Assembly: GCF_000385565.1 (NCBI RefSeq)
Contig: NC_021169.1
Coordinates: 248,001-312,000 of the forward strand
Direction of reading: 5' to 3'
Origin: Archaeoglobus sulfaticallidus PM70-1
GTDB lineage: Archaea > Halobacteriota > Archaeoglobi > Archaeoglobales > Archaeoglobaceae
Length of the DNA: 64,000 nucleotides
In this document: piece after piece, positions 1-64,000 of the stretch
How positions within the stretch are numbered: the stretch's first letter is position 1
Layout of the letters: each line of letters starts with the position of its first letter
Program-made: the position numbers and the translations under genes
Notes under the pieces: model-generated
What the model saw: the letters and a program-made list of their open reading frames with translations, nothing else
Database searches by the model: none
Told to the model about the DNA's origin: nothing

Positions 1-2
1 CG

Positions 3-584
3 AGATTCATCGTGTCAGATCTGATAACAGTGATTGACGAGAGCGAGAGGGCTGGATATCTCGAGATCCCGAAGAATAAGTTCGCTGTCGGGATAGTCTC
101 GAACACGATTTTTGATGTCATACTCAGAAAGTATGGTGTTGTACTCACACCCGAAGCTTCCGGACTGCTGCATGTTGAGAAGAAAGTCCCTCAGGGTTTC
201 TCTGAGCTTATAAGCTATTCCGGAACAACATTAAGCCCTGGATGGCTGTTCGTGAAATCCAGGCTGACTTCCGTGTTCCGGGCTGAGAAGAAGGGATATG
301 GGGATGTGATAGCAACGATAAGAAGCTTCAATGTGCATCTGATAGATGTTGTCAAACGGAGAGTTTCTGAGATTGAAGAGAAGGGTATCAGGGGGATCAT
401 AAGTATATCCTATCCGCTTGAGAATCATATAATACAATCGATAAACTTCAAAGCCAACCTGATAATCTATGCTGGTGTAAACTACCTCGCTCCCCTGCAG
501 GAAAAGGGTCTGAATCCAGAGATTCACATAAACGAGCAGCTTATAGAGATTTCAGAGTTTAAAAAGCCCGAAAAGTACATCTAA
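3..584 (+). CDS. NrpR-type regulator, DUF128 effector domain (5' end outside window)
   Basis: The reading frame is open to the left window edge, so only the last ~193 residues are visible and the GTG at 12 is probably internal. The visible part matches the DUF128 (NRD) domain of archaeal NrpR nitrogen repressors: the order KFAVGIVSNTIFDVIL, GLLHVE, YSGTTLSPGWLFVKS and the closing NYLAPLQEKGLNPEIH follow the family pattern. NrpR uses this domain to sense 2-oxoglutarate and a winged helix to repress nitrogen genes; that helix would lie upstream. Family assignment comes from pattern recognition; target genes are unknown, and no nitrogen gene is visible nearby. Confidence 0.72.
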   Translation, partial: RFIVSDLITVIDESERAGYLEIPKNKFAVGIVSNTIFDVILRKYGVVLTPEASGLLHVEKKVPQGFSELISYSGTTLSPGWLFVKSRLTSVFRAEKKGYGDVIATIRSFNVHLIDVVKRRVSEIEEKGIRGIISISYPLENHIIQSINFKANLIIYAGVNYLAPLQEKGLNPEIHINEQLIEISEFKKPEKYI

Positions 585-724
585 GCTTTAACCAACCCGA
601 TACATTCTGTGTTTAAAACCATAACCTGCTTTGCCAGATTCTGACTCCAACTCTTCCATTCATTTTCTATTCTTCACAATCCATTATCAAACATCCAGTC
701 CATCTGCCAGCTAACGACAAAAAG

Positions 725-732
725 TTATTAAA
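725..732 (+). promoter_or_regulatory. TATA box of the 753 regulator gene
   Basis: TTATTAAA centred about 24 bases before the ATG at 753. No Shine-Dalgarno sequence precedes the start, so a leaderless transcript beginning at or next to the ATG is likely. Confidence 0.5.
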
Positions 733-752
733 TAAAAGGATTTACTAGTTTT

Positions 753-1529
753 ATGAATGTTCTCCTCAGCAGAAAAGATGCAATGAGGCTGCTAATCATC
801 TCAGAACTAGTACTGAGAAAGGAAACAAATCAGAGAGACATCGCGAGAAAGTTTAACCTCACCCCTCAGGCTATTTCAGAGCATTTTAAAGAGTTGGTCG
901 ATGAGGGATATATAAGGGTAATACACAAGGGATTCTATGAGGTCACGGAAAAAGGAACTGAATGGTTAACCAAAAACCTGTTTGACCTTCATATTTTCTC
1001 TGAAGAGCTGATAAAGAAGCTGTACTCAAAATCTATCGTTGCTATAGCTTCTGGAGATATCAAAGAGGACGACAGAATATCTTACTGGTATCAGGATGGG
1101 TTTATATATGCCAAGAAAAACAAGACGGGCAACGGCATAGCCTTAACTTCGGCCTCAGATGGAGAAGATGTTCTGATTAAACCCCTCGAGGGATTCGAAC
1201 CCCCAAAGAAGGGAGAAATAATCGTTGTAAAGGTTCCGGATATTGGAGAGGGTGGGAGCAGAAAGATTAACTACGGGGAGTTCTCCAAACTGATAAAGGA
1301 TAATCCGAAAAAGATAGTTGTTGCTATTGGAGTGGAAGCTCTGGTTGCCTGCCGGAAGATAAGGGTTGAACCAATATTCTTTGGTTCAAAAGAAGTCTGC
1401 ATCGAGGCATCTCACCATGGTGCCGGGGTTATCGCTGTATGCACGGAGAGTTTGCTCGACAACCTGCTCGTAAGCCTGGTGGATGAAGGTTTGAACTTCA
1501 AAATCGTCAGCTTCAACCTAAATGCATAA
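753..1529 (+). CDS. Winged-helix transcriptional regulator with C-terminal ligand-type domain
   Basis: 258 residues. Residues ~10-75 form a MarR/ArsR-like winged helix (QRDIARKFNLTPQAISEHFKELVDEGYI, with a wing GFYEVTEKG). The remainder is an archaeal-specific domain of unknown ligand that ends in a Rossmann-like stretch (KIVVAIGVEALVACRK). It probably binds DNA in the cytoplasm as a one-component regulator. A TATA box directly precedes the start. It is followed 32 bases later by the deacetylase-family gene on the same strand, so the two may be co-regulated. The exact family and effector are not recognised. Confidence 0.65.
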   Translation: MNVLLSRKDAMRLLIISELVLRKETNQRDIARKFNLTPQAISEHFKELVDEGYIRVIHKGFYEVTEKGTEWLTKNLFDLHIFSEELIKKLYSKSIVAIASGDIKEDDRISYWYQDGFIYAKKNKTGNGIALTSASDGEDVLIKPLEGFEPPKKGEIIVVKVPDIGEGGSRKINYGEFSKLIKDNPKKIVVAIGVEALVACRKIRVEPIFFGSKEVCIEASHHGAGVIAVCTESLLDNLLVSLVDEGLNFKIVSFNLNA

Positions 1530-1561
1530 TATTAAATATTTCTATAGCCATTTCGTTTTTA

Positions 1562-2428
1562 ATGACAGAAAATCTAACAACCGGAATATTCTATCATGAA
1601 AGCTTCAGCAGAAGGAGCTATCTGACAATTGGAACCAGGCTTAAGGATTTTCCAAGAGCTTTCGAGTTTCTGAAAAAGAAGTACAGCAATATTGAAATTT
1701 TTGAGTCCGAACCTGTTAGTGAGGATCTCATACTCAAGGTTCACTCTCTGGAGTTGCTGGAAGGAGTAAAAAATGACACACTATGCTCCACAGCCTGGCA
1801 CTCTGCTGGTGGTGTGGTTACAGCTACCGAGAAGGTGTATAAATCAGAGATAAGAAACGCCTTCTGCTTCATAGGGGCTGGAGGACATCATGCCGGAAGA
1901 AAAACATTCTGGGGCTTCTGCTGTTTCAACGATGTTGTTCTGGCAATGACGAACATCTGGGAGAAATATGGGGATGTCAGATTTGCGATAATAGATACCG
2001 ATGCCCATCATGGTGATGGTACGAGGGAGTTGATTGAGGATAAAGAGGTTCTGCACTACTGCATCTGCTCCACAGACTATGTGTCAGAGGATGGTCTGAA
2101 AATCGATGCCAGCTACATAGGCCTTAACCCTGACGAGTACCCACAGCTGGTCGAGGACTTCGACAGGAAAGCCAGAAATTTCAAACCAGATCTGATCTTC
2201 TGGTATTTCGGGCATGACACACACGAGGGCGATTACGGAGATATTGGACTGACGGTAAAGGAGTATGTGAAAATTGCAGAAATTCTAAAAAATCTTGCTG
2301 AAGAAATCTGCAATGGAAAGCTTGTAGTTGTTCTTGGAGGAGGTAGCTCCCCATCGATAGCTACAGAATCCTGTCTCGCTGTAATCGAAGAGCTGGCTAA
2401 AAATCCAGAAATGCTGACTGAAACTTAA
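1562..2428 (+). CDS. Histone deacetylase superfamily protein (acetoin/polyamine deacetylase-like)
   Basis: 288 residues with the arginase/deacetylase fold signatures: catalytic His pair at 109-110 in GGHHAGRKTFWGFCCFND, zinc ligands D147 and H149 in DTDAHHGDGT, a later Asp in FGHDTHEGDYG, and the glycine-rich VVVLGGGSSPS near the end. Members hydrolyse acetyl-lysine, acetylpolyamines or related amides using one zinc. The substrate in archaea is usually unknown; chromatin protein Alba or acetylated polyamines are possibilities. Slightly shorter than bacterial homologues (~310-340). Convergent with the lipoprotein gene at 2434, only 5 bases away. Confidence 0.85.
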   Translation: MTENLTTGIFYHESFSRRSYLTIGTRLKDFPRAFEFLKKKYSNIEIFESEPVSEDLILKVHSLELLEGVKNDTLCSTAWHSAGGVVTATEKVYKSEIRNAFCFIGAGGHHAGRKTFWGFCCFNDVVLAMTNIWEKYGDVRFAIIDTDAHHGDGTRELIEDKEVLHYCICSTDYVSEDGLKIDASYIGLNPDEYPQLVEDFDRKARNFKPDLIFWYFGHDTHEGDYGDIGLTVKEYVKIAEILKNLAEEICNGKLVVVLGGGSSPSIATESCLAVIEELAKNPEMLTET

Positions 2429-2433
2429 AAAAA

Positions 2434-2679
2434 TTAAATTTCAAATGTAAGGTTGTCGAGGCTCTTGAGCTGGGTTGTTAAATCCTCGATCTCCTTGAGC
2501 GTCTGCTCAATAGCTGTGTCATTTATTTTCTGTATCTCCTCAGTAACCTTTTCCTCAGTAACCTTTTCAGATGTCTCTGCTGGCTTGACCTCCTTCTGAG
2601 TCTCTGTGGTCTCTGTGGTCTGTGTGCATCCAGCCAGTAGTATTGACAACATGAGCACCAGTGCTAATAACCTTTTCAT
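2434..2679 (-). CDS. Small lipoprotein, Thr/Glu/Lys-rich
   Basis: 81 residues. A lipoprotein-type signal peptide (MKRLLALVLMLSILLAGC) with a lipobox LLAGC puts Cys18 at the cleavage site; the mature part is a low-complexity TTETTETQKEV region with a repeated EKVTEE unit followed by a short amphipathic helix. It carries N-glycosylation sequons (NDT, NLT). Its ATG lies one base after the stop of the upstream exported protein, and the Shine-Dalgarno GGAGGGG sits inside that gene's 3' end, so the two are translated from one mRNA. Function unknown; probably anchored outside the membrane and possibly a partner of the larger protein. Confidence 0.65.
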   Translation of the reverse strand: MKRLLALVLMLSILLAGCTQTTETTETQKEVKPAETSEKVTEEKVTEEIQKINDTAIEQTLKEIEDLTTQLKSLDNLTFEI

Positions 2680-2680
2680 G

Positions 2681-3859
2681 CTACCCCTCCACTGTCAATT
2701 TTATGTGAACGAATATCTGCCTGAGATCGCTAAATGCGATTTTTATATCCTTCAGAATCTCACCCAGACTTGCTCTAGCACTCAGTGTGTATTCTCTGAT
2801 CTCTGCCGGATCTGTAGAGTTGAAAGCTGAGTTCAGCTCATCTTTAACATCCTCTAGCTTGCTCTTTGCGTCTTCAAGCCTCGTTTTGTATGACTCAAGG
2901 AGGCTGAATGTCTCATTGTCCGCAGAGAGGTTCGTCAGTGTCGCATATATCCTGTCATAATTGTCCAGTCCCTTGTCTATGACTGTCTCTGCCTTATAAA
3001 TTGCCAGCTCAACCGTTATTGCCTTTATCTGTTCCTTGATTACCAGCCACTCCTTGTTCCACTCTCTAACTTCCTGAACGAACTCATCCGGGTTGTCTGT
3101 TGAGTTGAACAGCTCCCTCCTCTCCTCGATTATCTGTATTGCGTTATCGATTATCTCTATCAGCATCTCCTTGTTTTCAATGTCGGTATCGTTGAGTCTC
3201 ACTTTCAGAGCTTCCAGATAGGTCAGACCAACGCCACATCCGGCAACAACTTTTCTCTTGGCGAACTTGAAGGCGTTTGGGTGTTTTAAGATCTCTTTCA
3301 CACTAACTCCCTTCTTCTTCAGTTTCTCGTAGTTCTCTGAATAGTATCTGTATTCATTCTCATACTGCTCTCTCTTCTTCTGTATGTCCTGAAGCCTTAC
3401 TTTATGCATTTTCCCAGCAGTCTTGAACTGTGCCTTGACCTGATTTTTGTTCATGTTTGTCTTGTTCATGGCATTCTCCATCACATTCTCCATCGCATTC
3501 GTCCCGTTCATTGCGTGCTCCATTGTCCTGTTCATGGTTCTGTACATGTACCGAGTGTGTTCCTGATCCATCGTTCTGTTCATGTACTGCGTGTGATCCT
3601 GGTCCATCATCTGGTTCATTGTTCTGTTCATAACCCTGTTCAGGTTGCCAAGCTGCTCTCCTTTCTTACCTTTCTCCTCACCAAGCTTTACATGACCCAT
3701 AGCTTCGCCATGTCCCATAGGTCCCATAGGTCCCATTGTTTCGTTTACATCAACCTTCACGCCAACCTCTTTGTTCCCAACTCCAACTGCAGATACTGTC
3801 ACCAGCGATGGCATTATCAGAAGTGCCACCATCAGCAGTGAGATCAAAACCCTTTTCAT
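2681..3859 (-). CDS. Exported protein with Met/Asn-X-Thr repeat region and coiled-coil body
   Basis: 392 residues. A cleavable signal peptide (MKRVLISLLMVALLIMPSL) is followed by a Met/Gly segment (MGPMGPMGHGEAMGH) and, at residues ~70-140, a degenerate repeat built on MNRTM and DQ-HT-YM units. The rest (~150-390) is highly charged and helical, probably coiled coil. At least ten Asn-X-Ser/Thr sequons are present, so the protein should be heavily N-glycosylated outside the cell. The methionines could bind soft metals such as Cu(I), but this is inference. No known family recognised. First gene of a two-gene unit with the lipoprotein; divergent from pdxS. Confidence 0.6.
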   Translation of the reverse strand: MKRVLISLLMVALLIMPSLVTVSAVGVGNKEVGVKVDVNETMGPMGPMGHGEAMGHVKLGEEKGKKGEQLGNLNRVMNRTMNQMMDQDHTQYMNRTMDQEHTRYMYRTMNRTMEHAMNGTNAMENVMENAMNKTNMNKNQVKAQFKTAGKMHKVRLQDIQKKREQYENEYRYYSENYEKLKKKGVSVKEILKHPNAFKFAKRKVVAGCGVGLTYLEALKVRLNDTDIENKEMLIEIIDNAIQIIEERRELFNSTDNPDEFVQEVREWNKEWLVIKEQIKAITVELAIYKAETVIDKGLDNYDRIYATLTNLSADNETFSLLESYKTRLEDAKSKLEDVKDELNSAFNSTDPAEIREYTLSARASLGEILKDIKIAFSDLRQIFVHIKLTVEG

Positions 3860-4093
3860 CTCGCATCACCTCGAATGAGCTTTGTTTTCATTTGAATATA
3901 TGGATTGTTTTATCATAAGCCAGAACAAAGTATCTTTATCAGTTTTATAATAGACCTCACGGTTTATAAAGCTTTACGATGCTTTATCTTACCAATTCAG
4001 GCACTCTCATCTGATAAATTGAAACCATTTAAGGATTTCAGGGAAACAAAGAAATTAAATATCGCAGCTCCCACCTCTATTTGGGTGATACCC

Positions 4094-5107
4094 TTGCCAG
4101 AAATAAACCTTTCAGATCTAAGATTTGGCACAGAACTCATAAAGAGAGGATTTGCCAAGATGCAAAAAGGCGGAGTGATCATGGACGTTACTAACGCTGA
4201 ACAGGCCGGAGTAGCCGAGGATGCCGGAGCTGTTGCTGTTATGGCTTTGCACAAGGTGCCAGCAGACATCAGGGCTGCTGGTGGAGTTGCAAGAATGGCT
4301 GATCCCAAGAAAATAGAGGAAATAATGGATGCCGTAACGATTCCCGTTATGGCAAAATGCAGGATCGGGCATGTTGCCGAGGCTAAAGCACTCGAAGCTC
4401 TTGGAGTTGATATGATCGATGAGAGTGAGGTGCTGACTCCAGCAGATATATTCTTCCACATAGATAAGACCAAATTCACCGTCCCGTTTGTCTGCGGGGC
4501 GAGAAGTCTGGGTGAGGCTGTTAGAAGAATATTCGAAGGAGCCGCGATGATAAGAACCAAGGGAGAGGCTGGAACTGGAAATGTTGTTGAGGCGGTGAAG
4601 CACATCCGTCTGATAAACAAGGCGATAAGCGAGCTGAAGAGAATGGTTGAGACAGAGATCACGAGAGTTGCTGAGAATTATGCTTCCGCATACACAAGGC
4701 TTCTTACCGCTGTCAGAGAGGAACAGGGATTTGCTGGGATATCCAACAGGGACAAGGTATTCGAGGACTACACCCTGACCGAGATAATCGATGGGATATA
4801 CAAGATTCTGCTCGAGATAAAGGACATGCAGAGGTTGCCTGTGGTTAATTTCGCTGCTGGAGGCGTGGCAACCCCGGCGGATGCAGCCTTCATGATGCAG
4901 CTTGGTATGGATGGAGTTTTCGTTGGCTCTGGAATATTCAAGTCCTCAAATCCGCCAGAGTATGCCAAAGCTATAGTTGAGGCTGTTCAGCACTACGATG
5001 AGCCAGAGGTTGTTGCAGAGGTGAGCAAGGGACTTGGAGATGCGATGAAGGGTCTGGATGTGTTCAAGCTCGAAGAGAGCGAGAGAATGGAGAGTAGAGG
5101 GGTTTGA
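4094..5107 (+). CDS. pdxS: Pyridoxal 5'-phosphate synthase, lyase subunit PdxS
   Basis: 337 residues from a TTG start chosen because GGTGAT lies 4 bases upstream, the spacing used by other genes here; the frame stays open back to 3905, but that extension is not family-like. PdxS condenses ribose 5-phosphate, glyceraldehyde 3-phosphate and ammonia into PLP. Visible family marks are [22 protein letters not shown], the Schiff-base lysine K88 in [11 protein letters not shown], the phosphate loop [12 protein letters not shown] and [15 protein letters not shown]. PdxT, which supplies the ammonia, follows after 9 bases; together they form the dodecameric synthase complex. Confidence 0.97.
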
Positions 5108-5116
5108 TTCTCTGAT

Positions 5117-5707
5117 ATGAAGGTTGCCGTTGTTGGTGTTCAGGGCGATGTGGAGGAACATGTCCTAGCAGTAAAGAGGGCATTTGACAGGCTCGGCATA
5201 AACGGAGAAGTTGAGGCCACTAGGAAGTACGGCATCGTTTCGAACAGCGATGCAGTCATAATTCCTGGAGGGGAGAGCACAACGATAAGCAAGCTGATAT
5301 TCAGAGAATCCATATCCGAAGAAATTCTTGATCTGGCCAAGGATGGCAAGCCTGTAATGGGCACATGTGCAGGGCTCATCCTGCTTTCAAAGCATGGAGA
5401 TGAGCAGGTTGAAAAAACAGGCACACAATTGCTCGAACTGCTGGATGTGCATGTTAGGAGAAATGCCTTCGGCAGGCAGAGGGAAAGCTTTCAGGTAAGG
5501 CTTGAAATAAAAGGAATAGGAGAGTTCGATGCAGTGTTCATCCGGGCTCCGGTGATAACAGAAGTTGGAGAGAGGGTTGATGTTCTAGCGAGGTATGACA
5601 ACCACATTGTTGCTGTCAGAGAGGACAACATCCTTGGCCTGTCCTTCCATCCCGAGCTAACCAGTGATACGCGGGTTCATGAGTACTTCATCAAAATGAT
5701 TCCCTGA
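5117..5707 (+). CDS. pdxT: Pyridoxal 5'-phosphate synthase, glutaminase subunit PdxT
   Basis: 196 residues, the normal family length. A class I glutamine amidotransferase: GVQGDVEEH at the N-terminus, oxyanion loop IPGGESTTISKL, nucleophile C84 in MGTCAGLILL, and the His/Glu of the triad in SFHPELT near residue 177. It hydrolyses glutamine and channels ammonia to PdxS. Co-transcribed with pdxS, 9 bases downstream. Its stop directly abuts the stop of the convergent DUF169 gene. Confidence 0.97.
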   Translation: MKVAVVGVQGDVEEHVLAVKRAFDRLGINGEVEATRKYGIVSNSDAVIIPGGESTTISKLIFRESISEEILDLAKDGKPVMGTCAGLILLSKHGDEQVEKTGTQLLELLDVHVRRNAFGRQRESFQVRLEIKGIGEFDAVFIRAPVITEVGERVDVLARYDNHIVAVREDNILGLSFHPELTSDTRVHEYFIKMIP

Positions 5708-6463
5708 CTACCTTTTTCCTTTCATATTTGAGACACTCTCTTCATAGCTCTTTATCATTGGAAGCCTCAGCCTCAATGCTGTGTTAGGTATTGGATATCT
5801 TATACCTCTTCTGTGCGTTTTTTCGAGGTTTTCGGCAATTTTCTGCCCCATCTCGTAGGGGAATGAGAACGCTATCTCGTCATCCTGAGTGAGTCCAAAA
5901 AGTCTGTCTCCATAACACGGAATAACCAGTCTGGGCTTTTTCTCGATGTACGCCTCGAGAAACTCTGCACAGGCACCCCTCCCAAGGATTTTCGTCTCAA
6001 AAGCTCCTCCCTTATCGTGCAGAACTGCATGAACCAGCCTCAGGATTTGAGCTGGATTACCATAAACTACAACGAAGTCAACCTCACTGCACCTGTTCAA
6101 TGGAGCTACAACACATCCCTCAAACCTCTCGGCGAGCTTTGGCACGGCATCTTCAAAAGCCGGGGCAACATCCATTGTCTCCGCATATCCAGCATCGTAT
6201 GCCAGTTTACCGGAGTTGTATAGCTCATCGGGTTCAGCAAAACCGTATGCAACTATTCCCAGTGGACAGGTTGTGTTTATGTCAAAGTAAACCGTCCAGC
6301 CGTACTTTCTGGCAAGGTTGTATGCCTGACATATCGCTATGTCCGGGATTACTCTGGCTTTTTCAGGAACCTCTTCTTTGCTCTTCACAAACCTGAATCC
6401 TAAGGGAAATGTTTGCACCCTGAGATATCTCTCTATAACCTCTCCAAGCTCATTTGCATTCAT
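5708..6463 (-). CDS. DUF169 family protein
   Basis: 251 residues from the ATG at 6463; a TTG at 6514 would add 17 poorly conserved residues. Recognised as DUF169 from the ordered stretches FPLGFRFVKSKEEVPE, CQAYNLARKYGWTVYFD, NTTCPLG-VAYGF, and YGDRLFGLTQDDEIAFSFP. Members are common in methanogens and Archaeoglobales and often occur as paralogues; no biochemical function is established. Several conserved cysteines (CPLG, RCSEVD) might bind a metal or cofactor. Convergent with pdxT and divergent from the dCMP deaminase gene. Confidence 0.8.
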   Translation of the reverse strand: MNANELGEVIERYLRVQTFPLGFRFVKSKEEVPEKARVIPDIAICQAYNLARKYGWTVYFDINTTCPLGIVAYGFAEPDELYNSGKLAYDAGYAETMDVAPAFEDAVPKLAERFEGCVVAPLNRCSEVDFVVVYGNPAQILRLVHAVLHDKGGAFETKILGRGACAEFLEAYIEKKPRLVIPCYGDRLFGLTQDDEIAFSFPYEMGQKIAENLEKTHRRGIRYPIPNTALRLRLPMIKSYEESVSNMKGKR

Positions 6464-6566
6464 ACTCGTCAGTTTGAAATTATCATTGAAAATCCTTTCG
6501 ATTTTAGTGAACAAATCATAAACATTACAGCAAAGCTTTAAAAAACTGACAGCCTAAACCTATCGG

Positions 6567-7022
6567 ATGGACAAAAAAAGGCCTGACATCGATACATACT
6601 TTATGAGTATTGCAAAGCTCGTAGCATCCAGATCTACCTGTTTAAGGCAGAATGTCGGGGCGGTTATAGTCAAGGACAAGAGAATTCTGTCCACGGGATA
6701 CAACGGTGCACCAACCGGACTCGCTCACTGCCTGGATATAGGCTGTCTGAGGGAGGAGCTGAACATAGCTTCAGGAGAGAGGCATGAGCTTTGCAGGGCG
6801 GTTCATGCTGAGCAGAATGCGATAATTCAGGCTGCAGTTCATGGAGTCAGTATAGCCGGAGCAACGCTGTACACAACCCACCAGCCGTGCATAATGTGCG
6901 CGAAGATGATAATCAATGCGAAGATCAAAAAGGTGATATACGGCAAAAAGTATCCTGATGAGAGGGGTCTTCAGTTTCTGAAAGATGCCAATATAGAGAT
7001 TATATACATTCCATCAGAGTGA
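6567..7022 (+). CDS. Deoxycytidylate deaminase (dCMP deaminase)
   Basis: 151 residues of the ComEB/dCMP deaminase family. The zinc site is complete: HAEQNAII (His ligand and catalytic Glu) and PCIMCAKM (two Cys ligands). The N-terminal part carries [25 protein letters not shown] for substrate binding. It converts dCMP to dUMP, feeding thymidylate synthesis. Leaderless-type promoter with a TTTAAAA element at about 6537-6543. It stands alone, facing away from the DUF169 gene. Confidence 0.93.
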
Positions 7023-7146
7023 TTTTGAGAGTAGGAGGCATAAAATCTTATCGATTTTTCATTAACTTCTTATCAGGCACCCAAATTTAAACCAACCTCC
7101 GAAAATAAGAGAAAAAGTTATTAGTGAGTTGTTAAACAATTTTTAC

Positions 7147-8070
7147 ATGGCAGTATATGTTGTTGGACATAAAAGTCCGGACACGGATTCCGTCTGTTCT
7201 GCAATAGCCTATGCGGAATTGAAGAAAAAGGTGGGGGTGGATGCTGTACCGGCTAGACAGGGGGACCTCAATCCAGAAACAACATTCGTTCTTGAGAAAT
7301 TCGGCTTTGATGTGCCCGAGCTTGTAACCGATGCTACGGGCAAGAGGGTAATCCTTGTGGATCACAGCGAGGTTGCACAGTCACTGGATAACCTCGACAA
7401 GGGAGAGATTGTTGAGATAGTGGATCACCACAAGATCGGTGATGTCACAACACCAAACCCGATATTCTACCTCAACATGCCAGTTGGATCAACAGCAACT
7501 GTGGTCAAAAAGCTCTATGAGGATGCTGGTGTTGAGATAAGCAAAGAAATTGCTGGAATTCTGCTCGCATCGATTTTGAGCGATACGGTAATTCTGAAGT
7601 CCGCCACAACAACTGATATTGATCGCAAAGCAGCAGAGGAGCTTGCCAAGATAGCTGGAGTGGATGACATTCAGGAACTCGGAATGGAGATGTTCAAGAG
7701 GAAGTCAGAGCTTGAGGGCAAGTCAGCAAAGGATCTGCTCTTCAGGGACTTCAAGAATTTCGACATGTCCGGAAACAAGGTTGGCATTGGTCAGATAGAG
7801 GTTGTGTCTCTCTCCCTGCTCGACAACTTCAAGGATGCCCTCTACGAGGAGATGCAGAAGCTTAAGGAGGCTGAAGGCTACCACAGCATCTTCCTGATGT
7901 TGACGGATATCATCCAGGAAGGTACCGAGCTCCTGTGCGTTACAGATGATCCCGAGGTAGTTAAGAAGGCATTCGACAAGGAGATCGAGGGAAGATCTGT
8001 CTGGCTGCCGGGAGTAATGAGCAGGAAGAAGCAGGTTGTTCCAAACTTCGAGAAGGCCTTCTCTTCATAA
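7147..8070 (+). CDS. ppaC: Manganese-dependent inorganic pyrophosphatase (family II, DHH)
   Basis: 307 residues from ATG 7147 (a TTG at 7129 is less likely). DHH superfamily motifs: GHKSPDTDS near the start, VDHSE, and the signature IVDHHKIGD, then the C-terminal DHHA2 domain with the substrate-binding SRKKQVVP at ~292. Hydrolyses pyrophosphate released by polymerases and ligases, driving biosynthesis. Length matches family II (about 305-310). A T-rich termination signal follows directly. Function is secure; assignment rests on visible motifs. Confidence 0.95.
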   Translation: MAVYVVGHKSPDTDSVCSAIAYAELKKKVGVDAVPARQGDLNPETTFVLEKFGFDVPELVTDATGKRVILVDHSEVAQSLDNLDKGEIVEIVDHHKIGDVTTPNPIFYLNMPVGSTATVVKKLYEDAGVEISKEIAGILLASILSDTVILKSATTTDIDRKAAEELAKIAGVDDIQELGMEMFKRKSELEGKSAKDLLFRDFKNFDMSGNKVGIGQIEVVSLSLLDNFKDALYEEMQKLKEAEGYHSIFLMLTDIIQEGTELLCVTDDPEVVKKAFDKEIEGRSVWLPGVMSRKKQVVPNFEKAFSS

Positions 8071-8071
8071 A

Positions 8072-8085
8072 TTTTTTATTATTTT
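8072..8085 (+). terminator. T-rich terminator after ppaC
   Basis: The stretch TTTTTTATTATTTT starts 2 bases after the ppaC stop. Archaeal RNA polymerase terminates at such oligo-T tracts without a hairpin. Confidence 0.4.
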
Positions 8086-8160
8086 CTGAATTTATGGGAA
8101 GCTGGGAGAGCTTCATCTGTTTTTGAGGTCCTGTTGACATTGAGAAGTGAAATCCGTACC

Positions 8161-8580
8161 CTATAAATCTTCTTCAGAGACTACTTTTATCCCATGTTTT
8201 TTCAGTAAAGCTGTTGTAACACCATCTCCCCTAATTACGGTTCCTGTAAAAGTCCCATCATAAATCTGACCACAACCACACGATGGACTCCTCTGTTTTA
8301 GAATCGCTTCTTTAACATCAAACAACTTTGCGATTTTTAAAACCTGTTTTGCACCTCTTACAAGATTTTCAGTGATATCTTTTCCTGATCTTGTAACTAC
8401 ACTCTCTCCTCTTAGCTCTGACTGTTCTCTTGGAGTGGGTAAACCACCCAACTGTTCTGGGCAGACCGGGATTAAGACCTCTTTTCTCGCTAATTCCAGA
8501 ACTTTTTTACTGGGTTTGCTTCTGCCATCATATCTGCAGTTTATTCCTAACAAACAGGCACTGCAAAGTTTCATAATCAT
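8161..8580 (-). CDS. DUF523 family protein
   Basis: 139 residues. DUF523 is recognised from SACLLGINCRYDG at the N-terminus, PVCPEQLGGLPTPREQSE in the middle, GAKQVLKIAKLF, and the Cys-rich KQRSPSCGCGQIYDGTFTG. Conserved cysteines suggest a metal- or thiol-dependent activity; the biochemical role is not established, although the family is sometimes fused to DUF1722 in bacteria. A second ATG two codons in is equally possible as start. The gene is isolated between ppaC and priS and its family is mainly bacterial, so acquisition by transfer is possible. Confidence 0.85.
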   Translation of the reverse strand: MIMKLCSACLLGINCRYDGRSKPSKKVLELARKEVLIPVCPEQLGGLPTPREQSELRGESVVTRSGKDITENLVRGAKQVLKIAKLFDVKEAILKQRSPSCGCGQIYDGTFTGTVIRGDGVTTALLKKHGIKVVSEEDL

Positions 8581-8777
8581 AAATTAAATTAGAAGATTTA
8601 ATAAATTTTTTCTTTGAAATCTGGAGCCGACTGAACATAACATTCTGGATAGACCATACAGAGTGGAGCCCTGCTGCAGGATATCGTGCTGAACCAAGGT
8701 TTTTGACATTTTTCATTTCTCGGCAATGAATAACAGAACCTCTAAAAAGATAAATAATCTCTGACCAACAGATTTTT

Positions 8778-9887
8778 GTGGACAGCATTTCAAAGATCTA
8801 CCTGCTAAGAAAATTCAGGGAGTACTATTCAAAGGCAGATATAAAACCTCCACCAAATTTCGAGAAAAGAGAGTGGGCTTTTGTTCCGCTCGAAATCCTC
8901 CCAGACTTTTTCATGCACCGCCACATATCATTCAAAAGTTTTGAGGAGTTCAAGGCATCGATCATAAACTCTCCCCCAGCACATGTTTACTACTCCTCAG
9001 CGTGCTACGAAAAGCCGGATGAGGTTATGGAAAAGAAAGGCTGGCTGTATGCAGATCTGATATTCGATATCGATGCAGACCACATACCGGCAAAGAGTAA
9101 GGATATGGATGAGCTTATTGATATTGCAAAAAAAGAAATCGTCAGGCTTTCCGAGCTACTGTCGAAGGACTTCGGCGTGAGCGATAGCGAAATGAGAATC
9201 GTGTTCTCTGGTGGGAGGGGTTATCACCTGCATGTTTATGATGAAGGGTTATCCATACTCGGATCTGCTGAGAGGAGGGAGATAGTCGATTACATACTCC
9301 TGACCCAGCCAGATATGTACGCGGACAGCCTTCAATCGAGGAGGTTAAGAGTCTGCTTCATCTCATTTCTGAGGAATTTAATGAAAAAAGATAAGTTGAA
9401 AGAGTATCTAAAAAGCTTGGGAATAAGAAAAACAGATATTATTGAATCTGATCTCAGAAGACTCGTTGAAGACAGCAGAGCTTTCATCAGGGGGGATTAC
9501 AGGATAGAAGATAAGGTGAGGAGCAAATCCAAAAAACTGAATTCCATGATCGAACAGATTGTTAGCTCATGCATATCAAAGCTCTCAATCCACATCGATG
9601 CTCCGGTCACAGCAGATATCAAGAGGCTGATCAGACTTCCCGGCTCGATTCATGGAAAAAGCGGTTTGAAAGCAATGGAAGTTAGCTTAAACGATATAGA
9701 GGACTTTAACCCGTTTCGAGATGCGTTAGCTTTTGGTGATGAGAATGTGAAAATAACTGTGTTAAAGAGCGTTAAAGTTAAGATGAACGATGAATTTTTT
9801 AAGTTGAAGAGCGGTGAGAGGGTTGATGTGCCGGAGTATCTGGCAGTCCATCTTATCTGCAGGGGGTTAGCAAGATATGGACATTGA
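8778..9887 (+). CDS. priS: DNA primase small (catalytic) subunit PriS
   Basis: 369 residues from a GTG start. Archaeo-eukaryotic primase: the catalytic metal-binding acidic motif is in YADLIFDIDADH (~93-104), followed by the hallmark FSGGRGYHLHVYD and the RLPGSIHGKSG motif near residue 290. It makes RNA/DNA primers with PriL, which is not in the window. It overlaps the next gene (GINS) by 11 bases, a linkage kept in many Euryarchaeota that puts primase and the CMG helicase accessory complex under one promoter. Confidence 0.95.
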   Translation: MDSISKIYLLRKFREYYSKADIKPPPNFEKREWAFVPLEILPDFFMHRHISFKSFEEFKASIINSPPAHVYYSSACYEKPDEVMEKKGWLYADLIFDIDADHIPAKSKDMDELIDIAKKEIVRLSELLSKDFGVSDSEMRIVFSGGRGYHLHVYDEGLSILGSAERREIVDYILLTQPDMYADSLQSRRLRVCFISFLRNLMKKDKLKEYLKSLGIRKTDIIESDLRRLVEDSRAFIRGDYRIEDKVRSKSKKLNSMIEQIVSSCISKLSIHIDAPVTADIKRLIRLPGSIHGKSGLKAMEVSLNDIEDFNPFRDALAFGDENVKITVLKSVKVKMNDEFFKLKSGERVDVPEYLAVHLICRGLARYGH

Positions 9888-10452
9888 TGAACTGCTGATA
9901 ATTCTTGAGAAAAATAGGACTAAACTTACGAAGATAGATGACGATTTCTACGACAGGATAAAAGATGAAATCAGAAAGCTTGAAAAAATGAGAGATCGTG
10001 CTGACGATGAGGAGATTTCAAGAATAAACGATAACATAAGAACGCTCCGAAGGATACTCAAGAAAATTTTTGAAACACGAACAAGCAAAATCATCAGGAT
10101 TGCCTGGAGCATGGTATGCGGTAATTCAGAGAGCACGGAAAATTTAAACTCAGGGGAGAAAGAGTTGCTTTTCAGGCTTGTTGAGGTTATTAAAAACTAC
10201 AAGGAGCGTATAATGTCGTATCCGGAGAAAGATGTACATTATGAGCAAGTCAGGGAAGAAAAAATAGAGAAGATCGAGAATGACTATGTTCTCGTGAGGG
10301 TTAAAACAAGTATAGACGAGTTTGAAGGCGTTGATGGAAAAACATATAAATTGAGTCGGGAGGATGTAGTTACACTTCCAAGATTAAATGCTAAGGCACT
10401 CATTAAGGCTGATATCGTTGAGATCATCGAAAGTGATGAGGTGAAGATATGA
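9877..10452 (+). CDS. GINS complex subunit, Gins51 type
   Basis: 191 residues. N-terminal helical A domain (about 1-120, rich in charged coiled helices) followed by a small beta B domain at the C-terminus ([31 protein letters not shown] is its core, given here in description only by its ends VLVRVK and VVTLP). The A-B order fits the Sld5/Psf1-like Gins51 class. GINS holds MCM and Cdc45/GAN together in the replicative helicase. Overlaps priS at its start and rpl44e by 4 bases at its end, so translation is coupled. Confidence 0.82.
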
Positions 10453-10724
10453 AGTATCCGAAGAAGGTTAGGACTTACTGCAAGTATTGTGGCAGGCACA
10501 CGATTCATGAAGTTGAAAAGGTAAGCAAAGGCAGGCAGAGTTCTCTCAGATGGATCAACAGGCAGAAGGCGAGAAGGGGTAAGGTCGGAAACCTCGGTAA
10601 GTTCAGCAAGGTTCCAGGTGGGGATAAGCCAACGAAGAGAGTTAACATAAGGTTCAGGTGCACAGAGTGCAAGAAGGCTGAGCACAGGCCTACATGGAGA
10701 GCTAAGAGATTTGAACTCGTCTGA
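10449..10724 (+). CDS. rpl44e: 50S ribosomal protein L44e
   Basis: 91 residues, full length. Zinc-binding pairs CKYC (12-15) and CTEC (~75-78), the basic middle ([16 protein letters not shown]) and the [15 protein letters not shown] segment are typical of L44e/L42. It is part of the large subunit near the E site. The start overlaps the GINS stop (ATGA type, 4 bases). Followed 15 bases later by rps27e, the usual archaeal pair. Confidence 0.97.
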
Positions 10725-10739
10725 TGGGGGGTGATGTTC

Positions 10740-10910
10740 ATGAAGAAGAGCAAGTTTATCAGGGTTAAGTGCCCGGATTGTGAGAATCTGCAGGTAATTT
10801 TTGATCATCCTTCCATCGATGTGAAGTGCCTGATCTGCGGGAGGACTCTGGCCGAGCATACCGGTGGAAAGGGAGAGATAAAGGCTGAGATAGTTGAAGT
10901 GCTCGAGTGA
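10740..10910 (+). CDS. rps27e: 30S ribosomal protein S27e
   Basis: 56 residues, a short gene. The zinc ribbon is CPDC (11-14) and CLIC (30-33), followed by the conserved [19 protein letters not shown] end. Start chosen as ATG 10740 because GGTGAT (10730-10735) lies 4 bases upstream; an ATG two codons earlier is possible. It binds the small subunit. In many archaea the next gene is aIF2-alpha; here a DNA glycosylase gene follows at once. Confidence 0.96.
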
Positions 10911-10911
10911 C

Positions 10912-11544
10912 TTGAGGAGTCTGATCGAGAAAGTAAGAGCAGTCAAGCCAATAATCCATCGGGAAGTCAATAGAAGAATTAACGAGTTTTTATCTTTTAG
11001 GCACAAGGGTAACGAGTTCTGGTTTAGCGAACTCTGTTTTTGCATTTTAACTGCCAACTCCTCAGCGGAGTTGGGCATTAGGATTCAAAAAGAGCTTGGT
11101 TTTGATGGATTCTATTATATGGATAAGGAAAAGCTTTCTGAGAGGTTAAAAGATCTTGGACACAGATTCTACAACAAGAGAGCAGAGTACATCGTTCTCG
11201 CGAGAAGGTTCAGAAACATAAAGGACATAATACAGGATATCGTGCACTCTTCAGGAGAATTTGAGGCAAGAGAATGGTTGGTTAGAAATGTAAAGGGTTT
11301 GGGTTATAAGGAGGCCAGCCACTTCATGAGAAATGTTGGATATCTGAATTTTGCGATCCTTGACAGGCACATACTGAAGCTTTTAAGCAGCGAGGGGATT
11401 ATAGAAAAACCGAAAACACTGAGCAGGAGAAAGTATCTTGAGATCGAGAAAGTTTTTGTGGAGATTGCCGAAAAGCTCTCGATGAGCCCGGGAGAACTGG
11501 ATCTAAATCTGTGGTATCTCTCAACAGGCAAGGTTCTAAAGTGA
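10912..11544 (+). CDS. 8-oxoguanine DNA glycosylase/lyase, type 2 (OGG2)
   Basis: 210 residues from TTG 10912, one base after the rps27e stop; an overlapping TTG at 10894 would add 6 residues. Helix-hairpin-helix base-excision enzyme: RNVKGLGYKEASHFMRNVG holds the hairpin with the catalytic lysine, and AILDRHILKLL gives the catalytic Asp. The small size and the WFSELCFCILTANSSA start match the Mj-Ogg/OGG2 family. It removes 8-oxoguanine and nicks the strand. Its place at the end of the primase/GINS/ribosomal operon couples repair to replication and translation genes. Confidence 0.9.
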   Translation: MRSLIEKVRAVKPIIHREVNRRINEFLSFRHKGNEFWFSELCFCILTANSSAELGIRIQKELGFDGFYYMDKEKLSERLKDLGHRFYNKRAEYIVLARRFRNIKDIIQDIVHSSGEFEAREWLVRNVKGLGYKEASHFMRNVGYLNFAILDRHILKLLSSEGIIEKPKTLSRRKYLEIEKVFVEIAEKLSMSPGELDLNLWYLSTGKVLK

Positions 11545-11700
11545 CGAGTGATAAGATCTACGAACATAACTATAATGAACAATAATAACAATTGGTTCTT
11601 AAAGAGTTTCTTGGTGAAAATTCTTTTAATTAAAGTTTTAGTGAGCCCTCAGGTTATAAGGTATAAAGGAGAGGTGGTTGTTTATTGAATAACCGTGAAA

Positions 11701-11741
11701 AAATATATATACTCTTCAGATTAAATCTTTGGAAAAGATTT
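11701..11741 (+). promoter_or_regulatory. Promoter with palindromic operator before the CBS regulator
   Basis: A TATA element AAATATATAT (11701-11710) is followed at 11723-11741 by a perfect inverted repeat AAATCTTT-GGA-AAAGATTT (8-base arms, 3-base spacer), which would lie at or just before the transcription start. GGGAGGT follows before the ATG at 11755. Position and symmetry suggest autoregulation by the winged-helix protein it precedes. Confidence 0.5.
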
Positions 11742-11754
11742 GGGAGGTATTTGA

Positions 11755-12657
11755 ATGGAACTTGAGCTTACACAAATTCAGAAGGACATCCTGTATGCCC
11801 TGATCACGCTATACAAAAAGAAGATAGGATTGTCAATAAAAGGTGAAGAAATTGCCGAACTGATCAACAGGAATCCCGGAACGGTAAGAAACCAGATGCA
11901 GGCTTTAAGAGCTTTGGGTCTTGTCGAGGGTGTTCCCGGACCAAAGGGAGGTTACAAACCAACAGCAAAGGCTTACGAGCTTTTATCTGTGACGAAGCCA
12001 GAGGAAGCAGTTAGAGTGCCGGTAATCAGAAATGACGAGTTGCTGGAGGATCTGTCGGTAGAGGAACTTGATTTTCCGTCAATATCCCATCCTGAGGTAT
12101 GTCAGGCCAGAATAAGGGTTGTAGGAGATATAAAGAAGATAACCGTCGGAGACAGGATTCTTGTTGGCCCAACACCGGTAAACGAGATGATAGTTTCCGG
12201 AAAGGTCAGCGGGAGGGATGATACAGCGAATACAATAATAATCGACACTGAGAGCATAGTAGCCCTGCCTAAGGATACGATTGGGGAGCATATGTCATCT
12301 CCGCTGATTACAGTTGATAAGGACATGATTGTCAGGGATGCTACAAAGATACTGAGCGAGAAGAAGATTTACTGCGCTCCAGTAAAGTCTGATGGGTCTT
12401 TAATCGGAATATTCACATTGGAACATGCTGTTAAAGCTATAGCTGAGGATAAGCTCGATGCGAGGGTTGAAGAAGTTATGAGACCAAAGATCGTGACTGC
12501 AGAGAAGGATACAAAGATAAGAGAGGCCATAAGACTGATGAGAGACGAAGATGTCAGGGTTCTTATCGTGACAGATAGGGGCAATCCAATCGGGATAATA
12601 ACCGACCAGAAGGTTCTGACAAGGTTGCTACCACCGTTTGTGGTTGAGAAATTTTAA
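11755..12657 (+). CDS. Winged-helix/CBS-domain transcriptional regulator
   Basis: 300 residues. N-terminal winged helix (~1-75: IKGEEIAELINRNPGTVRNQM, then a wing GPKGGYKPT), a middle segment (~90-170) with a beta-rich effector-like domain, and a C-terminal CBS pair: CBS1 from MSSPLITVDKDM and CBS2 from MRPKIVTAEKDT, each ending in a G-IT/FT motif. CBS pairs usually bind adenosyl nucleotides, so DNA binding may respond to ATP, AMP or SAM. Archaeal-specific architecture seen in many Euryarchaeota. Candidate operator directly upstream. Targets unknown. Confidence 0.8.
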   Translation: MELELTQIQKDILYALITLYKKKIGLSIKGEEIAELINRNPGTVRNQMQALRALGLVEGVPGPKGGYKPTAKAYELLSVTKPEEAVRVPVIRNDELLEDLSVEELDFPSISHPEVCQARIRVVGDIKKITVGDRILVGPTPVNEMIVSGKVSGRDDTANTIIIDTESIVALPKDTIGEHMSSPLITVDKDMIVRDATKILSEKKIYCAPVKSDGSLIGIFTLEHAVKAIAEDKLDARVEEVMRPKIVTAEKDTKIREAIRLMRDEDVRVLIVTDRGNPIGIITDQKVLTRLLPPFVVEKF

Positions 12658-12797
12658 TTCAACAAATATTTTTAATTTTTCTGAATAAGATTTTGTGTGC
12701 TGTAGTATATAATCCTAGCTGAATCTATGCTAATACCATACCACACTAATCCCACAACAGAAAGATTTTTTAAGCCCGATAAATTTCCTTAGCAAGA

Positions 12798-12871
12798 GGG
12801 GCGGTAGGGTAGCCTGGTTATCCTTCCGGCTTTGGGAGCCGGCGACCGGAGTTCAAATCTCCGCCGCCCCA
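12798..12871 (+). tRNA. tRNA-Pro (TGG)
   Basis: A 74-base cloverleaf: acceptor GGGGCGG pairs with CCGCCCC, T arm CGGAG-TTCAAAT-CTCCG, anticodon stem CCGGC/GCCGG with loop TTTGGGA and anticodon TGG at 12833-12835. Discriminator A at 12871; CCA is not encoded. A TTTTTTAAG promoter element lies about 25-30 bases upstream. No intron. Confidence 0.95.
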
Positions 12872-13168
12872 CTTTTTGTTGGTTTGTCAGTCAAGATTAC
12901 CGGTAGTTTTAATTAGAATGATGTGTTTTAGCTCTTTGATTTGTTTTTCCTTTTAGGATCTTCTACTAGTCCGCCATCCAATCCCCACCAACACACCTCT
13001 ACACCTCAAACAGACAATTAATCAAATTTTTGTTAAGTTTTTCTCACAAGGAATTGAAGGATGGGTTGTAAAAGTCTGAATAAGACACCCGATTTACAAT
13101 TATTTAACAAATTGTCAAAAATTAACCTTATTTAGTATCGTCTTGTATATTATCTTGGGGCGATTGAT
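12872..13168. promoter_or_regulatory. copA upstream region with imperfect palindrome
   Basis: No gene is visible between tRNA-Pro and copA. An inverted repeat ACAATT (13096-13101) / AATTGT (13110-13115) with 8-base spacer lies about 55 bases before the copA ATG, upstream of a TATA-like GTATATTA near 13145. It could bind a copper-responsive repressor, but this is inference from position only. Confidence 0.3.
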
Positions 13169-15586
13169 ATGGAGAAGAAAAACATCAAGATTACGGGAAT
13201 GAGTTGTGCATCGTGCGTTAAAGCTATCGAAACCGCCCTAAGGAAGCTCGAAGGAGTTGAGAATGTATCTGTCAATCTCGCTACTGAATCAGCCTATGTT
13301 GAATATGATCCTTCCAAGATCAGTCTTGAAAAGATGATTGAGACCATAAAAAGTATAGGCTACAGCGTTTTAGAAGACGAGAAAGCCATAACTGTGAAGA
13401 TAGGTGGAATGAGCTGTGCCATGTGTGCTAAATCCATAGAAACCACTGTAAGCAAACTGCCTGGAGTTAAGAGTGTCAGCGTTAACCTTTCCACAGAATC
13501 TGCTCGAATCATTTTTGATTCATCAACTACAAGCTTGGAAGATATAAAACAGGCGATAGAGAGCGTCGGCTACAGGTTCCTCGGGGTTGAAGGAGAAGAG
13601 AAGAGTAAAGAGGAAGGGGAAGATCATATCACGCAGATGAAGAGAAGACTTTTCTTCGCCGCTGCAACAGGAGCAGTTCTCCTCATTCTGACCTATGGGA
13701 GATTTATCGGCCTAAGTGTACCTTACAACAGCTGGATACAGCTGATTCTCGCAACACCCGTGATGCTTTACTCTGGCAGGAGCATGTTTTCAGCGGCAGC
13801 AAGAGCTCTCAGAAACAGAATGCTGAACATGGATGTTATGTATTCAATGGGTGTTGGAAGTGCTTTTGCAGCAAGTGTCCTCTCAACTCTCGGCTTTCTA
13901 CCGGAAGACTATCTCTTCTTCGAGACCTCAGTCCTGCTTTTAGCCTTCCTTTTACTCGGCAGAACTCTGGAGGCGGTTGCGAAAGGGAAAACAAGTGAGG
14001 CTATAAAGAAGCTGATGGGTCTGCAGGCAAAGACAGCAGTTGTGGTCAGAGATGGTAGAGAAATTGTTGTGTCAGTTGAGGATGTTAAAGTTGGAGACAT
14101 CGTAATAGTCAAACCGGGAGAAAAAATACCTGTTGACGGTGTGGTAATAGAGGGAGAAAGCTATGTTGACGAGTCGATGATCACAGGCGAACCAACTCCA
14201 AATCTCAAGAAGGTTAGCGATGAGGTCATCGCAGCTACAATAAACAAGAACAGCTTTCTGAAGATAAGAGCTACAAGAGTCGGGAAGGATACACTGCTTG
14301 CACAGATCATAAAACTGGTGGAGGAGGCAGTGGGCAGCAAGCCTCCGATACAGAGATTAGCTGATAAAATAGTTACTTACTTCATTCCAGCGGTTCTGAC
14401 AATAGCAGTTGGCTCTTTTGTCTACTGGTATTTCATCGCCGATGCTCCGGCAATATTCGCCTTCACAACCCTCGTTGCAGTTCTGGTAATAGCATGTCCC
14501 TGTGCTTTTGGTTTAGCAACACCTACAGCTTTAACTGTTGGAATGGGTAAGGGTGCAGAGCTCGGAATACTGATAAAGCATGGAGAAGCTCTTGAGATTG
14601 CAAGAAAAGTAAGTATCGTTGTCTTTGACAAGACGGGCACTCTTACAAAAGGCAGGCCGGAAGTTACAGATGTGACAGCTTTCGATGGAAGCGAAAAGGA
14701 AGTGTTGAAAATCGCCGCGATAGCAGAAAAGAGAAGCGAACATCCGCTGGCAGAAGCGATAGTGCGGAAGGCTGAAGCTGAGAAAATAAGTGTTGAAGAG
14801 CCTGAGAAGTTCGAGATTATCGCAGGTAAGGGGGTCGTTGCCTCGTTCAATGGTAATCGCATACTGGTTGGCAGCAGAAAACTGATGGTTGAAAACGGGC
14901 TTGCCGTTGATAAGAAGGTGGAGGATGCTTTACAGAAACTTGAAATGGAGGCAAAAACAGCAATACTCGTTGCTTCAAACGACAGAATTGTTGGAGTTAT
15001 TGGTATAGCAGATACGCTGAAAGAATCTGCTTTGGAGGCTATAGATGAACTCCACAAAATGGGCAAGAAAGTGGCAATGATAACCGGCGATAACAAAAGG
15101 ACTGCCACGGTAATTGCTAAAAAACTTGGAATAGATTTTGTTCTTGCCGAAATTCTGCCTCATCAGAAAGCTGAGGAGGTTAAAAGATTGCAGGAAAGCG
15201 GGGAAATAGTTGCATTCGTTGGTGATGGTATAAACGATGCTCCTGCTTTGGCTCAGGCAGATCTCGGCATTGCCATTGGAAGTGGCACAGACATAGCTAT
15301 TGAGAGCGGCGAAATTGTGCTGATGAGGGATGATTTGAGAGATGTGGTTGCAGCTATTCAGCTCAGCGAGAAGACACTGAACAAGATCAAACAGAACCTT
15401 TTCTGGGCGATGATATACAACTCCATGCTAATCCCAGCAGCGGCGGGTTTGCTGTATCCTATCTTTGGAGTGGTCTTCAGACCTGAATGGGCTGGAGCAG
15501 CGATGGCGATGAGCAGTGTCAGCGTTGTGACAAACTCCCTGCTGATGAAGAACTACATTCCGCCGGTCAGGAAGTTCAGGAAGTGA
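13169..15586 (+). CDS. copA: Copper-exporting P1B-type ATPase CopA
   Basis: 805 residues with two N-terminal HMA domains (CxxC at C13/C16 and C83/C86), eight transmembrane helices, the Cu(I) channel motif CPC (~442-444, in [14 protein letters not shown]), the phosphorylation site DKTGTLT (~488), HP motif (SEHPLAEA) and hinge [14 protein letters not shown]. The last two helices carry YN and M-x-x-SS (MAMSSVSVV), ligands of the Cu+ P1B-1 class. It pumps Cu(I) or Ag(I) out of the cytoplasm. First gene of the metal island; a CopZ-like chaperone gene follows after about 120 bases. Confidence 0.96.
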
Positions 15587-15708
15587 TTGAATGAACGAGA
15601 TTTGTAAAGAGTGTGGAAGTGGAGGGATGAAACCCCTCTAGCAGGTGTTGTGAGTGGTATTTGAGAAAGTATGGCAAAATTGTGAATAAAGGGGTAGGAG
15701 GTGGGAGT

Positions 15709-15912
15709 GTGAAGAAAGTCAGACTTGAGCTCTCCGGGCTTTCGTGTGGTGGCTGTGTAGGTGTTGTTAAGGCAGCTCTCGAGAACGCTGGAGCGAGGGT
15801 GGAGAGAATTACTCTCAACGAAGCAGAAATTGAGATAGGGGAAGGAGAGGACTTGGAGAAATATTTGAGAGCTGTCAAAGATGCGGGCTACGAGGCGAGG
15901 CTGAAAGAGTGA
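15709..15912 (+). CDS. CopZ-like HMA copper chaperone
   Basis: 67 residues from a GTG start, chosen because GGAGGTG lies 5 bases upstream; the open frame extends to 15661 without family likeness. A single HMA (ferredoxin-like) domain with the metal site LSCGGC near residues 10-15; note CGGC rather than the usual CxxC of CopA. Likely carries Cu(I) to the CopA HMA domains. Its last codon and stop overlap the start of the methyltransferase gene (GTGA), so they are translationally coupled. Confidence 0.85.
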   Translation: MKKVRLELSGLSCGGCVGVVKAALENAGARVERITLNEAEIEIGEGEDLEKYLRAVKDAGYEARLKE

Positions 15913-16538
15913 GAGTTCAAGCGAAGGTAGGAGAAGACAGGAAAAGGTACAACAGAATAGCAGCAATTTATGAGATTGCCGAGGCACCAATGGAACTCTT
16001 TTTATCTAAAAAATGGAGAAAGTACCTTTTCGAGAGAATCAACCCCTGTGAGGGCGATCGAATACTGGAGATTGGAGTTGGAACAGGGAAAAATGTCCCG
16101 TATTACAGGGATGGACACTATATCGCTGTAGATATAAGCGAGAAAATGATTTTTAAGGCTAAGGAGAGAGTGAGAAACTCCACCAAAGATGTGCAACTCA
16201 TTGTCAGTGATGCAGAATCACTACCTTTTAAAGATGATGTCTTCGACATCGTTTTCACAACTTTTGTCTTCTGCTCTGTGGAGAATCCGATAAAGGGTTT
16301 GAAGGAAGCATACAGAGTTCTCAAACCAGATGGCAGAGCTTTCTTCCTCGAACACATGTTGCCCAAGAATCGTTTAATCCAGCCGATCTTTCATCTGCTG
16401 AACCCCATTGCGAGAATGATGGGTCCTGAGATAAACAGGAAGACGGACGAAAATATAAGAAAGGCAGGGTTCAGCATAGTAAAAGAGGAGCATCTTTTAG
16501 GCACAGTTTTCAGACTAGTTGAAGCAGAAAAAGTCTGA
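15909..16538 (+). CDS. Class I SAM-dependent methyltransferase (UbiE/phospholipid-type)
   Basis: 209 residues. Motif I is ILEIGVGTGKNVPYY; motif II DAESLPFKDDVFDIVFTTFVFCSV and the post-motif AYRVLKPDGRAFFLEHM are typical of the UbiE/Coq5 and phosphatidylethanolamine methyltransferase group. Substrate cannot be read from the sequence; quinones, lipids or metal(loid)s such as arsenic are options, but no Cys triad of ArsM is present. Translation-coupled with the CopZ-like gene by a GTGA overlap, which is unusual for a copper chaperone and hints at a metal-linked role. Confidence 0.82.
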   Translation: MRVQAKVGEDRKRYNRIAAIYEIAEAPMELFLSKKWRKYLFERINPCEGDRILEIGVGTGKNVPYYRDGHYIAVDISEKMIFKAKERVRNSTKDVQLIVSDAESLPFKDDVFDIVFTTFVFCSVENPIKGLKEAYRVLKPDGRAFFLEHMLPKNRLIQPIFHLLNPIARMMGPEINRKTDENIRKAGFSIVKEEHLLGTVFRLVEAEKV

Positions 16539-16910
16539 ATGAAAAACCGGTTTCGTTTCATCACAGGTTGAAGTTCACATACACTAATATTTCTGTCCAC
16601 CTGCAGGGTTTCTGATCTCTTTAGCACTCCAGCCTTATTACATCTCATTCTTCACTCTTCTGAGTTTTGTCGAATACGAGTGTATACTTATTGAATACGC
16701 AGAAGAGAGCTAGTATTGATACTGGTTGGATGGTGAGACTGCTCATGGCTTGAGTATAGACGGGAAGCTCAGCATCGATTACAAAAGAGTCTTGGATAAT
16801 TTTATTTAGATTGCACTTTTAAAGCAGAATATCTCCGTCTAATAGTTCATTTAATGTCCTCGCAATAGCTTACATTGACCGTGAGACATACTCTGAGACT
16901 GAGAGTATTT
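16539..16910. other. Intergenic region, no gene supported
   Basis: A 372-base gap between the methyltransferase and the convergent membrane winged-helix gene. The only coding-like trace is an open stretch on + at 16720-16809 (ends KRVLDNFI then stop) without a start codon or family match; it may be a remnant or chance. Confidence 0.3.
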
Positions 16911-17444
16911 TTACCTATTTTTGCAATCCCTTAACCACTCACTCAAATATATTTTGTAAGTCTTACCGAATCTCTCTCTGACTATCAGATCCCTCTCTTC
17001 GAGTTTTTTCATTATCATTGAAATTTTTGACTGTGAGAATCCCGTCCTGAAGTGCAGCGAATCCTGAGTTATTCCTTCATTATCGTGTATGATTCTCAGA
17101 ATCTTGGCTTCATCATCGTTGAGAAGTCTGAGAGCGACGCTAAGCTTCTCATTATCTTTTCGCTCATTTTGATTCTCTTCATGATTTTTCAGATTCGTGT
17201 CTCTCTCCAAATTGCTCACTTCCGAGCTTGAAGTTTTCACAAGTGAGAGAATTATCATCGCAAGCCCCAGAAGTCCAAGAATGAATGGTAGGTAACTCAT
17301 GTAGTACGGCCCCATCATCATATAGTGGTGTAGATTCGGAAAAAGAAGGAACGAAGTGAATAGAAAGAAGGCTCCACCAATTAACAAAACAAATTCTGCA
17401 TTATTAAGCTCTGATATGCTTTTTACCTGAAGTTTCCCAGACAT
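16911..17444 (-). CDS. Membrane-anchored winged-helix regulator with Met/His-rich external loop
   Basis: 177 residues. Two transmembrane helices (~17-36 and ~52-70) are joined by the short loop NLHHYMMMGPYYMSY, rich in Met, His and Tyr; a charged linker (~75-100) leads to a C-terminal winged helix (DDEAKILRIIHDNEGITQDSLHF, SQSKISMIMKKLEERDLIVRE). The C-terminal domain belongs to the MarR-like family of archaeal membrane regulators. With the helix in the cytoplasm, the loop faces outside. Lying between copA and the CuA genes, it is a good candidate for a one-component sensor of external copper or silver. Sensing is inference; architecture is seen. Confidence 0.7.
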   Translation of the reverse strand: MSGKLQVKSISELNNAEFVLLIGGAFFLFTSFLLFPNLHHYMMMGPYYMSYLPFILGLLGLAMIILSLVKTSSSEVSNLERDTNLKNHEENQNERKDNEKLSVALRLLNDDEAKILRIIHDNEGITQDSLHFRTGFSQSKISMIMKKLEERDLIVRERFGKTYKIYLSEWLRDCKNR

Positions 17445-17582
17445 TTTAACACTGTAAAGTTAAATGAATATATGAGCGTTTTGGTGTTTTGGACACGTAA
17501 ACCTAATCAAAAAATAAAAGATAGTATATATAACCGAATAATATGCTAAAAGTAAAAGATTTAGTAAAAGAACTCAGCAGCT

Positions 17583-17792
17583 TTGAGAGAGACAATATAC
17601 CTCTTGGGTGAATCACCCCTCGCTTGCGCAAGAGCTTCCGGGCGGGTTTGCATAAGCCTTACCCCCGTAGGGGACACAACCCCTTGCTACTCCTATCCGT
17701 CCAATACAGCAGACTCGGAGCTACCTTTGAGCTTTCGGAAGACTCTCAAATCTACTTACTTGCTTGAGGCCGGACGCAGTATCCCTTAAAAA
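17583..17792 (-). ncRNA. Decayed IS200/IS605-type right end, omegaRNA-like
   Basis: This follows the TnpB remnant on the minus strand, where omegaRNA is encoded in IS200/IS605 elements. It has the expected compact hairpins: GGGTG-AAT-CACCC at 17606-17618, the palindrome CTTGCGCAAG at 17623-17632, and a pair CCCC/GGGG around 17670. The end at about 17606 would be the scaffold-guide junction. Whether it is still transcribed is unknown. Confidence 0.45.
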
Positions 17793-17888
17793 CTACTTCT
17801 TGATGATAGCCCTCGCAGAGCTCACATCTGCGTTTATCAGCCCGATTACGGATTTGAACAGGCCACGCTTTATCCTTCTCCAGGGTTC
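17793..17888 (-). pseudogene. TnpB (IS605/IS1341 family) C-terminal remnant
   Basis: Reading the minus strand from about 17888, the frame encodes EPWRRIKRGLFKS and then LINADVSSARAIIKK before TAG. This is the TnpB C-terminus: the RGLF piece after the zinc knuckle, the catalytic-site INAD and the final helix. The CPxC zinc pairs upstream are lost to a stop and shift, and nothing else of the ~400-residue protein remains. A relic of an insertion in the copper island. Confidence 0.65.
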
Positions 17889-17973
17889 TCGTCATGGCAA
17901 TTGAAATCTTAAATCAGCGTTCACTCCTTCGTTTTCAGTTAAAAGGAGTTTGCTTCTATAGATGACCAGAATG

Positions 17974-18000
17974 AAACGTTAGGTTTCTGTTTAAAACGTT
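17974..18000 (+). promoter_or_regulatory. Promoter of the Met-rich gene with repeated AAACGTT
   Basis: AAACGTT occurs at 17974-17980 and again at 17994-18000, overlapping a TATA-like TTTAAAA (17990-17996). The spacing is 20 bases, about two helical turns. A transcript from here would carry a leader of about 65-70 bases before ATG 18089. Regulator binding is inferred. Confidence 0.3.
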
Positions 18001-18088
18001 CTGAAAGATCTCGAAGCTTCTTTTTTCCAAGTTTTAGCACACAACATCTTTTGCCTTTGAGGTGAAACACTGATTGAGGTGATGCGAG

Positions 18089-18430
18089 ATGGATTGGAAA
18101 AAGGTTGGAGTTGTAATAGTAGCAATAGCAGCAGTTGCTGCGGTAGTATATACGGCAACTGCAACACCATTTGGATGGAGAGGATATGGATACGGAATGC
18201 CGATGGGCATGGGTGGAATGATGGGATACGGAATGCCAATGATGGGAGGACCAATGATGGGAGGATATGGAGCTGGATATGGTATGCCAGCGTATGACTA
18301 CCAGTATCCACAGGACCCATCGAATCAGAACCAGAATATCAACGAAACTTCTGAACAGTATCCTCAGACATACAATGTGCCCTACGGATACTACGGAGGA
18401 TGGCACTGCCCAATGATGGGGTACTGGTAA
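18089..18430 (+). CDS. Met/Gly/Tyr-rich membrane-anchored protein, putative copper binder
   Basis: 113 residues. One N-terminal transmembrane helix (~6-25, VGVVIVAIAAVAAVVYTATA), then an external low-complexity tail: a Met/Gly/Tyr repeat (GMPMGMGGMMGYGMPMM at ~38-54), a Gln/Asn/Pro spacer, and an end with WHCPMMGYW. Closely spaced methionines plus His and Cys are typical of extracellular Cu(I)/Ag(I)-binding proteins. No family recognised. GAGGTGAT precedes the ATG by 5 bases. Followed by the YHS gene, then the CuA genes, all on +. Metal binding is inferred from composition and context. Confidence 0.65.
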   Translation: MDWKKVGVVIVAIAAVAAVVYTATATPFGWRGYGYGMPMGMGGMMGYGMPMMGGPMMGGYGAGYGMPAYDYQYPQDPSNQNQNINETSEQYPQTYNVPYGYYGGWHCPMMGYW

Positions 18431-18446
18431 ACTGATTTAGCTCTAT

Positions 18447-18461
18447 TATTTTTTAATTTTT
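18447..18461 (+). terminator. T-rich tract after the Met-rich gene
   Basis: TATTTTTTAATTTTT follows the stop by 16 bases; a possible full or partial terminator before the YHS gene, whose Shine-Dalgarno GGAGGTGA comes next. Confidence 0.3.
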
Positions 18462-18475
18462 GGAGGAGGTGAAAA

Positions 18476-18700
18476 ATGTTCTGCAGGCACTCCCGACACA
18501 AACACGAAACGGAGACGAATGACAAAACAAAAGATCCAGTTTGTGGCATGGTAATAGACAGAGAAAAGGCAGTCAGTAAATCAGAATATATGGGTAAAAC
18601 ATACTACTTCTGCTCTCTTGACTGCAAAAAGACTTTCGATGAGAATCCTGAGAAGTATCTAAAAAAGAGATCGAGTGCATCAGGACACAGCTGCTGTTGA
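18476..18700 (+). CDS. YHS-domain metal-binding protein
   Basis: 74 residues. A YHS domain fills ~18-64: KDPVCGMVID at the start and YYFCSLDCKKTFDENPEKY at the end; the Cys residues of CGM and FCSLDC are the metal ligands. The N-terminus (MFCRHSRHKHE) and the C-terminus (SGHSCC) add further His and Cys. YHS domains occur in copper ATPases, monooxygenases and small metal-handling proteins. No signal peptide, so it is cytoplasmic. GGAGGTGA sits 5 bases before the ATG. It probably buffers or delivers copper to neighbours. Confidence 0.85.
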   Translation: MFCRHSRHKHETETNDKTKDPVCGMVIDREKAVSKSEYMGKTYYFCSLDCKKTFDENPEKYLKKRSSASGHSCC

Positions 18701-18824
18701 CAAACTTATTTTTATTAAATATTTTTTAATATAAGTTACAAATGAGCGTGCTAACTCTCAGAAACTAGCAGATGCTTCGGAAGGTTGAGAATAGAAGGTA
18801 AACCAAATTTAAGGAGGAGTTTAC

Positions 18825-20813
18825 ATGGTTAAAAAGGCAATCTTACCAGTTTTATCCGTTATGCTCGTCCTGTTGATTTCAAATGCTAACGCTCAAATTG
18901 TTAACGCTCAGGCTGAAAAAAGTTTCAGGGATTCTCCAACCAAGATAGTATACATTGAAGCATTTCAATTTGGATTTACTGTAAGGGCTATCCAAGAAGG
19001 CTCTGAACTGAAAGTATATCCTAAAGGTTCGGAACCCAGTGTTTTAGAAGTTAATAAGGGAGATAGAGTTCTATTCAGAGTAATTTCAAGGGATGTCACC
19101 CATGGTTTCTATATTGATGGCTACACACCCTCACCCTCGGATCAAAAGATCTTTGTGTTGCCGGGTAGAGTTCTGGAAGTCGGTCCAATAACTTTTGACA
19201 GGGAAGGAAAGTTCAAGCTTCGCTGCTCTGTAACCTGCGGGCCGCTGCATCCATTTATGGTTATGGACATAGTGGTCAAGCCGAACATACCCTACCACAT
19301 CCTCATAATATCCACGCTCGCGGTAGGTGGATTTACGCTACTGTACCTTCAGAGAAAACCCGAAAATAAACTGCTTGGAGGTCACGAAAGGGAGGTTGAC
19401 ATACTCAAAGCGAGGTTTATTGGTCCTATACTTGAAAAGATCCTCAAATGGAGAGGACTCCAGCTCTCGCTAATTCTACCCAGTATCTTCTTCTTCACTC
19501 TCGTTATTGTAGCCGGTTTCTTTGGAAACCCCACAGGTAATAGAAATTTTTCGATTGCTGTGGTTTGGATTCTCTGGTTTGCAATCGTAGAGTTCACAAT
19601 ACTTTTTGCGGGAAGATTCTGGTGTGCAGCATGCCCCATCCCTGTACTTGGTGAGTGGATTGCGAGAAGAAGAATCGTTGGTGTCAGCGAGCTCAAAATA
19701 AAAAGGAGGTGGCCAAGGGCTTTTAACAACATGTGGGTATCTGTTATCGGGTTCTTCGTACTCTCTCTATTCCTCCCATGGCTCGTAACAAGACCGCTCG
19801 TAACAGCAGTGGTATTTTTAACCCTTGTTATTGCTGCAACGCTGCTCTACACCCTATATCCGGGGAGGTACTTCTGCCGGCACATATGTCCGGCAAGCGG
19901 CTACATCGGATATCACTCCAATGTCTCCATTTTATCAGTTAGATCGAGAGATAGAGAGATCTGCCGATCTCACAAAAGTAAAGACTGTATCAAAGGGAAT
20001 TCAAAGGGCTATGGATGCCCATGGAAGCTCTATCCTGGCGGAAACTGTGAGAACACTTACTGCGGGGAGTGCTTTGAGTGCATTAAATCCTGTCCTAAAA
20101 ACAACATGACGGTGAAAATCAGAATGATTGGAAAAGACCTTCCAAAAATTGCTGCAAAAGCGAAAAACAGATTTGATGAGGCCTGGATGGGTTTCACAAG
20201 GTTTGTACTAGCTATATTCTATGAGCTAATCTTCTTCGGATCATACTACTGGCTGAAAGACTGGGGGAATATGAGCAACGTTTACGGTGCGAACCTCGAA
20301 ACTGCAAGACTGTTAATCCCTCCACCGTGGGGAGTTATTAACTGGATCAAGTGGGCATTGCTCGTTTCAACACTCGCACTCGTTGCCTATCCAGCAGTTT
20401 TCTATGCCTTCTCATGGATTTCCAAAAAGGTCGCTGACACCAGAATGCCTGCAAAGCAGATTTTCCTCTCTTTCAGCTATGCTCTTGCTCCTTACGGACT
20501 CTTTGTATGGATAGCATTCGCGGTATCACTGCTCGCAGTATTCTGGGCTTACCCGCTAACAGCTTTTTCAGACCCGTTTGGCTGGGGATGGAATTTTGGT
20601 ACAGAATTTGAATGGAGTCCGCTTTATCCTGAATGGCTTCCTTTCCTTCAGGCTCCCCTGATATTTACTGGACTCGCACTTGCAATAATCACTACATATA
20701 GCATAGCGAAAGAGCTGTTCGGTGAGCATCACAGGGCTTTCAGGGCAACAGCAGTGGTGAGCTTATTGCATATCATTTCTGCTCTGATCCTGATAAAAGT
20801 TATTGCGGGGTGA
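18825..20813 (+). CDS. CuA cupredoxin fused to NapH/NosR-like polyferredoxin membrane protein
   Basis: 662 residues. Signal peptide 1-24; external cupredoxin domain (~35-150) with a full CuA ligand set: His in DVTHGFYI and then C-x3-C-x3-H-x2-M in CSVTCGPLHPFM. A helix (~158-176) leads to a membrane part with Cys motifs like NapH/NosR/CcoG: GRFWCAACPIP, GRYFCRHICPASG, then a cytoplasmic cluster domain with CGECFECIKSCP. Five further helices end the protein. It could move electrons between Fe-S clusters and an external copper centre. Shine-Dalgarno GGAGGAG precedes it; the second CuA gene starts 4 bases downstream. No oxidase or NosZ is nearby, and function is unproven. Confidence 0.8.
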   Translation: MVKKAILPVLSVMLVLLISNANAQIVNAQAEKSFRDSPTKIVYIEAFQFGFTVRAIQEGSELKVYPKGSEPSVLEVNKGDRVLFRVISRDVTHGFYIDGYTPSPSDQKIFVLPGRVLEVGPITFDREGKFKLRCSVTCGPLHPFMVMDIVVKPNIPYHILIISTLAVGGFTLLYLQRKPENKLLGGHEREVDILKARFIGPILEKILKWRGLQLSLILPSIFFFTLVIVAGFFGNPTGNRNFSIAVVWILWFAIVEFTILFAGRFWCAACPIPVLGEWIARRRIVGVSELKIKRRWPRAFNNMWVSVIGFFVLSLFLPWLVTRPLVTAVVFLTLVIAATLLYTLYPGRYFCRHICPASGYIGYHSNVSILSVRSRDREICRSHKSKDCIKGNSKGYGCPWKLYPGGNCENTYCGECFECIKSCPKNNMTVKIRMIGKDLPKIAAKAKNRFDEAWMGFTRFVLAIFYELIFFGSYYWLKDWGNMSNVYGANLETARLLIPPPWGVINWIKWALLVSTLALVAYPAVFYAFSWISKKVADTRMPAKQIFLSFSYALAPYGLFVWIAFAVSLLAVFWAYPLTAFSDPFGWGWNFGTEFEWSPLYPEWLPFLQAPLIFTGLALAIITTYSIAKELFGEHHRAFRATAVVSLLHIISALILIKVIAG

Positions 20814-20817
20814 GAGG

Positions 20818-21204
20818 ATGAAAATTTTCTGGGAGATAGTAGCTTTATCGCTTGTTGTTCTCGCTTTGGCATTACCTCTCGCACTTTTGAGCATGGACAG
20901 AGAGTTCTTAGCTGAAGAGAACGGCACGGTTGTGATACGGGCTTACATAGCAGAGGCTGGAGGCTTTAAGCCAAACCTCGTTGTGGTTGAGAAGGGGCAG
21001 AAAGTGAGACTCATTGTGGAAAGCATGGATGTCGTTCACGGCTTCACAATTCCAAGCTTGGGCATCAACACCGGACCTATAGATGTTGGAAAGAGAAAGG
21101 TAATTGAATTCGTGGCAGAAAAGGAAGGTATATACTTTTTCGGATGCTCCGTGCGGTGCAGTCCCTACCACTTCTTCATGCGGGGGATTATAATTGTAAA
21201 ATAA
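20818..21204 (+). CDS. Membrane-anchored CuA-domain protein (cytochrome oxidase subunit II-like)
   Basis: 128 residues from ATG 20818 (GGGGTGA 4 bases upstream; the frame opens at a GTG 15 bases earlier). One N-terminal transmembrane anchor (~6-26), then a cupredoxin domain with all CuA ligands: DVVHGFTIP and CSVRCSPYHFFM (C-x3-C-x3-H-x2-M). It lacks the usual second membrane helix of subunit II. It starts 4 bases after the fused CuA-polyferredoxin gene, so the two should be made together and may exchange electrons. No subunit I gene is present. Confidence 0.85.
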   Translation: MKIFWEIVALSLVVLALALPLALLSMDREFLAEENGTVVIRAYIAEAGGFKPNLVVVEKGQKVRLIVESMDVVHGFTIPSLGINTGPIDVGKRKVIEFVAEKEGIYFFGCSVRCSPYHFFMRGIIIVK

Positions 21205-21568
21205 AGCCAGTAGTGAGAGCTACAGGTGTTATTTAATTTCTGAATAGGGCTTCCTTTATCCCATCTTTTTCTATCTTTTTAACCGCCTTCTTTAAGATCT
21301 TGAATTTTTGAACTCTGATATCTGCTACAACAGGTAATCCCACTCCGATCACCAATAAGTTACGTGTAAACATTTTGTTTTTAAATTCTTCTATTTTAAA
21401 CTTTGTTTTCTTATTTAGAGGTTAAAACAGTTATACATGCTCATGAAATTGTGTTTTTAGTGGTCTATAAAATTAGTAAAGCTTGTGTAATTATTATTAA
21501 GTTGAGGTTAAAAAAGAGACCCTAATTGAAGAATATGATCCAGATGTGCCAGACAAAAAATTTATAAG
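21205..21568. other. Intergenic region before the arsR-type gene
   Basis: A gap of about 365 bases. It contains a possible 46-codon minus-strand ORF (listed separately) and, at its right end, the TATA box of the ArsR gene. No other feature seen. Confidence 0.4.
21233..21373 (-). CDS. Possible small basic protein, 46 residues
   Basis: An ATG-started ORF with a hydrophobic N-terminal stretch (NLLVIGVGLPVVADI) and a lysine-rich helix (KILKKAVKKIEKDG). A TTTAAAA element lies about 28 bases before the ATG, which would fit a leaderless transcript. No family recognised; it could be chance or a remnant. Convergent with the CuA operon. Confidence 0.3.
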   Translation of the reverse strand: MFTRNLLVIGVGLPVVADIRVQKFKILKKAVKKIEKDGIKEALFRN

Positions 21569-21590
21569 TATTTGAACAATTGTTCAAATA
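21561..21590 (+). promoter_or_regulatory. TATA box and perfect 22-bp operator of the ArsR-ZntA operon
   Basis: TTTATAAG (21561-21568) is followed at 21569-21590 by a perfect palindrome TATTTGAACAATTGTTCAAA plus TA. The TATA spacing places the transcription start at about 21590, the A of the ATG, so the mRNA is leaderless and a repressor bound here would block initiation. ArsR/SmtB operators are typically such AT-rich 12-2-12-like palindromes. Confidence 0.75.
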
Positions 21591-21964
21591 TGGGAAAGAG
21601 TAAAAAGGCACCTGTCTGTAAAGATGAAAGTATTGGGGAGTACATTGAGGTTGTTGCTTCAAGTTTACCACCTGATGAGCGCATAATTGAGCTTTCCGAA
21701 TTCCTTGAAGCTTTTGGCGACTCCTCGCGCATTAAAATACTCTTAACTTTATCTAAACGCGAACTCTGCACCTGCGATATCTCTGCAATAACTGGCTTAT
21801 CAGTTTCTGCTGTTTCACATCAGCTCAGAATTCTGAGAGACAAAAAACTGGTAAAGTACAGGCGGGAAGGCAGGAATGTCTACTACAGCTTAGATGATGA
21901 ACACGTTGCTGCTATTCTGGACACAGCATTGGAACATATTGAAGAGGGAAGTGGAAGGAAATGA
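21590..21964 (+). CDS. ArsR/SmtB-family metal-responsive repressor
   Basis: 124 residues from ATG 21590; a TTG at 21572 in the operator is less likely. Winged helix of the ArsR family: SSRIKILLTL, then ELCTCDISAITGLSVSAVSHQLRILRDKKLVKYRREGRNVYYSL. The CTC in helix alpha-3 (ELCTCD) is the classical ELCxCD metal site for As, Cd, Pb or Zn; an N-terminal Cys (APVCKD) could complete a CadC-like site. It should release the palindromic operator when metal binds. Stop overlaps the ATPase start by 4 bases (ATGA). Confidence 0.92.
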   Translation: MGKSKKAPVCKDESIGEYIEVVASSLPPDERIIELSEFLEAFGDSSRIKILLTLSKRELCTCDISAITGLSVSAVSHQLRILRDKKLVKYRREGRNVYYSLDDEHVAAILDTALEHIEEGSGRK

Positions 21965-24021
21965 AGAAGTGCAAGCTGAAGAACCTTGACTGTGCAAGCT
22001 GTGCTGTTAAAATAGAGGAGGAGCTGAAAAAACTGGAAGGCGTAAGGTTCGCTTCTGTAAATTTCTCCACTTCCGAGCTTGTTGTTGATACAGAGGACAT
22101 CGAGAAAGTCATTGAAACCATAAAGAAAGTGGAACCAGAAGTTGAAATCATAGATCTCGATGAGGATGGTAAGGAAAGAGAGAAGGATGAAGGAGTATCT
22201 AAAAAAGAAATCATTCCGATTGTTGTCTCTGCGATTCTGTTCATCTTAGGAGTAACCCTAGAAGGTTTTCTACACCCAATTCCCGCAGCTGAATACACCG
22301 TACTTCTTTCAGCCTACCTAATAGTTGGCTGGAGAGTTCTCTGGAAGGCCGCCAGAAACCTTACAAAGGGAATTGTATCTGACGAGAACTTTCTTCTGAG
22401 CTTAGCTACCATAGGTGCCATTGCGATCCATGAAATGCCCGAAGCTGTTGGTGTTATGCTCTTCTTCAGAGTGGGGGAACTCTTCCAGGATATCGCAGTG
22501 GGAAGGTCCAGGCGCTCAATAAAAGCCCTGCTGGAAATAAAGCCTACCTTTGCAAACCTGAAGGTTGATGGGAAAACAGTAAGGGCAAAGCCGGAGGATG
22601 TGAAGGTTGGAGATCTCATTGTTGTCAGGCCCGGAGAGAAAATACCTTTGGATGGTGTTGTGGTTAAAGGCACTTCAGTGGTTGATACCTCTGCCTTAAC
22701 TGGTGAATCAAAGCCAAGCAGTGTTGCCGAAGGAGATGAAGTCCTTTCAGGTATGGTGAACATGAGCGGTCTTCTTACAGTAAGAGTTACAAAGCCATTC
22801 AGCGATTCAACTGTCTCAAGAATACTCCAGCTTGTAGAGGAGGCGGGAAGCAGAAAGGCAAGAGCTGAAAAATTTATAACCCGTTTTGCCCGTTATTACA
22901 CACCTGCAGTTATAGCCATGGCTGTAAGCATTGCAGCACTTCCACCGCTGATACTTGGTGAACCGTTTACTACATGGATCTATCGTGCCCTCGTTTTGCT
23001 CGTCATTTCATGCCCCTGCGCCCTCGTGTTGTCTGTTCCTCTCAGCTACTTCGCCTCCATTGGCAAAGCTGCCAGAGAGGGAATACTGATCAAGGGTGCC
23101 AATTTTATCGATGCCCTGAGATCTACAAGAATTGTCGCTTTCGATAAAACTGGAACGCTTACGAAAGGTAGTTTCAGGGTTGCAGAGGTTGTGGCGAAGA
23201 ATGGATTTAGCAAGGAAAATGTGCTAAAGTTTGCTGCTCTCGTTGAGATGCATTCGAACCATCCCATCGCCAAGTCGATAATCGACGCATATGGGGAGAT
23301 AGGTGGCTCGGTGAAGAGTTATAAAGAACTTGCAGGAAGAGGCGTTAGAGCAGAAATTGATGACTACACGATAATAGCCGGTAACGATGCTCTGATGCAT
23401 GAAATGAATATAGAACACGACTCGTGTGATGTTGAAGGGACAGTTGTTCATGTTGCTGTCAATGGGGTTTATGCTGGATATATAATTGTGTCAGATCAGC
23501 TGAAAGACGATGCGAGGGAGGCGGTGGAGGATCTGAAAGAACTTGGATGTAGAGTTGTGATGGTCACCGGAGATAGCAGAGAGATCGCCGAAAGAGTCGC
23601 TTCTCAGCTGGGTGTTGATGAATATTATGCCGAACTGCTTCCTGAGGATAAAGTGAGGGTTATAGAGGGACTTAAAGCTGAAGATGGCATTGTAGCTTTT
23701 GCTGGAGACGGTATAAACGATGCTCCAGTCATAGCCAGAGCAGATGTTGGTATAGCAATGGGGGGACTCGGGAGTGAAGCTGCAATTGAGGTAGCTGATG
23801 TCGTCATAATGGATGATAAGCCATCGAAAGTAGCGAGATCCATCAGGCTTTCGCAGCGTACACAGCGCATAGTCTGGCAGAACATAAGCTTTGCTCTGGC
23901 TGTAAAGGGATTTTTCATAGCCTTTGGATCTCTTGGAATAGCAACAATGTGGGAGGCGGTCTTTGCCGATGTTGGTGTCACTCTCATTGCTGTCCTCAAC
24001 TCAATGAGAATTTTAAGGTGA
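21961..24021 (+). CDS. Zn/Cd/Pb-exporting P1B-type ATPase (ZntA/CadA-like)
   Basis: 686 residues. One N-terminal HMA-like domain with CxxC (C11/C14), followed by an acidic linker with Asp/Glu, then eight helices with CPC in SCPCALVLSVPL (~351), DKTGTLT (~395), HP (SNHPIAKS) and [14 protein letters not shown]. The CPCALV sequence and the final-helix Asp-Gly (FADVGVTL region) put it in the P1B-2 class for divalent Zn, Cd and Pb, unlike CopA at 13169. Translation-coupled to the ArsR-type repressor, which is the expected regulator. Confidence 0.93.
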   Translation: MKKCKLKNLDCASCAVKIEEELKKLEGVRFASVNFSTSELVVDTEDIEKVIETIKKVEPEVEIIDLDEDGKEREKDEGVSKKEIIPIVVSAILFILGVTLEGFLHPIPAAEYTVLLSAYLIVGWRVLWKAARNLTKGIVSDENFLLSLATIGAIAIHEMPEAVGVMLFFRVGELFQDIAVGRSRRSIKALLEIKPTFANLKVDGKTVRAKPEDVKVGDLIVVRPGEKIPLDGVVVKGTSVVDTSALTGESKPSSVAEGDEVLSGMVNMSGLLTVRVTKPFSDSTVSRILQLVEEAGSRKARAEKFITRFARYYTPAVIAMAVSIAALPPLILGEPFTTWIYRALVLLVISCPCALVLSVPLSYFASIGKAAREGILIKGANFIDALRSTRIVAFDKTGTLTKGSFRVAEVVAKNGFSKENVLKFAALVEMHSNHPIAKSIIDAYGEIGGSVKSYKELAGRGVRAEIDDYTIIAGNDALMHEMNIEHDSCDVEGTVVHVAVNGVYAGYIIVSDQLKDDAREAVEDLKELGCRVVMVTGDSREIAERVASQLGVDEYYAELLPEDKVRVIEGLKAEDGIVAFAGDGINDAPVIARADVGIAMGGLGSEAAIEVADVVIMDDKPSKVARSIRLSQRTQRIVWQNISFALAVKGFFIAFGSLGIATMWEAVFADVGVTLIAVLNSMRILR

Positions 24022-24375
24022 CATAGATATTCCATGCGTTTGGCAGCTTTTTCTTTATCTTTTTATCTCTTCACTCATGGTTTGGATAAAGAGGGCTTTG
24101 AATAGGAGGTCTTTATAGAAAAGAGGGGTTCTACCCACCATGTTCCGGTTGAGGTATTAGATGCTTTTTCACAGTTTAACATCCGTTTATAACTCTCGCA
24201 CTAACAGGAATGCTGTATCTTCCTCACATCGTATAGAATTCTCCAGCACTAAGCCTAACTTTTTATTGCTAACCAAAACGATCTGAATATGAAATATGGA
24301 TGAGAAACAGACGGTTATTCTGTCACTCCTTCCAGAGTGAAGAGTTAATAAATCCTGACATCAAATTTCCGACTC
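24022..24375. other. Intergenic region, nothing recognised
   Basis: A 354-base gap between the Zn/Cd ATPase and the MFS gene. No RNA, repeat or ORF with support; a TATA-like TTAATAAA at about 24345-24352 precedes the MFS start by roughly 27 bases. Confidence 0.4.
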
Positions 24376-25557
24376 ATGTTCACCGTAACAAATTATATCA
24401 AAAACCGGAAAACAATACTTACCATATCATTTTCAAGATTATCAGATGCTCTTGGAGGGGGTGCAGTTTACTTCGCCTTGCCACTGCTAATAGCAGAAAT
24501 AAATGAAACTGAAATTCCTAATGCTTTTCTTTCCGGAATTGTTATTGCCATCTGGGGGATAATTGCGACTCTTGTCCAGCCAGTACTGGGGTTTTTCATT
24601 GATAGGTATGGTAGAGTAAAGAAGATACTTTTCTCAGGACTGCTTTTAACCACACTTGTTCTTTATTCCTACACGTTCGTTAGAGACCTTCTCTCACTGA
24701 TTTCTGTAAGAGTTGCTCTTGGTTTTACAGAAGCTATGGTTATGGTCTCATCCGTGGTAATAATCGCTTCAATCTCTAAAAAAAGTAATAGAGGAGAAAA
24801 TTTTGGTTTGTTTTATACTGTGACTGATATTGGATTTGCTGTCTCACCTGTTCTCGCTGGATTCTTGCTTGAATTTTATGGATTTAATGAAGTCTTTGTT
24901 TCAGGAGCTTTACTCACTTTAGTAAGTGCAGTACTTGTTTTGAAGCTAGTTCCAAAAGTTGATAAAATCAATGTAAATGACAGAGGGAATGAGAAACCAT
25001 CACCTGAGATTTTTGTCATCTCCCTCTCCCTTTTCTTTACAATATGTGCCCTCTCCTCATATGTTCCTCTTGAAGAGTCGTTTTTTAAATACATGGCATT
25101 AACCCCATTAACATTTGGAATTACATATTCAGCATATATAATTACAAGAACGTTTTTTAACACTCCAGCAGGAAATTTAAGTGATAAAATTGGGAGAAAA
25201 AAGATTTTTGTTATCGGAACAATCCTGCTTGGATTATCAACAATCGCTGTACCCTTTTGCAAAAATTTTGAGCAGTTTGTAATTCTAAGAACTCTGCAGG
25301 GAGTGTTAGTTGCATTTGTTTATTCTCCCGCAACAGCCCTTGTAGCTGATAAAAGTGAACAGAACCTAGGACTGGGTATGAGCATAACGAATTCCTCTCT
25401 AACCCTTGGACTTGCCTTTGGGCCAATAATAGCCGGATTTCTTGGAGGATATATTGGATTTCAGTCTCCATTCTATATTTTTGGTTTTCTTATAGTTCTA
25501 TCCGGTATTCTCTCTCAGCTCAGGGTTTCAGAAGAATTTAAATTTAAGCTGGATTAA
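24376..25557 (+). CDS. Major facilitator superfamily transporter
   Basis: 393 residues, twelve predicted helices in two halves. MFS loop 2-3 motif DRYGRVKKI in the first half and its repeat SDKIGRKKI in the second; GLGMSITNSSLTLGLAFGPIIAGFLGG resembles drug/proton antiporters of the MdtG/EmrB-like 12-TM group. Likely a proton-coupled exporter at the cell membrane; substrate unknown. It is next to the metal-efflux operon but on its own promoter. AT-rich compared with the flanking housekeeping genes, which may mean transfer. Confidence 0.82.
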   Translation: MFTVTNYIKNRKTILTISFSRLSDALGGGAVYFALPLLIAEINETEIPNAFLSGIVIAIWGIIATLVQPVLGFFIDRYGRVKKILFSGLLLTTLVLYSYTFVRDLLSLISVRVALGFTEAMVMVSSVVIIASISKKSNRGENFGLFYTVTDIGFAVSPVLAGFLLEFYGFNEVFVSGALLTLVSAVLVLKLVPKVDKINVNDRGNEKPSPEIFVISLSLFFTICALSSYVPLEESFFKYMALTPLTFGITYSAYIITRTFFNTPAGNLSDKIGRKKIFVIGTILLGLSTIAVPFCKNFEQFVILRTLQGVLVAFVYSPATALVADKSEQNLGLGMSITNSSLTLGLAFGPIIAGFLGGYIGFQSPFYIFGFLIVLSGILSQLRVSEEFKFKLD

Positions 25558-25636
25558 CTTAGTAGAAACTCTTTCCTATTTCACATCCTTTTGATATACC
25601 ACAAGTTAAACTGTCAAAAAAGAAAAAAGAGAAACT

Positions 25637-27046
25637 CTAACCCCTCTTGAAATCCTTCAAAATGCTCTCCCCGGCAATCAACCCGGTAACTGCAGCACCG
25701 ACTATTCCCCTGCTAACTCCTGCCCCATCTCCAATGGCATAAATATCTTTCAGGTTTGTTCTCATCTCAGAGTCAACCTCAAGCTTCAGCGAGTAGAACT
25801 TGATCTCCGGAGCATACAGCAGTGTGGAATCGTCTGCGACTCCAGGTATAACCTTGTCAAGCTGCTCAAGAGCATCCAGAATATCCGTAACAACCCTTCC
25901 AGGATATGCCAAGCTGATATCTCCAGGAATTGCCTTTTTGAGGGTTGGTCTGACGAGTATGTTATTCCTTATTCTGTTCTCTGTGCTCCTTCTCCCAAGC
26001 CTGAGGTCTTTCAGCCTCTGCACTATCGGATTCCCTCCTCCAAGCTTGGTCGTTATTCTCGCCAGATCCCTGCCCCACTCGTTCGGATGTTCAAACGGCT
26101 CTGTGAACTTGTAATGTCCAAGCAATGCGAAATTTGAGTTGTTTGTTTTCTCCTTAGCCTTGCTGTGTCCATTCACAAGACAGAAACTACCATAATCCTC
26201 CCTGATAACCCACCCTCTCGGGCATGTGCAGAATGTTCTAAGGTAGTCATCATGCTTTTTCGTTATAACCCTCAGCTTGGGATCGTATATTACTGAAGTT
26301 ATCTCATCCATAATGGAGGCTGGAACTTCCACCCTCACTCCAACATCTATCGCTCTCGCTTCGGAGGCTTTACTCAGCTTCATTCCATATTTAACTGCCC
26401 ACTCTTCAAGCCACTTCGCTCCTCCCCTTCCAACACCGATGATCAGCTTGTCATATTCATATTCCTCTCCATCAGCAGTGTAAATCTTCTTTTCATTAGG
26501 ATTTATGTCAACAACCGTTTTATTCGTGAATATCTTAACTCCATTTCCAAGAAGGTAATCCTCGATATTCTTTATCACCTTTGGTAGTTCATCACTGCCA
26601 ACATGCCTTTGCTTTAGTGGAACGAACTCTATTCCTGCGGAATTCGCTTTTCTTAGGAACTTGGTGAGCTTGTCATCATCCATGCCGTAAACCTCATCTG
26701 GAGCCCCGTTCTCGAGGAAGATGGAGTCGACCTCATCCATCTTTTTAAGCAGATAATCTGGATCGATAAGCCCGAGAAAATCCCCTCCAACAGTATAGCT
26801 GGAGGGATACTCAGGTTTCACAAAGTTGAGCTTACCATCCGATAATCCACCAGCCCCCCCAACTCCAGATGTTATGTTGCAGGGATCGCATTTAATGCAG
26901 TAGGTCTCCGCAAGATCGCTCGGGCACTTTCTTTTGTCGATGTTTCTACCCATCTCAAAAATAGCAACGCTTGCTTTACTGGCCAGTTTATGAGCGGCAA
27001 ACATCCCTCCGGGTCCAGCACCTATAATTATTACATCAAATTTCAT
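25637..27046 (-). CDS. FAD-dependent oxidoreductase (COG2509 type)
   Basis: 469 residues. N-terminal dinucleotide fold IIGAGPGGMFAAHKLA with acidic strand end FEMGR; a Cys pair region YCIKCDPCNITSGVGGAGGLSDGKL is characteristic of the COG2509 FAD-dependent dehydrogenase family, and the C-terminal FAD site is IYAIGDGAGVSRGIVGAAVTG. Substrate is not established for the family. CIKCDPC could hold an iron-sulfur cluster or a redox disulfide, as seen but unproven. Stand-alone; divergent from the symporter pair. Confidence 0.85.
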   Translation of the reverse strand: MKFDVIIIGAGPGGMFAAHKLASKASVAIFEMGRNIDKRKCPSDLAETYCIKCDPCNITSGVGGAGGLSDGKLNFVKPEYPSSYTVGGDFLGLIDPDYLLKKMDEVDSIFLENGAPDEVYGMDDDKLTKFLRKANSAGIEFVPLKQRHVGSDELPKVIKNIEDYLLGNGVKIFTNKTVVDINPNEKKIYTADGEEYEYDKLIIGVGRGGAKWLEEWAVKYGMKLSKASEARAIDVGVRVEVPASIMDEITSVIYDPKLRVITKKHDDYLRTFCTCPRGWVIREDYGSFCLVNGHSKAKEKTNNSNFALLGHYKFTEPFEHPNEWGRDLARITTKLGGGNPIVQRLKDLRLGRRSTENRIRNNILVRPTLKKAIPGDISLAYPGRVVTDILDALEQLDKVIPGVADDSTLLYAPEIKFYSLKLEVDSEMRTNLKDIYAIGDGAGVSRGIVGAAVTGLIAGESILKDFKRG

Positions 27047-27250
27047 ACATTTTTACCCTCTTTACAGGAAGGTTATTTAACACTTTCCAATATTTTCGAT
27101 ACCCTTTAGAAATTGGCACACCCTCTTTGTATGGTATTATTAAAAGCTATTTTATAAAATCTACAAAAATAACTACTATAACAATCGACACTGTCAGCGT
27201 GCTAATGCTAAATTAACGATTAATCTGAACTATAACGAAAAAAATAGAAA

Positions 27251-27294
27251 AATTTAAATCCTTAATTATTTTTACTTTCAATTGAGGTGATGTA
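27251..27294 (+). promoter_or_regulatory. Promoter and ribosome site of the symporter operon
   Basis: TATA-like AATTTAAATC (27251-27260), predicted start near 27280, then GAGGTGAT (27284-27291) three bases before ATG 27295. Confidence 0.45.
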
Positions 27295-27510
27295 ATGCCA
27301 TGGCCCCCTAAAGTGTTTTGGATAAGTTTAGTTTTGTTTTATGGATGGACGGCACTATGTTGGATACTTGAAGCGACTGCAGGGATAAACCATATACCAT
27401 TGGCACCATTCTGGTATGCGGCGGTGGTTGGAACATTCTTGATACCACTGATAATGTCGATAATATCCTTCTACTTCCCCGAGAAGGCGGAAGAGGCAAG
27501 AGGAGTATAG
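27295..27510 (+). CDS. Small membrane subunit of a sodium:solute symporter
   Basis: 71 residues with two transmembrane helices (~8-27 and ~40-61) and a short acidic cytoplasmic end. The size, two-helix layout and location 12 bases before a symporter gene match small companion proteins of SSS permeases (such as YjcH with ActP or DUF3311/DUF4212 proteins), though exact family cannot be assigned by eye. Strong GAGGTGAT ribosome site. Probably needed for assembly or activity of the permease. Confidence 0.7.
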   Translation: MPWPPKVFWISLVLFYGWTALCWILEATAGINHIPLAPFWYAAVVGTFLIPLIMSIISFYFPEKAEEARGV

Positions 27511-27522
27511 AGGTGTTGTTGT

Positions 27523-29112
27523 ATGGTTGACTCGATTGTAGTTGGTATAACCGTTCTGTATTTTCTCGGTGTTATTGCGATTGGATACTATTCAAGACAG
27601 AGGATGAAGAGTGCAACCGACTACTATGTTGCAGGCAGGCAGATAGGCAGTGTGGTCAACGGTCTCGCTCTGGAATCCACATACCTGAGTCCCGCTTCGA
27701 TGCTCGGATTGCCTGCGTACATATTCATACTAGGTTACCCATTCTGGTGGGCAATGGCGGCAATTATCGCAGGAATGCCAGTTGCCACATTGCTAACAGC
27801 TTCAGCTCTGAGGAAGTATGCCCCAACAAGCTTTGCTGATTATTATGTCGATAGATACAACGATGAGAGGCTCAGATGGCTCGTTGGAGTCGTCACAATA
27901 ATCGGCTCGATACTGTACATAACCCTCTCAATAGTCGGTATGGCACTATTCCTGCTGGCGATTCTCGGAGTCCCGTACATATACGGTATTATCATAGGAA
28001 CAATAATCGTCATGCTGTATGTCGTATGGGGCGGTATGATTGCCACGAGCTGGAACGCTGCATTCCAAGCAGCTTTGATGACAATAGCAGCTGTTATAGC
28101 CGCCATAGCCATAGTTGGTAAGCTTGGTGGTCTTGGGGCATTCTATGATGCGGTTGCTGCGAACAATCCGAAATTCTGGAACACACCATCCGATCCAAAC
28201 CCACCACATCTGCTTAGTGGCTCGTGGATTGCAATTATTGGATGGTTCTTCGTGTGGCACTATGGATTCGCAACAATGCCATACACAGTCGTCAGATTCT
28301 TCACAACGATGGATATCAAGACTGCAAGAAGGAGCATTTTCTGGTGTACACTCGCTGCTGGTATATTCTACATAGCCCTCGAGATAATCGGTGCAGCATC
28401 CAAGGTCATGATCGAGACCGGCCCGATGGCAACAGAGGGTGCAAACGCGGTTGTGATCCTCAAGAACTACATGGCACAGTATGGTGTTGGAGGCTGGACG
28501 GACTACTCAATGGTCGCAGCAGTTGAGGCACTTCAGAACCCATTCGTTCTCGGTATTCTGGCTGCTGGTGGTCTGGCTATTGCTATGTCCACTGCAGCAG
28601 GATGGGTTATGGTCGTTAATGTTATGATGACAAGAGACTGGGGTGACATGCTGCTCAAGAGCAAGTTCGCCAAGGAGAATCCGGTCCTTCTGGCCAGAAT
28701 TGTTTCAGTGATATTCCTGCTGATAGGTCTGATTGTTGCAGTCAATCCACCCGGACTCGTCTTGGATCTCTCAGGATGGGCATTCGTTGTCATCATATCC
28801 GCTCTTGGTCCAGGTTTAATCCTCGGCCTGTGGTGGAAGAGGGCCACCAGAGCTGCTATGTGGACAACCGCGATAGTCATGACAGTCCTTCACCTGTATG
28901 CATGGCTCAAGGCCAAGCTCGTGCTCGGACACCACGCGTTCTTCTTCCTCAACGATGTGCTGTATGGCAACCCGAAGGCTCTGATTACACCACACCAAGT
29001 CTGGGCCATTCCAGTGGGCTTCCTACTGTTCATAATCGTCTCGCTGATAACCAAGCCAGTTGAGGAAGAGGCTGTGCAGAAGTACTGTGTCGAGCTTACG
29101 AAGGAAGTCTGA
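27523..29112 (+). CDS. Sodium:solute symporter, acetate permease (ActP)-like
   Basis: 529 residues, about 13 helices. SSS family marks: YYVAGRQIGSVVNGLALESTYLSPASMLG at the start of the core (N-terminal periplasm-to-helix region) and the AGGLAIAMSTAAGWVMVVNVM segment like ActP. It probably imports acetate or another short carboxylate with sodium, which would suit an organism with acetyl-CoA and 2-oxoacid:ferredoxin oxidoreductases as in this window. Substrate is inferred. Translated from the same mRNA as the small subunit. Confidence 0.85.
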   Translation: MVDSIVVGITVLYFLGVIAIGYYSRQRMKSATDYYVAGRQIGSVVNGLALESTYLSPASMLGLPAYIFILGYPFWWAMAAIIAGMPVATLLTASALRKYAPTSFADYYVDRYNDERLRWLVGVVTIIGSILYITLSIVGMALFLLAILGVPYIYGIIIGTIIVMLYVVWGGMIATSWNAAFQAALMTIAAVIAAIAIVGKLGGLGAFYDAVAANNPKFWNTPSDPNPPHLLSGSWIAIIGWFFVWHYGFATMPYTVVRFFTTMDIKTARRSIFWCTLAAGIFYIALEIIGAASKVMIETGPMATEGANAVVILKNYMAQYGVGGWTDYSMVAAVEALQNPFVLGILAAGGLAIAMSTAAGWVMVVNVMMTRDWGDMLLKSKFAKENPVLLARIVSVIFLLIGLIVAVNPPGLVLDLSGWAFVVIISALGPGLILGLWWKRATRAAMWTTAIVMTVLHLYAWLKAKLVLGHHAFFFLNDVLYGNPKALITPHQVWAIPVGFLLFIIVSLITKPVEEEAVQKYCVELTKEV

Positions 29113-29133
29113 AGTAAGATCTCACTTTTGAAA

Positions 29134-29154
29134 TTTTTTATTTTTTGAATTTTT
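29134..29154 (+). terminator. T-rich terminator after the symporter
   Basis: TTTTTTATTTTTT followed by ATTTTT, 22 bases after the stop. Confidence 0.4.
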
Positions 29155-29339
29155 ATCCATTATCTGAAATATTTATAATCTAAATTACTAAGTTAATGGA
29201 TTGCTGGCTGACATCTCATCATCCATTGGGGGTCTGCTCACATTCATGATTCTGCCTAAAAACCACTGATGGTCTTCGTGGTATTCAGAATAAATCAGCA
29301 AGGGTGAGGATTGGCCAGGCTAATCATCCAGAAATGCAT

Positions 29340-30197
29340 TCAGCTAACAGCCTCAACTACTCTCCTTTTCCAGCCTTCCATACCGCCTTCCAGATACTTA
29401 TCAAGCGGTTCTGCCATATCCCAGTAGTAATCGAATACGCTGTCCATCCACCTCACAGCCTTTTTATCTTCTGTGATAAATATCGGCGTGAAATACTTGT
29501 CCTTTAAAAACATAATCACTCCAATTCTCTCATCGATAACACCAAGCTGAAGCGGTAGATCCAGAACCTTTATCTCCAGCTTCTCTTCAAGCTCCTCTAT
29601 CGTATCCCTATCGAAATTGGTTTTTTTCGCAGCCTCAATTTCTGCATTAAGTCTGGGGATTACGGTATCAACAGATGATATTACTTTCTCTGTTGCACAT
29701 TCTTTTCTTTTCTTAAGCATTAGAGCATAAAGGTCTGGATCGATTATCCTGTCTATATACTTCCCGCCCTTCTCAACTCCTGCTATGAGATCGTAGACTA
29801 GCCTACTGGTTTCGGTTATGTCAACTTTCTTGCATTCCTTTATGTACCTCACACCAAACCGCATTTCCGGAGGTATTGTAAGGACGAAAGCCGAAGCGAT
29901 ATCCAAATACTCAAACTCAAGCAGATCGTTGATGCATTGAATTGCATCTATGAGGAGAGTTCCTATGGGAGTCAGATATATTTTATCATCATCCTTTCTT
30001 ATCAAACCCAGAGAGAACATGTTGTTGAGAGATCTGTAAAAAGTCGATGGTGGAAGTCCCAACCCATTTTTAACCAGTTCATTCAGTTTTGAGTGCTCTA
30101 TCCCATTCTCACCACTATCTCTTATTATTTCAAGCATTTCAATTCTTTTAGGCAGAGATGCTTCTTTGAGCACACTCACGAGCCTATCAAACTCCAC
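29340..30197 (-). CDS. FilR1-type winged-helix regulator (DUF1724)
   Basis: 285 residues. N-terminal winged helix (~1-80: EHSKLNELVKNGLGLPPSTFYRSLNNM, then YLTPIGTLLI) and a C-terminal DUF1724 domain with the LDLPLQLGVIDERIGVIMFLKD and PIFITEDKKAVRWMDSVFDYYW stretches. Such proteins are typical of methanogens and Archaeoglobales; FilR1 of Methanosaeta/Methanothrix is linked to autoinducer-controlled metabolism. Divergent from argG, and downstream-facing toward the symporter. A short palindrome ACCTAGGT lies about 20 bases upstream of its start and may be its operator. Confidence 0.8.
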   Translation of the reverse strand: MEFDRLVSVLKEASLPKRIEMLEIIRDSGENGIEHSKLNELVKNGLGLPPSTFYRSLNNMFSLGLIRKDDDKIYLTPIGTLLIDAIQCINDLLEFEYLDIASAFVLTIPPEMRFGVRYIKECKKVDITETSRLVYDLIAGVEKGGKYIDRIIDPDLYALMLKKRKECATEKVISSVDTVIPRLNAEIEAAKKTNFDRDTIEELEEKLEIKVLDLPLQLGVIDERIGVIMFLKDKYFTPIFITEDKKAVRWMDSVFDYYWDMAEPLDKYLEGGMEGWKRRVVEAVS

Positions 30198-30279
30198 ACT
30201 TCTGGATAATTTACCTAGGTTAAAAATATTTCGTCTTTAGGCTTTGAATTTAACATTGTTAGAATGGATTTCGGGTAAA

Positions 30280-30287
30280 TTATTTAA
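30280..30287 (+). promoter_or_regulatory. TATA box of argG
   Basis: TTATTTAA, centre about 26 bases before ATG 30310, supporting that ATG as the leaderless start instead of the upstream in-frame ATG at 30289 or the opening at 30244. Confidence 0.5.
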
Positions 30288-30309
30288 GATGAACCAGAAT
30301 ATCGAAAAC

Positions 30310-31512
30310 ATGGATAGGGTCGTGCTTTCATACTCTGGAGGGTTAGATACAACAGTTTGCATTCCACTGTTAAAAGAAAAATATGGTTTTGATGAGGTAA
30401 TAACCGTAACAGTTGATATTGGTCAGCCTGAAAAGGAGGTTCTTGAGGCTGAGGAAAGGGGTAAGAGGTACGCGGACAAGCATTACACGGTCGATGCGAA
30501 AGAGGACTTCGTTTCAGCCCTTTTCAGGCTAATTAAAGCTAATGGAGATTATGAAGGTTATATTCTCGGAACAGCAATAGCCAGACCTATTATAGCCAAA
30601 AAGACTGTTGAAATAGCCTTAAAGGAGAATGCCGTTGCCATAGCTCATGGATGTACGGGTAAGGGTAACGATCAGCTTAGATTTGAGAATGTTTTTCTCC
30701 AGTATGGTTTCAGGGTTATAGCCCCGATGAGAGATCTGAACCTAACAAGAGAATGGGAGATCGAGTACGCTAAGGAGAAGAACATAGATATCAAGGCCAC
30801 AAAAGACAAGCCATACAGCATAGATGAAAACCTCTGGAGCAGAAGTGTTGAGGGCGGGAAACTGGAAAATCCATCGTTTATACCTCCAGAAGAAATCTAT
30901 GAGTGGACAGTTGATCCAAAGAAGGCTCCTGATGAAGAAGAGATCATAAAGATTGACTTCGAGAAAGGAATTCCCGTATCGATCAACGATGAGAAAATGA
31001 AGGGCTACGAACTCATCAGAATGCTGAACGAGATTGGCGGAAAGCATGGGGTTGGCAGAACGGATATGATGGAAGACAGAGTGCTGGGTTTGAAGGCTAG
31101 AGAGAATTACGAACATCCTGCAGCAACGATACTGCTCACCGCACACAGAGATCTAGAAAAGCTTGTTCTCAGCAGAAGGGAGTTGAAGTTCAAGAGATTT
31201 GTTGAGGAAGAATGGGCGGAGCTTGTTTACTACGGGCTGACAAACGATCCCTTATATAATGCCCTCAACGCGTTCATAGACAAAACACAGGAGAGAGTCA
31301 CCGGATGGGTTAAGCTGAAGCTTTACAAGGGCAGCGTGATACCTGTCGCAAGGTATTCAGACTACGCGTTATACAGCGAAGAGCTTACATCCTTCGACAC
31401 AACCTCAATAGATCAAAAGCTCGCAGAGGGATACTCCGCCTTCCACGGATTGCAGGGCAGACTGTACAGGGAGATTATGAGAAACCTAAAAGATTCGGGA
31501 AAAGAGAGATAA
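30310..31512 (+). CDS. argG: Argininosuccinate synthase
   Basis: 400 residues, normal for the family, from ATG 30310. ATP-binding P-loop [15 protein letters not shown], the citrulline/aspartate region [14 protein letters not shown], and the conserved [16 protein letters not shown]. Joins citrulline and aspartate using ATP in arginine synthesis. No other arg gene in the window. The start is set by the TATA box spacing. Confidence 0.95.
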
Positions 31513-31534
31513 GTACTTAAAAACAATTTTTTTT

Positions 31535-31960
31535 ATGCAATGGCCGATAAAGATATTGTTGGTGCATCCAAAGGCACCTTTCATGCAGGATAAGAAGCTC
31601 ACGATCTCTGCAGACTGTGCTTTGGTTGTAAATAAAGAAATCAGTGAGAAATTCGGTAAAGAGGCTCTGATTATTGGCTGTCCGATGCTCGAAGATCCGA
31701 GAAGGATGTTTGAGAAGATAAGGCTGATAGTTGATGAATCCAGTGCTGAAGAGATAGAGATATTCTCAATGGAGGTCCCATGCTGCCAAGCCATCCACAT
31801 GATGGTTGAAAAGGCAAATGAAGAGAGAAAGGAGAAGGGCAAGAGCGAGATTAAGGTTACGAGAAAGATAGTCAGGGTGAATGGAGAAACTGAGGAATAC
31901 ACAGGAGAAGTCGATGAAAGCATGCTGCAGGCCGAGATAAAGGCGCATAGAGGTGGCTGA
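31535..31960 (+). CDS. Ferredoxin-associated cysteine domain protein
   Basis: 141 residues. The order ISADCALVV, IIGCPMLEDPRRMFEKI and SMEVPCCQAIHMMVEKA matches the C-terminal domain of two-domain bacterial ferredoxin proteins (about 270 residues), in which a VGCPKLDD and MEVPCC pair follow the 4Fe-4S part. Here that domain is a separate gene placed before the ferredoxin gene, 2 bases apart. The conserved Cys residues (C, GC, PCC) could hold a metal or cluster. Function unknown; an electron-transfer partner is likely. Confidence 0.65.
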   Translation: MQWPIKILLVHPKAPFMQDKKLTISADCALVVNKEISEKFGKEALIIGCPMLEDPRRMFEKIRLIVDESSAEEIEIFSMEVPCCQAIHMMVEKANEERKEKGKSEIKVTRKIVRVNGETEEYTGEVDESMLQAEIKAHRGG

Positions 31961-31962
31961 TT

Positions 31963-32259
31963 ATGGGCAAGAGGATGATAATAGCCGTTGATGAGGAGCT
32001 CTGCATAGGCTGCGGGAGATGCGTTAACTCCTGCCCAACTTCCGCACTCTATCTGGAAAACGACAAAGCTAAGCTCAGAGATGAAAAGCTGTGTGATGGT
32101 TTTGGATCGTGCATAGCCGTCTGCCCATCTCATGCACTATATATAGAGGAGAGAGAAGCAGAGGATTTTGACTGGAGCATACTTTCAAGGATAAATTTTG
32201 AGGATTTCTTGGATAAGCTGAGTCTGCACTACAAGCCAGAGGAATTGAGGGCGAAGTAA
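31963..32259 (+). CDS. Two-cluster ferredoxin
   Basis: 98 residues with a first cluster motif CIGCGRCVNSCP (full C-x2-C-x2-C-x3-CP) and a second CDGFGSCIAVCP, in which the first two cysteines are separated by five residues, as in CDGLGACIGHCP ferredoxins of the same two-domain family. The C-terminal tail (~30 residues) is acidic/helical. Starts 2 bases after the cysteine-domain gene, so the pair reconstitutes a protein that is fused elsewhere. Confidence 0.88.
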   Translation: MGKRMIIAVDEELCIGCGRCVNSCPTSALYLENDKAKLRDEKLCDGFGSCIAVCPSHALYIEEREAEDFDWSILSRINFEDFLDKLSLHYKPEELRAK

Positions 32260-32273
32260 TTCAAATTGGTAAT

Positions 32274-32702
32274 TCAAATATCAACCACAACAAAAGCCTT
32301 CCAGAATTCTTTTTCATTTTTAACCTTTTCTATCATAAACTTATGCAAAGTTATTGCTTTTGGCTCGGTTTTGACAATCTCCGGCGAGATCTTCCCCCCT
32401 TTCAGCTTAGCTTTCAGTCTTAATTCATCTTCAACATCCTCGATGCTGACATTAACCTCCTTCCCGGCGAAGAAATCTGTGTCAAACAGATACAGCAACT
32501 CATTAAGATATCTGAAGAACAACATCTCTATATCCGAATCCTCCATTTCGATAATCTGTTCTCTATCGATACCAACACTCTCAAGCACAGCAAAGGCATC
32601 ATAAAAAGCCCTTGTAGCGTTCTCGAAAAGCTCTTCAAGGCTGTATCCATAAGCTTCAAAGGCGATGTCAGCTGTATGATTTATCAGCCTGTATCCTTCC
32701 AT
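32274..32702 (-). CDS. Archease
   Basis: 142 residues, family length. Recognised by the opening YRLINHTADIAFEAYG, the central acidic motifs (MEDSDIEMLFFRYLNELLYLFD) and the ending KPKAITLHKFMIEK-like segment. Archease activates RtcB RNA ligase and is needed for tRNA splicing, which matters here because the window carries an intron-containing tRNA-Trp. Aspartates bind Ca2+ in studied homologues. Convergent with the ferredoxin gene. Confidence 0.93.
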   Translation of the reverse strand: MEGYRLINHTADIAFEAYGYSLEELFENATRAFYDAFAVLESVGIDREQIIEMEDSDIEMLFFRYLNELLYLFDTDFFAGKEVNVSIEDVEDELRLKAKLKGGKISPEIVKTEPKAITLHKFMIEKVKNEKEFWKAFVVVDI

Positions 32703-32730
32703 AATCTTTCAACCACTTCAAAAGATAAAA

Positions 32731-35410
<2,680 letters not shown>

Positions 35411-35486
35411 CAGATCCTTTTTTTCTGTATAATATTAAAAGCTTATTAATACCAATTATTAATCCTGCAACCAGTTTAACAATCAG

Positions 35487-35789
35487 CTAATCAGCAGAGT
35501 GCAGCTCCTCATGAACTTCTTCCAGAAAGAACTCCCTGACAATTATGTCATCCTCATGCTCTTCAAGCTCCTCTACGCTGAAGATTGGCATCCTGCATGT
35601 CATGCAGTAAACCCATCCTTTCTCAAAGATTTCCCGGGATTTCGTCTCGAAATCGAAGTGTGTGAAATCCTCACAAACATCGTGAAATCTGACTGTCACC
35701 TTTCTTTCAACACAGAACCCTATGTAGGAATAAATCTCATGAACGGAAAATTTTGCACATTTTTTGCAAATTTTATCAATTTCCCTCAT
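35487..35789 (-). CDS. Small protein with two CxxC motifs
   Basis: 100 residues with CKKC at ~8-11 and CMTC at ~64-67, a possible zinc ribbon, and an acidic C-terminal half (EEHEDDIIV, EEVHEEL). No known family recognised; perhaps a small RNA- or DNA-binding zinc protein. It sits between the 2-oxoacid oxidoreductase operon and a divergent gene. Confidence 0.5.
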   Translation of the reverse strand: MREIDKICKKCAKFSVHEIYSYIGFCVERKVTVRFHDVCEDFTHFDFETKSREIFEKGWVYCMTCRMPIFSVEELEEHEDDIIVREFFLEEVHEELHSAD

Positions 35790-35903
35790 TATCTACCACT
35801 TTGTCTTGAAAAATATATATGCATTTCTACACCCCCACAACTCTCACACAACCAAAAGACATAAATATCATTATTTATCATTGTAGTTAAAAAAGAGACA
35901 GAG

Positions 35904-36371
35904 GTGATAAAATCGTACCAGATAGTGTTTGGAGATGTTAAGAACCCGGAATTCATGGATGCTCTGAGAAGGTGTCTGTATAAGGAAGGCTTAGACTACG
36001 ACATAACAATGAGAAAGCTTTTTGGGAGGACGGTTTTGATAATACGGATCAGAACTGGAGAGAAATGCTGCAAGAAAATATTCGTCTCTCTAACGCCACC
36101 ATCATATGAAAGCTCGGACATATATATAAACGGATTCTTTGATGACAGGGTTTACTCAAGCAAAAATGTCTTCTGTGTGGATGCCAGAAAGATTGCCAGA
36201 AAGTTCGAGTGCGGTGAGGAGTATCCAATGCTTGGAGCGCTTGCGAGGCTCGGCATATACTCGCTGGCAACAATAATATCGGAGATATACAGGAGTCATA
36301 ACAGAATAGATGCCCATAAAAGGGTTTTAGCTATTAAAGAGGGATTTAAAGCGATAAAAACACCCGTTTGA
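35904..36371 (+). CDS. Hypothetical protein, 155 residues
   Basis: Starts with GTG within GAGGTGATAA, so either the GTG is the start or the ribosome site belongs to a later start that does not exist. Soluble, mixed alpha/beta, with a basic start (LRRCLYKEGLDYDITMRK) and a GLARLGIYSLATII-like helix. No motif or family recognised. Convergent with the NAD kinase gene, whose stop is adjacent. Confidence 0.5.
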   Translation: MIKSYQIVFGDVKNPEFMDALRRCLYKEGLDYDITMRKLFGRTVLIIRIRTGEKCCKKIFVSLTPPSYESSDIYINGFFDDRVYSSKNVFCVDARKIARKFECGEEYPMLGALARLGIYSLATIISEIYRSHNRIDAHKRVLAIKEGFKAIKTPV

Positions 36372-37151
36372 TCATCTTATATATTTTAATTTCTCAGCAA
36401 TTCTTTTCAATCTGTTTTTTATCTCAAAGAACCTTGCAGGATGTTCAGATTCCACTATCTCAATCTTCGCATCTGGAGAGACCTCAACCCTCTTCTGTCC
36501 ATCCGCTATTATCAGCGAATTTCTGTCGGGATAGAGTTCAACTGAGATTCTGCTGTCCCTTTTGACTATCCAGGGCTTCCATCCAAGCTTGAAAGGAGCT
36601 ATTGGCGTTATCAGGATTGAGAAAAGGTATGGATCAACAATAGGCCCTCCAGTGGATAATGCATAGGCTGTCGATCCTATTGGAGTTGAAAAGAGCATCC
36701 CATCTGCTCTGAGATCCTCAATTTCCACACCGTCAACAAGAACACGCATGCCAATGAGCCTTGCAGGCTCTGAGCTTAACACAGCAATCTCGTTGAGGGC
36801 TGTATGTGTCCTCTCGCTGTTGATTATGCAATCGAGCCTCATAAAGCTCTCAACCTTCATATCTCCATCGAGAATTCTTCTAAGCCCATCTCTGAAATTG
36901 TCAGGCTCTGCATGGGTCAAAATACCAATTCTGCCCTTGTTTATCCCGAAAATTGGTGGAGGGTTTTCAAGGGACTGAAGGATTTGAAGGATCGTGCCAT
37001 CTCCACCTATACTGATGATGAAATCGTAATCGCTCAGATCGCGAACAGGAAGATGATACAGATCGGTGTAAACCCCATTGTCTTCTAAAAAGCTTGCTAC
37101 TTCTCTTGCGAGTCCTATCGATCCGTATTTATAGACGATGGCAACCTTCAT
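36372..37151 (-). CDS. NAD kinase
   Basis: 259 residues. ATP-NAD kinase hallmark ISIGGDGTILQILQ (GGDGT at ~52-56), the INKGRIGILTHAEPDN sugar-phosphate region, and a NE-like core DGMLFSTPIGSTAYALSTGGPI. It phosphorylates NAD to NADP. Lies 8 bases after an IMPase-type gene, whose relatives include NADP phosphatases, so the pair would set the NAD/NADP balance. Some methanogens fuse the two. Confidence 0.92.
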   Translation of the reverse strand: MKVAIVYKYGSIGLAREVASFLEDNGVYTDLYHLPVRDLSDYDFIISIGGDGTILQILQSLENPPPIFGINKGRIGILTHAEPDNFRDGLRRILDGDMKVESFMRLDCIINSERTHTALNEIAVLSSEPARLIGMRVLVDGVEIEDLRADGMLFSTPIGSTAYALSTGGPIVDPYLFSILITPIAPFKLGWKPWIVKRDSRISVELYPDRNSLIIADGQKRVEVSPDAKIEIVESEHPARFFEIKNRLKRIAEKLKYIR

Positions 37152-37159
37152 CGTTCAAA

Positions 37160-37939
37160 CTAGCTTCCCAGTAGATTTATAATTTTGGTGTGCAAAACCG
37201 GGTTTGCAACCACTAATGTTAACCTCTCATCCATGCTTATTCTCTTTGAATCCAGTGGATTTCCACGCAGATCCGTTGCCTTTGCCCCTGCAGACTTCGC
37301 AATGAAAAGTCCTGCAGAGACATCGTATATCCTCAGCATACCCTTAACATTTCCCCTCGTGTCTATGAAGCAGTCCATGCTTGAATCAGCAACCAGGCAA
37401 AGCTCTATGGCTGAGCTTCCGAATATCCTGATCCTCTTGAAACCGTAGTTTCTGTCTGGGTAGTAGAACACAGCATTGCAGATAGATATGTCTTCTTTAT
37501 TCGAGACCTTTATTTTCTGCTCATTTTTGTATGCAAATCCACTGCTCCATTCTCCCTCAGCATAGTACTCATCGAGGGTTGCGAGGTTTGATACATATGC
37601 AAAAAATGCATCTGACAACCTGTCAGATTTTGAGAAGCACATGGAGATGCAGTATAGAGGGATCTTTCTTGTTGCATTGAATGTCCCATCTACGGGATCC
37701 AAGGCCACAAAGATGTCCCCTTCTCCAACAACTCCAGCCTCCTCGCTCACAATTTTGAAATCGTATTCTTTTAGGATTGAGATGGCTACATCTTCCGCAA
37801 CCTTATCAACCTTTTTTGTGGGAGTACCATCTTTGCCCATACCCACATAATCTCTAAGCTCAAAATCGGGAATTTTTTCGATCTTCTTTTTTACCTCATC
37901 TCTGATGCTTCTGCAAAGCTCTAAAAAATTAACTTTCAT
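37160..37939 (-). CDS. Inositol monophosphatase/FBPase/NADP phosphatase family
   Basis: 259 residues from ATG 37939, supported by a TTTTTTAA promoter element about 25 bases upstream; the open frame to 38005 is not conserved. Family marks: GTPTKKVDKVAED, the metal site LDPVDGTFNATRKIP, and late IYDVSAGLFIAKSAGA. Such archaeal enzymes cut inositol phosphate, fructose 1,6-bisphosphate or NADP. Next to NAD kinase, NADP phosphatase is an attractive role; it is inferred. Shares an operon with it. Confidence 0.88.
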   Translation of the reverse strand: MKVNFLELCRSIRDEVKKKIEKIPDFELRDYVGMGKDGTPTKKVDKVAEDVAISILKEYDFKIVSEEAGVVGEGDIFVALDPVDGTFNATRKIPLYCISMCFSKSDRLSDAFFAYVSNLATLDEYYAEGEWSSGFAYKNEQKIKVSNKEDISICNAVFYYPDRNYGFKRIRIFGSSAIELCLVADSSMDCFIDTRGNVKGMLRIYDVSAGLFIAKSAGAKATDLRGNPLDSKRISMDERLTLVVANPVLHTKIINLLGS

Positions 37940-38090
37940 GTTCTGGCTTAGGGTGAGAGGGTTAAAAAACATTGAGGTTTTTGGTGTTCTACTGCTGGTC
38001 CTCACTCAGACAGAAAAATGGAGTTTATCTGGAGCCAAGCAAAGCGAATCACAGGACTTATGCGGGAGGCTTTAATAAAAAAGGTTAAAA

Positions 38091-38966
38091 TTACAGGTCG
38101 AGATTGTACTTCTTGGCATTTTCATCGGCTATTTTCTGGATGAGGTTTATTATCTCCTGTCCCCTTGGATGCTTAAAGAGGTGCCTGAACCTCCTCTGTA
38201 TTTTCAGGTACTCCTCAACGGGCTTCCTTTCCTTGATCTTTCTCACCCTCGTCAGCTCGCCATTCTCGAACTCAACTATTGGATACAGAGCAGTCTCATA
38301 AGCAAGCTTTGCAGAGGTTATCGTCTGCTTGCCATCAATTCCCCATCCCGTAACGCACGGTGTGTGTATCTGGATGTACTTCGCCCCCTCTATCTCTGCA
38401 GCCTTCTTAACCTTCCTCCTTATGTCTGCATGGAACGCCACACTTGCTGAAGCCACATACGGCAGACCATGAGCAACGGCTATCGAGATCATGTCCTTCT
38501 TCCTTCCTGTTTTGCCCAGCATGATTGCCCCAGCGGGAGTTGTTGTTGTGTTCGACCCCATCGGAGTTAACCCGCTCTGCTGATTGCCCGTGTTCTGATA
38601 TGCCTCATTATCCAGACAGATGTATATCACATCGTGATTCCTGTCCATCATTCCCGAGAGCGTTCCTATTCCGATGTCCGCAGTAGCTCCATCTCCAGCG
38701 AACACCACAACCTTGCCCTCATCAGTCCTCTTCAATGCCTTCAAGGCAAGCTCTATTCCGGCTGCAACAGCTCCAGCATTCTCGAACAGTGAGTGAATGT
38801 AGGGCACACCCCACGCGCTCCTCTCATACTGAGAGCTTATGATCTCCAGGCACCCAGTAGAGTTCGCAACGAAGCACTTGCCCTCAAGGGCATCGAGAAC
38901 ATTTCTGACGGCTATCGCAAGCCCACATCCCGGGCAGGCTCCATGTCCAGAGGCGAAGTAGGTCAA
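38091..38966 (-). CDS. porB: Pyruvate:ferredoxin oxidoreductase beta subunit
   Basis: 291 residues. Cys ligands in GACPGCG, a further Cys in STGCLE, and the TPP motif GDGATADIGIG followed by CLDNEAYQNTG, plus CVTGW, the Cys signature for the proximal cluster. Overlaps porA by 4 bases. With PorA, C and D it converts pyruvate and CoA to acetyl-CoA, CO2 and reduced ferredoxin. Last gene of porCDAB. Confidence 0.96.
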   Translation of the reverse strand: MTYFASGHGACPGCGLAIAVRNVLDALEGKCFVANSTGCLEIISSQYERSAWGVPYIHSLFENAGAVAAGIELALKALKRTDEGKVVVFAGDGATADIGIGTLSGMMDRNHDVIYICLDNEAYQNTGNQQSGLTPMGSNTTTTPAGAIMLGKTGRKKDMISIAVAHGLPYVASASVAFHADIRRKVKKAAEIEGAKYIQIHTPCVTGWGIDGKQTITSAKLAYETALYPIVEFENGELTRVRKIKERKPVEEYLKIQRRFRHLFKHPRGQEIINLIQKIADENAKKYNLDL

Positions 38967-40138
38967 ACTATCACCTCCTCGAACTCCTTAACCGTTCCGA
39001 AATGGAATCCCTGCTCAACCTTGCCCTCGTAGACATCGGTAATTATCTTCATCAGCTCCTCTCTCGGCACATCTCTCCCACCGAGTCCAACAGCAAATGA
39101 GTAGAACTCAGGATTCAGCCCGAACAGGGCACTTTTGACCTCAATACCTACCGGCCCCTCATATCCAAAGGATACAGCCCTCTCAAACACGAGAATCTTG
39201 TTCGCGTTCTTCAAAGCCTCCTTTACCTGCTTTGCTGGGAACGGTCTGAAGGTTCTTATCTTTAGCAATCCAACCTTCACTCCATTCTTCCTGAGTTCCT
39301 TGACAACATCCCTGACCATCCCTGTCAGAGAGCCCATGGAGACTATCGCAAGTTCAGCATCATCGAGGAACTCTCCAACCACATGTCCGCCCCAGTCCCT
39401 TCCAGTAACCTCAGCCCATTCTCTGTAAGTTTCCTCCAGAACATCCAGAGCTCTCATCATGGCCCTCTGCATCACAACCCTGAACTCGGTGTAGCAGTGT
39501 GGTGGAGCATAGCATCCAAATGTTAGCGGATTCTTTGTCGTCATGTAGACGGGTGGGTTGTATGGTGGGAGGAAGGAATCAACTGTATCCTGATCGAGGA
39601 GATCCACAGGCTCATATGCATGTGTGAGCTTGAAACCATCCATGTTGATCATGAACGGAAGCATCACCTTGCTGTTCTCAGCCACCTTGAAAGCTAATGG
39701 TACCATGTCATGTGCTTCCTGGTTGGTTTCAACATGGATCTGAATCAGTCCACCATCTCTCAGAACCATGCTGTCCTGATGGTCGTTCCAGATGCTGAGC
39801 GGAGCAGACAAAGCTCTGTTCGTGTTTACCAGAACTATCGGCAACCTCATGCCAGCAGCGTTCAGCAGAACCTCACTCATCAGGATCAATCCCTGAGAGC
39901 ATGTTGCCGTGAATGTCCTCGCTCCAGCAGCAGAAGCTCCCACCAGAATCGATGCCGCACCAAACTCTGACTCAGCGGTAACATACTCACAACCTTCAAG
40001 CTCACCGTTTGAATACATTTTGGCCAGATTTTCAACGATCTCAGTCTGAGGAGTTATCGGATATGCAGCAATAACATTCGGTTTGCAGAGCTTGACAGCA
40101 TGTGCAATGGAATAAAAACCTCTAACAACCTTTTTCAT
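38963..40138 (-). CDS. porA: Pyruvate:ferredoxin oxidoreductase alpha subunit
   Basis: 391 residues. IAAYPITPQTEIVE, the ATCSQGLILMSEVL segment and MAWNDHQDS-like IWNDHQDSMVLRDGG are PorA hallmarks. Binds the TPP at the interface with PorB. Starts 12 bases after porD and overlaps porB by 4 bases. Confidence 0.96.
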   Translation of the reverse strand: MKKVVRGFYSIAHAVKLCKPNVIAAYPITPQTEIVENLAKMYSNGELEGCEYVTAESEFGAASILVGASAAGARTFTATCSQGLILMSEVLLNAAGMRLPIVLVNTNRALSAPLSIWNDHQDSMVLRDGGLIQIHVETNQEAHDMVPLAFKVAENSKVMLPFMINMDGFKLTHAYEPVDLLDQDTVDSFLPPYNPPVYMTTKNPLTFGCYAPPHCYTEFRVVMQRAMMRALDVLEETYREWAEVTGRDWGGHVVGEFLDDAELAIVSMGSLTGMVRDVVKELRKNGVKVGLLKIRTFRPFPAKQVKEALKNANKILVFERAVSFGYEGPVGIEVKSALFGLNPEFYSFAVGLGGRDVPREELMKIITDVYEGKVEQGFHFGTVKEFEEVIV

Positions 40139-40150
40139 TCAAAACACCCC

Positions 40151-40441
40151 TCAATCCTCAACTTTATAAATCTCCTTGAGTTCCATCTTTATTGCATCCG
40201 CTGGACATACAGAGAAGCAAACACCACATCCCTTGCAGTAATCGTAATCCGGAACCGCAACCTTGGTATCGCCCTTCTCAACAATAACTATGCAGGCATC
40301 AGGACAGAGATGCTCGCATGTTTTGCATGCCGTGCATTTCTCCTCATCAACAACCGGGTATTCTGTCCCCCAGTCCCCAGTTTTCATGTTCTTTGACAGG
40401 AGTGGTTTCGATACTCCTCCGAGCGTTACTCGAACTACCAT
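40151..40441 (-). CDS. porD: Pyruvate:ferredoxin oxidoreductase delta subunit (ferredoxin)
   Basis: 96 residues. Two full cluster motifs, CTACKTCEHLCP and CKGCGVCFSVCP, on a compact ferredoxin fold following a 40-residue N-terminal extension of PorD type (VLGGVSKPLLSKNM). It takes electrons from the alpha-beta core. Overlaps porC by 7 bases. Confidence 0.95.
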   Translation of the reverse strand: MVVRVTLGGVSKPLLSKNMKTGDWGTEYPVVDEEKCTACKTCEHLCPDACIVIVEKGDTKVAVPDYDYCKGCGVCFSVCPADAIKMELKEIYKVED

Positions 40442-41004
40442 TTGCAGACCTCCTTCATGTAATTATAAGCTTCTGTAATCAGCTTTGCATTTTTTTCCGC
40501 AAGCTCACCACTAAACCATTCTCTCACGGTCTCCAATACTGAATCTATCTTTATTATGCCCGTAGCACCCACAAAAGCCCCTACCATGGCTGTGTTTGTG
40601 ATTGGCCTCCCGAGGTGTTCCATTGCCATTCTTGTGGCGTTTATCGTGTAAACCTCAACATCCACACCCATACTCTCTTTCAGCTCCTCAGGGCCCTTTG
40701 GATAGTTGGCGATTATTTTTCCGTCGCTTTTTATACCAGCATCAACCTTTACCGGGCCGATAACAGTTGGATCCATCACAACAACATAATCAGGGTAGTA
40801 TATCTCATCCCTGCTTACAATTGGTTCATCCGAGAGTCTGAGAAAAGATGCTACCGGAGTGCCTCTTTTCTCAGCACCAAAAGTTGGGAATGAAAGCGTG
40901 TAGTATCCATCTTTGAATCCAGCTACTGCAAGCATGTCAGCAGCAGTAACTACACCCTGTCCTCCTCTTCCGTGAAACCTAACCTCAACTAAAATATCTG
41001 ACAC
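40435..41004 (-). CDS. porC: Pyruvate:ferredoxin oxidoreductase gamma subunit
   Basis: 189 residues, standard length. Starts with VEVRFHGRGGQGVVTAADML; the PTFGAEKRGTPVASFLRLS loop and the AKLITEAYNYMKE end are typical for the gamma subunit that binds CoA. First gene of the por operon; gene order C-D-A-B matches other euryarchaea. Confidence 0.96.
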   Translation of the reverse strand: MSDILVEVRFHGRGGQGVVTAADMLAVAGFKDGYYTLSFPTFGAEKRGTPVASFLRLSDEPIVSRDEIYYPDYVVVMDPTVIGPVKVDAGIKSDGKIIANYPKGPEELKESMGVDVEVYTINATRMAMEHLGRPITNTAMVGAFVGATGIIKIDSVLETVREWFSGELAEKNAKLITEAYNYMKEVCKW

Positions 41005-41061
41005 CCCCTGTTCATCTATTTTTCATTTGTATTTAACTTTTATCAAGATAATTTAAAACAA

Positions 41062-41808
41062 TTATTTGTTATAGTTCAAAAAAGCCTCAATCGTTTTCAT
41101 TATCGCCAGTCTCTCGCTTACAGTAAGGTTATCTATCAAATCCTTCAACTTAGATACCCTTTCGTCGCTGTAATCTCCTTCAAGAATCGCTTTAAAGATG
41201 TTGAGCATCTCACTTTCAGATTCTACAGAAATAAGCTCTTCAACCTCTTCTTTCTTCGTGAACAGGTTCAGGATTATGTTCTTGAATATCTCAAGCCTCA
41301 GACTCTCGTTCACTGTGTTGTTAGCCTCTTCATCGATTTCAATGAAAGTTTTTATCATTATAAAATACATTTTGGCAATCTCATCTTTCTCCCATTTTCT
41401 GATGTTCTTCAGGATGACCTGATCAATCTTATTCTGGACATCCTTCATTCTGTAGACGATATACATGAAGTCCTCAAGACTCTGACTGAAAGAATAACCC
41501 TTCTCCCGTTTGGATTCGAAGTACCACAGCCTTCTTATGAACTCGTTTATCGTGTTGTAGTCTATCTGCAAAAACTCCTTCCTCGTTCTGAACATCTCAA
41601 CAAGCTCAATCCTGTTTGGCAGCACTATATCGTTCAATACGCTCGATAACTCAACGAGCCTCGTAAAAATGAGGTAGAACATTGGAGAGAATATATTACC
41701 GGTTTTTTTGAGATTTATCAGCCTATTCATGAACTTCTCATCGAGAACACCCTTCAGTTCCCTTTCAAAATCTTCGAGGTTTCTCATGGTCAGCACAAGT
41801 AAAGTCAT
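41062..41808 (-). CDS. Hypothetical helical protein, Lys/Glu-rich
   Basis: 248 residues from ATG 41808, where an AATAAAAAAG stretch at 25 bases upstream fits a leaderless promoter; ATGs at 41874 and 41787 are alternatives. Almost wholly alpha-helical, without Cys or His sites or transmembrane helices, with charged segments (KRIELVEMFRTRK-like). No known family recognised. Between porC and HPS-RraA, on its own promoter. Confidence 0.5.
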   Translation of the reverse strand: MTLLVLTMRNLEDFERELKGVLDEKFMNRLINLKKTGNIFSPMFYLIFTRLVELSSVLNDIVLPNRIELVEMFRTRKEFLQIDYNTINEFIRRLWYFESKREKGYSFSQSLEDFMYIVYRMKDVQNKIDQVILKNIRKWEKDEIAKMYFIMIKTFIEIDEEANNTVNESLRLEIFKNIILNLFTKKEEVEELISVESESEMLNIFKAILEGDYSDERVSKLKDLIDNLTVSERLAIMKTIEAFLNYNK

Positions 41809-41966
41809 TGTGATATTTAATTCTTTTTTATTGATTTCGGGATGCTCCTGAAATGCTCTGAAATGCGACCTCATGGCTACACCCCAATAGCTTTTTCAGC
41901 TACAACTGCGGAGAATACGAGATTGTCGAAAAGAAAACTTTATTACCGTTCGGTCATAGTCGAAGT

Positions 41967-43268
41967 ATGGATCGACCAATTCTACAGGTGGCCCTCGACC
42001 TTCTCGAATTGAAGAGAGCTATTGAGATAGCAAGCGAAGCTATTGAAGGCGGTGCTGACTGGATTGAGGTTGGCACTCCACTGATAAAAAGCGAGGGAAT
42101 GGATGCTGTAAGGGAGCTTAAAAAGAGGTATAGAGACCATAAAATCGTTGCAGACATGAAAACGATAGATACAGGCGCGATAGAGGTTGAGATGGCAGCA
42201 AAGAGCGGTGCAGATATTGTCATAATACTTGCTGCAAGCGATAACTCAACTATCGAGGAGGCCATAAGAGCTGCAAGGAAATATGGTTCAGAGATCATGG
42301 TCGATATGATCAATGTAACAAACCCGGTTGAGAGAGCTAAGGAGCTTGAAGAGCTTGGAGTTGACTACATAAACTGTCATATCGGAATAGACCAGCAGAT
42401 GATGGGAATGGACCCGATAGAGCTACTTAAGGAGATTGCAAAAGCAGTAAGCATACCCGTTGCCGGAGCTGGTGGATTGAACGCTGAAAAGTCTGCTTTG
42501 TGTATAACCAAGGGTGCAAAGATTGTTATCGTCGGAAGCAACATCGTGAAATCCAGAAATGTTACAGAGTCAGCAAGAAAGATCAGGAAGGCGATAGATG
42601 AGGCCTGGGAGAAAGGTTCTGTTAGTGGAGTAAAGAAGAAGAGTCTGGATGAGGAGATCAGGGAGCTTTTCATGAAGGTTTCAACCCCAAACATAAGCGA
42701 TGCCATGCACAGAGCCAGGGCTATGATGGATATTCATCCAGTAAACAGGGGCAAGAAAATCGTTGGAAAGGCTGTTACAGTTAGCACGATGGATGGTGAC
42801 TGGGCAAAGCCGGTAGAGGCGATTGATGTTGCCGGGATGGGAGAGGTTATAGTGATAAAATGCTCTGGAGACACGACCGCAGTCTGGGGTGAGCTTGCGA
42901 CGAGGAGTTGCCTTAACAAGGGAATCGAGGGCGTTATTATCGATGGAGCAGTGAGAGATGTTGATGATATAAGGAAGCTTGGCTATCCGGTTTTCGCCAA
43001 AAGAGAGGTTCCCAACGCTGGAGAGCCAAAGGGATTTGGAGAAATAAATGTAAAGATCGTTTGTGGTGGGATTGAGGTAAATCCCGGAGACTGGATCGTG
43101 GCTGATGACAATGGGGTTATGGTCATACCGAAAAAGAGGGCTTATGAGATAGCGAGGAGATCTCTTGAGGTTAAGAAGCATGAGGACAGAATTAGAGGAG
43201 AGATAGAGGACAAGGGCAGAACCTTAGCAGATATCGTTGAGCTTTACAAGTGGGAGAAAGTCAGTTAG
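41967..43268 (+). CDS. 3-Hexulose-6-phosphate synthase fused to RraA-like domain
   Basis: 433 residues. First half (~1-215): orotidine decarboxylase-fold HPS with [24 protein letters not shown] and AGGLNAEKS. Second half (~225-430): RraA/menaquinone-methyltransferase-like domain with [43 protein letters not shown] forms hexulose phosphate from ribulose 5-phosphate and formaldehyde, or runs backwards to make pentose when no pentose phosphate route exists. Such fusions are known in archaea. The RraA-like half's role is unknown. Overlaps the cysS frame. Confidence 0.93.
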
Positions 43269-43288
43269 AGGCGTTAAAGGGGATAGGA

Positions 43289-44731
43289 ATGGCCCTGAGG
43301 ATGTACAACACATTTACAAAGCAGGAAGAAGAGCTAAAGCTATCTGATACCGTTAAAATTTATGTTTGCGGCATCACAGCCTACGATTACTCACACATAG
43401 GGCATGCGAGAAGTGCGGTAGTTTTCGATACGCTCAGGAGATACCTGATGTACCTCGGAAAGAGGGTTGTATATGTCCAGAACTTCACGGATGTTGATGA
43501 CAAGATAATAAGAAGGGCTGTAAGCGAGGGAAAAACCCAGAAGGAGATTGCCGAGAGATTCATCGAAGAATACCTGAAGGATATGGCTGAGCTGAATGTT
43601 ATTCCAGCTGATTACCATCCGAAAGTGACCGAGAACATTCCAGATATAATTGCAGCAGTTAAGAAAATAATAGAGAAGGGATATGCTTATGAAGTCGGAG
43701 ACAATAACAAAGATGTTTACTTCCATGTCCCGAGCTTCTCTGAATACGGTAAACTGTCAGGAATGAGCTTAGAGGAGCTGAACAAACACAGGATAGAGCC
43801 CGATCCAAGAAAGAAGGATGTTAAGGATTTCGCACTGTGGAAGGCAGCCAAGGAAGAGGACATCAAAGCTGAATCCGTTTTCGATTCTCCATGGGGAAAA
43901 GGCAGACCGGGGTGGCACATCGAGTGCTCGGTTCTGGCGACCAAGTTTCTTGGTGCTCCTTTTGACATCCATGGAGGTGGTAAGGATCTCATCTTTCCAC
44001 ATCACGAGAACGAGAGAGCTCAGAGCTATGCCCTATTCGATGTCGAGCCTGTGAGATACTGGATACACAACGACTTCGTCACCATAAATGGAGAGAAGAT
44101 GAGCAAGAGCCTTGGCAATATAATAAAGATAAGGGATGTCATCGAGAAGTATGGCGGGGAGGTGCTGAGATACTTCCTGCTCTCAGCCCACTACAGGAGC
44201 TCTCTCGATTACTCTGAGAAAGCCATGGAGAGGGCAAGTAAATCATATGAATCGCTAAAGAATGCACTTGAGAACCTCGATATGGAGATTTCAGCCCTCA
44301 AAACATTCGAAAGTTACTCTAAAAACTGTGGTGCTGAAGAGGAAAAAGAAATCAGGGAATTCGAGATCAGATTCAGAGAGGCCATGGATGATGACCTGAA
44401 TACACCAAAAGTTTTGGCAATCCTGCATGAGTTCTCGACATACATCAACAACCTTGTCACACGATGTCAGTCGATAGACACTCTTGAGACAGCTTTTGAG
44501 ACCTTCAAGAGAGTTTGTGGGGTTCTTGGACTTTTCGAGAAATACGAGAGGGTTCCGGAGCTTAAGGAATTTGTTGATCTAATAAGGGAGAGAGAGCAGG
44601 CGAGAAAGGAGAAGAATTTCAGGCGAGCAGATGAAATAAGAGATTTGCTGAAAGAGAGGGGCATACACCTCATCGACACGCCGAGGGGGACGAGGTGGAA
44701 AACTGATCGAAGTTACCGTGGGAATGGATAA
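43289..44731 (+). CDS. cysS: Cysteinyl-tRNA synthetase
   Basis: 480 residues from ATG 43289; the open frame begins inside the preceding gene at 43250. ATP site SHIGHA (~36-41), zinc-site Cys in VYVCGITAYDY and GWHIECS, and the KMSKS loop (GEKMSKSLGNI, ~268). A full class I CysRS, so this archaeon does not rely on the SepRS/SepCysS route alone. Follows HPS-RraA after 20 bases. Confidence 0.95.
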   Translation: MALRMYNTFTKQEEELKLSDTVKIYVCGITAYDYSHIGHARSAVVFDTLRRYLMYLGKRVVYVQNFTDVDDKIIRRAVSEGKTQKEIAERFIEEYLKDMAELNVIPADYHPKVTENIPDIIAAVKKIIEKGYAYEVGDNNKDVYFHVPSFSEYGKLSGMSLEELNKHRIEPDPRKKDVKDFALWKAAKEEDIKAESVFDSPWGKGRPGWHIECSVLATKFLGAPFDIHGGGKDLIFPHHENERAQSYALFDVEPVRYWIHNDFVTINGEKMSKSLGNIIKIRDVIEKYGGEVLRYFLLSAHYRSSLDYSEKAMERASKSYESLKNALENLDMEISALKTFESYSKNCGAEEEKEIREFEIRFREAMDDDLNTPKVLAILHEFSTYINNLVTRCQSIDTLETAFETFKRVCGVLGLFEKYERVPELKEFVDLIREREQARKEKNFRRADEIRDLLKERGIHLIDTPRGTRWKTDRSYRGNG

Positions 44732-44757
44732 GTCAGTAAACCGGTAAAACCGAATCA

Positions 44758-45582
44758 TTAAACCTCAACAACTCCAACCTGAGAGATTCTGGCTTTCAGC
44801 GTTTTTTCTCCATATTCCTTCAGGATTTCGACATCGCAGTTCGAGAACACGACCTTTCCGAGCATCACCATCGAAGCCAGATAACCCTGTCTCTCCAGGT
44901 CTTTTATGATCTCAAGGACCTCATCGTCCATCAGCCCAGTTTTCACAGCAAATTCCTTTGAGATCCTGAACAGATTCTCCATTTCGGGATTTCTCAGGAA
45001 TGCTTTAAGTGCTTCCTCACCATACCTGTTTATTCTCTGGACAATCTCATCATCCCTTAAGATTTTGGAGGTCTGTATCTCACCAATCACAAGAAAGCTA
45101 AGATCATCGTTGAAGAGGTATTTCTCGATTTTAACCATGGATGGTGAGCCTGCAACCTTTCTAACAACCACCCCACCATAGCTCTGACATACCACATCTC
45201 CAAGCCCGGTTCTGCTCTCAACCTCACACTCATGCACGATGTCGGTAAGCTCGAAGTACCCTTTTTTGAGTTTCATCTTTTTATTAATCTCGAATGCCGC
45301 TGCCAAGCATGCAGCACCGCTGAACCCGAATCCACATCCAACGGGTATCTGGGATTCAAGCTTTAATCCCTGTTTTAGTTCCAAGCCAAGCTTCTCAAAT
45401 AAAAGCTCGATGGTCGGGAATGAGAAATCCCTGCCGTTCAGCCTTATTCTGTCATCGGATAGTTCAGCCTTAACACCCTTGCTTAAGGTTATCCCAACTC
45501 CAGTTGATCCAGACTTTAAGGGATCATCGGAAATTTTTGGAGAGAAAAAAGCTGTGATGCTTGCAGGGGCAAAAAATGTCAT
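44758..45582 (-). CDS. Pantoate kinase (archaeal GHMP family)
   Basis: 274 residues. GHMP kinase layout: N-terminal FFAPASITAFFSP, ATP loop PVGCGFGFSGAACLAAAFE, and GLGDVVCQSYGGVVVRK. It phosphorylates pantoate in the archaeal CoA route, in place of bacterial pantothenate kinase. Overlaps the CoaBC stop by 4 bases, so the two CoA steps are co-translated; this supports the assignment. Confidence 0.92.
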   Translation of the reverse strand: MTFFAPASITAFFSPKISDDPLKSGSTGVGITLSKGVKAELSDDRIRLNGRDFSFPTIELLFEKLGLELKQGLKLESQIPVGCGFGFSGAACLAAAFEINKKMKLKKGYFELTDIVHECEVESRTGLGDVVCQSYGGVVVRKVAGSPSMVKIEKYLFNDDLSFLVIGEIQTSKILRDDEIVQRINRYGEEALKAFLRNPEMENLFRISKEFAVKTGLMDDEVLEIIKDLERQGYLASMVMLGKVVFSNCDVEILKEYGEKTLKARISQVGVVEV

Positions 45583-46781
45583 AGAACATCTTCAATATAT
45601 GCTTTCACAATCTTCTCCGCAACCTCGGATTTTAGCCCCTCGTACCATTCCTTTCGCTTCTTCGTTATAACCAGAACCTTCGTATCCGCAGTTCCCATGC
45701 CCTTGGATATGACATCGTTCGCCACAACCATCGAAAGCCTGTCATCCAACATCTTCTCGTAGGCGATGTTATACAGCCTATCCTCTCCAACACCGGTTTC
45801 TGCTTTAAAGCCTATCACCTCTCCGTCATATATCTCTCTGACCTTATGGAGAATCTTCGGAGCGGCTTTTAGATGCAGTACAAGCTCTTCCTGAGTTTTT
45901 ATCTTGCTTTCAGCCATCTCGATCGTGAAGTCTGCTGCAGCTGCAGCCGAGACAAACAGATCACAGTCTCTGACATACTCAAGGGACTTCTCGAGCATCT
46001 CCTCAACGCTCCAGACGAAAATCTCCTCAAAATCCGGGAGACTCAACCCTCTCGGCTTGGATGTTATGATCTTTATCTCTGCCCCCCTCCTCCAGAGTTC
46101 AAGGGCAATTTCATAGCCCATCATCCCTGAGCTTCTGTTGCTGATGAACCTTATCGGATCGATCTGCTCGAATGTTGGGCCGGAGGTGACAACAACCTTT
46201 CTACCCGAGAACTCCTTGCCGTAGAGCCTCCTCTCCACATGGAGGCAGATCGTTTCGATGTCTGCGAATTTCGCCTTGTATTCATCATAGCGAGGTTCAA
46301 CAAAATCCACACCAAGGTTTTTCAGATATTCTATGTTCCTCCTCACAGCCTCATTTTTTATCATGCTCTCGTGCATCGCTGGAGCTATGATGATATGCTT
46401 TCCAGAGCCAAGTGCTGTTGTGGCCATCGTTGTTACAGGGGTGTCATCGATTCCGTTCGCTATTTTAGACACGGTATTCGCTGTAGCTGGAGCTATGAGC
46501 AGCAGATCTGCAATCCCGTTCTCTCCCAGCAACTCAACATGCTCAACCTTTCCTGTTATCTCGGTAATCACCCTGTTATCTGTAGCAAACTCAAGAGCAT
46601 AGGGATGTATTATTTTCCGAGCAGATTCGCTCATGACAGCAATAACCTCTGCTCCCCTTCTGATTAGCTCTCTGGCAAGCTTTACAGTCTCAACCGCTGC
46701 GATACTTCCGGTAACTCCGAGGACTATCCTCTTCCCCTCAAGCTTCCTGTTCTTTATCCCTCTTATCTTTCGAAGATGCAT
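45579..46781 (-). CDS. coaBC: Bifunctional CoaBC (phosphopantothenoylcysteine decarboxylase/synthetase)
   Basis: 400 residues. CoaC flavoprotein part (~15-190: VLGVTGSIAAVETVKLA, PAMHESMI) and CoaB part (~190-400: VVTSGPTFEQIDPIRFISNRSSG, GFKAET). It couples cysteine to 4'-phosphopantothenate and then decarboxylates it. Start at 46781 overlaps the polyferredoxin 3' end by 44 bases; archaeal homologues also carry an N-terminal extension, so this start is plausible. Coupled with pantoate kinase. Confidence 0.96.
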   Translation of the reverse strand: MHLRKIRGIKNRKLEGKRIVLGVTGSIAAVETVKLARELIRRGAEVIAVMSESARKIIHPYALEFATDNRVITEITGKVEHVELLGENGIADLLLIAPATANTVSKIANGIDDTPVTTMATTALGSGKHIIIAPAMHESMIKNEAVRRNIEYLKNLGVDFVEPRYDEYKAKFADIETICLHVERRLYGKEFSGRKVVVTSGPTFEQIDPIRFISNRSSGMMGYEIALELWRRGAEIKIITSKPRGLSLPDFEEIFVWSVEEMLEKSLEYVRDCDLFVSAAAAADFTIEMAESKIKTQEELVLHLKAAPKILHKVREIYDGEVIGFKAETGVGEDRLYNIAYEKMLDDRLSMVVANDVISKGMGTADTKVLVITKKRKEWYEGLKSEVAEKIVKAYIEDVL

Positions 46782-48060
46782 ACTTTCTCACCGCATTTAC
46801 AAAGGACTCAACATTGCCTGTCTCAATTGCCCTCCTATAGGCAGGTCTTTTTAAAACTTCTTCTATTTTGTTTATCCTGTCCTTAAGCATTTCCAGCTTC
46901 CCCTCATCCCTCTCAAAGAACTCGATTTCCTCAACAACCTCAGGTTCTTCAAACTCCATAACGAATTTTCTCGGCTCTTCAACAATTTCCTTCTTCAAAA
47001 TCCTCTCTCCAGCCTTCTCCCATGAATCCCTCCACGGAGGTCTTTTGCTCAACTCCTTCGAAAAAATCGTCTTCCTTTCAACATTTATTAAATCATACGG
47101 GCAGGAGTTCTCACATGCTCCACAGTAAACACAGAAGTCCTCATTGAACTCCACCCTCGACTTGTTTCTGGAAACATACCACACCCTGTTGTACTTGCAT
47201 ATCTTAATGCAAGCAGAACATCCCACCGGATCGCATCTGTACATTCTCGCTTCAAAAAGCGATAGCTTGCCATCAAATGGTTTGATTGTTTTTGCAGCAT
47301 CATACGGGCAGATTTTCTCGCAGTATGAGCAATGGGAGCATAGCTCCTGATCTATCTCAATCTCAGCTATTTTCTCAGGAAGTTCAAAATCGATCAGCTT
47401 CCCTTCAACCTTAATCGCATCCTCAGGACACACCTGCTCGCACAGCTTGCAGTAATCGCACTTTTCCTCATTGATTAGTATGCCTTCATACGGCATTATA
47501 TCGTAGGGCTGAACCTCCTTTTCAACCATGTTGAAAACTTCACAAAACTCTGCACATATCCCGCAGTAGTTGCACTTCTCGAAATCTATCTCGACCTTCC
47601 CGCTTATCCCCTCATTTTTCACGGGAATGTCCTGCCTTGTGATAATCACATTCCTCTTTATCGCAGATGTTGGACAGGCTTTGTAGCATAGAGTACAATC
47701 CTTACACTTATCCTCAAACCTGTATGTGTACTTGACGAAAGATATTGGCAGTGAGGATTTCTCCACCTCAACACCATCGATTCTGAACTCAAAGCAGTTG
47801 AATGGACAGAATGAGTAGCATATCCCGCAGTAGGCACATTTCGTGTGATCCACAATCACGGGAGGTATATCCAAGCCGAGGGCTATGTCGTGTACCGGGC
47901 CGAGTTCAATTGCGTTAACGGGGCAAGCATAAACGCATATGCCACAACCATTGCACTTCTTGTAGTGGTAAAAGAGTTCTCTAACCTCATCTTCACAAAT
48001 CTGGAAGAACCTGAAGGTTTCATCACTAACCTCAACATCCCTCTTAACTTCCATCTCCAT
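46738..48060 (-). CDS. Polyferredoxin with eight cysteine motifs
   Basis: 440 residues from ATG 48060 (GGGGG just upstream; a second ATG two codons later is possible). Cluster motifs occur at regular intervals: CNGCGICVYACP, CAYCGICYSFCP, CKDCTLCYKACP, CNYCGICAEFC, CDYCKLCEQVCP, CSHCSYCEKICP, a CDPVGCSACIKIC variant, and CVYCGACENSCP. So it can carry about eight [4Fe-4S] clusters, like FwdF or MvhB. Its start overlaps the end of the HdrA-MvhD gene. Probably relays electrons from HdrA to partners. Charged C-terminal tail (~330-440). Confidence 0.88.
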   Translation of the reverse strand: MEMEVKRDVEVSDETFRFFQICEDEVRELFYHYKKCNGCGICVYACPVNAIELGPVHDIALGLDIPPVIVDHTKCAYCGICYSFCPFNCFEFRIDGVEVEKSSLPISFVKYTYRFEDKCKDCTLCYKACPTSAIKRNVIITRQDIPVKNEGISGKVEIDFEKCNYCGICAEFCEVFNMVEKEVQPYDIMPYEGILINEEKCDYCKLCEQVCPEDAIKVEGKLIDFELPEKIAEIEIDQELCSHCSYCEKICPYDAAKTIKPFDGKLSLFEARMYRCDPVGCSACIKICKYNRVWYVSRNKSRVEFNEDFCVYCGACENSCPYDLINVERKTIFSKELSKRPPWRDSWEKAGERILKKEIVEEPRKFVMEFEEPEVVEEIEFFERDEGKLEMLKDRINKIEEVLKRPAYRRAIETGNVESFVNAVRKYASSKDKRDKEQEA

Positions 48061-50389
48061 CCCCCAGCTCTTTCTCAATCGCTCCCAACTCCCTAATTTT
48101 CCTTACAAAATCGTTGAAGTCGCTGACAATCTCCTTCGCCTCACCAGCAGAGTGCCAGGATGTTGCAACCCTGTCTGGATTGATCCCAACCTCCTTCAAA
48201 GCCTCCCTGATAGCATTAACCCTGTCAGATGCTTTATAGTTTCCGTACTTGAAATGGCATTCTCCCATTCTGCATCCCGAAACCATAACTCCATCGATTC
48301 CGCTTTTGAGTGCAAAGAGAATCCACTCCGGATCGACTCTACCGGAGCAGAGAGTCCTTATTACCCGTATGTTTGGCTCATACTGCAATTTTGTCGTTCC
48401 GGCAAGATCTATGGCACCATAGCTGCAGTACCAGCATGCAAACACCAGTATGAGTGGGAATATCGACTTCTCTTCAGCCAGAGCCATTATCTCAGCCTTG
48501 ATCTGGGAATCGCTGAAGAATCCCATGTCTATCGCATCAACCGGGCATGCAGAAACACATATACCACACATAACACATGAGTTCGAGTCAACAAACGCTT
48601 TCTTGTCAACCATCGAGATCGCGTTGAACCTGCAAACTCTCCTGCAGATCCCACACCCAATGCATTTATCCCTGTCAACAAAGGCAAAATACGGTTCCAT
48701 TTCTGTTGAGCCTTTCAGCATCATATGGATTGCTTTCGATGCCGAAAGTCCTGCTGAAGCGATTGAGTCCTGAATATCTCTCGGCCCGCTGCTCGTTCCG
48801 GCAAGAAATATCCCCCTCACATTTGTCTCGCTCGGTCTGAGCTTTGGATGAACGGCTTCATAAAAACCATCCTCGCCGACAGATATTCCAAGCTTTGTCG
48901 CCAGTTCGTTGTTGGCCTCCATCCCGACTGCAAGCACAACCAGATCGAACTCTTTCTCCTCATACTCTCCAGACAGAGTGTTTTCATAGTTGAGCAGGAG
49001 GTTGCCATCTTCAACCTCGATAATGTCTGCAACTCTGGCTCTCACGAACCTCACACCTTTCTCCTGAACCCTTCTGAAGAACTCCTCATACATCCTTCCA
49101 AAGGCTCTTATGTCGATGTAATAGACATATATCTCCGAGTCAGGATACCTTTCCTTAATCGTAAAAGCGTTCTTCAGGGTTGCCATGCAACAAACCCTGC
49201 TGCAGTATCTGTTCGTGTTCTCATCCCTGCTTCCAACGCACTGGATGAACGCTATTCTCTTAGGTATTTTCGAATCTGATGGCCTGAGAAGGATTCCCTG
49301 AGTTGGCCCGGAGGCTGATAAAAGCCTTTCCAGTTCAAGGGAGGTTATCACATTCGGGTATCTGCCATAGCCATATTCGGTCTTCTTTCTCGCATCGAAG
49401 GCTTTGAAGCCTGTAGCCACGATTATCGTCCCGACATTTATCTCAATCTCTTCAGCCTTCTGATTGAAGTCAATTGCCTCAGGCTCACAGGCTTTCTCGC
49501 AGAGTCTGCATCCAATGCAGTGCTCCCAGTCTATTGAGGCGTAAAGCGGTGTGGACTGAGGTATCGGTATGTAGATAGCTTTCCTCGTCCCGATCGTATA
49601 ATCGAACTCGTTGGGAACCTCCACCGGGCAGACTGAACTGCAATCGTCGATGCAGCCTTTGCATTTCGATGTGTCAACATACCTCGGATACTTTATCACG
49701 CTAACCCTGAAATCTCCCGAACTGCCCGTTACGCTCTTAACTTCAGCACTGGTTATAACCTCTATGTTAGGGTGGTTCCACACCTCGCTCATCTTGGGGG
49801 CGAGAATGCAGATGGAGCAGTCGTTTGTTGGAAATACCTCATTCAGCGTTGCCATGTGGCCGCCAATGGTTGGTCTTTTTTCGACAAGATAGACCTTTAT
49901 TCCAGAATCTGCTATGTTCAGAGCAGCCTCTATGCCAGCAATACCTCCACCGATGACAAGGGCGGATTTCTTTACGGGCTTATCAACTCTCTCCAGAGGC
50001 TTAAGCTCTCTCGCCTTCGCAACCGCCATCCTTATCAGGTCTTTTGCTTTTATCGTTGCAAGCTGCGGTGTTCTGGAGTGAACCCACGAGCACTGCTCCC
50101 TTATGTTCGCCATAACGACCATGTAGGGGTTTATTCCGGCTCTTAACGCTACATTTCTGAATGTGTGCTCATGCAGCTTCGGACTGCAGGCTGAGACAAC
50201 TATCCTGTCAAGGTTGTGTTCTTTAATCGCATTGATTATCTCTTCCTGAGCTGAATCGGAACATGAATACTTAATATCAGCAGAATAAACAACTCCATCG
50301 AGCTTTTTCGCATAATCTACGAGGGCATCGATGTCGATTACCCTTGCAATGTTCAGACCACAGTGACATATGAAAACACCTATTCGCAT
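48044..50389 (-). CDS. HdrA-like flavoprotein fused to MvhD
   Basis: 781 residues from ATG 50389; GGTGAT lies 3 bases upstream, so the earlier start at 50443 is rejected. HdrA part: VFICHCGLN start, SACSPKLHEHTF, FAD fold VIGGGIAGIEAALN, cluster cysteines CKGCIDDCSSVCP and CIGCRLCEKACEP, then two ferredoxin motifs (CIGCGICRRVCR, CVMCGICVSACP). C-terminal ~130 residues are MvhD (FACWYCSYGAIDLAG, CSGRVDPEWI, CRMGECHF). HdrA bifurcates electrons between ferredoxin and disulfide-type acceptors in known systems; HdrB and HdrC are absent here. Confidence 0.93.
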   Translation of the reverse strand: MRIGVFICHCGLNIARVIDIDALVDYAKKLDGVVYSADIKYSCSDSAQEEIINAIKEHNLDRIVVSACSPKLHEHTFRNVALRAGINPYMVVMANIREQCSWVHSRTPQLATIKAKDLIRMAVAKARELKPLERVDKPVKKSALVIGGGIAGIEAALNIADSGIKVYLVEKRPTIGGHMATLNEVFPTNDCSICILAPKMSEVWNHPNIEVITSAEVKSVTGSSGDFRVSVIKYPRYVDTSKCKGCIDDCSSVCPVEVPNEFDYTIGTRKAIYIPIPQSTPLYASIDWEHCIGCRLCEKACEPEAIDFNQKAEEIEINVGTIIVATGFKAFDARKKTEYGYGRYPNVITSLELERLLSASGPTQGILLRPSDSKIPKRIAFIQCVGSRDENTNRYCSRVCCMATLKNAFTIKERYPDSEIYVYYIDIRAFGRMYEEFFRRVQEKGVRFVRARVADIIEVEDGNLLLNYENTLSGEYEEKEFDLVVLAVGMEANNELATKLGISVGEDGFYEAVHPKLRPSETNVRGIFLAGTSSGPRDIQDSIASAGLSASKAIHMMLKGSTEMEPYFAFVDRDKCIGCGICRRVCRFNAISMVDKKAFVDSNSCVMCGICVSACPVDAIDMGFFSDSQIKAEIMALAEEKSIFPLILVFACWYCSYGAIDLAGTTKLQYEPNIRVIRTLCSGRVDPEWILFALKSGIDGVMVSGCRMGECHFKYGNYKASDRVNAIREALKEVGINPDRVATSWHSAGEAKEIVSDFNDFVRKIRELGAIEKELGDGDGS

Positions 50390-50474
50390 TGTATCACCAT
50401 ATGCATGCTGCCATTTTGGGCAACCATTTTGGGTAACCAGCAAAAGTTAAAATAACAACTGTTTAAATTTTTTT

Positions 50475-51632
50475 GTGGAATTGATTGCGATAAGCGTTTA
50501 TGGACTCGACAGGAAGGGAATAGTGAAAAACATATCCGGTGTGCTTGCAGAGAACAATGTGAACATCGTTGATATCGAACAGAGTGTGCTGCAAGGAGTA
50601 TTTACGATGTTCCTGATCGCGGATGTCTCCAGATGCAGGATTGATCTCGACGAGCTAATTACTCAGCTCAAAGAGTCTGGCAGAGAAGTGGGAGTTAATG
50701 TGGATGTCTCACCATTCAAAAGACCTGAAACGAAAAAAAAGAATCTCTACATCGTTACTGTGCTTGGCGAGGACAAGGTAGGCATAGTCCACAGAATTTC
50801 ATCATTCTTCTACGAGATGGGAATAAATATCGAGAGAACCAATTTGACTGCAAGAGATAAGCTGATAGCGATCGATTTCGTTGTGGATCTGGATGATGAG
50901 GGGGCAAAGAAGAAAATCAAGGAGTTCATAGAGGGTATAGGGATGGATGTTGTGATAAGGCCGTACAGGGAGGAAAAGAGCAAAAGGCTGATCGTTTTCG
51001 ACATGGATTCGACAATAGTTGATGCCGAGATAATAGACGAGCTTGCAAAGGTTGCCGGGGTGGAGGAAGAGGTTAAAAGGCTCACAGCCAAAGCAATGGA
51101 GGGGGAGCTTGACTTCAAGTCGGCCCTGAAGGAGAGGGTCAAGCTTCTGAAAGGTCTGCCTGTGGAGGTGCTTGAGAAAATTTACAATGAAATAAAACTC
51201 ACGGATGGGGCTAAAGAGCTGATAAAAAGCCTGAAGGAATCTGGATATGTTGTGGCAGTGGTCAGCGGTGGTTTTTCATACTTCACGGACAGGCTGAAAG
51301 AGGAACTTGGCTTGGATTACGCCTTCGGAAATGAGCTTGAAATCGAGAATGGCAGGCTAACGGGAAGGCTGAAGGGCAGAATAATAGATGCTGTTGAGAA
51401 GGCAAGGATAATCGAGGAGATAGCGAAGAAAGAAGGGATTGCAAAGGAAAACATAGTGGCTGTGGGTGATGGGGCAAACGACAAGATAATGATCGAGAAT
51501 GCCGGGCTGGGAATAGCCTTCAACGCCAAAAAAGCCCTTAAAGAGGTTGCTGATGGCAGCATCTCGAAAGAAAATCTGATAGGGATAGCCAGTGTGTTAA
51601 AGCTGAAAAACGAGTTCAAGAAGAGGTTTTAA
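50475..51632 (+). CDS. serB: Phosphoserine phosphatase with two N-terminal ACT domains
   Basis: 385 residues from GTG 50475. Two ACT domains (~1-75 and ~90-165) come before a HAD hydrolase (~175-385): FDMDSTIVDAE (nucleophile and acid/base Asp), VVAVVSGGFSYFTD, and VAVGDGANDKIM. Removes phosphate from phosphoserine in serine synthesis; ACT domains suggest feedback control by serine. The second ACT domain starts at LYIVTVLGEDKVGIVHRIS. Divergent from the HdrA operon. Confidence 0.94.
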   Translation: MELIAISVYGLDRKGIVKNISGVLAENNVNIVDIEQSVLQGVFTMFLIADVSRCRIDLDELITQLKESGREVGVNVDVSPFKRPETKKKNLYIVTVLGEDKVGIVHRISSFFYEMGINIERTNLTARDKLIAIDFVVDLDDEGAKKKIKEFIEGIGMDVVIRPYREEKSKRLIVFDMDSTIVDAEIIDELAKVAGVEEEVKRLTAKAMEGELDFKSALKERVKLLKGLPVEVLEKIYNEIKLTDGAKELIKSLKESGYVVAVVSGGFSYFTDRLKEELGLDYAFGNELEIENGRLTGRLKGRIIDAVEKARIIEEIAKKEGIAKENIVAVGDGANDKIMIENAGLGIAFNAKKALKEVADGSISKENLIGIASVLKLKNEFKKRF

Positions 51633-51633
51633 A

Positions 51634-52161
51634 TCAGTTCACACTCTTGCTCTCCATTAAATAGGATATCATCTTGTCTATTTTCTCTATCTCCTCCATG
51701 AGCTTCTCCTTCGCAACCGTGCTGTCGAGGTAGTCGAGAGGTGCTCCACATCTGGGGCACATAAAGTTCATCTCCATCGCTGCTTCATACTTAACCTTCA
51801 CACACCCATTTATGCAGATGTAATAGACGGCAGAATCCTCCATCTCGAGCTTTGCTTCGAGTTTTCTCTTTGTCTTCAGAAGCTCTCTCAGCACGATGTC
51901 CCTCTCCCTATCATAGTTGATTTTCCAGTAGTACTCCATCCATCCGGTCTCTTCATCCCTTTTCCTTCTGTATTCTGCAATCCCAATCTCATAAAGAGAG
52001 AACAGAGCTTTTCTGACTTCATTGATCTCTATACCAAGTTCCTGAGAAATCTCTTCATCCGTGAACTCTCTCTGCGGGCGGAGAGTATAAACCACAAGAC
52101 CTACCTCTCCGGCAACCCTTTCTATAAGTTCTGCAATCAGCTCATCACTCTGCAGTTCCAC
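51634..52161 (-). CDS. tfe: Transcription factor E alpha (TFE)
   Basis: 175 residues. N-terminal winged helix (~20-90: FTDEEISQELGIEINEVRKALFSLYEIGIAEYRRKRD) and a C-terminal zinc ribbon with C-x3-C (CINGC) and CPRC. TFE helps open the promoter with TBP and TFB. Its last codon lies next to serB's stop; divergent from dnaG. Confidence 0.95.
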   Translation of the reverse strand: MELQSDELIAELIERVAGEVGLVVYTLRPQREFTDEEISQELGIEINEVRKALFSLYEIGIAEYRRKRDEETGWMEYYWKINYDRERDIVLRELLKTKRKLEAKLEMEDSAVYYICINGCVKVKYEAAMEMNFMCPRCGAPLDYLDSTVAKEKLMEEIEKIDKMISYLMESKSVN

Positions 52162-52305
52162 AATTCTTTCATATTTAACTTATCCTTATTTAATTTTGCG
52201 GAAAGTTAAGAGGATTGTTGGAGTGATCCCTCTAATTACTAAATAATTTTTGCTATAGATAAAAGACTGGACATTATTTGGATAGACAATTGAAGAACGA
52301 ATAAC

Positions 52306-52315
52306 TATTTATAAT
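52306..52315 (+). promoter_or_regulatory. TATA box of dnaG
   Basis: TATTTATAAT about 80 bases before the dnaG start; the transcript would carry a leader of about 50 bases with GAGTGAT near the start. Confidence 0.4.
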
Positions 52316-52393
52316 ACCATCGCGAATATTCAATTGCTCATTGGTCGAGCGAGAGGCAAGTGAATCTGAATAAATGAAAAGGGAGTGATGTCT

Positions 52394-53650
52394 GTGAAGG
52401 CACCGAGTGATACAACAAAATACCTTGTTTATGCTGAAATCACAGCTGAAGGTGTTGTTGAGAGGCCTGATGTGGTCGGGGCTATATTCGGACAGACAGA
52501 AGGACTACTTGGCGATGAACTGGATCTGAGAGAGCTTCAGAAAACTGGAAGGATAGGAAGAATAGAAGTGAAAATAGAGAGCAGGGGGGGAAAGAGTTTT
52601 GGTGAGATAAAGATCCCGTCAAGTCTAGATAAGGTTGAGACGGCCATACTTGCCGCTGCTCTGGAGACGATAGAGAGAGTCGGTCCGTGCACAGCGAAGA
52701 TAAAGATAAAGAAGATAGAGGATGTCAGGGCTACGAAGAGGAAGAAAATAGTCGAGAGGGCTAAGGAGATGCTGAAGAGTTTGTTCGAGGAACCAGAGAT
52801 AGAATCAGAGAAGATCGGAGAGCTTGTGAGACAAGCAGCGAGGGCTGAGGAGATTACCGAGTATGGTGAGGAGAAGCTACCTGCAGGCCCCTCTGTTGAT
52901 GAATCCGATGCAATTATAGTTGTTGAAGGTAGAGCAGATGTTTTGAATTTGCTTAAATGTGGTATAAGGAATGTAATAGCTGTAGAAGGAACGAATGTTC
53001 CCAAAACGATAATAGAGCTTAGCAAGAAGAAGACCGTTACCGCATTCCTTGATGGAGATAGAGGCGGTGACCTGATACTCAAGGAACTGCTACAGGTTGC
53101 AGAGATAGACTATGTCGCAAAAGCTCCTGAAGGAAAGGGTGTTGAGGATCTAACCCAGAAAGAGATCGTTAAGGCTTTGAGGAACAAGGTTCCAGTCGAA
53201 CAGATTCACCTCATAAAGATGAGGGACAGCAAGTCCAAAAGGCTGGAGAGAGAAAAGGATGAGGTCAAGGAAATCAAGGAGATCCGGGAAACGAGGGAGG
53301 CTGAGGAGAAAGAGAAGGCTGAAGAGGCCGAAGAGGAAAAAGAAGAGGGCAAGAAGTTCTTTGATCCAAAGGAGCTGTTCAGAAAGCACAAGAGAGAGGT
53401 AGAGGGAAAACTTATAGCGAGGATTCTTGAAAACGACACACTCGTTAAGGAGATTCCCGTGAGAGATCTCGTCAAGACACTGAAGACGAACAACATAAAG
53501 GGAGATACTATAGTTTTTGATGGTGTCATAACTCAGAGGGTAATTGATCTGGCTGTAATGAGAAATATAAGCTACCTTGTAGGAGTTAGACTGGGTAGCG
53601 TTGTCAAAATCCCGACCAGTATCAGGGTTATCACATTTGATGAAATATAA
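52394..53650 (+). CDS. dnaG: Archaeal DnaG-like primase/exosome subunit
   Basis: 418 residues from GTG 52394, chosen because GTGAT ends 4 bases upstream as in other genes here; ATG 52388 or GTG 52385 would add 2-3 residues. N-terminal domain (~1-160) with [11 protein letters not shown] and GRIGRIEV; a Toprim domain at ~165-245 with [15 protein letters not shown] and the acidic FLDGDRGGD; a charged linker (~285-330, mostly Glu, Lys, Arg), then a C-terminal domain. Binds RNA with the exosome in archaea. Own promoter. Confidence 0.95.
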
Positions 53651-53657
53651 CCCTTAA

Positions 53658-53669
53658 TTTTTATTTTTT
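53658..53669 (+). terminator. T-rich terminator after dnaG
   Basis: TTTTTATTTTTT, just after the stop of dnaG. Confidence 0.4.
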
Positions 53670-53817
53670 ATACTTCTAAATTTTAGCTATTCTTAGCTGT
53701 TGGTTTAGAAAAGTCAATAATAAATTATTACAAATGAGTTATTATCTTTTAGTTTTTCTTAGCCTTTATTAAATTAAAATATTAAGAATTAATCAGATTT
53801 ACTCTTTCTTCATAAGT

Positions 53818-53861
53818 TTTATATAGGGAAACTAAGACAAATTAATCGCAACAGGGGGGTG
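53818..53861 (+). promoter_or_regulatory. Promoter and ribosome site of the TauE/SafE gene
   Basis: TTTATATA (53818-53825), then GGGGGGTGG (53853-53861) about 8 bases before ATG 53869. The transcript probably starts near 53847 with a short leader. Confidence 0.45.
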
Positions 53862-53868
53862 GAATTAT

Positions 53869-54879
53869 ATGAATAGCACATCATCTTTCATTACAGTCTT
53901 TCACTCCAGAAAGCTGTTGATGGCTTTACTGGCCATAACGGTCATCATTGGATTCTCAAACACAGCGACAGCTGCCGAAATAGGTACAGACAATACCATG
54001 GGTCTTAGCCCTGCAATATTCTTTCTGATATTCCTCGTAGTTTCCACGGTTATAGGAATGATTGCTGTACTTGCTGGAGTTGGAGGAGGGGTTATCTTCA
54101 CACCGCTCATGCTGGGCTTCACTCCAATTGACAGTCTGATAGTAAGGGGTACTGGACTTTTCGTCGCAATGACGGGAGCATTGGTTGCAGCAAGGCCTTT
54201 CCTGAAAAGAGGGCTTGCGAATATAAGGTTGCTTTACTTCTCGGCAGTCCCCTACGCGACCTTTGCCGTTATAGGTGCACTGCTCGCAGTTTACATAAAG
54301 CAAACGATGGGGCAGACAGGAGAGGCTTATGTGAGGCTCGGTCTCGGAATTCTCGTTGTGCTGATCGCATCACTGTTCCTTTTCGCAGGAAACAGGATCG
54401 AGTATCCGGAAGTTAGGCAGGTAGACAGTTTCACAAGGAGAGTAGGGCTTGCGATGGCTTACTGGGAGGAGTCCCTTGGCAGGGTTGTGCAGTATGAGGT
54501 TACGAGATCATGGCTTGGTTTGGTCTTATTCGCAGGAGTTGGTCTGGTTTCAGGTCTCTTCGGGCTTGGTGCTGGATGGGCCATGGTTCCTGTGCTGAAC
54601 CTCGTCATGATGGCTCCGCTCAAAGTGGCTGCTGCGAGCAGCAAGGTGCTGATAGGGATAGGAGATACCGCTGCGATCTGGCCCTACATCATGCAGGGTA
54701 CGATATTTCCGCTGTTCGCTGTGCCGTGCATGATTGGTCTGATACTCGGTACGATGATCGGTGCGAAAATAATGCTCAAGGTTAAGGCTGGATTTATCAG
54801 ATATATCATCATAGTCATAATGTTTCTGTCCGGCGCGAGGCTGATACAGCAGGCTCTAACGATATTGGGCTACATGTGA
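53869..54879 (+). CDS. TauE/SafE family sulfite/sulfonate-type exporter
   Basis: 336 residues, about eight helices. N-terminal signal-like helix (~17-36), then the TauE halves with AVLAGVGGGVIFTPLML and GLVSGLFGLGAGWAMVPVLNLV, the paired glycine-rich motifs of this permease family. A loop of ~50 residues (~185-215) joins them. Substrates in studied members are sulfite, sulfoacetate or other organosulfur anions; sulfur-metabolising organisms use them. Paired with a membrane protein 9 bases downstream. Confidence 0.88.
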   Translation: MNSTSSFITVFHSRKLLMALLAITVIIGFSNTATAAEIGTDNTMGLSPAIFFLIFLVVSTVIGMIAVLAGVGGGVIFTPLMLGFTPIDSLIVRGTGLFVAMTGALVAARPFLKRGLANIRLLYFSAVPYATFAVIGALLAVYIKQTMGQTGEAYVRLGLGILVVLIASLFLFAGNRIEYPEVRQVDSFTRRVGLAMAYWEESLGRVVQYEVTRSWLGLVLFAGVGLVSGLFGLGAGWAMVPVLNLVMMAPLKVAAASSKVLIGIGDTAAIWPYIMQGTIFPLFAVPCMIGLILGTMIGAKIMLKVKAGFIRYIIIVIMFLSGARLIQQALTILGYM

Positions 54880-54888
54880 GGTGAGTTT

Positions 54889-55329
54889 ATGAGAGAAATT
54901 GATAAGACCACTTCAAAACCCAAACCGCCTCTGGCGGGAGTGGTTTATGGAGAAATAGCTTACTGGGTGGTATTAATAGGCACCATTATATCACTGATAG
55001 GAGTCATGATGATCCTCACCACAGACAGCAACTACATCGACAGCAACTGCCTGCTGAGCGGGCTGTGGGGTAAGGAAAAGCCATCCGAAATATGGGAGAA
55101 GTGTGCTGGGGGGCATCCCGAAGGTCACTGGTACCTCAGCCGTCTTAGCACTGGTGATGGAATTGCAATGCTTGGGATTGCTTTAAGCTGCCTCGCAGCG
55201 GTAATAGGTGTATGGGCATCAAGCTTTGCAATGCTGAGGGATAAGGAGATCCTGTTCTTCATATTCGCATTGGTTACTGCAATAATCCTCACAGCAAGTG
55301 CAACGGGAATAATAAACGCCGGACACTAA
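54889..55329 (+). CDS. DUF1634-like membrane protein paired with TauE/SafE
   Basis: 146 residues with three helices (~24-44, ~88-113, ~120-140). DUF1634 proteins are small, three-helix and found next to TauE/SafE permeases, as here, so a partner role is likely. An extracellular loop (~45-85) holds cysteines (NCLLSG, KCAGGHPEGHW) and a His pair. GAGGTGAG precedes the start. Confidence 0.65.
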   Translation: MREIDKTTSKPKPPLAGVVYGEIAYWVVLIGTIISLIGVMMILTTDSNYIDSNCLLSGLWGKEKPSEIWEKCAGGHPEGHWYLSRLSTGDGIAMLGIALSCLAAVIGVWASSFAMLRDKEILFFIFALVTAIILTASATGIINAGH

Positions 55330-55368
55330 CCCCAATTTACTTTTTACTTTTATAATTTATAAAAAATA

Positions 55369-55818
55369 TTAGATGTATTTATCCTCCTTCCTCTCCATTG
55401 CCAACGCTACTGTACATCCATGATAATCCTTATACTCTGTTAGCAGGATCTGAATGCCAAAGCAATCCTTTGGATGTAAAAAGATCTCCTTAAATCCCTC
55501 TCTCTCAATTTTTCCTATAATTCTGATTCCCATTTCCTCAGCCTTTTTAGCAATTTTTTCAGCATCACTGACCTTGAAGGACAGGGCAAACAAACCCTCT
55601 CCCCTCTTTTCTATGAACTTTGCAGTCTCACTATCTTCACTTGTTGGAACGAGCAACTCCAGGCCTTCAGGACTCATGTAGCTCTTAAACTTCCAGTTCC
55701 TTTCCTCCCCTATCTCATCAAATTCAATCCCCAGAAGCTCTGAGAAGAACCTCATAGCTTTCTCTGCATCCTTCACAGCAACAACCACATGATCAATTTT
55801 TTCAACTTCTCTGCCCAT
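55369..55818 (-). CDS. VOC-superfamily protein (methylmalonyl-CoA epimerase/glyoxalase-like)
   Basis: 149 residues. Starts with KIDHVVVAVKDAEKAMRFFSELLGIEF, the first metal His in KIDHV, and continues with GLELLVPTSEDSETAKFIEKRGEGLFALSFKV, as in methylmalonyl-CoA epimerases. The last metal Glu is weak (GIQILLTE). It could be an epimerase in odd-chain or propionate metabolism, but no mutase is near. A closing stretch (CTVALAMERKED) is unusual. Confidence 0.75.
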   Translation of the reverse strand: MGREVEKIDHVVVAVKDAEKAMRFFSELLGIEFDEIGEERNWKFKSYMSPEGLELLVPTSEDSETAKFIEKRGEGLFALSFKVSDAEKIAKKAEEMGIRIIGKIEREGFKEIFLHPKDCFGIQILLTEYKDYHGCTVALAMERKEDKYI

Positions 55819-55993
55819 ATGCGGTAAAGCGATGCAAACCTTAAAAACTTATTTATTTTGCACACACATCGTTTTTGTGCGTTAAACCAGATTTTCCACA
55901 CTCTCCAGAACCAACCACCAGAACCCACCACTAGGCTGTCAAAAAATATTTAAGTAGTGCAGATGAAGGAGTTCAGCACAAAAGGTGATGCAA

Positions 55994-56371
55994 ATGGTTT
56001 GGCAGGGGAGGAGTAGAAGAACATACACCGGGAAGCTGATTAGACCGGCAAGGAAAAAAAGGAAGTACGAGATGGGAAGACCTCAGGTAGAAACCCTAAT
56101 TGGCGAAAGAAAGATCAAGAAAGAAAGATGCAGAGGAGGAAACATCAAGATCAAGCTTGTCAGGGATAAGTTCGCAAATGTCTATGTTCCAGCAGAGGGC
56201 AAGGTCGTGAGAGCAGAGGTAACCAATGTTGTTGAGAACAGAGCTCATGTTCACTACGCCAGAAAGAATGTCATAACAAAGGGTGCTATAATTCAGACAT
56301 CCCTTGGAAAAGCAAAGGTAACAAACAGACCCTCACAGGAAGGAGTTATAAACGCAATTTTAATTGAATAA
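55994..56371 (+). CDS. rps8e: 30S ribosomal protein S8e
   Basis: 125 residues from ATG 55994, set by GGTGAT ending 4 bases upstream; GTG 55985 and ATG 55988 lie within that site. WQGRSRRTYTGKLIRPARKKRK, ETLIGERKIKKERCRGGN and the KARVTNRP-like KAKVTNRPSQEG end are family features. Binds 16S rRNA. Alone with its own promoter. Confidence 0.96.
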   Translation: MVWQGRSRRTYTGKLIRPARKKRKYEMGRPQVETLIGERKIKKERCRGGNIKIKLVRDKFANVYVPAEGKVVRAEVTNVVENRAHVHYARKNVITKGAIIQTSLGKAKVTNRPSQEGVINAILIE

Positions 56372-56708
56372 ACCCCGATCGATCTAGTCTGTGTTAATCT
56401 GTGTGCCTCTCATTTTATATTCCCCTTCAAAATTGTGGCTAGTTATATAGCTAGTTATATAGCCAGTTGTATAATCCTTCTAAAAAGTTTACAGAACATT
56501 TTTCCCCGTAGCTCCCTACTACTAAAGCTCTTTCAATACATTACATACAGACGAACTTTAACTTCTCTAACAACCCCATGTTGTGAGATTTTATCAGCAA
56601 TCCCGGCAATCTCAGTTCACACAGCCATACATGACTTAGCAAAAACAATTCCAGCTCAGATCATCTAAAAAATATGCAAGAAGCGAAGCCTTACAAGTCA
56701 AGTCACAA
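56372..56708. other. Intergenic region with short tandem repeat
   Basis: No supported gene. It holds three copies of a 12-base unit (56438-56473, listed separately). Reading minus at about 56580-56662, there is a frame with two TGA codons and a protein-like end (EIAGIADKISQHGVVREVK), possibly a decayed gene or chance. Confidence 0.4.
56438..56473. repeat. 12-base tandem repeat, three units
   Basis: GCTAGTTATATA occurs at 56438-56449 and 56450-56461, then GCCAGTTGTATA at 56462-56473. No neighbouring gene depends on it as far as visible. Confidence 0.6.
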
Positions 56709-57836
56709 CTAAGTAACAACCTCTTTCAGTCTCCCAAGCTCCCTTGCACTTATAAGCTCCAACATCGTCAGATCAAGTGGATCCTCAATTCTCTTTTTGT
56801 GCTTGATGCTCAGGTTCCTCATCTCCGGAGATGTGGGACCTATGGCCGGATCACCTGGAACTCTCGGCGATACATCGAACACGAAGAATTCCAGCCTATC
56901 ATTATCATAGGCTATAGCTCCCTGCAGACCGAAAAGGCCGATTAAACCCGGCGGATATTCCTTCTCACATGTCCTTATGAACTTCTCAGCATACTCATAA
57001 ACCATCTGCTGCTTGCTCTCTCGCATCGTAACTCCATAGTGCCCAATCTCCTCATTCTTAACGGGTACATTTATCTTGAGCTGATCTCTTGCAGGAAGAT
57101 TCAGGAAGCCCTGCAGGTTAACCTGCCTTCTGTCCGAGAAACCGACGAAATCGAAATCCCCGAACACATCCTTCAGGGCATAGCAGTGGAAGTTAGCATT
57201 GAACCTCGCTCCAAGAACATACTCCTCTATCCTCGCCTTCTTCAACCCCTCCTCGGTGATCACGCCCTGCTTTATGAGCTCCTCAGCCTGCCTGTAGTAA
57301 TCCTCTGGAGAATCAGCATAGAAAAATGCCCTTTCGAGTGGGTTCTTTGCCTGCTGAACCTTGACAACCACAAGCCTGTCGATTTCATCGGGAGAGGAGA
57401 ACTCCTTGGGGTATCTCAGGCCAGCCTTATCCAGCAGATAATACTGTCCCTTCTCGAAGTTTCTCTCTTCAGCCCTGAGCATGTACCTGTTGCCGTAGAT
57501 CGGAACCTCAAACTCGCTTTCGATGCCATCGTATCCAACATACACGGCAAAGCTTCTGTTGGGTATGAAGATCGTGTTCATCTCAACAAGCTTCTCCTGA
57601 ACCTCTCTATTTAGGAGGTCCTTAAACGAGTCGAGAACTATAACCTCATCATACAGATGCCTGTTGAAATCCGTATATAGCCTATCCCTTCCCTTCTGAA
57701 CCACAACCACGGTTCTCAAACCAAAACTCTTGGCAGATATACCAGTTTCTTTCGCAGAATGTGAACCAAATATTCCTACCGTAATATCATCATAATCCTC
57801 TACAATTTTTTTTATCTTCTCGGTAATCATACTCAT
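56709..57836 (-). CDS. purP: PurP: formaminoimidazole carboxamide ribotide synthetase
   Basis: 375 residues, ATP-grasp family. GIFGSHSAKETGISAKSFGLRTVVVVQKGRD is the PurP opening (description by its ends GIFGSHSA and VVVQKGRD), then ARFNANFHCYA, the substrate loop, and DVSPRVPGDPAIGPTSPEM near the end. It uses formate and ATP to convert AICAR to FAICAR, the archaeal replacement for the folate-using PurH step. Start ATG 57836. Near the IPM synthase gene but in the same orientation with a 32-base gap. Confidence 0.95.
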   Translation of the reverse strand: MSMITEKIKKIVEDYDDITVGIFGSHSAKETGISAKSFGLRTVVVVQKGRDRLYTDFNRHLYDEVIVLDSFKDLLNREVQEKLVEMNTIFIPNRSFAVYVGYDGIESEFEVPIYGNRYMLRAEERNFEKGQYYLLDKAGLRYPKEFSSPDEIDRLVVVKVQQAKNPLERAFFYADSPEDYYRQAEELIKQGVITEEGLKKARIEEYVLGARFNANFHCYALKDVFGDFDFVGFSDRRQVNLQGFLNLPARDQLKINVPVKNEEIGHYGVTMRESKQQMVYEYAEKFIRTCEKEYPPGLIGLFGLQGAIAYDNDRLEFFVFDVSPRVPGDPAIGPTSPEMRNLSIKHKKRIEDPLDLTMLELISARELGRLKEVVT

Positions 57837-57868
57837 ATTACCACCAAAACTACCACCAAAAATAAAGG

Positions 57869-59341
57869 TTAGATGAGCATGTTCAAACCTTCGAGCAAAG
57901 CCTCGACCGAGGCCATTATTATGTCAGTTCTTGCACCCCTCGCAGTGACGATCTGATCTCCCCTTGAAAGCTGGACTATCACATCCACAAGTGCATCAGT
58001 TCCGCCAGTTATCGCATCGACATGATAGCTGACCAACTTTATGTCTGCAAACTCAGACACAGCCTTCTTTACCGCATTTATCGCAGCATCAACTGGTCCT
58101 AATCCAGTTGCAGCCTCAATTATCTCCTGCCCATTGATCCTTAGCTTTACGCTCGCTGTTGGCATGATATGCATTCCGCTCACTATCGACAGATCCTCAA
58201 GCTTGACCTTCTTCTCCTGCTTTATCTGCAGCACTGTCTCGATTATTGTCTTGACATCGGCATCGGTAACTCTCTTGCCCTTATCTCCAAGCTCTTTCAC
58301 TCTCACAAGGATCTCCTTCATCTGATTCTTGTCAGCCTTGTAGCCAAGCTTTTTCATAATTTCTTCGATGCTTGCCCTTCCAGCATGCTTTCCGAGGACG
58401 AGCTGCCTCTTCCTTCCAACCATTTCAGGGGTTATCGGCTCGTAGGTTGAGGTATCTCTCATTATCGCAGATGTGTGTATTCCACTCTCATGCGTGAAAG
58501 CGTATTCACCAACTATCGGCTTGTGTTTCGGAATGACTATTCTCGTGAGCTTCTCCACGAGCTTTGAGGTCTCATATATGTTCTCCTTGATTATGCTCGT
58601 TTTAAAGCCATAATGAAACTCCAGAGCCATTACTATCTCTTCAAGAGCAGCATTTCCCGCTCTCTCACCAATTCCGTTTACTGTGGCGTGAAATTCACTG
58701 GCTCCAGCCTTTATTGCATAAACCGTGTTGATCGTTGCCAGACCAAAATCATCGTGGCAGTGTATCGCAATAGGGACATTAAACTCAGATGTCAGCCTCT
58801 TCATTATGCTCTCCGCCTTCTCAGGAGTTAGAACTCCAACAGTATCGGCATATGTTAGTCTATCTGCCTTAGCAGATACTGCATTCCTGAACAGCTCAAC
58901 AATGAATTCCAGATCAGCCCTCGAAGCATCTTCTGCTCCAAACTCCACTATAAGCCCTCTCTCCTTCGCGTACTCTATAGCCGAGACTGACATCTCGATT
59001 ACATCCTCTCTCCCCTTGTCCGGGAACTTGCTCTTGATGTGGATGTCCGAAGAGGGTGCTACCATGAAGATTGAGTCCGCTTCAGCATCAGCCGATGCAT
59101 CTATGTCCTCCTTCTTTATCCTGCAGAAACTGCATATTTCAGCATTTAATCCAGCGTTGGATATCTCCTTTATAGCCTTGAAGTCTCCCTCAGATGCTAT
59201 CGCCGTTCCGGCTTCGATAACATCCACTCCCAGCTTATCCAGTGCGGAGGCTATTATCAGCTTCTGCTCTACCGTCAGTGAAACTCCTGGAGTCTGTTCG
59301 CCGTCCCTCAGCGTTGTATCAAAAACCCTTACCTCTTTCAT
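57869..59341 (-). CDS. 2-Isopropylmalate synthase / citramalate synthase family
   Basis: 490 residues. Catalytic TIM barrel: VFDTTLRDGEQTPGVSLT (metal Asp), HCHDDFGLATINTVYA and HATVNGIGERAGNAALEE; linker, then LeuA dimer/regulatory domain (~370-490) with GLGPVDAAINAVKK and GGTDALVDVIVQL. LeuA and CimA share this layout, so leucine or isoleucine synthesis is possible; residues that separate them cannot be judged by eye. Leaderless-type start, followed by purP. Confidence 0.92.
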   Translation of the reverse strand: MKEVRVFDTTLRDGEQTPGVSLTVEQKLIIASALDKLGVDVIEAGTAIASEGDFKAIKEISNAGLNAEICSFCRIKKEDIDASADAEADSIFMVAPSSDIHIKSKFPDKGREDVIEMSVSAIEYAKERGLIVEFGAEDASRADLEFIVELFRNAVSAKADRLTYADTVGVLTPEKAESIMKRLTSEFNVPIAIHCHDDFGLATINTVYAIKAGASEFHATVNGIGERAGNAALEEIVMALEFHYGFKTSIIKENIYETSKLVEKLTRIVIPKHKPIVGEYAFTHESGIHTSAIMRDTSTYEPITPEMVGRKRQLVLGKHAGRASIEEIMKKLGYKADKNQMKEILVRVKELGDKGKRVTDADVKTIIETVLQIKQEKKVKLEDLSIVSGMHIMPTASVKLRINGQEIIEAATGLGPVDAAINAVKKAVSEFADIKLVSYHVDAITGGTDALVDVIVQLSRGDQIVTARGARTDIIMASVEALLEGLNMLI

Positions 59342-59391
59342 CTTATCACGGTTGATAAAGTGGAGTTGTTTTTAAATTTTATCAGGAATTT

Positions 59392-61047
59392 TCAGAGCAG
59401 AAGAATCAGGTTTCCGAATATCAGCGATGTGAAAAACTGGATAAGTACGATTGAGATGAATATGTATATTGCCTTCTCGCCCAGATCAACGAACATTTTC
59501 TCGACTGCTTTGAAGAAGTCCTCTCCCATAACTCTGACTTTAACTGTGTCATGAGAGTAACCTACTTCACCAACATCTTTAAGCTCTCTTCCGAGATTGC
59601 GCATTATGAAGTCTATTATCGCCTTCCTCTCTGCCACATCACTGCCAACTGGCATGTAACCTATCTTCGGAGAGACCCCTGTCTTTGAGTGGTTGTCCGT
59701 GGAGAAGATCACAGGTTGCAATCCACTTTTCAGGAAAAAGTTCTCCAACTCACTTTTGAACTCGCAGTTAATGTTGTTACCATCGAGCATGAGCAGAACA
59801 AATCTCTCCCCATCATAATCCAGAATTAGCATCGAAACCCTTTCACAGCTTTTTCCATCGATTCTTGCTGATGCTAAAGAGTACCTCAGCCTGTTCACTT
59901 CCCTAAAATCGATCTTTTCTTTCAAAGCCTCCATCAGCTCCAGAATCTCTATGATATCCCCGGATGACATTTCATAGCCCTGTGAGTGGCAATTATGGCA
60001 GTCAACCACGATGCATTCTCCAAAAATCTTTTCCGCAAATCTGTTTATGCTCTCCGGAATATCATCAATTGCCTTTTTCCCGGAGATGAAGATGAGTGTT
60101 AACTTGTCAAAGGGAAAGGCCATTAATTTGAATCTCTCTCCTTCAACCGAAACCGGCTTAAAACACTTCAGAGAAATAAAGCTGGATAGGTTCTTAGCTT
60201 TTCTTACGATCTCCTCAACATCCCTGGATGTAGAAGGGTTGCTGTCGTGCTTTACCAGGGAGTGAAGGTAAATCCTGTTCTCATCGAGGAGCTTTTCAAC
60301 CAGCAAAGCCCCACCAATATTCCTTATTGGCCCAGGATGGAAGGATGTTGTAACGAGATGGACATCGTTGATCTTAAGACACTTGACAAAACCTTCCTTT
60401 GTCTCAGAGATCCTTTCAAGCTCTCTTTCGAAGAAAGATGGATCTGATGTGAGCCAAAATAGTATGAAGTTCCTGAGCAATCTTTTGGAGTTAAATCTCC
60501 CGTAATTCCTGTCAATAAACTTTATGAAGAGTAAAGCTAGCGAAACGCCTATTACCGTTGCTGCAACATACCCCGTAAATCTGTGGGGGGCTTCAAACGA
60601 GAAAGCATAGTCTATTGGATAAATGGATAGCAGAATGGTTGTAGAGAGCAATGATGCTTTAAATTCCTCGGTTTCAGATGTGAAGAAAAGAATCAGGGTT
60701 AGGCCTGTCGCCATGGCAGATGGAGCCATTATGATCAGATTGAAGTTGTGAAGGATGTGGATTGCGATGGAATCAAATATCTCAACGAATATCAGAATGA
60801 ACAGTGCGAGAAAGAATACCCTTCTGCTGTTGAAAGCTATTTTCAGCAGTTTGGATGCAATAAGCAATGAGATTATCAGGGATAAACCGATAAAGAAATA
60901 TCTCTGAGCGAAAAATGACTTGCTAACTGTACCGTTCAGAAAGGATGCGAATACTATTGTGATAATACCTATTAAGACCGATACCCTCTTTCGGGGGATC
61001 GTGAAAAGCTTGGAGTAGAATTTCTCGATGATTTTCTGATCAATCAT
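59392..61047 (-). CDS. DUF2070 family membrane protein
   Basis: 551 residues. Six or so helices in the N-terminal 200 residues, then a soluble part (~200-520) with SFHPGPIRNIGGALLVEKLL, VDCHNCHSQGYEM (Cys/His cluster) and VFSTDNHSKTG, then a final helix (~530-548). DUF2070 is an archaea-specific family of unknown function; the HPGP, DCHN and DNHS motifs suggest a metal-dependent active site. Starts at ATG 61047. Confidence 0.85.
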   Translation of the reverse strand: MIDQKIIEKFYSKLFTIPRKRVSVLIGIITIVFASFLNGTVSKSFFAQRYFFIGLSLIISLLIASKLLKIAFNSRRVFFLALFILIFVEIFDSIAIHILHNFNLIIMAPSAMATGLTLILFFTSETEEFKASLLSTTILLSIYPIDYAFSFEAPHRFTGYVAATVIGVSLALLFIKFIDRNYGRFNSKRLLRNFILFWLTSDPSFFERELERISETKEGFVKCLKINDVHLVTTSFHPGPIRNIGGALLVEKLLDENRIYLHSLVKHDSNPSTSRDVEEIVRKAKNLSSFISLKCFKPVSVEGERFKLMAFPFDKLTLIFISGKKAIDDIPESINRFAEKIFGECIVVDCHNCHSQGYEMSSGDIIEILELMEALKEKIDFREVNRLRYSLASARIDGKSCERVSMLILDYDGERFVLLMLDGNNINCEFKSELENFFLKSGLQPVIFSTDNHSKTGVSPKIGYMPVGSDVAERKAIIDFIMRNLGRELKDVGEVGYSHDTVKVRVMGEDFFKAVEKMFVDLGEKAIYIFISIVLIQFFTSLIFGNLILLL

Positions 61048-61223
61048 TGGTTCTGCTATGTTTCGAGGATTTAAACTTTTTCGGGTGTCATGTTCAGGGT
61101 TTCCAGCCTGAGCATTTGAACAGTCAAGCTAGATTTAAGGATTAGATAAAATTTCCGCAAAATTCCAATAAAATTCTAAAAAATCAGGAAAAAAATTTTA
61201 TACTTCCATGAACAAGTTGTATT

Positions 61224-61520
61224 ATGTCATTTGAGCTTGAACTCGTTGCTTTATTCGCAACCTTTTTCCTCAACCTTCCGTTTGGATACTGGCGCAAAAA
61301 TACGAAAAAATTCTCGCTTGAGTGGTTTCTCTCGATACACCTTCCAGTACCATTTGTGTTCCTGATGAGAATTTTTTCGAGAGCCCCGTTAACACATATC
61401 CCGATATTCTTCTTGGTATTCTTCTCCGGGCAGTTTCTCGGTGGGAAGATCTGGGAGAGAGTTGGTTATTCAAAATGTCTTGTCGTGGATGTTGTCAGGC
61501 AATGGAAGGGGGTTTTTTAG
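61224..61520 (+). CDS. Small membrane protein, 98 residues
   Basis: Two or three hydrophobic segments: ELVALFATFFLNLPFGYW (~6-23), a middle helix (LPVPFVFLMRIF) and IPIFFLVFFSGQFLGGKIW (~60-78), ending in a short charged tail with a Cys (YSKCLVVDVVRQWKG). No family recognised. A TTTTATA element about 25 bases upstream supports a leaderless transcript. Confidence 0.55.
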   Translation: MSFELELVALFATFFLNLPFGYWRKNTKKFSLEWFLSIHLPVPFVFLMRIFSRAPLTHIPIFFLVFFSGQFLGGKIWERVGYSKCLVVDVVRQWKGVF

Positions 61521-61613
61521 GTCAGCTTTATTATGCTGTTTTATCATTATTTAGAAAGTCGTAAGCAGGATTTAGTAATCCCCATTTGCCAATATAAACA
61601 GAAAAAACAATAG

Positions 61614-61749
61614 TGGGGTCGGTGGGATTTGAACCCACGACTGGCGGGTCTCTTCGGGTCAGCGCTCCAACGGGTCATCACAGCTCAGCAGACCCATCAT
61701 TCATCACACCGCTGGAGCCCGCCGCGCTTCCTGGCTACGCCACGACCCC
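61614..61749 (-). tRNA. tRNA-Trp (CCA) with intron
   Basis: Exons are 61712-61749 and 61614-61649, intron 61650-61711. Mature tRNA is 74 bases: acceptor GGGGTCG/CGACCCC, anticodon stem GCGGG/CCCGC with loop CT-CCA-GA, T arm GTGGG-TTCAAAT-CCCAC, discriminator A. The intron is between positions 37 and 38, the usual archaeal site. CCA end is not encoded. Confidence 0.92.
61650..61711 (-). ncRNA. Box C/D sRNA in the tRNA-Trp intron
   Basis: The 62-base intron holds, in order on the minus strand, box C GTGATGA, box D' CTGA, box C' TGATGA and box D CTGA. The guide before box D (CCGTTGGAG) pairs with 9 bases of the tRNA anticodon region, and the fifth base before the box matches C34, giving 2'-O-methyl C34. 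The guide before D' (TGGGTCT) pairs with AGACCCG, pointing to position 39. These are the known targets of archaeal tRNA-Trp introns. Confidence 0.85.
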
Positions 61750-61820
61750 TCAATACCAGATTAGCATATTTTGAGATATAACTTTTTTGATAACTTCTGG
61801 ATCTTTTTGACAAGCAAACA

Positions 61821-61904
61821 TGCGGGGGGAGGGATTTGAACCCTCGGACCCCTCCGGGACCAGACCCTGAATCTGGCGCCTTTTCCTGACTCGGCAACCC
61901 CCGC
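61821..61904 (-). tRNA. tRNA-Leu (CAG)
   Basis: 84 bases, acceptor GCGGGGG/CCCCCGC, anticodon stem CCAGA/TCTGG with loop TTCAGGG (anticodon CAG), long variable arm (TCCCGGAGGGGTCC), T arm GAGGG-TTCAAAT-CCCTC, discriminator A. No intron. Confidence 0.94.
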
Positions 61905-62275
61905 ACCTGAAACAGTTTATGGGAGTTCTACATTTCAGGCTGTATTTATGTTTATTGTCAAGTTATATTACTTACGGTTGAAGCTTTGGGGTTTAATTCT
62001 ACAACCTCAAGTTCATCAACAACTGTTTTTTACTTTTCCGATTTTTCAAGTTCAGCCTTTATCAACCTTTATCAATCACCCCAAAGTTTCGATGATTGAT
62101 AGTCAGCATAACCAGTCAGCAAACTTCCAGCAAAATTTTTAACCTCAACAAGAATTTAGTAAAAAGGAAAGGGGGGTGGTGGATGGGCAGAATAGTTTTG
62201 TCCATCTTCCACCAGGGGGCAATCTATCCTATTACTTATGAATATATAACACTGATCCGGATTATACATTAACTA
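61905..62275. other. Intergenic region with hairpins
   Basis: No supported gene; a weak 64-codon ORF at 61948 is not convincing. Contains a strong hairpin at 62175-62213 and an inverted repeat CTTTGGGGT (61984-61992) / ACCCCAAAG (62078-62086). Confidence 0.4.
62175..62213. other. Long hairpin, possible structured RNA or terminator
   Basis: Arms 62175-62189 (GGTGGTGGATGGGCA) and 62199-62213 (TGTCCATCTTCCACC) pair over 15 positions with one mismatch and two G-T pairs; 9-base loop. It lies in the gap between tRNA-Leu and the KH gene. Confidence 0.45.
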
Positions 62276-63696
<1,421 letters not shown>

Positions 63697-63708
63697 TCAG
63701 ATTACAGA

Positions 63709-64000
63709 TCAGAATTTAAGATACCCGTTCTTCTCAAGCCATTCTACCTGAGGAATCGTGTATCTCCACACAATGTCAGCCCTTGACTTCTGGAAGGGCC
63801 AGGGGACGATTATAACGATGTCTCCTTCCCTGATCCATATCTTCTTCCTCATCTTGCCCGGAATTCTCGCAAGTCTCTCCTCACCATCCTCACACCTAAC
63901 CTTGATGTGGCCTGCTCCGAGCATCGAGTCAACTATCGCGAACATCTCATTTTTGTTCCTATCCGGGAGTCTTACTCTGATTACTCCTTCCTCGCTCAGA
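63709..64000 (-). CDS. Translation initiation factor aIF1A (5' end outside window)
   Basis: The frame is open to the right window edge, giving about 96 visible residues (beginning LSEEGVIRVRLPDRNKNEMFA); the ATG at 63945 is internal. OB-fold marks are RIPGKMRKKIWIREGD and IVPWPFQKSRADIVWRY. aIF1A helps 30S subunits scan and choose the start. Start of the aIF1A-RIO1-KH unit. Confidence 0.94.
   Translation of the reverse strand, partial: LSEEGVIRVRLPDRNKNEMFAIVDSMLGAGHIKVRCEDGEERLARIPGKMRKKIWIREGDIVIIVPWPFQKSRADIVWRYTIPQVEWLEKNGYLKF

Follow-up and report, generated by a model that had tools for sequence, protein, structure and literature searches.

A CuA-polyferredoxin-CuA module in a copper island of Archaeoglobus sulfaticallidus: a candidate orphan branch of a widespread respiratory module

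CuA sites are normally viewed as entry ports of oxidases and of NosZ, which raises the question of what two adjacent CuA proteins do in a copper island of Archaeoglobus sulfaticallidus PM70-1, where neither enzyme accompanies them. The island lies in the window, by which we mean the whole 64 kb stretch of DNA analysed (positions 248001–312000 of the genome, G000, a single contig of 2,076,931 bases); feature coordinates below are those of the window. An earlier note on this DNA had seen that the window encodes neither an oxidase nor NosZ, and held that a nosZ or coxA gene elsewhere, co-regulated with the cluster, would make it an ordinary accessory set. Profile searches extend the absence to the whole genome, and the refutation named in the note did not arise: haem-copper oxidase subunit I (PF00115, COX1) gave 0 matches, matches to the NosZ propeller (TIGR04246) and L-NosZ (NF052460) models are confined to CuA regions, and no COX1-type NOR, EB_dh protein, cytochrome d1/cd1 or molybdopterin-binding match of NarG size was found. 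Multihaem cytochromes were considered as partners and set aside, as four stretches dense in the CXXCH pattern contain no multihaem ORF. The operon of the CuA module itself encodes no acceptor.

The first CuA protein (18825–20813, + strand; 662 amino acids) is a C-terminally extended NapH/NosR-like polyferredoxin fused to a CuA cupredoxin at residues ~40–152, with the ligands H93, C134, C138, H142 and M145 in the motifs DVTH93 and C134-SVT-C138-GPL-H142-PF-M145. Its gene overlaps by 11 bases that of a second cupredoxin (20803–21204, + strand; 133 amino acids), which carries a single transmembrane (TM) anchor at its N-terminus and the motifs DVVH and C115-SVR-C119-SPY-H-FF-M. The two full ligand sets (His, Cys-x3-Cys, His, Met) read by the earlier note are therefore present in both proteins, and the cupredoxin fold was checked for the fused one, whose AlphaFold model (33 sequences; pLDDT 88.3, pTM 0.86) fits the CuA domain of Thermus ba3 at an rmsd of 2.0. 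The shorter protein (1.9e-12) clears the cut-off for Pfam COX2; its fused neighbour scores 20.5 bits, slightly under the cut-off of 22 bits, and matches CoxB and ba3 CuA sequences despite this score. Both match models of COX2, CoxB, NosZ and nitrosocyanin together with CuA proteins of solved structure, and COX2, NosZ, nitrosocyanin and CupA are among the PDB matches of the 133-residue protein. By sequence, both are classed as CuA cupredoxins of the COX2/NosZ type and would be expected to bind copper. The ligand set is not a product of chance, since 38 of the 41 loci with an identified first domain have that CuA motif in full.

The membrane part of the fused protein, which the earlier note had recognised as a polyferredoxin, matches Fer4_5 and, under their curated cut-offs, NapH models. 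It carries CxxCP and CxxxCP motifs together with the ferredoxin site CxxCxxCxxxCP, all invariant among 33 homologues with few exceptions. The protein is related to the NapH/MauN subfamily and is not a member of it (31.5 vs 213.05 bits for TIGR02163). Bacterial NosR, which is linked to NosZ, likewise joins an exoplasmic redox domain to a NapH-like Fe-S membrane domain, but it has an FMN-binding domain where the fused protein has its CuA cupredoxin; PF04205, the model for the FMN-binding domain, gave no match in the fused protein, which is accordingly not a NosR. Pyrohabitans (L077) has a true NosR in addition to the CuA module. Among the Foldseek matches listed, none is to the C-terminal membrane domain of the fused protein.

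Beyond the window, a profile search found the module in 39 public loci of Archaea and Bacteria and in Ferroglobus in addition, nearly always in the order CuA, polyferredoxin, CuA, and the window genes show this order as well, with the C-terminal TM extension of the polyferredoxin. The Fe-S to CuA chain proposed in the earlier note fits this comparative evidence, but the note had missed that the module is widespread and that its basic gene set is not new, having been described in 2015. In the nar operon of Methanoperedens, a NapH with five extra TM helices stands between two HCO II genes (PMC4683180, 2015). The three parts and their order are identical to those of the window, with the five extra helices following the NapH-like part; in Methanoperedens, however, the cupredoxin has its own gene, and narGHJ and orf7 accompany the set, whereas the window is without nitrate reductase. 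In A. fulgidus, AF0141–AF0144 have been described as a nitrate-reductase-like "nitrate reductase-associated respiratory complex" that is raised on sulfate, is conserved in A. sulfaticallidus and neighbours nosZ in Ferroglobus (PMC4543118). These four genes correspond to the orthologous tail protein (see below), CuA, NapH-like protein and CuA of the window, and the two species share the clade context and the regulator, with a CopB-like ATPase nearby in A. fulgidus. The fused gene is one gene in the window but is split into two frames within the first TM helix in A. fulgidus (L151:12106–13976), and, unlike AF0141–AF0144, the window module is adjoined by CopA, CopZ-like and YHS genes.

The neighbours of the module differ across the family. 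NosZ adjoins it in seven loci (Ferroglobus, G015; Pyrohabitans; Geothermarchaeum; four bacteria), the Ferroglobus copy having a full NosZ plus NosL and NosD beside it, and NarG homologues neighbour it in eight, including Methanoperedens. From these neighbours, the acceptor of the sister branches is probably NosZ or NarGH, and in the most economical reading the terminal enzyme would have been exchanged between lineages. Two Archaeoglobales copies (L068 and L072, in G011 and on contig 15 of G019) lie beside a molybdoenzyme and an EB_dh protein; in these, neither cupredoxin has kept its CuA ligands, and the rest is retained. In Thermofilaceae (L074:1442–3211), a protein adjoining the module consists of an N-terminal CuA-like cupredoxin, with a CuA motif of its own, and then a d1/L-NosZ-like beta-propeller; in L-NosZ, the two domains come in the opposite order. 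The Archaeoglobales genome G017, which also has a CuA module, carries a gene for a subunit of the COX1 family together with one for a haem-c subunit and a UbiA-like gene (L127:3673–6845); no NCBIfam model matched this COX1-family subunit.

A tree of 43 polyferredoxins places the protein of the window in a monophyletic group with those of G003, G008, G019 (contig 34) and the Thermoplasmatota MAG L071 (support 99/95). Both CuA sites are retained in all five members of this copper-island clade and, by inspection, in A. fulgidus (G131). The membership of the window copy in a well-supported clade that retains both CuA sites is new here, as are the tail protein, winged-helix regulator and paired RAAACGTT boxes that its members have in common and, in four genomes, a Met-rich mono-haem cytochrome c encoded elsewhere. 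The tail protein (18089–18430, + strand), identified by alignment, is small, Met/Gly-rich and single-TM, with the C-terminal tail YGYYGGWHCPMMGYW. Such a protein, ending YGYYGG-HCPMMGYW, is encoded directly upstream of the module in the clade and is present in the Thermoplasmatota MAG too. Among 393 genomes of the phylum, only 5 contain the CPMMGYW coding pattern, and each of these also has the module; in G003, tail-protein gene and module lie on different contigs.

The possible membrane sensor of the earlier note proved to be a membrane-anchored winged-helix regulator (16911–17444, − strand; Pfam DUF7343/MarR, alignment and TM scan) with two TM helices and the sequence HHYMMMGPYYM between them, a loop recurring as HHYMMMGPxY in about half of the copies. 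Each of the five copper-island loci included in the tree has the regulator, as does A. fulgidus. As a module-specific component it was rejected, as it has close relatives in many Archaeoglobaceae, including module-less genomes, and its specificity for the module is a matter of local linkage only. A pair of RAAACGTT boxes (17973–18005, + strand; boxes at 17973–17980 and 17993–18000, 20 bp apart, the second extended to AAAACGTTCTGAA at 17993–18005) accounts for two of the three occurrences in the whole 64 kb. Related genomes have the 20-bp spacing ahead of their tail-protein genes; A. fulgidus has a degenerate version of the first box, and L071 did not show this spacing. A purely regulatory reading of the AAAACGTT motif was set aside, as the end of a methyltransferase frame overlaps it in A. 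fulgidus and G019. Since the boxes remain in the window and in G003, where the overlapping frame has been lost, a regulatory role is favoured, though not proven, and the pair is best regarded as a candidate operator.

The remaining genes that the earlier note had listed for the island are all present, including the Met-rich protein. The CopA-type Cu(I) P-type ATPase (13169–15586, + strand) scores 608 bits against a cut-off of 397 for TIGR01511 and contains Pfam E1-E2_ATPase and two HMA domains. It is followed by a CopZ-like HMA copper chaperone with a CGGC motif (15661–15912, + strand), which matches CopZ models of NCBIfam at 1e-8 to 1e-4, under cut-off, and the real start of which is probably downstream of the listed TTG. 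To this list can be added a UbiE/class I SAM methyltransferase (15909–16538, + strand; Pfam Methyltransf_11 and Ubie_methyltran, synteny), relatives of which immediately precede the tail-protein gene in A. fulgidus, G019 and G008-C16. The metal-binding YHS-domain protein (18476–18700, + strand; Pfam YHS 2.7e-18) was rejected as a constant part of the module, as it stands upstream of the fused gene in the window only and, in G023, beside its remnant. G023 has lost the CuA module, with YHS and Met-rich tail genes retained and the fused CuA gene reduced to a short remnant (L061:5050–5760). Directly after the second CuA gene lies an apparent Cd/Zn efflux unit under its own control (21569–24021, + strand), probably separate from the CuA module: a perfect 22-bp palindrome, TATTTGAACAATTGTTCAAATA (21569–21590), at the probable start of a gene for a CadC-like ArsR regulator with an ELCTC motif, and a Zn/Cd-type P1B ATPase. 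A role of the ArsR/ATPase pair (21572–24021) as copper genes was rejected from the scores, the ATPase reaching 531 bits with TIGR01512 and remaining under the cut-off of the copper model TIGR01511. Elsewhere in the window, a tRNA that bears an intron and contains a C/D box sRNA (sR3) is located at 61614–61749 on the − strand.

A candidate acceptor is a Met-rich, membrane-anchored mono-haem cytochrome c of the Cytochrome_CBB3 family, the body of which is strongly conserved and whose co-occurrence with the CuA module was drawn from four module-bearing genomes (A. sulfaticallidus, G003, G019 and A. fulgidus). Its gene lies ~2 kb from the module in G019. In A. sulfaticallidus it is at ~233 kb of the genome (about 232.9–233.5 kb), 15 kb ahead of the window, flanked by cyd-like genes on one side and a CopB-like ATPase on the other. 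The surrounding region (L156, G000:C1:224000–243000) contains two side-by-side cytochrome bd subunit I-like genes, the cytochrome c and the ATPase, which is His-rich. The A. fulgidus cytochrome at L155:7216–7770 would, from description and position, be AF0190; AF0189–AF0190, described as cytochrome_CBB3-type, rise together with AF0141–AF0144 on sulfate (PMC4543118). Convergent with this cytochrome c gene is a second, frame-broken copy of the tail gene with the same AAACGTTCTGAA leader (L155:6600–7010). A halocyanin/amicyanin-like blue copper lipoprotein (G000:C1:1055296–1055640) is a possible further electron carrier; as the acceptor it was set aside, since searches of two clade members, G003 and G008, did not reveal it.

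We consider it an even bet that the window holds an orphaned metal-island branch of this widespread respiratory module, in which electrons flow outward from Fe-S clusters through CuA to an exoplasmic acceptor under metal control. Menaquinol (or reduced ferredoxin) would feed the cytoplasm-facing Fe-S clusters of the NapH/NosR-like protein; from these, electrons would traverse the membrane to the CuA that the same polypeptide holds on the exoplasmic side, move on to the second CuA protein and reach an exoplasmic acceptor, for which we propose the cytochrome c in Archaeoglobus. Expression would probably be controlled by metal via the membrane regulator and the RAAACGTT boxes, while CopA, the CopZ-like protein and the HCPMMGYW tail protein would supply copper. 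This reading is suggested by the CuA ligands and fold, the near-constant gene order, the NosZ and NarG neighbours, the retention of both CuA sites in the copper-island clade as against their loss in the two molybdoenzyme/EB_dh-linked copies, the restriction of the tail-protein pattern to genomes with the module, the conservation of the cytochrome c and its proximity to the module in G019, and the joint rise of AF0141–AF0144 and AF0189–AF0190. Against it stand an operon without an acceptor gene, an apparent CuA-cytochrome link that consists of co-occurrence in four genomes, and box conservation that partly overlaps the methyltransferase frame in some genomes. Furthermore, we know of no obvious high-potential exoplasmic acceptor in sulfate reducers, which also counts against it. 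More tentatively, the module may be a metal-regulated two-CuA quinol:cytochrome c oxidoreductase in the copper island of strict anaerobes without haem-copper oxidase or NosZ, with the HCPMMGYW protein as dedicated copper donor to CuA and the membrane winged-helix protein as a sensor of extracellular copper.

The neighbouring genes make copper handling the main rival, although we regard it as somewhat doubtful. The CuA domains and the Fe-S protein would here constitute an exoplasmic copper redox or chaperone system, either a CcoG-like cupric reductase or a CupA-like Cu(I) carrier, working with CopA, the CopZ-like protein, the tail protein and YHS. CcoG (a polyferredoxin and copper reductase) and CupA (a CuA-like cupredoxin and copper chaperone) do resemble the window proteins and belong to copper contexts, and to our knowledge neither has the CuA-polyferredoxin-CuA architecture. 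Copper handling would account for the copper and metal genes around the module, the obligate HCPMMGYW protein, the Met/His-rich loop of the regulator, the CupA match and the CopB-like ATPases near the module in A. fulgidus, G008 and G019, but both full CuA electron-transfer ligand sets are retained and the nearest relatives of the module adjoin terminal reductases.

An improbable alternative to outward flow is a part in sulfate respiration, as proposed for AF0141–AF0144, with electrons passing from reduced ferredoxin through the NapH-like protein to menaquinone and on to Qmo, in keeping with the induction seen in A. fulgidus on sulfate with CO (PMC4543118). This would leave the two exoplasmic CuA sites without a role, and the module is absent from most of the relatives searched, 11 of 40 genomes being matched. 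The difference between sulfate and thiosulfate might, moreover, be a copper effect, because thiosulfate binds copper. An N-oxide (N2O, NO or nitrite) relic or detoxification arm with its terminal enzyme lost or unrecognised is very unlikely, for although it draws support from the NosZ of Ferroglobus and from NarGH or d1-like propellers at other loci, the genome searches returned none of the candidate enzymes (NosZ, L-NosZ, COX1-type NOR, NarG-size molybdoenzyme, EB_dh, cd1), and the clade-wide conservation of the CuA ligands argues that the module is not a decaying relic. The nitrogen oxides raised by the earlier note suit the sister clades with NosZ and NarGH neighbours but not this organism, which is without those enzymes; Archaeoglobus species do not grow by reduction of nitrate or iron (PMC8322695). 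The observation in the note is confirmed, and its interpretation stands in part, with the copper-assembly module that it suggested ranking as a rival.

Should the outward flow of electrons through CuA be correct, a conserved branch with two CuA sites in sulfate reducers without oxidase and NosZ would show CuA to be a general exoplasmic electron carrier, and the complex that A. fulgidus induces on sulfate, of open function since 2015, would be explained. The cytochrome c, the tail protein, the regulator and the candidate operator provide concrete partners to test, and the family-wide view suggests that a single module can be recruited for NosZ, for NarGH and possibly for further reductases.
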